Program-made: the position numbers and the translations under genes | Part shown: positions 1 to 25,712 of the stretch, in pieces | Layout of the letters: the number at the start of each line of letters is the position of its first letter | Numbering within the stretch: position 1 is the first letter of the stretch | Source of the DNA: a virus | DNA: 25,712 bases | Direction: 5' to 3' (one strand) | Virus record (IMG/VR): IMGVR_UViG_3300010233_000109 | Location: 10,515-36,226 of that record | The notes under the pieces: generated by a model | Databases searched by the model: none | What the model was told of the DNA's origin: nothing | What the model saw: only the letters and a program-made list of their open reading frames with translations

Positions 1-397
1 TGCCAGTAGCAAACCTTTGCTTATCGAAAATGATAATGTCAAAAGGATACACTTGAGCAGAGGCATGCAAGAAACTTCTATCAAAAGCTTCAGCAATTCT
101 TAACTGATCAAATCTAATTCTTTGACAAGTTCCAGAAATGTTAGTTGATTGGTTTGGTACAGAGTCAACGTGACCGTCGGTTCCGACTTCATCAATCATC
201 TTAATTGAACGCTTCTCAGAAATTGCCATTGATTGCACGGCTGCAATAGGAACATAACCACCTGGTGCCGTTGGATTTCTAACAGTAAGTAATATGTTAG
301 TTGAAATTCCAGTGGAAGTTAAGTTAGTAGCACTGTTTGTATTAGTTCCACCTGGTACATATAAGGTAGATCCTGTTTGTGGATAAGATGAAGTCAT
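1..397 (-). CDS. Putative tail tube protein (C-terminus beyond window)
   Basis: This reading frame starts at an ATG at 397 and runs off the left edge after about 132 codons, so only the N-terminal part is seen. An AAGGAG ribosome site lies about 10 bases upstream, in the 26-base gap after the sheath gene. The visible protein opens with a Ser/Thr/Gly-rich stretch, then shows beta-rich sequence with the segments SMAISEKRSIKMIDEVGTDG, RIRFDQLRIAEAF and YPFDIIIFDKQ. In contractile-tailed phages the tube gene normally follows the sheath gene directly, and the beta-rich character fits a tube subunit that would line the inner channel of the tail. The identification rests on position and general character rather than a diagnostic motif. 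Another virion structural protein is possible. Confidence 0.55.
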   Translation of the reverse strand, partial: MTSSYPQTGSTLYVPGGTNTNSATNLTSTGISTNILLTVRNPTAPGGYVPIAAVQSMAISEKRSIKMIDEVGTDGHVDSVPNQSTNISGTCQRIRFDQLRIAEAFDRSFLHASAQVYPFDIIIFDKQRFATG

Positions 398-423
398 ATT
401 TATTTACTCCTTGATACTATATA

Positions 424-3222
424 TCAAGCTCCTAAGTTTCCAACATTAACTCGGATATAAATCCAGTTTAATGGATATACTGGTTGTACACTTACGATAA
501 TATCCCATTGACGTGGATCAACTTGATCTTGTTTTACTGACAATCCACGATAGGCAGTAATTAGTCCTTGAGATACTAGAGCATTCAGTAGCAATACAGC
601 TTCTGTGTTTAGGGCGACTGGCGTATTGACGGTCTGTGGAGTTCCAATGAATCCCGCAAATCCTGAACGTAATACCTTAGCAACTCTGTCTCTGATGAAG
701 ACGATAGAGATTTCTTGTTCCTCTGGGAAACCAGACTGGCTGGTTGTGATACCCCATACCATTCTTCCACCGCCTGAAACTGGTTGCAAGGTTGTAACAC
801 CTGCAGCAGCTAATTGCTCAAGTACTAGAGTAGAATAGGTTTTGTTTCTTAAGATTGTAAATCCGCTTAGCACCTTGTTGGTGAATGGATTCTCTAACTT
901 CAAATCTCTGTTAGCCATACCGGCGGCAGCCGCGGCAAGGTAGAATCCATCGATTAACACGTTGTCTGCTCCAGCCTGAACAACAATCTGGTCAGGATAG
1001 AAGTAAACTGCTCTGAATGTTTGACCATAAGAGTTGGCTACAGAGTAGTTTGCCAAGTCTTCGATATTGCCAGACAAAACGTCCGTAATGTTAGCTCCCT
1101 GGATACCCTCTAGGATACCAATGTTCTCTACGGCGGCTGGTGATGCACCAGTCAAGTTAGCAGGAGTTAATCCTTGGATTGCTCCAATGAATAGGATTCT
1201 TTCTTTTCTGTTAGCAATACCACTCATTGAGATACAGTGGCTCAAACAGTTTTGGAAGATAACACTTGGAGTTTGATTTGGTAGTGGTACCAGAATATCA
1301 CATTCAATAGTTTGTAGAACTTCAAGAGCACTGACCCAGCCAGCATCATAGAATGATGCATCTCTTGCGTCAACAATTGTTACTCTAAGTTGGTTTCCGT
1401 TTGGAACAACGTTATGGTTTAGAACTAGGTATGAGCTAACTGCGGTCGTATCTAGAACTTCATATCTAACATTAGCTTCACTTACGAATACCATCTTCAA
1501 AGTTAATTGGTTTGTTCCTGAGTTATAAGCAGTGATATCGTAGGTTCCATTGTTGCCAACTAAAGATCCGCTAATCTTTAGTCTGTAGTCTGCTATTAAG
1601 TCTAAAGTAATTGCAAAGCTACCAAAGTTAACTAATGTGCTAGTGAAAGTAGCAGTTTCAGTTCCCAATAAAGCTACTAGTGTTCCATCTGTTCCAGAAG
1701 ATAATGCCACTGGCAATCCAGTTGGAATATGAATCAATTCAAAAGTTGCTGGAGTTTCTGAAACAAAATCAGGTAATGTTGTGACCGGTTCAATAGATAG
1801 TTGACCGCTAGATACGGCAGTAATATTGAAGGTTCCAATATTTCCCTTGTTAACTGAGTCAATTACCTTAAGACTCTTGCCAACGTAAGTTGAGTCAAAA
1901 GTAATGCTTGGAGAAGAGAATGTCGCTCTAATTCCATTGAATCCTGGAAGTCTTCCAAGATATCCATCAAACCCTGTGCTTATAGCTTCGAAACTTTGAG
2001 TTACTGTATAATCGAAAGAATATCCAGCAGGAGGTTGAAGATTGCTGAATATAAATTGACTTGCAGTTGGGTTACCACCAGTTCCAAGAGTATAGTAAGT
2101 GTACTTATTTGGTAGTAACTGAGTTTCAACTTGAGTCGTTGGATTTGTTACGAAAACGTGAATGTCAGCGTTGAAATCTGGAACCACTCCAAGTGGGAAC
2201 GGGAAAGTAAAGTCATCTGGGTTAGTAGAAAGAGCACTAACTGATGGAGACAAAACATAAGATGTTCTTCTTGGTAATGGAGGTGCGGCTTGCATACCAA
2301 TAAGAGACGATGCTCCATTGGCAAAATACAACTGAGCACCTAAGCTTAAATTATTGGTCAAGCTTGGAGATCCAGAGAAATTGAATACGTCTGTCATTCC
2401 TGCAAGAAGCGTTGGAACGTTAACTTTTCCAAGTGGAACTGAGTTTACAGTAAGAGAATCGCCACGTACTAGAACTCCGCTAGATACCATAACGGTAAAT
2501 CCATCACCTTCACGGAATGGAGAAGTTGCTATGCCACCAACAGACGTTTCAGTTATGCTAAAGCTAATTATTCCGTTGCTAACAACATTGCCATTAGCAG
2601 TCCAAACGATTGGGTTGCCATTAGCATCTAGTTTGGCTCCAGAGATAGTTCCGAAAGCTAAGAACTTTGCAGTACCAGCAATAGGTACGTTCAAAGCAGT
2701 TCTTTGAACGGATACACAACGAATAGTCCAAGTCTCTGGTGGAGAATTAACATCAACTAATGTTAGAGTTCCAAGAGATCCTAATCCAACATTTGTGCTA
2801 AGTGGAGTATAGAACGTACCACCTTGATCTTGCAAATGTGCGGACTGTAGAAGAACGCGGCCAGTTGTAGGATCTAATTGATAGTCGTAGTGATTACTAA
2901 AAGTTGTAGTTGAAGTAATTGGTCCAAGTTCTAACCCAACTAATGGAATGCCATTCTTGAATAGAGTCGTACGGTTATGAACTACAGGGAAGTTTTGAAG
3001 AGAAAAGTGTCTTCCATCAGCCCCTGTGTTTGACGTGTAGGTAGAATTTAGTCCGTCCTTGCCGCCACCTTGGGCTTGCGAAATTAAGACTTCACTTGTC
3101 GTACCTTGGCCTATCATGGCGGTGACACGTGAACCACCAGGGATGGCAACACCACTTGACTGGGTTACTACATCTGTGACTACTCCTGGTAGGATATTGC
3201 TTGCGCCTGGGATATTTGGCAT
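424..3222 (-). CDS. Contractile tail sheath protein, enlarged (932 aa)
   Basis: The C-terminal 200 residues look like a myovirus tail sheath: an Ala-rich AAAAAGMANRD segment (about 763-773), a long region with TYSTLVLEQLAAAGVTTL and ISIVFIRDRVAKVLR, and the ending QPVYPLNWIYIRVNV, a typical sheath handshake strand. Sheath subunits polymerise around the tube and contract on infection. At 932 residues it is clearly longer than T4 gp18 (659). The extra length lies in the N-terminal two thirds, which holds a block near residues 149-245 shared with the 647-residue protein at 12479-14422, and two similar beta segments near 436-497 and 529-592. The ATG has AAGGA seven bases upstream. The preceding 137 bases hold no gene but carry a 14-bp sequence repeated upstream of the 647-residue gene. 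The putative tube gene follows after 26 bases. Confidence 0.9.
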   Translation of the reverse strand: MPNIPGASNILPGVVTDVVTQSSGVAIPGGSRVTAMIGQGTTSEVLISQAQGGGKDGLNSTYTSNTGADGRHFSLQNFPVVHNRTTLFKNGIPLVGLELGPITSTTTFSNHYDYQLDPTTGRVLLQSAHLQDQGGTFYTPLSTNVGLGSLGTLTLVDVNSPPETWTIRCVSVQRTALNVPIAGTAKFLAFGTISGAKLDANGNPIVWTANGNVVSNGIISFSITETSVGGIATSPFREGDGFTVMVSSGVLVRGDSLTVNSVPLGKVNVPTLLAGMTDVFNFSGSPSLTNNLSLGAQLYFANGASSLIGMQAAPPLPRRTSYVLSPSVSALSTNPDDFTFPFPLGVVPDFNADIHVFVTNPTTQVETQLLPNKYTYYTLGTGGNPTASQFIFSNLQPPAGYSFDYTVTQSFEAISTGFDGYLGRLPGFNGIRATFSSPSITFDSTYVGKSLKVIDSVNKGNIGTFNITAVSSGQLSIEPVTTLPDFVSETPATFELIHIPTGLPVALSSGTDGTLVALLGTETATFTSTLVNFGSFAITLDLIADYRLKISGSLVGNNGTYDITAYNSGTNQLTLKMVFVSEANVRYEVLDTTAVSSYLVLNHNVVPNGNQLRVTIVDARDASFYDAGWVSALEVLQTIECDILVPLPNQTPSVIFQNCLSHCISMSGIANRKERILFIGAIQGLTPANLTGASPAAVENIGILEGIQGANITDVLSGNIEDLANYSVANSYGQTFRAVYFYPDQIVVQAGADNVLIDGFYLAAAAAGMANRDLKLENPFTNKVLSGFTILRNKTYSTLVLEQLAAAGVTTLQPVSGGGRMVWGITTSQSGFPEEQEISIVFIRDRVAKVLRSGFAGFIGTPQTVNTPVALNTEAVLLLNALVSQGLITAYRGLSVKQDQVDPRQWDIIVSVQPVYPLNWIYIRVNVGNLGA
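2488..2778 (-). repeat. Domain shared between sheath and 647-aa tail protein (copy 1)
   Basis: Residues 149-245 of the sheath align by eye with residues 191-279 of the protein encoded at 12479-14422. Shared elements in order are ETWxIxCV, AKF, G(T/S)xSG, GNxxVWxANGxVVSNGI and SFSITET, followed by a GDxFT segment. The similarity is clear in protein; the DNA has diverged more. The fold is probably an all-beta decoration or interaction domain. This is inference. Confidence 0.75.
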
Positions 3223-3266
3223 GTTAAATCCTTCTCACTCGGTTTGTGGATTGCATCACTAAAATG

Positions 3267-3280
3267 TAGTAATATTGCTA
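3267..3280. promoter_or_regulatory. 14-bp near-palindrome upstream of sheath gene (copy 1)
   Basis: The sequence TAGTAATATTGCTA occurs here and again at 14452-14465, identically. Read on the minus strand (TAGCAATATTACTA) it lies about 45 bases before the sheath start, and the second copy about 30 bases before another minus-strand tail gene. In both places TGTTATAT follows on the plus strand. It could be a phage promoter or regulator site. No recognised -35/-10 pair was identified. Confidence 0.35.
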
Positions 3281-3359
3281 TCCTCTGTGTTATATTAGCA
3301 CATTTTATTTGGCTTACATTCTTAAACTTTAGAATTTGCGTCTAATATGCCACAGTATT

Positions 3360-4187
3360 TTACAGTTTTAGTAGCATATCTAGTATGCTGACCTCCGTGT
3401 TGATGGTCATATTTGCTGCAACTGGACTATTTGGCTGGGACAAATTCGAAAAGGTTGCTGTAAAGAGGATAGCATCAATAGTTGTCTCTATTGGTATTTC
3501 TCTTCTCCATTCAGTCCTTATCTCTAATGTCAATGTTTGCCTAAATAGCTTATCATTTCGGTCGTCTGTCTCAGAAGTACCACTAACACTGATAGGCTTT
3601 ACAACAATTCCAATATCATGTAGAGTGTCAAAGTGAACTTCTGTAAAGCACATTCCAATTAATTCTACTAAATCGTCTCTGGCCCTTAAGCTTCTGCTCA
3701 ATACATCAATAATAATCGTACCTTCCCAGGCTCCGCTGGTTACTACGGCAGATGGTTTATAGATAGTCGTTTCATTGCCATATCCATCTTGAAAAAGGAT
3801 TTTGCTGAAACTAACTGTTCCTTGGTTACGATTTATAGAAATTGGAACATATCTAGTTCCACCGCTCTTGACTAAAATTGCAGGATAGAAGATTCCTTCA
3901 TATCTGTAATTCTCTCCAATAAAAAGACGGGTAGGTAAAACTGGATGGGTATTTAACTGAGGATTGGACCCTGGCCCACTGGGCATATCTGCTCCAGGCG
4001 GCAGATCAGTATGGTCTACAGTATTAGGAAATCCCCATTGATCTTTCGAGAAATGGTAATAACTATCGTGTGAAAAGAAATCACGCAATGTAGAAATGAT
4101 CATTTCTTTAGGATATACTATCATCGATGATTGAACGATATTATACACATTCGACAGATCTGATTTTGTAAAATTGTTAGTTCCCAT
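3360..4187 (-). CDS. Virion protein, possibly tail terminator/completion protein
   Basis: This 275-residue soluble protein lacks signal or membrane segments. Residues 1-60 are helical (DLSNVYNIVQSSMIVYPKEM), followed by a Pro/Gly-rich loop and then a beta-rich core. The core has the pattern IIIDVLSRSLRARDDLVELI, then HDIGIVVKPISVSG and LFRQTLTLEIRTEWRREIPI. A strand, a helix with Arg-Asp, then a long strand ending in charged residues recalls tail terminator proteins, which cap the tube and sheath and join tail to neck. The start is an ATG three bases after the stop of the giant upstream gene, so translation is probably coupled. The only ribosome-site candidate is a weak GGTGA inside that gene's end. 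The position between a fibre-like gene and the sheath supports a tail role; the exact function is inferred. Confidence 0.45.
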   Translation of the reverse strand: MGTNNFTKSDLSNVYNIVQSSMIVYPKEMIISTLRDFFSHDSYYHFSKDQWGFPNTVDHTDLPPGADMPSGPGSNPQLNTHPVLPTRLFIGENYRYEGIFYPAILVKSGGTRYVPISINRNQGTVSFSKILFQDGYGNETTIYKPSAVVTSGAWEGTIIIDVLSRSLRARDDLVELIGMCFTEVHFDTLHDIGIVVKPISVSGTSETDDRNDKLFRQTLTLEIRTEWRREIPIETTIDAILFTATFSNLSQPNSPVAANMTINTEVSILDMLLKL

Positions 4188-4190
4188 TAA

Positions 4191-7100
4191 TCACCATCTG
4201 TATTTTACAACTATTGGAGATAAATACCAATTTATATAGTGAGCATTAGTTGTTCCACCTGTTCTTAGATAGTTCAGATCAAACGTTGCTGCAATTCTAT
4301 GATTACCATCAATAGTATATGCATTTTGGAACGGGGCTATTTGTCCAGAAGAAATCGTCATATATTGGGTTGCGCCCGTCAAATTTGCTACTGTAGTTAC
4401 ACCAGGGCCTGCTGCTCCAGCAACATAATATGAGCTTTGTAATAATGAAACTGAATCCTCTGAAAGATCAAGTACATTTCCACCAATTTGAAGATTATTC
4501 TTAACGTCTGCTACACCATGAGTTGCATTATTAGTCGTAGCAGTTGGTCCAAATGGAATCAAGCTTAGAGTGAACTGATTATTTACATCAGTACCGATAT
4601 CTAATGTTGCCGTAGCTGCTGTCATCCAAACGCCCATTTCGACTGAAATGATTTTTACACCTTGTGGTAAAGCATAATCTAGCGGGATACTAAAACTGTA
4701 GTCTCTTGAACCGACTCCAGCAGTACAATCATAATCTGATACAACTATATATTGAGCACCTGGGCCAAATCCTGGTGGTGGGAAAAAGCTTACATATGGA
4801 ACAAGTCTAGTAACTCTAAACTTATTTGTTGTATCATCATAAACAACATCGGCTGGACGGGCCCCGGAACTAACACTCTTATTCTTTGGATAAGAGCTTG
4901 CTCCGAAACTACCTGTACCAATATAGTTCTGATAATCAGCAGGAGAAATAGATAGATAAGCTGTTTGATTAATGTTAGAGTGGAATGCCCATGCAGCAGG
5001 AATATTCAAACCAACATTTATATTCGTTCCATTAACAGTTGGACTATCAAAAGTATTATTAGTGATAGTTACATTGTTAATAGCGGTATTATCCATGGCT
5101 TGCACATAAGCCGATATAGTAACTCCAGATCTATTAAGTACGTTATTCGTAAATCTAATGATTGGGCCGCCAGTTGAGTTGCCTCCTAGAAGTACCATTG
5201 GGCTTGCAACATTGTTAACAACATTACCCATAGTATTTCCATGGATATTTGCACTGTTTTCGCACTTTATTCCAACAGTATATTCATAGCTTGTAATAAC
5301 TGGGCCAACTGACTCTAACCAAGTTCTATTCTCTAGAATATTATTGCTTATGATACTTTCGCCAGCATCGAAATCAACTTGCTGGAAATTGTCTTGTCTT
5401 AATAGGATACCAATGCTTGGTGGTGTAATACCGCTATTATTAATGTCTCTATAAGAGCTTAGGAAAGCTGAGTTATAAACTGATAACCTATTACTGTTAA
5501 TAATCAAGCCTTGTGCATTGATAGTTGTATAAGAAATTCCAGATCTCCAGTTAGCACAGCCAACCAATATCCAGTTACAAGCATTCTTCTCGATAGCACA
5601 AGCTCCGGTGCTGGCCTGTACCCAATCAACGTTATTTGTATCGGTCGCCTTGAATGCAATGTATTGTCCAACTGAGTCTAGGTTGGTGATTAACTTACAA
5701 GCATTGCTTTCGATTACTAACTGATCGGTCTTATCTCTGATCGTACCAAGATTTAGAGCTTCTGAGTTTGGTCCGGCAGATACTAGATCAGATGCTGTCA
5801 TGTATCCGATGACGCCACATACGTTGTTGCTAATCTTACAATTAGTGCAAACCAACATAGCTCCAGTGATTGGCTGACCAACTGTTCTATCAGTGGATAC
5901 CAAAATCATTTGATCTAAGTTACAAATATTGTCTGAAATATCTACGTCTACTAATTTAGGAAATGCTGGATATTCACCAATCGTTGGAGCAGTGATGACA
6001 GTAGATGTGATTGCAATAACAGCTCTTAGGTCATTACCTGCTGCCAAACTATTGAATCTATTTCCGCTGATATCAACATCTTGAACGATGGCTCCAGAGA
6101 ATGGTCCGAATGGAATTCCACTAAGCTGCAAGCTGATGAACGGGAAGTGGTCAGCAATAGTATTGTTAAATACGCAATCTCTGACAATTAATCCTGTCAA
6201 AGAAGTTGTAACATTAGCATACATCATACCAGAACTGGCATTAACCAAATCTGTAGTAGAATAAGGTGGAGTGCCAGTTGGACGATAGGTGTAGTTGAAA
6301 GTACAATCTCTGAACTTTAGCCCAGATCCTACTGCAAATCCTTGTGCTATGGCTACATTGAATGTAGAGTCGCGGCAATCAAGTGAACTAGAGTTGCTGA
6401 TAAGAGCATTTACATTTACTGTAGATGGATCAATTACTACATTGTTTAGAGTAGTGGCTGCATTGAAATTTATAGTGCAATTGTTGAATGTAACATTTGT
6501 TGCTGTTAGAGCGGCGTTAAATGTTACCGTTACATTGTCGAATGTAACATGCGACATATTCATAGAACTATTGAATACTAACGTGGCTGTAGAGCCATTA
6601 CCAGTAATCATAAGTGGGAAATCAAGTCCAGGATCTGATGCTAAAGTAAATGCACCTTTTACTTCCAAATGTCTTTGGAATGCACTATTGAATTTTAGCC
6701 AGTTTAATGCTGTGGCTAATGTCTTGAAGTTACCTTGTGAAGCGTCACTAGTAAGAACGGCAGGGATATTAGAGTCAGAATCATTGACAAATCTTCTAAC
6801 ATCACGCATGGATGCGGTGGTTGCCGATGATACGCCGGAGCCTGTAACAGTAGATGATACTACGTACAAAACCGTTAAGTCTTTTCTATCGTTAAGGATG
6901 TAAGAGAAGGTTCCCGAGTCTATCTGGTAGGAATTACCAGTTACCAAATTTTTAACTGTGACTATTCTATTTGGAGCGTTTGGCGTTCCTAAAGTAGCAT
7001 CATAGTCTGTCAAAACTACAGTAACTAATTCGCTATCTGAATTAACACAAAGGGCATAATTGATTGGAAAAGGAAGTGCCGTATAAACTTCTTGTAGTGG

Positions 7101-10070
7101 CGGAATGGTAAATGCTTGACCGTTTAGTGCCAACATATTTCCATTGACTAATGCTAAGCCGCCCTTCATTGACATTAGTCCGCTATTTACATATTGGCCA
7201 ACAACGTATCCATCAAACCCTCTAATTACACCATTGAAATGTAATAGTCTGTCTGGCAATGATACAAAATCAAGTGCAGAAGTAGTTAGTTCTTCTTCGC
7301 TGATGTTTCCAAATTGTCTTAGGTCTTTTATCTGAGTTACAGTGTTTGTATCAGAACGCTCCTGGCAAGAAGCGATAATCATTATCTCTTCATCTAACCC
7401 TAAGCTTGGGAATAGCTGGAAGTCAATGTATTGATTAGTAAAGTTTGGAACGCTGTTTCCGAACTCGAAAATGATTTCTAGATAATCAATATTAGTTTCA
7501 TCATAGAATCTAGTTACTTCACCTACCTTGCCAGAAATTACTGGTCCCAGTCTAGAGAAAGTGACACCATCATATGACGCCAGATTACCAGTATAAATTC
7601 CAGTAGTTGCATCAAAATTAGTTAGTTGCAACGTTATTTTATTAACGGAACCGAATTGATATCCTCTCAACTTCTTAGAGATGCTGACGATATCCATTTG
7701 ACCCAAGAATGAAAGGCTGTTGTGAACTACGATACCATTAACTGTGATATCGCCATTAATACCAATTCTGCCTCTTTCATGAGTGAAGCTATTTCCATTT
7801 CCATCAACATATATTTCGAAGTGTCTCTTAAGTGCTGCACTTATAGCAGAGAAGTCTGTAGAAGTTTCTGTATTGAAAGATACTGAGGAGGCACCTAAAT
7901 AAATTCCAACTACTGATCCTGGATTAGCAACTGTAGATGGTGAAGATCCTGTAGCATGAACTCCGTCATATACAGTGATTTGAGTCTTAACTGGTGGACA
8001 GCATGAGAATGTGACGCTTTGGATAATGAAACGGCCGTAGTTGACTGCTCCTAAATTCGTTCCAACCTGTTGAACAACGATTGTTTTACCAGCCTTCAAT
8101 CCTGATGCTGATAGGTCTAATGGAATGTTATAAGTTACTGTGGTGTGACCTGGAGGGCCCGGGTTGTTGGTATAGCCGTCGATAGTTGCTACCCAATATC
8201 CGTCACCATAAGTATCAAGAACTTGTCCAACATCTAAATTGAGTAATTCACGTTCTGTTCCGTTGATGTAATAATTGTTACGTTTAAGTGGTGTGTGTAG
8301 AATTGTTGGGTAAAGTGCCGCTTCAGCAGAACCATATGAAGTCTGGAATGGAGGGCTAGCAACATTGGCTCCGAATGGACCGAATCCTAGTGGGTCTGGA
8401 GCTATACTTCCAGTAGCAGGAAATAGATCAACAACGTTATTTGGATAGTTAAGTGTAGTCGCACTCTGATCGTATACACCGCCTGGACTTACTACCGCAC
8501 TAATTACAGAGAAAGATGCGTCTTTAATTGAGTCGGCCAACATAATACCGAATTCACCTTCATGTTGAAAAGCGATGAATCGATAGTTAAATCCAGGCTG
8601 TCTAAAGGCTGCATTGGTTGCATCAACAATAGAGGATAGAGTGTATGCCCCTGGTGTAGTGCCCTTATTTCCTGTTACGTCAATGGCTGGAAGAACAGTA
8701 TATCCAGATAGAGGGCTACCGCCGGCAAATAATGCTAAATATAATAGATAGTGAGACTCGTTGAACTGGTCTGCACTAAAGTTTACACCGATACATTGAG
8801 CGCCACGAGGTGCGCCAATAATTAAGCTTGGTAGAACTGTGGTTGGGGAATCAACTCCGGCTACAGCTAGTACGCCATGCTTGTTGTTATTGAATAGTGG
8901 ACGATCAATACGTACAGATGCGTGTGGAGCATAAGCAATGTTCTTGCCAGCAATTCTCACTATAAAAATCTTGTTTCCGCCGCCTTGAATGTATTTCTTT
9001 TCAGAGATGACGAACGGAACCTCTATGTTGTAACCGTCTGCTCCATAGTTAACCCTGATGATATCACCAGGTCTAACTAGAGCAAACTGCTCATCAAAAG
9101 TATTGTTGCTTGTAACGGATGCTGATGGCATAAGTTGGATGATATCTTCACCGATTGTGATATCATCTAATGGAATACTGCTACTACCAGTTCCTCTCAA
9201 ATAGGCGATGGCTGGAGTAATTGAAACTAGTGATTGACCATAACCATCAGTTGTAAGACTAGAAGACCTTGAGTTTCTAGAGATGCCGTTGTGATAGAAG
9301 TTTTGGATTCTAGTGCCAAGCGTTAAGATGCTTGAGTTATCGATGAAGTCAGCAAAGGCTTGTACATCAGTAGCAGTTTGTGGAATAACCGCGAATCTGC
9401 TAGTGTTGAGGAAAATGCCACTTGCTAAGTGAGCAAAGTGAGATGAATAAGAAGAACCATTGTTTGTGGTAATGGTCTTTGCAATACCAAATGGAGACCC
9501 GTCAGCCCACTGATGAGCTAACAGTTCATTGTTCATATCATTGACTACTGCATATGCACTATCATTATCACGAGCAACTCTGAAAACGTTGTTTAAAAAT
9601 AGTGTAGAGCTTCCAGCTACATCAATCTGAAGTAAATCATGGCGATAGATTGCACCAATAAGATGTGGCTCTAGCTTTACACCAGAAACTGAAATCCAAT
9701 TTATTGCTAAATTAACTTCTCTAGACAAATCCTTTATGTAATTGTAAAGATCCTGAGTTCTAAAATCTAAATGTAATTTTGATTCTGGGATACCTGCGTT
9801 ATCCGCAATCATATTATTGGTAATTAAGCCAAGACTAGTTACTATGGAAGAAATTACAGTATTCTTCATAGTTCCATCAGGATTAAACGATACACCAAAC
9901 CTATCAGCTAGAGTTGGAGTGCTGCCAGAAAGATTGAGCCCTAAAACCAGCTCAATTTGCATAACGGCATCTCTCAGAGCGTTGATGGCATCGCCACCAA
10001 TCTGATCAATATTGTTATTTACAACTGGTAGCGTTGTATCATCATCATAAGCTGTTGGATAATTAGTCAT
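4191..10070 (-). CDS. Giant tail fibre/tailspike-like protein with parallel beta-helix (1959 aa)
   Basis: This is the largest gene in the window. The N-terminus (about 20-75) has a helical segment IDQIGGDAINALRDAVMQIE and a short ADRFGVSFNPDGT motif, a type of opening I associate with large phage fibre or baseplate proteins. Residues 100-1100 are mixed beta domains rich in Gly, Asn and Ser, with five DGY tripeptides. At 1111-1146 a lead-in (GNFKTLATALNWLKF) precedes a region to about 1680 made of short irregular repeats such as VTFDNV, VTFNNCTINF, LKFRDCTFNY, VDISGNRFN and VTITNNTF. This is the pattern of a right-handed parallel beta-helix (pectin-lyase-like) as found in tailspikes. A separate beta domain (1735-1959) closes the protein. 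No catalytic residues for a depolymerase could be assigned. The ATG has a weak GGTGAG close upstream. A receptor-binding or glycan-processing tail role is likely. Confidence 0.75.
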   Translation of the reverse strand: MTNYPTAYDDDTTLPVVNNNIDQIGGDAINALRDAVMQIELVLGLNLSGSTPTLADRFGVSFNPDGTMKNTVISSIVTSLGLITNNMIADNAGIPESKLHLDFRTQDLYNYIKDLSREVNLAINWISVSGVKLEPHLIGAIYRHDLLQIDVAGSSTLFLNNVFRVARDNDSAYAVVNDMNNELLAHQWADGSPFGIAKTITTNNGSSYSSHFAHLASGIFLNTSRFAVIPQTATDVQAFADFIDNSSILTLGTRIQNFYHNGISRNSRSSSLTTDGYGQSLVSITPAIAYLRGTGSSSIPLDDITIGEDIIQLMPSASVTSNNTFDEQFALVRPGDIIRVNYGADGYNIEVPFVISEKKYIQGGGNKIFIVRIAGKNIAYAPHASVRIDRPLFNNNKHGVLAVAGVDSPTTVLPSLIIGAPRGAQCIGVNFSADQFNESHYLLYLALFAGGSPLSGYTVLPAIDVTGNKGTTPGAYTLSSIVDATNAAFRQPGFNYRFIAFQHEGEFGIMLADSIKDASFSVISAVVSPGGVYDQSATTLNYPNNVVDLFPATGSIAPDPLGFGPFGANVASPPFQTSYGSAEAALYPTILHTPLKRNNYYINGTERELLNLDVGQVLDTYGDGYWVATIDGYTNNPGPPGHTTVTYNIPLDLSASGLKAGKTIVVQQVGTNLGAVNYGRFIIQSVTFSCCPPVKTQITVYDGVHATGSSPSTVANPGSVVGIYLGASSVSFNTETSTDFSAISAALKRHFEIYVDGNGNSFTHERGRIGINGDITVNGIVVHNSLSFLGQMDIVSISKKLRGYQFGSVNKITLQLTNFDATTGIYTGNLASYDGVTFSRLGPVISGKVGEVTRFYDETNIDYLEIIFEFGNSVPNFTNQYIDFQLFPSLGLDEEIMIIASCQERSDTNTVTQIKDLRQFGNISEEELTTSALDFVSLPDRLLHFNGVIRGFDGYVVGQYVNSGLMSMKGGLALVNGNMLALNGQAFTIPPLQEVYTALPFPINYALCVNSDSELVTVVLTDYDATLGTPNAPNRIVTVKNLVTGNSYQIDSGTFSYILNDRKDLTVLYVVSSTVTGSGVSSATTASMRDVRRFVNDSDSNIPAVLTSDASQGNFKTLATALNWLKFNSAFQRHLEVKGAFTLASDPGLDFPLMITGNGSTATLVFNSSMNMSHVTFDNVTVTFNAALTATNVTFNNCTINFNAATTLNNVVIDPSTVNVNALISNSSSLDCRDSTFNVAIAQGFAVGSGLKFRDCTFNYTYRPTGTPPYSTTDLVNASSGMMYANVTTSLTGLIVRDCVFNNTIADHFPFISLQLSGIPFGPFSGAIVQDVDISGNRFNSLAAGNDLRAVIAITSTVITAPTIGEYPAFPKLVDVDISDNICNLDQMILVSTDRTVGQPITGAMLVCTNCKISNNVCGVIGYMTASDLVSAGPNSEALNLGTIRDKTDQLVIESNACKLITNLDSVGQYIAFKATDTNNVDWVQASTGACAIEKNACNWILVGCANWRSGISYTTINAQGLIINSNRLSVYNSAFLSSYRDINNSGITPPSIGILLRQDNFQQVDFDAGESIISNNILENRTWLESVGPVITSYEYTVGIKCENSANIHGNTMGNVVNNVASPMVLLGGNSTGGPIIRFTNNVLNRSGVTISAYVQAMDNTAINNVTITNNTFDSPTVNGTNINVGLNIPAAWAFHSNINQTAYLSISPADYQNYIGTGSFGASSYPKNKSVSSGARPADVVYDDTTNKFRVTRLVPYVSFFPPPGFGPGAQYIVVSDYDCTAGVGSRDYSFSIPLDYALPQGVKIISVEMGVWMTAATATLDIGTDVNNQFTLSLIPFGPTATTNNATHGVADVKNNLQIGGNVLDLSEDSVSLLQSSYYVAGAAGPGVTTVANLTGATQYMTISSGQIAPFQNAYTIDGNHRIAATFDLNYLRTGGTTNAHYINWYLSPIVVKYRW

Positions 10071-10148
10071 ATCTCACCATGTCTCATTATATATCTAAAA
10101 ATTGTTAGACCTTACCCTATTGGAGAAAACTCCCTAACATTAATGCGA

Positions 10149-10167
10149 AACAAGTAATATACTTGTT
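10149..10167. repeat. Perfect inverted repeat at end of glycine-rich fibre gene
   Basis: AACAAGTA and TACTTGTT are separated by three bases, giving an 8-bp stem. The hairpin covers the stop codon of the 533-residue gene and lies in the 95-base gap before the 1959-residue gene. No T-tract follows on the minus strand, so a classical intrinsic terminator is not supported. An RNA-processing or regulatory hairpin is possible. A short GGAG/CTCC hairpin occurs in the same gap near 10121-10132. Confidence 0.4.
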
Positions 10168-11767
10168 ATCCCTGACAATATACAACAGTACCTGCTGCCC
10201 CTGCTGAGCCAGTACCACTAGGGCCAGAGCCTGCTGCGCCACCACCAGCAGAGGCAATTCCGAGCCAGGATGGTTTAGTATTGTAAATGATAACGACACA
10301 ACCGCCACCGCCGCCACCACCACCAGCCCAGCCTGCTGTGTTTGCTCCTGCTCCACCATTAGCTTGTAAAATGCCACTTCCTGCTAATACATTGGCACAA
10401 ATTAATAGAATGCCGCCTCCACCACCGCCTCCACCACCGTCAATTGCTGGGCCACCAAGAGGTGATGCTCCACCACCTCCACCAGTACCACCGGCACATG
10501 AAATAATGTTAGGAGAGCCTATTGGAGAACTACTGACTGCAATATTTGATGCTAGCCAATTACTTATAGTAAAACGAGTAATATCAAAAACTGTTGGGCT
10601 TGGATTATTACGATCGCCTCCTAAATTGGCTGGATTACCACCTGCACCACCTGTACCACCAGTTGCCACATTAGAATTAGTTCCAACATTTATAAAGCTT
10701 ACTCCAGATTGAGATCCGCTAAAATGTAAACCTGATCCTCCATCAGAACCACCGCCAGTCCAAGCCCATGTTGCTCCAAGACCCTCAGTTGTACCAACAG
10801 CATCATCACCAGAGTTATCTATAGTTCCATTAACTGTTAAAATCCCAGTACACATAATAACAAATCCACTTGTCTTAATTGTTACTAAAGGATCAACTGT
10901 AAGATTGGTGCAAACAATATTTCTATTCATAGTATATGTTTTGGTGGCTGGAACCGGCGTTAAACCTAAAACAATACTTGTTCCATCAAATGTAGCTACG
11001 CCATCAGTACCACTTCCAAAATAAGCTCTGGCTGAAGATCCAGGACTAGTTGGAATCCATGATGAGCCATTAAATGTTAGGGTTTGACCGCTAGTTGGAG
11101 CAACTGCTGATACTGAAACAGTTTGCAATTTAGCAACTATTGGACTAGGATATGTTCCAGCTAAGTCTCCGCTCGCCGCACCATTTGGTGGCAAGGCAGC
11201 AACAGTAGTTGGTATCCAAGTGGCACCATTCCACTGTAAAAATTGTCCATTTGATGGAGCTGCAGGCGAAACTGGATGACTCTGTAACTGTGCAACGGTT
11301 GGGCCAGGATAAGTTCCTGACAAATCTCCACTGGCAGCACCGCCTGGTGGTGGCGCCGCAGTAGGAGTCCATGCACCAGCAGTAAATGCTAATACTTGAC
11401 CGGCTGAAGGAGCAATATTTACGACAGGATATCCTTGCAATCCACTTACCTTAGGAGATAAAGCGGTAGAAGTGGTGCCGCCAAGATCTCCACCTAAAGT
11501 AACTATACCTAAATTAGCAGTGCTTGTACCTTTAGTAGCTTGATTGATAGTTGGAACTGTTAAGATAGCAACAAGCTCTTGTAATGCTTGTTGAACTGTT
11601 GTAGTCGTAGTGCTATTGATTACCAAAGTTGGAAACAAATCAGTTTGTGTAGCATTATGTCTAAACTCAGTACCATCGACATGCTTTTGAAAGTCGAAAC
11701 GATCGGTGACTAATCTACCGACGCCTGGAACGTAATTTGGAGATGAGGGATTTTGGCTATTTGGCAT
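10166..11767 (-). CDS. Glycine-rich tail fibre/adhesin with tandem repeats (533 aa)
   Basis: The N-terminus (to about 45) ends in DFQKHVDGTEFRHNATQ. Residues 92-240 hold three related repeats spaced about 50-53 residues, each running from a GDLxGTYPxPxVAxLQ-type segment to GQxLxxxxxxWxPT. Such repeats are frequent in phage fibre shafts. After a beta stretch (270-320) the C-terminal 190 residues are extremely glycine-rich, with Gly runs near 368-378, 426-433, 444-452 and 482-489, separated by short hydrophobic strands (ILLICANVL, CVVIIYN). The arrangement recalls the polyglycine-II sandwich adhesins known from S16-type gp38, where Gly runs form the packed core and loops bind receptor. This is an analogy, not a demonstrated homology. 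Upstream of the ATG is a moderate AAGTGAG. The long proline-rich frame on the opposite strand is its antisense shadow. Confidence 0.75.
   Translation of the reverse strand: MPNSQNPSSPNYVPGVGRLVTDRFDFQKHVDGTEFRHNATQTDLFPTLVINSTTTTTVQQALQELVAILTVPTINQATKGTSTANLGIVTLGGDLGGTTSTALSPKVSGLQGYPVVNIAPSAGQVLAFTAGAWTPTAAPPPGGAASGDLSGTYPGPTVAQLQSHPVSPAAPSNGQFLQWNGATWIPTTVAALPPNGAASGDLAGTYPSPIVAKLQTVSVSAVAPTSGQTLTFNGSSWIPTSPGSSARAYFGSGTDGVATFDGTSIVLGLTPVPATKTYTMNRNIVCTNLTVDPLVTIKTSGFVIMCTGILTVNGTIDNSGDDAVGTTEGLGATWAWTGGGSDGGSGLHFSGSQSGVSFINVGTNSNVATGGTGGAGGNPANLGGDRNNPSPTVFDITRFTISNWLASNIAVSSSPIGSPNIISCAGGTGGGGGASPLGGPAIDGGGGGGGGGILLICANVLAGSGILQANGGAGANTAGWAGGGGGGGGCVVIIYNTKPSWLGIASAGGGAAGSGPSGTGSAGAAGTVVYCQG
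11048..11494 (-). repeat. Three tandem fibre repeats (about 50 codons each)
   Basis: Within the 533-residue fibre, residues 92-137, 143-187 and 196-240 are related. Copies 2 and 3 share GAASGDL(S/A)GTYP and end in NGxxWIPT. Copy 1 is the most diverged (LGGDLGGTTS to AGAWTPT). They probably form repeated beta elements of a trimeric shaft. Confidence 0.75.
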
Positions 11768-11787
11768 TATGTAAGCTCACTTTGATA

Positions 11788-12453
11788 TTATGCTTTCTTA
11801 TTAGTTCTTATTATCTTAACAACTGAGTTGTATTTTAATCCAAATTTTTCGGCTAATTGTCGTTTGGTATGATCACCAATATTCCACAAACTAATAATTT
11901 CGTTTTTTACAGATAGTGGTATTCTAAATGAAAAATCCTGTTTTAGAGCAGACTCTCTATTTTGCCGTTTACGCTCCTCTGAAATAGGATCCCTATATTT
12001 TCGTGAGGATTGTGATTTAATCATATTTTGTCTAGTTTCAATTGAGTGCGTTTTATTAGACATTCCATTATTTTTACCCGCATTAGCTTTTGATATTTTC
12101 TGTCTTGTCTCTATAGACGGAGATAGTCCTGATGCACCCTCACCACCATCAGTTAAATTATATCCAAAAGTATTTTGATATCTTGCAATATTAGTTTTGT
12201 AATAAGCAATCCAATGCATTTCTTTTGTAAAAATTTCATCTTCTAGATCACACTCGTCAATAATTTCTAAACAGAAATTGTCTTTTCCATATTTTGCTAT
12301 AGCTGCATGTATTGGCTGAAATTGATTTGGACCAGCATTTCTATGATTCGCTACATAAATGTGTCTTTTGAATCTAGCATTAGGGTTTTTAGATTTGCCT
12401 ATATAGATTTTGCCGTTGATTTTGTTTGTAATTTTATAGACGTAAAAGGGCAT
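11788..12453 (-). CDS. GIY-YIG homing endonuclease with NUMOD3-like motifs
   Basis: The protein opens with MPFYVYKITN (GIY variant) and KIYIGKS (YIG), followed by an Arg-containing NARFKRH and, near residue 118, GYNLTDGGEG. These are the conserved elements of a GIY-YIG nuclease catalytic domain. Two SIETRQ-type segments (SIETRQKISKANAGK and HSIETRQNMIKSQ) match the NUMOD3 DNA-binding motif of homing endonucleases, and the C-terminus (LAEKFGLKYNSVVKII) looks like a helix-turn-helix. It is free-standing, between two tail genes on the same strand, as T4 seg genes are. I chose the ATG at 12453 because it begins the family's first strand; an ATG at 12459 is equally possible and neither has a clear ribosome site. 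A longer TTG-initiated frame would extend into the upstream tail gene and is unlikely. Confidence 0.88.
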   Translation of the reverse strand: MPFYVYKITNKINGKIYIGKSKNPNARFKRHIYVANHRNAGPNQFQPIHAAIAKYGKDNFCLEIIDECDLEDEIFTKEMHWIAYYKTNIARYQNTFGYNLTDGGEGASGLSPSIETRQKISKANAGKNNGMSNKTHSIETRQNMIKSQSSRKYRDPISEERKRQNRESALKQDFSFRIPLSVKNEIISLWNIGDHTKRQLAEKFGLKYNSVVKIIRTNKKA

Positions 12454-12478
12454 AATCATCTGCGAAAATATGCACAGA

Positions 12479-14422
12479 TTATGGCAGAATAATAGCGTGT
12501 GTGTGGCCAAGTACCATTTGTACAGTGCCGTCTATTATTACATGATTATGACCCTGGCTAACGGCTGTAGTTTGATTGATTTGTCCTATTGACAAAACCT
12601 TTTCATTTACAACAATCTCGTGACTGTGTGGCGGAAGACCAAGACCAAAACCAAGACTTGTATTGAGTTTCTTGGGGAAATCAGCAGTATTTCTGAAGAC
12701 GCGAATCTGGTAAGCTGGGTCATACTTACGAATTCTAAACGTTCTAAGTTTTTGACCACCTTGTTGTCCCAAAATAGTATTGTTACGAGTTACGCCAGCA
12801 ACTTCATATCTAAACTCTTCGTTATCATTTTGATCAAACAAAATCAAAATATCTCTTGTTTTAATCGTCGGAACAGTTAATGTCCAAAGACCCAATGGAA
12901 ATTCCGATTCCATTCCAGCTTCATACATCTTTAGATTTTCTTCAGTTGGGTCTGGTCTAACCAAAATTCTACCATCAGATCTTCTTGGATTAAAATACTG
13001 CTCATATCCGAAAACAAACTTCGTTCCATAACAGAATGGACATCTATCATCTGGATACTCACTAGATGCCAAATAACACGAACATGTTACGCCAGTTTGC
13101 ACTCTCTTAATTAGAACTGCCGGACGACCGTCGACAGATAATAGAACATCTTGCCTTTGCGTATTCTGATCTTGTAATGAGAATCCACGATAGATGTTAT
13201 AATTACCATTGGCATCAATACATCCCATCTCTCCACCAATATAGCTGCCTACACACGTGCCATTTAGAAGTTGAACTGGATCTGTTCTGTGATATCCGGC
13301 ATAGTCATATGGCGGGAAAGTTATGTTGGCAGTGTCAGCAGCAGATAAGTCGGTTGATAGAACGTCTTGCGTTACCTGGCGATAACCATCTAGAATAGTA
13401 AATGGAAAGTTAGGATACTCAAAACGCGTTTGACAAACATAAATATTGTCCCAGCGATTATCTTCTTCAATAGCCATTACGCTAACAAGCGGAGTGTATG
13501 TGTTGTATCCATCAAAACCAGAAACTGTATGACTTGTGATTGGAGTAGAGTTAAAACCTCTTCCTCCAGGAAGGCCAATAGCCCCGCCAACAGTTTGTGC
13601 CGTGAAGTAATCGCCTAGATGAAATTTGGTAGTCTCTGTAATAGAGAAACTTAGGATGCCATTAGAAACTACGGTACCATTAGCTGCCCATACAAAATTG
13701 TTGCCATATCCATCAACTAGGCTGCCAGATAGAGAACCGATGGTCTCAAATTTGGCACTAGAATATCCGTCGATTCTTTCCTCAACACAAAGAATTTTCC
13801 AAGTCTCATTGCGTGGTGTTAATCCAACCAATGCCAAAGAATTTATTGTGCCAGTGCCAACGTTACTTGGATTTGGTAAATAGTATTGTAGATTTGATTG
13901 TAAAGCCAAATGAGCTGGAGTATTAGCTCCTGCTGATGGAACAATCAAGTTATGGTTAACTGGATCAACGGCCAAGTATCTAATTAGCTCTATTCCTACC
14001 TGTACAATACCGGTAGCTGGAAAACCAGTTACATCAAGTAGCGGAACGATTAAGTCAGTGGCCGACATATTGGATCTTAATATACTACTTGGATAGAACC
14101 TAACATTATCATGTGATATTGGCAAGTAATTTAAGAACGAGATCACATTAGGATCATACTCTACTGGCCTAAGTGAGAACCAATAATCTTGACCAGGATT
14201 AAGTCCAATTATATTGGCTGAAACCGAGCCATCAATAACTACAAGTTTAACACCTTCTTTGAATACGGTGTCCTGAGATGTAGAATAATAAAGGTGGTAA
14301 GCTATTTTGTTTCTTTGATTATCTGGATAGGCAATAAACCACTCTAAAGTAGCGGATTGACCGTCACCCAAAGACAAAGCATGTTTTAGCCCACTTAACA
14401 GAGGGTTAGCATAATGAACCAT
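12479..14422 (-). CDS. Baseplate/tail protein with FN3-like, shared, Cys-cluster and HxH regions (647 aa)
   Basis: Residues 25-92 look like a fibronectin type III domain (TLEWFIAYP, AYHLYYST, IIGLNPGQDYWFSLRPVEY). Residues 191-279 are the block shared with the sheath. At 447-464 two Cys pairs, CSC and CPFC, followed by YGTKFVFGYEQYFNPRR, suggest a metal-binding knuckle. The C-terminal 50 residues carry three HxH motifs (HSH 599-601, HNH 625-627, HTH 640-642). In T4 gp12 and gp37 HxH motifs from three chains bind metal in trimeric fibre tips, so this protein may be a trimeric spike or short-fibre component. The upstream region shows no Shine-Dalgarno; instead an 11-bp inverted repeat lies immediately before the ATG. 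A tail or baseplate role is well supported by context; the exact position in the particle is not known. Confidence 0.7.
   Translation of the reverse strand: MVHYANPLLSGLKHALSLGDGQSATLEWFIAYPDNQRNKIAYHLYYSTSQDTVFKEGVKLVVIDGSVSANIIGLNPGQDYWFSLRPVEYDPNVISFLNYLPISHDNVRFYPSSILRSNMSATDLIVPLLDVTGFPATGIVQVGIELIRYLAVDPVNHNLIVPSAGANTPAHLALQSNLQYYLPNPSNVGTGTINSLALVGLTPRNETWKILCVEERIDGYSSAKFETIGSLSGSLVDGYGNNFVWAANGTVVSNGILSFSITETTKFHLGDYFTAQTVGGAIGLPGGRGFNSTPITSHTVSGFDGYNTYTPLVSVMAIEEDNRWDNIYVCQTRFEYPNFPFTILDGYRQVTQDVLSTDLSAADTANITFPPYDYAGYHRTDPVQLLNGTCVGSYIGGEMGCIDANGNYNIYRGFSLQDQNTQRQDVLLSVDGRPAVLIKRVQTGVTCSCYLASSEYPDDRCPFCYGTKFVFGYEQYFNPRRSDGRILVRPDPTEENLKMYEAGMESEFPLGLWTLTVPTIKTRDILILFDQNDNEEFRYEVAGVTRNNTILGQQGGQKLRTFRIRKYDPAYQIRVFRNTADFPKKLNTSLGFGLGLPPHSHEIVVNEKVLSIGQINQTTAVSQGHNHVIIDGTVQMVLGHTHAIILP
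13586..13852 (-). repeat. Domain shared between sheath and 647-aa tail protein (copy 2)
   Basis: Residues 191-279 match sheath residues 149-245, including NETWKILCV, AKFETIGSLSG, NFVWAANGTVVSNGI and SFSITETT. The short stretch before it (YYLPNPSNVG) also resembles the sheath (FYTPLSTNVG), so the homologous unit may begin slightly earlier. Confidence 0.75.
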
Positions 14423-14455
14423 ACTATAATTCTATTTTATTCGGAGAATTATAGT
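14423..14455. repeat. 11-bp perfect inverted repeat before the 647-aa gene
   Basis: ACTATAATTCT (14423-14433) and AGAATTATAGT (14445-14455) flank 11 bases. In the minus-strand mRNA the hairpin ends at the base before the start codon, where a ribosome site would be expected. It could control translation, act as an operator in this divergent promoter region, or mark the edge of the homing-endonuclease insertion. Confidence 0.55.
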
Positions 14456-14465
14456 AATATTGCTA
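14452..14465. promoter_or_regulatory. 14-bp near-palindrome in divergent region (copy 2)
   Basis: TAGTAATATTGCTA is identical to 3267-3280 and lies between the 647-aa gene (minus) and the LAGLIDADG gene (plus). TGTTATAT follows at 14468-14475. A related but not identical sequence, GTTAATATGCTGAC, is at 18127-18140 in another divergent region. Confidence 0.35.
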
Positions 14466-14493
14466 GATGTTATATATGAACATGAGGGCCGTC

Positions 14494-15312
14494 ATGCCAA
14501 GTTTAGAGTCCATAAATAATTTGAAGTCAAAAGAAAAAGAAATTTGCGAATTATATGCAAGCGGAGAATCTTCGAATAAAATTGCCGCCAAACTGCAACT
14601 ATCAAAATCAAGCGTTAAGAAAACGCTTAAAAACCATGGTGTCATTATCAGAGACGCCTCTTTTTCACATCAAATATATGGAGTTAACGAAAATATCTTT
14701 GAAAATATAGACTCACATGAAAAAGCATACTGGGTTGGATTTTTAACAGCAGATGGAACTATTACTGGCGGAAGATTAAAACTAGCATTGGCAGTTAAAG
14801 ATATAAAACATTTATATGCATTCAAAAAGTTTATGGGATCAACACACCCAATACTTACTTATAAACAATTGCAAGGCAAAACATCAGCCGTTAAAAACAA
14901 AGAGAAAGACTATTACTACGCAATAATAGGATTCTCAAATAAAAAACTAATACAAGACTTATCTAAATACTCAATCACAAAACGTAAAAGTTTTACTGTA
15001 AAATTTGGACAGAATATCCCCCATAAATATATGTGCAGCTATATGGCCGGCTTAGTTGATGGCGACGGATTTATTACCGTTAGTAATGATAATATTCATT
15101 TTGGATTTGTTTCTCACGAAAAATTCGCACAAGATTTTCAAAACTACTTAATGAAAGTATGCGATTTGCAAGAAAATAAGCTGGCCGACCATGAAAACGT
15201 TAAGAGCGTTAGATATGGCGGAAAACAAGTAAAAAGAATACTGGAATTTTTGTATTCTGACACGCCTGTCTTCTTGGAAAGAAAGAAAAGCAAATTAGAC
15301 TTTTTCCAATAG
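14494..15312 (+). CDS. LAGLIDADG homing endonuclease with N-terminal HTH
   Basis: Two LAGLIDADG helices are visible: AYWVGFLTADGTI and, about 105 residues later, SYMAGLVDGDGFI. The acidic residues of each motif would bind the catalytic metals, so one chain has both active-site halves. The N-terminal 50 residues (EICELYASGESSNKIAAKLQLSKSSVKKTLKNHG) resemble a resolvase-type helix-turn-helix. I chose the ATG at 14494 because GAGGG lies five bases upstream; in-frame ATGs at 14467, 14476 and 14482 lack this. The gene is alone on the plus strand, between minus-strand genes, as expected for a mobile free-standing endonuclease. Its last 18 bases overlap the 3' end of the convergent metalloprotease-like gene, so either insertion was very precise or that gene's last codons were altered by it. 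Confidence 0.88.
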   Translation: MPSLESINNLKSKEKEICELYASGESSNKIAAKLQLSKSSVKKTLKNHGVIIRDASFSHQIYGVNENIFENIDSHEKAYWVGFLTADGTITGGRLKLALAVKDIKHLYAFKKFMGSTHPILTYKQLQGKTSAVKNKEKDYYYAIIGFSNKKLIQDLSKYSITKRKSFTVKFGQNIPHKYMCSYMAGLVDGDGFITVSNDNIHFGFVSHEKFAQDFQNYLMKVCDLQENKLADHENVKSVRYGGKQVKRILEFLYSDTPVFLERKKSKLDFFQ

Positions 15313-15819
15313 GACCGACTCTAACTCGTCTCTTTTATTTTTATTATCTATCTCATGATGATCTAATAGCTCTTCTACATACTGTTCCGCCTCATCTTTG
15401 CCAAATTGTTCAGCGATATACTCTACTTGATTAGAAAATCCTTCCCTTTCGTACGGATTATCTAAATAACTTCCATCATCCGAGCTTTTGGTTGCTTTAT
15501 TTCCAGTTGTTTGCTGAAGCCAATGAGTCATCTCATGGACGCCGTAAGAGAAATCTTCAAAAAAGTCAGCATCTGTCAATAGTTTGTAATTGAAAATGAT
15601 TACACCATGATCGGTTTTAGCGGACACATCTAGTTCTCCAAACATCATTGGAATGTAGTCAAGCTCTTCAATACTTACTCCATACTCCTCAAATACTTTC
15701 TGTACCACATCGTTCTTTTTTAGATATTCTCGCATTTTCTTAATCATGCGATCTAAAGACTTATAGGGCAGTTTTTTGACCTGGGAGAGCGGAATTTCTT
15801 TTTCTTTTTGCACGGCCAT
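15295..15819 (-). CDS. HExxH zinc metalloprotease-like protein (174 aa)
   Basis: The central motif SYGVHEMTHWLQQTTGN contains HEMTH (residues 95-99), the zinc-binding HExxH signature in which His95 and His99 bind zinc and Glu96 is the catalytic base. A downstream acidic segment NPYEREGFSN (121-130) could supply the third ligand, as in gluzincin-type enzymes. The rest is charged and largely helical (DRMIKKMREYLKK, EYIAEQFGKDEAEQYVEELL). No signal peptide is visible, so it probably acts in the cytoplasm or in the virion. Substrate and role are unknown: prohead or virion protein maturation, host-factor cleavage or a non-catalytic role are all possible. The gene starts 33 bases from the divergent 2H phosphoesterase gene with no clear ribosome site. 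Its C-terminus overlaps the LAGLIDADG gene by 18 bases. Confidence 0.6.
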   Translation of the reverse strand: MAVQKEKEIPLSQVKKLPYKSLDRMIKKMREYLKKNDVVQKVFEEYGVSIEELDYIPMMFGELDVSAKTDHGVIIFNYKLLTDADFFEDFSYGVHEMTHWLQQTTGNKATKSSDDGSYLDNPYEREGFSNQVEYIAEQFGKDEAEQYVEELLDHHEIDNKNKRDELESVLLEKV

Positions 15820-15823
15820 ACAA

Positions 15824-15843
15824 GTATGGTTAAATAGTCATAC
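15824..15843. promoter_or_regulatory. Short inverted repeat in 33-bp divergent intergenic region
   Basis: GTATG and CATAC flank a 10-base AT-rich centre (GTTAAATAGT) between the divergent metalloprotease-like and 2H phosphoesterase genes. So small a region must hold the control signals of both genes if they start here, and the repeat could be an operator. The arms are short, so chance is possible. Confidence 0.25.
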
Positions 15844-15852
15844 GAGGTCATC

Positions 15853-16470
15853 ATGGCATTTTTAGGAATTAGAGTCCCGCAGACAGTCGGCAAACAATTG
15901 TCAAAAATAGACGTTCCCGGCGAAAAAAGCAGTACGTCAGAATTACACATAACTCTCTTATATTTTGGCAAGCAATGGCCAGTATCAGAAATTTCCAAAG
16001 CTCTGGAAGCTTGCTACGAAGTAACTTCCAAATTCAATCCATTCTTTGCCAAATTGACAAAGGTAACTTCCTTCTCAAAACTACCTAATGACAAATTCCC
16101 TGTCATTAGTAAAGTGGAGTCTGAAGAACTTCATCAACTACGAACTATGTTGGCTAATAAGTTTGACGAAGAAAAAATAGAGTTCTCCAAAACTTACAAA
16201 GACTTTAATCCACATGTTACGCTATCATATTCTGATACGGCACCTGAAGAGATTGAGTTTGCCCCAATAGAGTTTGCTATTGAGGAAGTAATATTGTGGG
16301 GAGGTGACCATGGTGAGGATCGAATTTTCGTTACTCTGCCACTTGGTGGCACCCAGTTCGATAAAGATGCTATGCGATTGAAGAAATCTGAAATCCTTGA
16401 TAAGATAGCCAAAAATCTTATGCAAGAGTTCTTTACTCCATCAATTGAGCGCAGAGAAACAGAACGATGA
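15853..16470 (+). CDS. 2H phosphoesterase superfamily protein
   Basis: Two HxT motifs define the family: HITLLYFG (His32, Thr34) and HVTLSYSD (His121, Thr123), 89 residues apart, each at the end of a predicted strand. 2H enzymes (LigT/RNA 2'-5' ligase-like, cyclic phosphodiesterases, and the phage anti-CBASS enzyme Acb1) use both His-Thr pairs on 2',3'-cyclic or 2'-5' phosphodiester bonds. The overall length of 205 residues includes a C-terminal charged helical extension (170-205) not needed for the fold. The ATG has GAGG five bases upstream. The facing neighbour across a 51-base gap is a Pnk-like kinase, which suggests RNA end processing; cyclic-nucleotide or signal degradation against host defence is the main alternative. 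Sequence alone does not decide between them. Confidence 0.75.
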   Translation: MAFLGIRVPQTVGKQLSKIDVPGEKSSTSELHITLLYFGKQWPVSEISKALEACYEVTSKFNPFFAKLTKVTSFSKLPNDKFPVISKVESEELHQLRTMLANKFDEEKIEFSKTYKDFNPHVTLSYSDTAPEEIEFAPIEFAIEEVILWGGDHGEDRIFVTLPLGGTQFDKDAMRLKKSEILDKIAKNLMQEFFTPSIERRETER

Positions 16471-16521
16471 TATATTTGGTTTATCATAGAATCTATTTGA
16501 CATGTAATGCGAAATGATTTC

Positions 16522-17127
16522 TTAAATTCTATATCTTTCAGAAAAAACTTTAGCTACTTTTAGTATTGTAATAAAGGAAGCTTTTTTTTCTTCAAAAGGC
16601 AATTCCAATTGTGGATTTGGTTTTGATACCTCTTCTTCGAATAAAGGATTTCCTGCTTCATCAGTTTTAGATACCATACGCTTTTTGTCCCACCATGGTG
16701 GAATAAATTCTTTTTGAAAACTATCACTCATACTTTTATGTGCAAATTCAGGAACACCATGCTGCTGTCGTTTAAAAGCTTCACCTTGGTCTGCCACCAC
16801 TTCATTAATGCCAAAACTATAATCATGAGCTTCGGCAAGAGTCTTATATGGCGAAAGCTCCCAGGCACTTAAATTGGTGTTGTCAACAATAATTAGATCT
16901 ATATTTTCACTAATTGCTTTCATAAACTTTTTGAAACAGTACTTATGTGCATCAGATATTTTAGTACGATCAAATGCATAAGTGCCGCCGCCTAGTTCAT
17001 AAAAGAAATCGTCTGCACTACAAATTGCTGTAGTTTTGCCCTCTGATTTGGCCTTGTCAATTAACTGTTTGGCTAATGAACTTTTACCAGATCCCGGAAT
17101 AGCCCTCATTGCTATTACTTGTCCCAT
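16522..17127 (-). CDS. P-loop kinase, polynucleotide kinase-like (AAA_33 type)
   Basis: The N-terminus is strand-P-loop: MGQVIAMRAIPGSGKSSLAK, with Lys15-Ser16 as the Walker A nucleotide-binding residues. SADDFF (38-42) matches the catalytic Asp region of T4 Pnk kinase domains, VDNTN (81-85) follows a hydrophobic strand, and FKRQQHGVPE (118-127) resembles the Arg-containing lid seen in N4BP2/Pnk-like proteins. The likely reaction is ATP-dependent phosphorylation of a 5'-OH nucleic-acid end, but small-molecule kinases share this fold. No phosphatase or ligase domain is attached; residues 140-201 are charged and end in a hydrophobic helix. The ATG has a strong AAGGAG that overlaps the stop of the preceding structural gene (10-base gap), so the two are translationally linked. 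Confidence 0.75.
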   Translation of the reverse strand: MGQVIAMRAIPGSGKSSLAKQLIDKAKSEGKTTAICSADDFFYELGGGTYAFDRTKISDAHKYCFKKFMKAISENIDLIIVDNTNLSAWELSPYKTLAEAHDYSFGINEVVADQGEAFKRQQHGVPEFAHKSMSDSFQKEFIPPWWDKKRMVSKTDEAGNPLFEEEVSKPNPQLELPFEEKKASFITILKVAKVFSERYRI

Positions 17128-17137
17128 ACTTATCTCC

Positions 17138-18037
17138 TTAAATAATTCTTCTTGCTCTTAGGTGTCTAAGCCTTGCAAAGGCTGGATTTATAGCACTATT
17201 CATGCTGAACACACCCAAACCTCTTGGTGCTGGACGCAAGCTGTTCTTAATATACTTTAACTTTTCCCAATAGTGAGATAGCAAGGTACTATATTGAGTT
17301 TGCATTAACTCAGAAACTGTTGGTGGGCTAAAACTCAAACCGTTGTCTGTTAGTTGGAATTCACGGCCACGCTCGATAAGAGACTTGGAAGCCAGTGCAT
17401 ATAGAGTTGCACCTTCTACTAAAATTTCTCCGAATTGTTTGACGAAATCATTGTCATCAAACTCGAAGAAAGTAAAGTAAGGCACTTGATTAAAATCCCA
17501 TAAAGCTGTGGCGATAAAAGTAGTCAACATGTCTACAGAAAAAATATCACAGTCTACATAGACAGTGTTTCCATATGGGTCAACCGACTTGGCCTTACCA
17601 GAGCTATTCAATCTCATTTTAAGAGATTTGATTAGATGATTGATATTGATTATAGCGGCTTGCGAATAGTTGAATCCAGGGTCATCTCCTAAATGGACAT
17701 AACCATCTGTATTGATTGATGGTACTTGAGTATGTGTAACTACGAAGCTGAATGTAGTCTCTACTCGGAAGCCGTTGATATGAGCGACCCAAATATCGTT
17801 AAATACACCGTAAGGTCCGTTGATAGGAACGGTGAAGATAAAAGAATACTTGCCGGTCGATATCTGCGACACTCCCACGGAGGTCGGAGCTATGGCAACC
17901 AACCCGCTTGGCTGAACGATAGAAATTGTTGGAAACGAGTCAGCGTTGACGGGTGCCCCTGTTTGGTCTTTAAATTGTACAGTTAGGTTAACCTGTTCTG
18001 TTACGTCGATTAACTCACCTCTGGCTTTAATTACCAT
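17138..18037 (-). CDS. Virion structural protein with Ig-like N-terminus
   Basis: Residues 1-110 are a beta sandwich of the bacterial Ig-like or macroglobulin-like type: VNLTVQFKDQTGAPV, TISIVQPSG, a STGKYSFIFTVP strand, GVFNDIWVAH and FSFVVT. The second half (120-299) is alpha-helical with YVDCDIFSVDMLTTFIATAL, then a long amphipathic helix and a basic tail (HLRARRII). No signal or membrane segment is seen. I chose the ATG at 18037, with GGAG six bases upstream; a TTG four codons earlier is the alternative. Head-to-tail connector, neck or baseplate roles are all possible. It lies between a kinase gene, which it is coupled to, and the divergent adhesin operon whose first gene encodes a similar Ig-like domain. 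Confidence 0.5.
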   Translation of the reverse strand: MVIKARGELIDVTEQVNLTVQFKDQTGAPVNADSFPTISIVQPSGLVAIAPTSVGVSQISTGKYSFIFTVPINGPYGVFNDIWVAHINGFRVETTFSFVVTHTQVPSINTDGYVHLGDDPGFNYSQAAIININHLIKSLKMRLNSSGKAKSVDPYGNTVYVDCDIFSVDMLTTFIATALWDFNQVPYFTFFEFDDNDFVKQFGEILVEGATLYALASKSLIERGREFQLTDNGLSFSPPTVSELMQTQYSTLLSHYWEKLKYIKNSLRPAPRGLGVFSMNSAINPAFARLRHLRARRII

Positions 18038-18158
18038 GAACGTCTCCAAATCTCCATTATCGATCTATTATCTACAGAAATGTTAGAATATGAATACAAA
18101 ATCTTAAAAGGCGGTAGATATTATATGTTAATATGCTGACATTTATGTGAGGAAACTA
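18038..18158. promoter_or_regulatory. Divergent intergenic region, candidate bidirectional promoter
   Basis: These 121 AT-rich bases separate a minus-strand structural gene from the plus-strand adhesin operon, so promoters for both should lie here. Candidates are the segment GATATTATATGTTAATATGC near 18117-18136 and, on the minus strand, TATAATATCT around the same place. The piece GTTAATATGCTGAC resembles the 14-bp repeat found before two other tail genes. None is a strong consensus match. Confidence 0.35.
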
Positions 18159-18518
18159 ATGCCAAACGTCTTATCATATTCCCCTGGACAAACAGTAACC
18201 ATAATTCAAGAGGTTTTGAATTTAGATGGCTACAGAGCTGACGGTTACAATTTTTCCGGATCAGGGGCTCTTGGCGCCCCTGTAATTGCCAGAATAGTGT
18301 TTCCTAATTTTACACTAGCAACTGGCTATCCTCTTACTATGACTAAATTGGATACTGGGCTATATATTTCCTCATTTGTTCTACCTATTGGAGCGACTGC
18401 TGTTGGAACGTATATAGCTGACATATATTGGTATCATCCTAGCACGCTTAAATTGCAACAAAATTATGTTCAAATTATTGTAACAGCTCCATTTGGATTA
18501 TATGGAGTAACTATATGA
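18159..18518 (+). CDS. Small Ig-like/beta-sandwich virion protein (119 aa)
   Basis: The whole protein is one beta-sandwich domain: GQTVTIIQEVLNLDG, a Gly/Ala-rich loop, VIARIVFP, then LDTGLYISSFVLP and GTYIADIYWYHP, ending in VQIIVTAP. The TGxYxxxFxxP plus GxYxxD pattern is typical of Ig-like and macroglobulin-like modules and resembles the N-terminal domain of the divergent neighbour. I took the ATG at 18159 (GAGGA about seven bases upstream) in preference to a GTG four codons earlier. The stop overlaps the start of the tailspike-like gene in an ATGA, so the two are co-translated. It may be a small adaptor or decoration protein for that fibre. This is inferred from position. Confidence 0.5.
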   Translation: MPNVLSYSPGQTVTIIQEVLNLDGYRADGYNFSGSGALGAPVIARIVFPNFTLATGYPLTMTKLDTGLYISSFVLPIGATAVGTYIADIYWYHPSTLKLQQNYVQIIVTAPFGLYGVTI

Positions 18519-20080
18519 CACAAATTCTTCCTCCACTAACCCCTATTACTACTGCTCCTGGTGTTCCTGAACCAAGGCCAACTCCTATGGCTGGTGATGT
18601 TATAGGATCAACCCTTGCAAGCACAGTAGCTAAAGTTGAAGGCAATCCATTTGAGCCAGTTACATACGGCTCTGAACAAGACGGATATGCTTTTATTTGG
18701 GTAAACAAAGATAAACAAATAGAAGCTAAATCTATTTCTCATCCGGCCGTATGGGATCAGACAGAATGGTATGTAGATCCTATTAGTGGAAATGATACAA
18801 ATAATGGATTAACTCTTGCTACAGCAATAAAAACAGTATCTGAATATAGACGTAGAGTCGGTCCAGTACATGAGATCAGCAGAAACATTGTTATGCATAT
18901 CATGTCGTCACTGCCTGTAACTGACTCGCTCGACTTGTCTGGCATTCGATCTGTTGGTTATACAGTACAAGACTGGGTACCATTTTCTTTCACCGTGATT
19001 GGACATGGAACAGTTGTAGCTTCTGGAGTAGCAACTGTTCGACAGCCAAATACGGCATTGAACATTCCTCACGGCATGAGTTGCGCAACTATAGGAAGCT
19101 TAGCGCCATATGTCTTTATGGGAACGATGATACAGAAGACCAGTGGGTTACAGAGCACCGACTCCGTGGACCCTGTGACGCTCTATACGACACTAGCCAC
19201 ATCGATGTGGCTAGCCAAAGATGAGGACGGAGTTACAGCCCGCATGAGCTGGCCAGCGTACCTGGACGATTGGAATTTCAGCAACCAGCAGTGCGACCAA
19301 GGAACGTTCACGACTGGTGACACATTCGATATTGTGAATCTATGTCAGATCCCTATAGTGACCCTGCCTCCACATGGATTATGGGCTGACATTCGATTCG
19401 AACGCTGTTTCTTCACATGCGACTCCCTTACATACGTAGAAGCCACAGGTCAAACTTTTATTCAATGTGCGATCCGTACGATGATATCTATTGGTGTACC
19501 TAGTACAGCCACGGATTGTCAGATTGGTGCCATCTTCGGTACAACTCAGCCCTCGTCTTCCTGCTATTTCACACAAGGCTTATTCCTTGGCACCACTCTC
19601 GTAAACAGTGGTCGATGTCAGATCCAGAACTATGCGATGCTTCAGGGAGTATCTACTTATGTACCAAACTCTACCGTAGAAGGTGCTGGCGGCGGCATCT
19701 CGTGCCACACGAGAGGAATTGGTATCTACGACTCGCCTCTTAGTGGTATAGTAATAGGACACACACAAGTTATGTACATCAATGGCGCGATCTGGGGCAG
19801 CGGCAACGCAGGACATCCGATCGAAGTGCTGCGTGGAGGAAAACTATTCTATGATCCTACTGGCGGGGCGCTTACTTTAACTGGTGGAATTGGACTGTCT
19901 GACATTATCCTTGGAACAAAAACTTCTGGACCAGCAGTAGATACTATATATCCATATGCTTTTACAACAGATCGCGCTTATTCATTTGCTAATCTTATAG
20001 CATCAGTTGCTTCTGGAGGATTTGGAGGCAATATGTTTGATCCTCTTAATCCAAATACAGCAATTATAATTGGTGACTAA
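18515..20080 (+). CDS. Tailspike-like protein with mosaic GC-rich interior (521 aa)
   Basis: The N-terminal 85 residues are Pro-rich then beta, with DGYAFIWVNKDKQIEAKSI, probably a virion-attachment part. Residues 86-116 carry WYVDPISGNDTNNGLTLATA, the lead-in common to phage beta-helix tailspikes. The region to about 450 has irregular beta repeats (IRFERCFFTCDSLTYV, TFIQCAIRTM, CQIQNYAMLQGV) consistent with a parallel beta-helix. The last 70 residues are Gly/Ile-rich. Base composition changes sharply inside the gene: 17 of 60 bases are G or C at 18781-18840, 35 of 60 at 19141-19200, and 23 of 60 at 19921-19980. The GC-rich part, about 18850-19870, covers the predicted receptor-binding core, as if a spike domain had been exchanged from another genome. 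No polysaccharide-cleaving residues could be assigned. Confidence 0.7.
   Translation: MTQILPPLTPITTAPGVPEPRPTPMAGDVIGSTLASTVAKVEGNPFEPVTYGSEQDGYAFIWVNKDKQIEAKSISHPAVWDQTEWYVDPISGNDTNNGLTLATAIKTVSEYRRRVGPVHEISRNIVMHIMSSLPVTDSLDLSGIRSVGYTVQDWVPFSFTVIGHGTVVASGVATVRQPNTALNIPHGMSCATIGSLAPYVFMGTMIQKTSGLQSTDSVDPVTLYTTLATSMWLAKDEDGVTARMSWPAYLDDWNFSNQQCDQGTFTTGDTFDIVNLCQIPIVTLPPHGLWADIRFERCFFTCDSLTYVEATGQTFIQCAIRTMISIGVPSTATDCQIGAIFGTTQPSSSCYFTQGLFLGTTLVNSGRCQIQNYAMLQGVSTYVPNSTVEGAGGGISCHTRGIGIYDSPLSGIVIGHTQVMYINGAIWGSGNAGHPIEVLRGGKLFYDPTGGALTLTGGIGLSDIILGTKTSGPAVDTIYPYAFTTDRAYSFANLIASVASGGFGGNMFDPLNPNTAIIIGD
18850..19870 (+). other. GC-rich mosaic segment inside tailspike gene
   Basis: This segment of about 1 kb stands out by high GC and different codon choice (ACG, CTC, GCC, CGA) from the AT-rich ends of the same open frame. 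Boundaries are approximate, judged from hand-counted 60-base rows. It suggests in-frame acquisition of a foreign domain rather than a whole-gene transfer. Confidence 0.65.
19193..19214. repeat. Perfect 22-bp palindrome within tailspike gene
   Basis: CTAGCCACATC is followed directly by its exact reverse complement GATGTGGCTAG. It sits in the coding frame (residues LATSMWLA) inside the GC-rich segment. Perfect palindromes of this length are not expected by chance in 25 kb. It could be a protein-binding or recombination site, or a chance outcome of the coding sequence. Confidence 0.7.
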
Positions 20081-20502
20081 TGAAAAAACTACAACCATCA
20101 TTTTGGGTAACTAATATAACTAATAGAAACGTATCATTGGCTGATTTGGCCTTAACTATCAAAGCATATACTACAGTTAATCTGTTAGATAAGAGGCATT
20201 ATAGTTATACTATTGAACAACTTCTAAAATCTAAAGAATCCGGTTCTTTATTCAAGAAAGGATACATGATTAAAGTTCGTGATATTCCGCCTCCAGAAAA
20301 AGAGAAAGAACAGATGCCAATTCAAAGAGAAGCTATAATGCCCTCTAGAGAAAGATCTATTCTTGCTATTGACGTAAAAGAATATGATGAGCTAAAAATA
20401 TCTGAAGAGGATCAGAAAAAGCAAGAAGAAATTTACGCTCAAGAGAATGCTGATTTGGCTGAAATTGACATTCAAAGATCTATTAGTGTTAAAGGGCAAT
20501 AA
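20080..20502 (+). CDS. Unrecognised small protein of adhesin operon (140 aa)
   Basis: The N-terminal half (FWVTNITNRNVSLADLALTIKAYTTVNLLD) looks like a small beta domain, followed by helix (YTIEQLLKSKESGSLFKKGYMIKVRDIPPP). The second half is highly charged, with many Glu, Lys and Gln (EEDQKKQEEIYAQENADLAEI), suggesting a helix or coiled coil. No signal or membrane segment is seen. The ATG overlaps the tailspike stop (TAATG) with a weak GGTGA upstream, so it is co-translated with it. A chaperone or adaptor for the adjacent fibre is conceivable, since phage fibres are often followed by such genes, but no family motif supports this. Confidence 0.6.
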   Translation: MKKLQPSFWVTNITNRNVSLADLALTIKAYTTVNLLDKRHYSYTIEQLLKSKESGSLFKKGYMIKVRDIPPPEKEKEQMPIQREAIMPSRERSILAIDVKEYDELKISEEDQKKQEEIYAQENADLAEIDIQRSISVKGQ

Positions 20503-20504
20503 AC

Positions 20505-21221
20505 ATGCAACTACCACAAACTTCAAATCCACTTTTATTTTGGATGGATCCTTCTGAAAAATTTGTATACAAAGATTCGTCTAACAAAATTACATCTATT
20601 TTAAATAGAGTAAATGGTGAGCGTATTTTACCACCCACAATTGGGCCAACTTGGGTAGATAATTCATTAAATGGTCATCCCACTTTATCTTTTACAGGAT
20701 CACAAAGTTTGATATATAATTTTAATCAAAACGGAGCGTCTTCTGGATTTAAAAAACCATTTATAATGATGTCTGTAGCTCGTACACTTAGTCCAGTATC
20801 TCCACAGAGCGTTCTAATGCAGGGATTTGATCGAAGTGTAAGCGCACTTAGCTCTGTTCAATATACAATATTTAGTTCAAATGCAGTATCTATTAGTAAA
20901 ATAGATGATATAGGCAATGCAGGATTTACTTCTGGGGCTGCTATTGATACAAAATATCATTTATATTGTAATATATATGATGGAACTTTATTAAAACAAA
21001 GAATTGATGGAAAAGAAGTAAATAGTGGTGATGCTAATGCTATTGTTAATAGCAATATGAATCAAATAAGTATTGGCGATTTAAGCCCTCTTGCTGCTAG
21101 TCTTGCCGTACATTTTTATTTCACTGGAAATATTGCAACTACTTTGGCATATACTACAAATTATGGCTGTTCAATAGATTATTCAGCAGAAGATTATCTT
21201 ATGAAGTACTACGGCCTATAA
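20505..21221 (+). CDS. LamG/concanavalin-like lectin-fold virion protein
   Basis: The opening PLLFWMDPSEKFVYKDSSNK, then ITSILNRVNGER and a SLNGHPTLSFTGSQSLIY segment, follow the LWLDAS..D.sgNG..P.vsF.G pattern common in LamG/ConA-like jelly-roll domains. Later strands (FIMMSVARTL, KYHLYCNIYDG, QRIDGKEVNSG, QISIGDL) fit the same fold. Such domains bind glycans or proteins, so a role in cell attachment fits its place after the tailspike. It is distantly similar in layout to the two paralogues at 23008-24534. The ATG lies two bases after the previous stop with AAAGGG upstream. It ends where the convergent cold-shock gene ends, with no spacer. No metal-binding or sugar-binding residues could be assigned. 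Confidence 0.55.
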   Translation: MQLPQTSNPLLFWMDPSEKFVYKDSSNKITSILNRVNGERILPPTIGPTWVDNSLNGHPTLSFTGSQSLIYNFNQNGASSGFKKPFIMMSVARTLSPVSPQSVLMQGFDRSVSALSSVQYTIFSSNAVSISKIDDIGNAGFTSGAAIDTKYHLYCNIYDGTLLKQRIDGKEVNSGDANAIVNSNMNQISIGDLSPLAASLAVHFYFTGNIATTLAYTTNYGCSIDYSAEDYLMKYYGL

Positions 21222-21458
21222 TTAGATCTTCATAATCTCAACGCTGGTAGCCTTTGGATCACCACGCTTGTTGATGCCTAGACCGAAAGAAACTTTCTGC
21301 CCCTTGTATAAGGTCTTGAAGCCTTCACAGGTAACATCAGAGAAGTGAACGAACATGTCCGCTTGCTTAACTCCGTCTTTTTCCCAACCAATAAAACCAA
21401 AACCGCGTTTCGGGTCAAACCAGAGAACTTCTCCGTAAAACTTTTCATCATTACTCAT
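21222..21458 (-). CDS. Cold-shock domain protein (CspA family)
   Basis: The 78-residue protein has the full cold-shock fold signature: [17 protein letters not shown] (RNP1 at 17-25, with aromatics Phe20 and Phe22) and DMFVHFSDV (RNP2, 34-42), then [24 protein letters not shown]. Cold-shock domains bind single-stranded nucleic acid through these aromatics and act as RNA chaperones or antiterminators. The length and single domain match bacterial CspA-type proteins. A phage copy could tune translation or transcript structure. The ribosome site AAGGA sits eight bases before the ATG, inside the end of the preceding gene. It is the last gene of a compact minus-strand run and abuts the convergent lectin-like gene. 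Confidence 0.93.
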
Positions 21459-21469
21459 CTTTAATTCCT

Positions 21470-21760
21470 TTATTTATCACTGCACACAAGCTGATTGTTA
21501 ACATATAGCTCACCACCACCGCCAAGAAGCTTGTACATTTCTACGGCTCCTATTTTGGCCATGTCAGCCCTCTCTTGATCGTTTGCACATGTTCGCATTA
21601 GTTTATCATACTTTGCAAACAATAACATCATGTCTCTTTCACAACCAACCATACGAGCATGAGTTAATAATCTCTTGCGAGTCTCTCGTTCATTTAAAAC
21701 TCTATCGCTTAGGTTATCAGGATTGGTCGCGTCAATTCTTCCATCTAGTATAATCGGCAT
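21470..21760 (-). CDS. Small unrecognised helical protein (96 aa)
   Basis: I do not recognise this protein. After a short beta-like opening ([17 protein letters not shown]) it is mostly charged helix ([53 protein letters not shown]), ending [17 protein letters not shown]. No membrane or signal segment is present. It starts by a TAATG overlap with the HNH gene and has GGAG about eight bases upstream, so it is real and co-translated. Its end carries the ribosome site of the cold-shock gene. A small DNA- or protein-binding role would fit its charge, but there is no motif. Confidence 0.65.
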
Positions 21761-22074
21761 TACTTAATCTCCAACTTGAATGACTTGTTTGTAAATTGCA
21801 CATAAGGAATATCAATGTCTATGTTCTTTTTACCGTCTAACTTATAAACCAATACACGTTTGTTTGGCAATCTGGTAGATGGAAACACGCCAATGATCTT
21901 GAGTCTACCAGTGTGAGTTAATGCGTGGCAATTGGCACATAAAATAGCTAAATTAAAATCATGATTAGTTGTATTGATCTCGGTTCGTTCAATGATATGA
22001 TGCAGCTCTAGCAATCTAGGGTCGGACACATTACACGATTCGATCTCGCACTTATCTTTGATTAACTTACTCAT
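21760..22074 (-). CDS. HNH endonuclease
   Basis: The order of ligands and catalytic residues is clear: Cys9 and Cys14, LELHHIIER (His25/His26), NHDFNLAILCANCHALTH (Asn41, Cys46, Cys49, His50, His54). This is a zinc-stabilised beta-beta-alpha HNH nuclease of small phage type. The rest (60-104) is a short beta extension ending in YVQFTNKSFKLEIK. It could be a free-standing mobile nuclease or serve DNA packaging or restriction; the absence of a terminase beside it argues against packaging here. Overlap with the next gene (TAATG) places it in an operon with the small helical protein and the cold-shock gene. The ATG has AAGGT upstream. Confidence 0.88.
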   Translation of the reverse strand: MSKLIKDKCEIESCNVSDPRLLELHHIIERTEINTTNHDFNLAILCANCHALTHTGRLKIIGVFPSTRLPNKRVLVYKLDGKKNIDIDIPYVQFTNKSFKLEIK

Positions 22075-22095
22075 GTCTTACCTTACTATATCAAA

Positions 22096-22356
22096 TTATT
22101 GAGGAATGTTCGTGGGTGGTGGAGCTTTACCGCTCTGTGCAGAATTAATAGTAGCCACGTTTGATTGTCCAGTTGCGGCAATTTGAGCTGTTTCAGTTTT
22201 TGCTACCGTCCACATATAAATGGTGGCTATTGTTCCAATTATTGCGGCAAATGATGCATCCATGTGTCCAGAAAGAGAAACAGCGGCTGAAACACCCAAA
22301 ATTATGAGTGACATGGTGGCTTTTTTTGATTGTAATAGCCCTACAAATCCAATCAT
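22096..22356 (-). CDS. Two-TM small membrane protein, holin-like
   Basis: The 86-residue protein has two likely membrane helices: a first near 14-29 (TMSLIILGVSAAVSLSG) and a second near 35-51 (SFAAIIGTIATIYMWTVAK), separated by a short HMDA loop, with a hydrophilic C-terminal tail ending in Pro-rich residues. This size and topology match class II holins, which form membrane pores that time lysis. No catalytic motif is expected or seen. Its ATG overlaps the stop of the 53-residue gene (ATGA), with AAGGT inside that gene's end. No endolysin was found in the window, so lysis is inferred. A structural or superinfection membrane protein is an alternative. Confidence 0.5.
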   Translation of the reverse strand: MIGFVGLLQSKKATMSLIILGVSAAVSLSGHMDASFAAIIGTIATIYMWTVAKTETAQIAATGQSNVATINSAQSGKAPPPTNIPQ

Positions 22357-22514
22357 TTCTTTACCTTATATTGCTTTAGCTTTTCAAGTATTTTTTCACA
22401 CTTATCGTCAAGATTCTGATAAGTTTGCTCTATATGCTTTTGAAATTCGCTTTTCTCAGCATCGGCTTTAACTTCAATAATAACCGGATCTAATTCAAGT
22501 TCGCAAGATTTCAT
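22353..22514 (-). CDS. 53-aa charged helical protein
   Basis: This short gene starts at ATG 22514 with GGAG five bases upstream and ends at a TGA that overlaps the holin-like start. The protein (MKSCELELDPVIIEVKADAE, then EFQKHIEQTYQNLDD and KILEKLKQYKVKK) is Lys/Glu-rich and probably one or two amphipathic helices. There is no membrane segment. The strong ribosome site, 4-base stop/start overlap and lack of any other gene in this space all support a real gene. It may partner the adjacent membrane proteins. The function is unknown. Confidence 0.65.
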   Translation of the reverse strand: MKSCELELDPVIIEVKADAEKSEFQKHIEQTYQNLDDKCEKILEKLKQYKVKK

Positions 22515-22537
22515 TATAGCTCCGAAAGATATGCCGT

Positions 22538-22945
22538 TTAATTACTATCATCATCACTATTATTACGACGATCATTGTGCATAATTTCTAGTATTCTATC
22601 TAGTTTTTTATCTATTTTATCCTGATCTCTAATAATAGTACGAATTTGCTCTTGTACAGTATTTAGCTCTAATGCAAACTCATTATTTGATAATTGAAGG
22701 TCTTTTATTTCTGCTGATTTAATAACCATGGCATCTGATAAAATCTGAGCCTTTTGTGATACAGCATTTGCTAATGCGTCTGCCTTTACAGATACAGCAT
22801 CAGACAGAACTGTGGCCTTAATTCTATCAGCTAGGTCCTTATCTTCCTTATCAGTCTTTTTGTCGCGAAATCCTAGATAAGCAACAACCAGAGAAGATAC
22901 TGAAATAAAACCAGTTATTATTTGGAAAATTGTTGTCGTATCCAT
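22538..22945 (-). CDS. N-terminal TM plus coiled-coil protein (possible spanin/holin accessory)
   Basis: Residues 5-25 (TIFQIITGFISVSSLVVAYLG) form one likely membrane anchor, immediately followed by charged residues (FRDKKTDKEDKD). Residues 40-75 show loosely periodic Ala/Ser/Lys-rich repeats (LSDAVSVKADALANAVSQK, AQILSDAM), and 80-125 a long heptad-like coiled coil (LNTVQEQIRTIIRDQDKIDK, LDRILEIMHND). An anchored coiled coil recalls inner-membrane spanins, but the repeat composition is unlike a typical one. It opens the minus-strand group with the 53-residue and holin-like genes, which makes a membrane/lysis role possible. The ATG has GGGAG upstream. Confidence 0.45.
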   Translation of the reverse strand: MDTTTIFQIITGFISVSSLVVAYLGFRDKKTDKEDKDLADRIKATVLSDAVSVKADALANAVSQKAQILSDAMVIKSAEIKDLQLSNNEFALELNTVQEQIRTIIRDQDKIDKKLDRILEIMHNDRRNNSDDDSN

Positions 22946-22990
22946 AGGTCTCCCATTGTAATAATTGAAAGATTACAACTTAATGTTAGC

Positions 22991-23010
22991 TAATTGATAT
23001 AGGTCAATTA
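22991..23010. repeat. Inverted repeat at end of LamG paralogue 1
   Basis: TAATTGA and TCAATTA flank six bases, overlapping the stop codon of the gene at 23008. A hairpin here could act as an RNA stabiliser or terminator between that gene and the next. It has no GC-rich stem and no T-tract. Confidence 0.3.
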
Positions 23011-23733
23011 TACAATGCTATATCTTGTTTTTAAGTAGCTAATTAATGATGTTCTATCGGGTGCTGATAGCAAAGCATCACAAATAATAATCTCATATAC
23101 TCTTCCAACAAATCCGGCAGTATATGTGCCGTCGTTACCGATAGTAAATGAAACGCCTAAAGCATTAGTTCCTGCGTTTCCAGTTGTTCCAGCTCCACCA
23201 TCTAAAGAAATATTGGATGATGCTCCATTAAATTTCGCATCAATTATATGATCAACTACACCAAGATTAGCATCAGTTATTCCACTTCCAGCACTCATTG
23301 TTGCAAATCCGGTAGAATTTTGCTGAGAAATAACTGTATTTCCACCAAATCCTGAGTCAAATAAGTATACGTTTCCGCCAGGAGTTCCTGCTGATCTTAC
23401 AACCATGAATACTTCAAATGGCTGTGGATTAGATGGCGTACCAAATCCAATAATTGATTGTGTGCCAGTAAGATTAAGATATCCTAATCCTGCATTTGCA
23501 ACATATCCTGGACGATTAGCTACACTTGGTTGAGTGGCATTATATCCATTAGGGCTTCTATCAGTTAATGTGGCTACATTATTAGATCCGTCCAATACTA
23601 CTAAATCTGCTCGCAACCAAGCAAATAAAGATGCCAAATTAAGTGGAGTAAATGGTGGTGAACCACCAGTACGTTTTGAAAAATTACTCCACAATTTGCC
23701 AAGTAAATTTGTATTAGTTATAAACCCGCTCAT
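23008..23733 (-). CDS. LamG/ConA-like lectin-fold protein, paralogue 1 (241 aa)
   Basis: The protein starts MSGF, has a short Pro-rich lead (PPFTPLNLASLFAWLRADLV) and then the LamG-type jelly-roll layout: a TDRSPNGYNATQ segment, FEVFMVVRS, DHIIDAKFNGASSNISLDGG, a FVGRVYEIIICDALLS strand and the ending SYLKTRYSI. The GRxYExxI and final YLxxRYxI are common in ConA-like carbohydrate-binding domains. It is clearly paralogous to the next gene, with matching residues throughout. These are probably virion surface or fibre-tip proteins. No clear ribosome site precedes the ATG beyond GATGG, while the 57-base gap before it holds an AT-rich palindrome. Confidence 0.7.
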   Translation of the reverse strand: MSGFITNTNLLGKLWSNFSKRTGGSPPFTPLNLASLFAWLRADLVVLDGSNNVATLTDRSPNGYNATQPSVANRPGYVANAGLGYLNLTGTQSIIGFGTPSNPQPFEVFMVVRSAGTPGGNVYLFDSGFGGNTVISQQNSTGFATMSAGSGITDANLGVVDHIIDAKFNGASSNISLDGGAGTTGNAGTNALGVSFTIGNDGTYTAGFVGRVYEIIICDALLSAPDRTSLISYLKTRYSIV

Positions 23734-23757
23734 TATACCATCATGATGTTATAGTCA

Positions 23758-23769
23758 TTGATTAATCAA
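23758..23769. promoter_or_regulatory. Perfect 12-bp palindrome between the LamG paralogues
   Basis: TTGATTAATCAA lies in the AT-rich gap between the two paralogous genes, about 25 bases before the start of paralogue 1. It could be an operator or a promoter element. Palindromes this short are not rare, so support is weak. Confidence 0.25.
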
Positions 23770-23790
23770 TATAGAAAAACTTAAAGTAAA

Positions 23791-24534
23791 TTATGGTATA
23801 CTATATCTTGTTTTAAGATAGCTAGTAATTTTGGCACGATCTGTTGTAGATAATAATGAATTGAATATTACTACTTCATAAATGCGGCCAGTCCAACCAA
23901 ATGATCCTCCACCGCCACCAGCATAAGATCCAATTAACACATTAGCTCCTAATACTGCTGCCCCTGCATTTCCTGTAACTCCAACATCGCCATCGATACT
24001 TATATGAGATGCTGCTCCATTAAATTGAGCATTATAGATGTGGTCTGCATTACTAGCTATAGCAATATCACTTACTAATGAGCTGGCGGCATATATTATT
24101 GAACTAGGCGTACTTGTTGCAGATCCTGCCAATCCAATAACAGTTTGATTGCTAGTACCAGAATCTATTAAATATCTAGTGTTTGCAGATACCGTTCCAT
24201 CATAATTAGCTACAATAAATACTTCATATGGTTGAGTGTGGCCGGCTGTAGTAGCAGCTAAAAATGTTGTTACGGTCGAATTGATATAGCCTAAACCATT
24301 ATTGGTAGAATAAACCGGTTGAGATACCGCTGTATTTTGAATAGCGTGATAACCATTTGTACTTTTATCTGTCCAAGAAGAAACTTTAGTTCCTGCAAGA
24401 GTTACTGTATCGCCACGATACCAAGCAAATAAAGATACTAAATTAAATGGAGTAAAAAATGAACCACTAGGTGATGAAGAAAAATTATGCCAACTATCTC
24501 CAAGTCTAGCACTAGAAGATAAAAATCCACTCAT
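23791..24534 (-). CDS. LamG/ConA-like lectin-fold protein, paralogue 2 (247 aa)
   Basis: This protein matches its neighbour along its whole length: MSGF start, FTPFNLVSLFAWYRGD, WTDKSTNGYHAIQN, PYEVFIVANYDG, DHIYNAQFNGAASHISIDGD, FGWTGRIYEVVIFNSLLS and SYLKTRYSI. The pair therefore arose by tandem duplication, followed by divergence, mostly in loops where ligand contacts would lie. A surface-binding role in the virion is likely. The ATG overlaps the stop of the upstream gene (TAATG), so it is translated with it. There is no membrane segment or signal peptide. Confidence 0.7.
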   Translation of the reverse strand: MSGFLSSSARLGDSWHNFSSSPSGSFFTPFNLVSLFAWYRGDTVTLAGTKVSSWTDKSTNGYHAIQNTAVSQPVYSTNNGLGYINSTVTTFLAATTAGHTQPYEVFIVANYDGTVSANTRYLIDSGTSNQTVIGLAGSATSTPSSIIYAASSLVSDIAIASNADHIYNAQFNGAASHISIDGDVGVTGNAGAAVLGANVLIGSYAGGGGGSFGWTGRIYEVVIFNSLLSTTDRAKITSYLKTRYSIP

Positions 24535-24881
24535 TAACGAGTTCCCCAGGCCTGAACAGATACTACAATTGGGCCAGTAGATCCTGACTTAATTCTAAAC
24601 CAAATTGAAGAAACAACTCGGTTATCAAAAGATAATCCCGCACTTGGTTTTGTAGAATCTAACTCTCCATGAACGGTAAGTCCATTGAATGAATACTCTA
24701 CTACGCCCGTTCCTTCATTAAGGAAAATTAAACTTTGTGTTGGAAAAGTTATGATAAGATCTGGCTGTTTGCCATCAACGCTGGCACCGCCAAAAGTAGC
24801 CGCAGTTACAGAAACTTTCTCAAAAAAGTTGTAGTCTTTACCATGTGTAACATAGCCTTTGCCTGGGAAACGATTAGTCAT
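24534..24881 (-). CDS. Small beta-rich virion-like protein (115 aa)
   Basis: The sequence is almost all beta: FFEKVSVTAATFGG, PDLIITFPTQSLIFLNEG, VVEYSFNGLTVHGELDS, VVSSIWFRIKSG and IVVSVQAWGTR. It has no signal, membrane or catalytic motif. Such one-domain beta proteins in phage structural clusters are often capsid or tail decoration proteins, but I cannot name a family. The ATG has AAAGGA seven bases upstream. It overlaps the lectin-fold gene that follows by one base, which links the two in function or at least expression. Confidence 0.6.
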   Translation of the reverse strand: MTNRFPGKGYVTHGKDYNFFEKVSVTAATFGGASVDGKQPDLIITFPTQSLIFLNEGTGVVEYSFNGLTVHGELDSTKPSAGLSFDNRVVSSIWFRIKSGSTGPIVVSVQAWGTR

Positions 24882-24920
24882 AATTTATCCTTTACAATCT
24901 TATAGCAAGATACGGAATTA

Positions 24921-25712
24921 TTACATTGTGTAGTTGGATTTGGCGTCATTGTAGCCCTTTTCCATCATTTCTCGTATCTTAAAAGGCCTGAAATCTAATA
25001 GGTCTTCAATTAGATTAGAGTCTGGTCTAATGATATTGAGCTGAACAAGCTTTTTCTCTGTAATTCCTGCCTGAGCCATCCTATTATACATCTCTACCTT
25101 TTCAATATCATTAGCCATAATCTTATCTGTCGATAAATCAAGGCTTCTTTTCAATACATCTACAGTGGTCGGATTTTCAATAAACTTCTTCATCCTAACC
25201 TTTGGATTAGTAATGATAACATCAATAATATCCGCACCTAAATCTACAGCCTTCTTAATAGGTGAGATCTCCTTGACCCCACCATCCGTCCAAAGCTGTC
25301 CTAGAAAACTAACTGGTGTCAGCATGCCGGGGAATGAGGCCGAGGCGATTACAGCATCTATGAAGTGATCGGATGTCTGGTCAAAAATAGTGTATTTACC
25401 AGAACTAAGAGATACTGTTCCCACGTTCACCATCTTACCACTTTTTCTAATCTTATCTAAATCAATGCCATTTCTTAATAGGTTATGTAACGGAGAACTG
25501 TCATAGAAACTCTTTTTCCAAATTGCGTGCCATCTGCCAAACGGAAACCATCGCTTGTAGATTTTGGTCGAATCTATTTCATTCCACAAATCACATAGAA
25601 GGCTAGAAGATTGCTTCTCTTCTCCATATGGGAACATAGCTAGGAATGCAGAATTGATTGCTCCAACAGATACTCCGCAAAAAGCGTCATACACCGTGCC
25701 CAATTCACCTAT
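24921..25712 (-). CDS. Patatin-like phospholipase (N-terminus beyond window)
   Basis: The frame is open to the right edge, so the start and the Gly-rich oxyanion-hole motif are not seen. The visible part begins with a patatin core: FCGVSVGAINSAFLAMFP holds the GxSxG nucleophile motif (Ser in GVSVG), and LWTDGGVKEISPIKKAVDLG holds the Asp of the DGG motif, giving the Ser-Asp dyad. Between them are FDQTSDHFIDAVIASASFPG and other typical elements. Patatins hydrolyse acyl chains from membrane lipids. In a phage this could help lysis, entry or membrane remodelling. The DGG motif sits at about residue 167 of the visible part. It ends 39 bases before the small beta-rich gene. An apparent TTG start inside the window is not the true start. 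Confidence 0.88.
   Translation of the reverse strand: MGELGTVYDAFCGVSVGAINSAFLAMFPYGEEKQSSSLLCDLWNEIDSTKIYKRWFPFGRWHAIWKKSFYDSSPLHNLLRNGIDLDKIRKSGKMVNVGTVSLSSGKYTIFDQTSDHFIDAVIASASFPGMLTPVSFLGQLWTDGGVKEISPIKKAVDLGADIIDVIITNPKVRMKKFIENPTTVDVLKRSLDLSTDKIMANDIEKVEMYNRMAQAGITEKKLVQLNIIRPDSNLIEDLLDFRPFKIREMMEKGYNDAKSNYTM

Follow-up and report, generated by a model that had tools for sequence, protein, structure and literature searches.

RESULTS

Gene content of the locus

The window, by which we mean the whole stretch of 25,712 nucleotides that was analyzed, covers positions 10515 to 36226 of a 36,226-bp virus record. The source contig, a 36-kb fragment, consists mostly of tail genes encoding sheath, tube-initiator-like, baseplate-like, and fibre-like proteins (the tube-initiator-like gene lies elsewhere on the contig). 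An initial annotation of this DNA had described a 2H phosphoesterase gene facing a Pnk-like kinase gene inside a tail gene cluster, and this arrangement held: both open reading frames are intact, they converge across a gap of 51 bp, and their neighbors are tail and baseplate genes. The features discussed below are as follows (window positions).

424-3222: tail sheath gene
12479-14422, minus strand: structural gene (647 aa), conserved flank STR
14467-15312, plus strand: LAGLIDADG homing endonuclease gene (PF14528, 5.6e-6; phrog_4645, 1.8e-52), an accessory insert of the hotspot interval
15295-15819, minus strand: zincin-like gene, invariant neighbor of the hotspot, starting 33 bp from the 2H start and divergent from it
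15523-15537, minus strand: HEMTH motif of the zincin-like protein, residues 95 to 99 (alignment A2; HEINH in L007)
15831-15840, minus strand: conserved TGACTATTTA element (ATATGACTATTTA-like), about 21 nt upstream of the zincin start
15853-16470, plus strand: 2H phosphoesterase gene (205 aa, intact), antisense to the structural genes; assigned with Pfam, NCBIfam, PHROGs, an AF2 model, and fold matches
15946-15954, plus strand: first HxT motif, H32-I-T34 (alignment A1)
16213-16221, plus strand: second HxT motif, H121-V-T123 (alignment A1)
16375-16413, plus strand: C-terminal tag helix RLKKSEILDKIAK, residues 175 to 187, outside the 2H fold (combined tag profile, 17.1 bits)
16435-16467, plus strand: extreme C-terminal tail TPSIERRETER, conserved in 7/7 sequences of alignment A1 (pLDDT <50)
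16522-17127, minus strand: P-loop kinase gene (201 aa, intact), variable cargo of the slot; AAA_33, polynucleotide-kinase-like (phrog_2071/505)
17080-17103, minus strand: Walker A motif AIPGSGKS of the kinase, from the translation
17138-18049, minus strand: structural/baseplate-like gene (303 aa), conserved flank DWN, query for 61 related loci

A patatin-like phospholipase gene (PF01734, 3.2e-17) was also found amid the tail genes, at 24921 to 25703. Scanning the region for promoters and terminators revealed no excess over shuffled sequences.

The 2H phosphoesterase and the kinase

The identity proposed for the 2H protein was confirmed. It matched PF13563 above the cut-off (8.2e-13; 49.1 bits against 27) and PF02834 at 1.1e-9, it carries two HxT motifs on a predicted ThpR/LigT-like 2H fold, and both motifs were kept in 26 of 27 long homologues. 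Placement in a narrower family was less clear, as the score with the ThpR/LigT model TIGR02258 (48.4 bits) was under the curated cut-off of 65.7 and that with the Acb1 family PF23474 (23.0 bits, 7e-5) was under the cut-off of 27. Arg130 of LigT, which follows the second motif and binds the product phosphate (PMC5283653), has no equivalent, the position being Y or F in all seven sequences of alignment A1. No credible match for the 2H protein was present in the defence library, and single-sequence scans of IMG/VR with the 2H protein and with the kinase yielded zero relatives. The single 2H match among bacterial genomes, at 34% identity, came from a Planctomycetota MAG, on a contig that looks phage-like; its tag scored 2.3 bits, and it was excluded from the counts.

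An AlphaFold2 model built from seven sequences was of moderate quality (pLDDT 70.6, pTM 0.74). The best VIA-align fold match to this model was drCPDase (Z 15.9, rmsd 3.5, 159 aligned residues), and high scores were also obtained with Thermus thermophilus TT0787 (Z 15.6), Escherichia coli LigT (Z 14.7), Usb1 (Z 13.6), and rotavirus VP3 (Z 13.1), with the phage BCSR5 phosphodiesterase at 9.5. The Acb1 entries 7t26 and 7t27 reached Z 8.7 to 8.9 and, with this model of moderate confidence, ranked under about 40 other 2H entries; AKAP folds also outscored them. The predicted fold is therefore nearer to the 2',3'-cyclic phosphodiesterases (ThpR/LigT) and Usb1 than to Acb1. Among viral models (BFVD), the best matches were 2H proteins of Gordonia phage GMA6 and similar phages, and in the three records of GMA6-type phages that were inspected the 2H protein sits amid head genes. 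Judged from its motifs and families, the protein is very probably an active enzyme, with cyclic or 2'-linked nucleotides as its predicted substrates.

The kinase matched PF13671 (AAA_33; 1.8e-10), phrog_2071 ("ATPase"; 1.4e-24), and phrog_505 ("polynucleotide kinase"; 4.4e-13), and the Walker A motif together with the AAA_33 domain marks it as a putative polynucleotide kinase. Where T4 Pnkp has its Asp/Arg motif, this kinase differs in reading DDFF. In the defence library, the kinase matched just residues 5 to 104 of a CARF-PDDEXK-AAA model.

Conservation of the locus in related phages

Relatives were collected with the structural protein STR, which recovered six IMG/VR contigs, then with an alignment of the 2H proteins, which recovered 21 loci, and with the downstream gene DWN, which recovered 61 loci, 50 of them with both flanks. 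The first six relatives all carried the 2H gene (45 to 53% identity) and the zincin-like HEMTH gene (68 to 76% identity); the kinase was found once, in G005, where a homologue with 35% identity lies about 140 kb from the locus. The gene order structural gene, zincin, antisense 2H, slot, and downstream gene was seen in 20 of 21 loci, as far as the loci extend. Where both flanks were present, the zincin gene occurred in 50/50 loci, the 2H gene in 26/50 (antisense in every one), and the kinase in 0/50. The slot in relatives instead held LAGLIDADG or HNH-like homing endonuclease genes or small unrelated open reading frames, or was empty, and elsewhere in the genomes the kinase was missing from most relatives; five had just weak matches to a larger frame of 313 to 334 aa. 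Since the kinase is missing from the slot in relatives, it is a local cargo; in all likelihood, as far as gene neighborhoods can tell, it alternates with many other cargos and is an incidental neighbor of a 2H gene that is independent of it.

The 2H and kinase genes had been read as a paired RNA-repair module, with neighbors never conserved together named as the outcome that would speak against the pairing. That outcome is what was observed, as none of the 26 loci with a 2H gene between both flanks had the kinase beside it, and the pairing thus found no support. We nonetheless considered the possibility that the two enzymes heal RNA ends, such that the 2H protein would open 2',3'-cyclic ends left by host anticodon nucleases, the kinase would phosphorylate the 5'-OH, and a distant ligase would seal. 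Such a role for 2H enzymes and kinases has already been proposed for jumbo phages, in a survey in which 2H enzymes were suggested to remove cyclic ends ahead of sealing by ATP-grasp ligases, and in which kinases were proposed to accompany ligases (PMC7824862). The top matches of the predicted 2H fold are 2',3'-CPDases, in Pseudomonas phage Pyxpy02 a homologue of the kinase adjoins an RNA ligase, and RNA ligases were matched in seven other large contigs of relatives, some with ligase clusters. However, in the relatives, to which the ligase search applied (the source contig being a 36-kb fragment), PF09511, PF09414, and PF01139 (RNA_ligase, RNA_lig_T4_1, and RtcB) had zero matches in the 2H-bearing contigs G005, G006, G013, and G015 (145 to 204 kb), which may be incomplete, so that this absence is no proof. 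In the 252-kb contig G007, about 130 kb separates the 2H gene (about 179 kb) from a kinase match at 40.5 kb and the three ligase matches at 42.6, 44.1, and 48.0 kb. Together with the kinase count of 0/50, these results make RNA healing by this pair improbable. The segment of G007 from 40.5 to 48.5 kb, where a 334-aa open frame with the kinase match is accompanied by the three ligase matches, is itself a possible RNA-repair cluster.

The 2H proteins of the clade retain the catalytic motifs, the antisense position, and the tail at 42 to 64% identity. This long retention argues against the view that the gene is an ordinary moron, a neutral accessory enzyme kept by chance in a recombination hotspot. 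The gene is missing in 24 of 50 loci, and in L076 to L078 (5180-6243), where the zincin is intact, a LAGLIDADG gene directly adjoins a 2H gene truncated to 80 aa, as might be expected of a moron; we regard this explanation as very improbable. By sequence comparison, 2H is encoded in this jumbo-phage clade by a stand-alone gene, accessory yet long maintained, at a cargo hotspot of the tail cluster.

The invariant neighbor at this hotspot is the zincin-like gene. Its model was poor (pLDDT 60, pTM 0.47) and the fold matches were weak (best Z 4.6), several HExxH metallopeptidases being among them. The TGACTATTTA element was found upstream of the zincin gene in many loci, some of them without 2H, and accompanies that gene; with one copy or none per genome, it was rejected as a general late promoter.

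A terminal helix common to 2H and unrelated proteins

In the 2H model, residues 168 to 187 form a separate helix, and the fold matches mostly stop near residue 166. Nearly every intact 2H protein of the clade ends in such a 13-residue C-terminal helix (consensus LLxKxExFEKhA), L074, which has a different context, being the only intact one without it. Past the tag, some relatives have no tail, the 2H protein ending directly after the helix, and most extend by about 17 residues with ERRK or similar. In L073 (6001-6571), the 2H frame stops early and the tag carries on in another frame, as the result of a frameshift or sequencing error.

Because the motif had initially been spotted by eye, we relied on two fair tests, a scan with a profile of 2H tails only and a reversed-sequence control. 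Against 1458 open reading frames of G005, G006, G007, G015, and G024, with 2H excluded, the six best matches scored above 16 bits (16.2 to 29.8) and all started within residues 6 to 9 of unrelated proteins; the reversed control reached a maximum of 14.8 bits. These six comprise two slot cargos and the members of two ortholog families, of which one is weakly endolysin-like and the other, assigned to phrog_4301, is kinase-like in our reading. With the combined profile and 3561 open reading frames, matches above 16 bits were C-terminal in 26 cases, N-terminal in 10, and internal or reversed in 0 (seeds included). The tag of the 2H protein was the sole strong match to this profile on the contig. 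Other tagged slot cargos were a DnaJ-domain protein (L148; 5.6e-11), ParB-like proteins (L059/L131 and L163), and a 309-aa protein (L149), and in L122/L123, where 2H is fused to a ParB_N-like domain, a tag follows each module (16.3 to 18.9 and 20.3 bits). Strong non-2H tags came from G005, G006, and slot cargos of other loci; genome-wide, G007, G015, and G024 had none, and no known head protein was shown among the tag carriers. The helix is thus a short terminal peptide common to nonhomologous proteins, as is the T4-type CTS. Counted by independent families, the case that it constitutes a transferable terminal helix, judged from sequence, is good but not overwhelming.

Three further candidates were rejected. 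A C-terminal match in an exonuclease (G005, 134979; G006, 102965) was left out of the tag count because it is probably the native last helix of a DnaQ-like fold. The C terminus of the kinase, ILKVAKVFSERYR, looks alike by eye, yet the combined tag profile gave it -3.6 bits. A second motif, N-terminal and of the LADKFExKL type, seen on small slot proteins (L112, L124, L148, and L159) and at G006 100060, had no terminal enrichment in G005 and G006. As separate observations, AQE occurs shortly after the N-terminal tag in L043 (8151), L033 (19447), and L067 (6639) and resembles the prohead protease sites of giant phages, which we note as a lead only; and arrays of many small CPxC zinc-ribbon-like proteins, nearly all with a similar C terminus of a hydrophobic stretch followed by FS, were present in G006 (141854-152362) and G005 (173158-180125; L043-L044, L034).

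Promoters upstream of 2H

Just upstream of the 2H gene, 6 of 16 relatives (L063, L064, L065, L067, L070, and L072) had a TTGACA-17 bp-TARGAT promoter ending 7 to 13 nt before the start codon (10/12 matches, versus 1.25% of random 90-mers); no such promoter precedes 2H in the window. A host-type, sigma70-type promoter fits early expression of 2H, whereas packaging needs the protein late, and this counts against delivery in the virion.

DISCUSSION

The unexpected result of this analysis is the terminal tag common to 2H and unrelated phage proteins. Our overall reading, which we advance tentatively, is that a stand-alone, tagged 2H enzyme encoded at a cargo hotspot may act as a delivered counter-defence effector. 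Its parts differ in strength. A counter-defence role of some kind is slightly more likely than not. That the tag means delivery in the virion, for which we argue by analogy, is a more tentative suggestion. The terminal helix would be a sorting tag, most likely a capsid- or virion-targeting peptide working like the CTS of T4, which directs internal proteins, among them the anti-restriction protein IPI, into the head (PMC9026906; PMC5694885). Some 2H copies would then enter the host together with the DNA, where the enzyme would hydrolyze a product or signal of host defence, namely a 2',3'-cyclic-phosphate or 2'-linked nucleotide, candidate substrates being tRNA-cleavage ends, an oligoadenylate, or a cyclic oligonucleotide. 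RNase activity or breakdown of defence nucleotides has been proposed for phage 2H domains, which occur fused to MuF and portal head proteins; neither the 2H domains of polyvalent proteins nor their solo counterparts were ever observed alongside RNA ligases (PMC5512222). More speculatively still, the clade might use the modular helix, at either the N or the C terminus, as a packaging code by which diverse, exchangeable effectors (2H, ParB-like, DnaJ, kinase-like, and wall-binding proteins) enter the virion to be injected, their genes being swapped at the tail-cluster hotspot.

The initial annotation had also raised an Acb1-type counter-defence role for 2H, of which the counter-defence part stays plausible; by family criteria, however, the protein is not an Acb1 (23.0 against 27 bits), and its predicted fold is nearer to ThpR/LigT and Usb1. 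In the Acb1 alternative, an Acb1-like anti-CBASS nuclease would be made early from its own promoter, and the C-terminal helix would be merely a lid or dimerization element. Acb1 does have a C-terminal lid (PMC9117128), and the weak family match, the Acb1 fold match to the model, and the sigma70-type promoters of relatives are in keeping with it. However, ThpR/LigT, Usb1, VP3, and AKAP folds are all better matches, the window lacks such a promoter, and the tag helix is N-terminal in unrelated proteins and is therefore not a 2H lid; we consider this alternative unlikely. It is likewise doubtful that the tag serves as a helix for docking to another phage or host partner (a tail or baseplate protein, the zincin, or a subcellular compartment) and that 2H stays in the producing cell. 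A short helix usable at either terminus would suit docking, the zincin always adjoins the hotspot, and zincin peptidases have been proposed to process polyvalent proteins (PMC5512222); however, the zincin gene also occurs in 24 loci that lack 2H and so does not serve 2H exclusively.

Should the tag be a packaging signal, it would provide a sequence handle with which candidate injected effectors could be listed directly from the genomes of uncultivated jumbo phages; 2H enzymes would join these candidates, and the defence-nucleotide idea (PMC5512222) would become testable with a stand-alone tagged 2H. If it is not, a tempting, unsupported RNA-repair pairing has still been corrected.

Compared with known systems, the 2H protein resembles ThpR/LigT (TIGR02258, PF02834/PF13563) in its predicted fold, its two HxT motifs, and its best structural matches (Z 14 to 16), but it is under the family cut-off, has Y/F in place of Arg130, and possesses an extra C-terminal tag helix in a phage tail-cluster context. 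With Acb1 it shares a phage 2H fold and the HxT/HxT arrangement, but it differs in its subthreshold family score, weaker fold match, and other C-terminal element. The adjacent kinase shares a P-loop kinase domain with T4 Pnkp and the AAA_33 polynucleotide-kinase-like ATPases (phrog_505, phrog_2071) but lacks the 3'-phosphatase domain of T4 Pnkp. The closest phage sequences and BFVD models are the 2H domains of polyvalent and head proteins (Iyer et al. 2017; Gordonia GMA6 Orf12, Arthrobacter gp18, and Tunturi_5 gp321), likewise encoded among virion genes with no RNA ligase link; those reside in larger proteins near portal/MuF genes, whereas here 2H is a separate antisense gene with a short terminal tag. 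Finally, the T4 CTS of IPI, IPII, IPIII, and Alt is N-terminal and cleaved, whereas the tag described here is also C-terminal; the likeness lies in a short terminal peptide on otherwise unrelated small effectors, with a cargo that varies between relatives.
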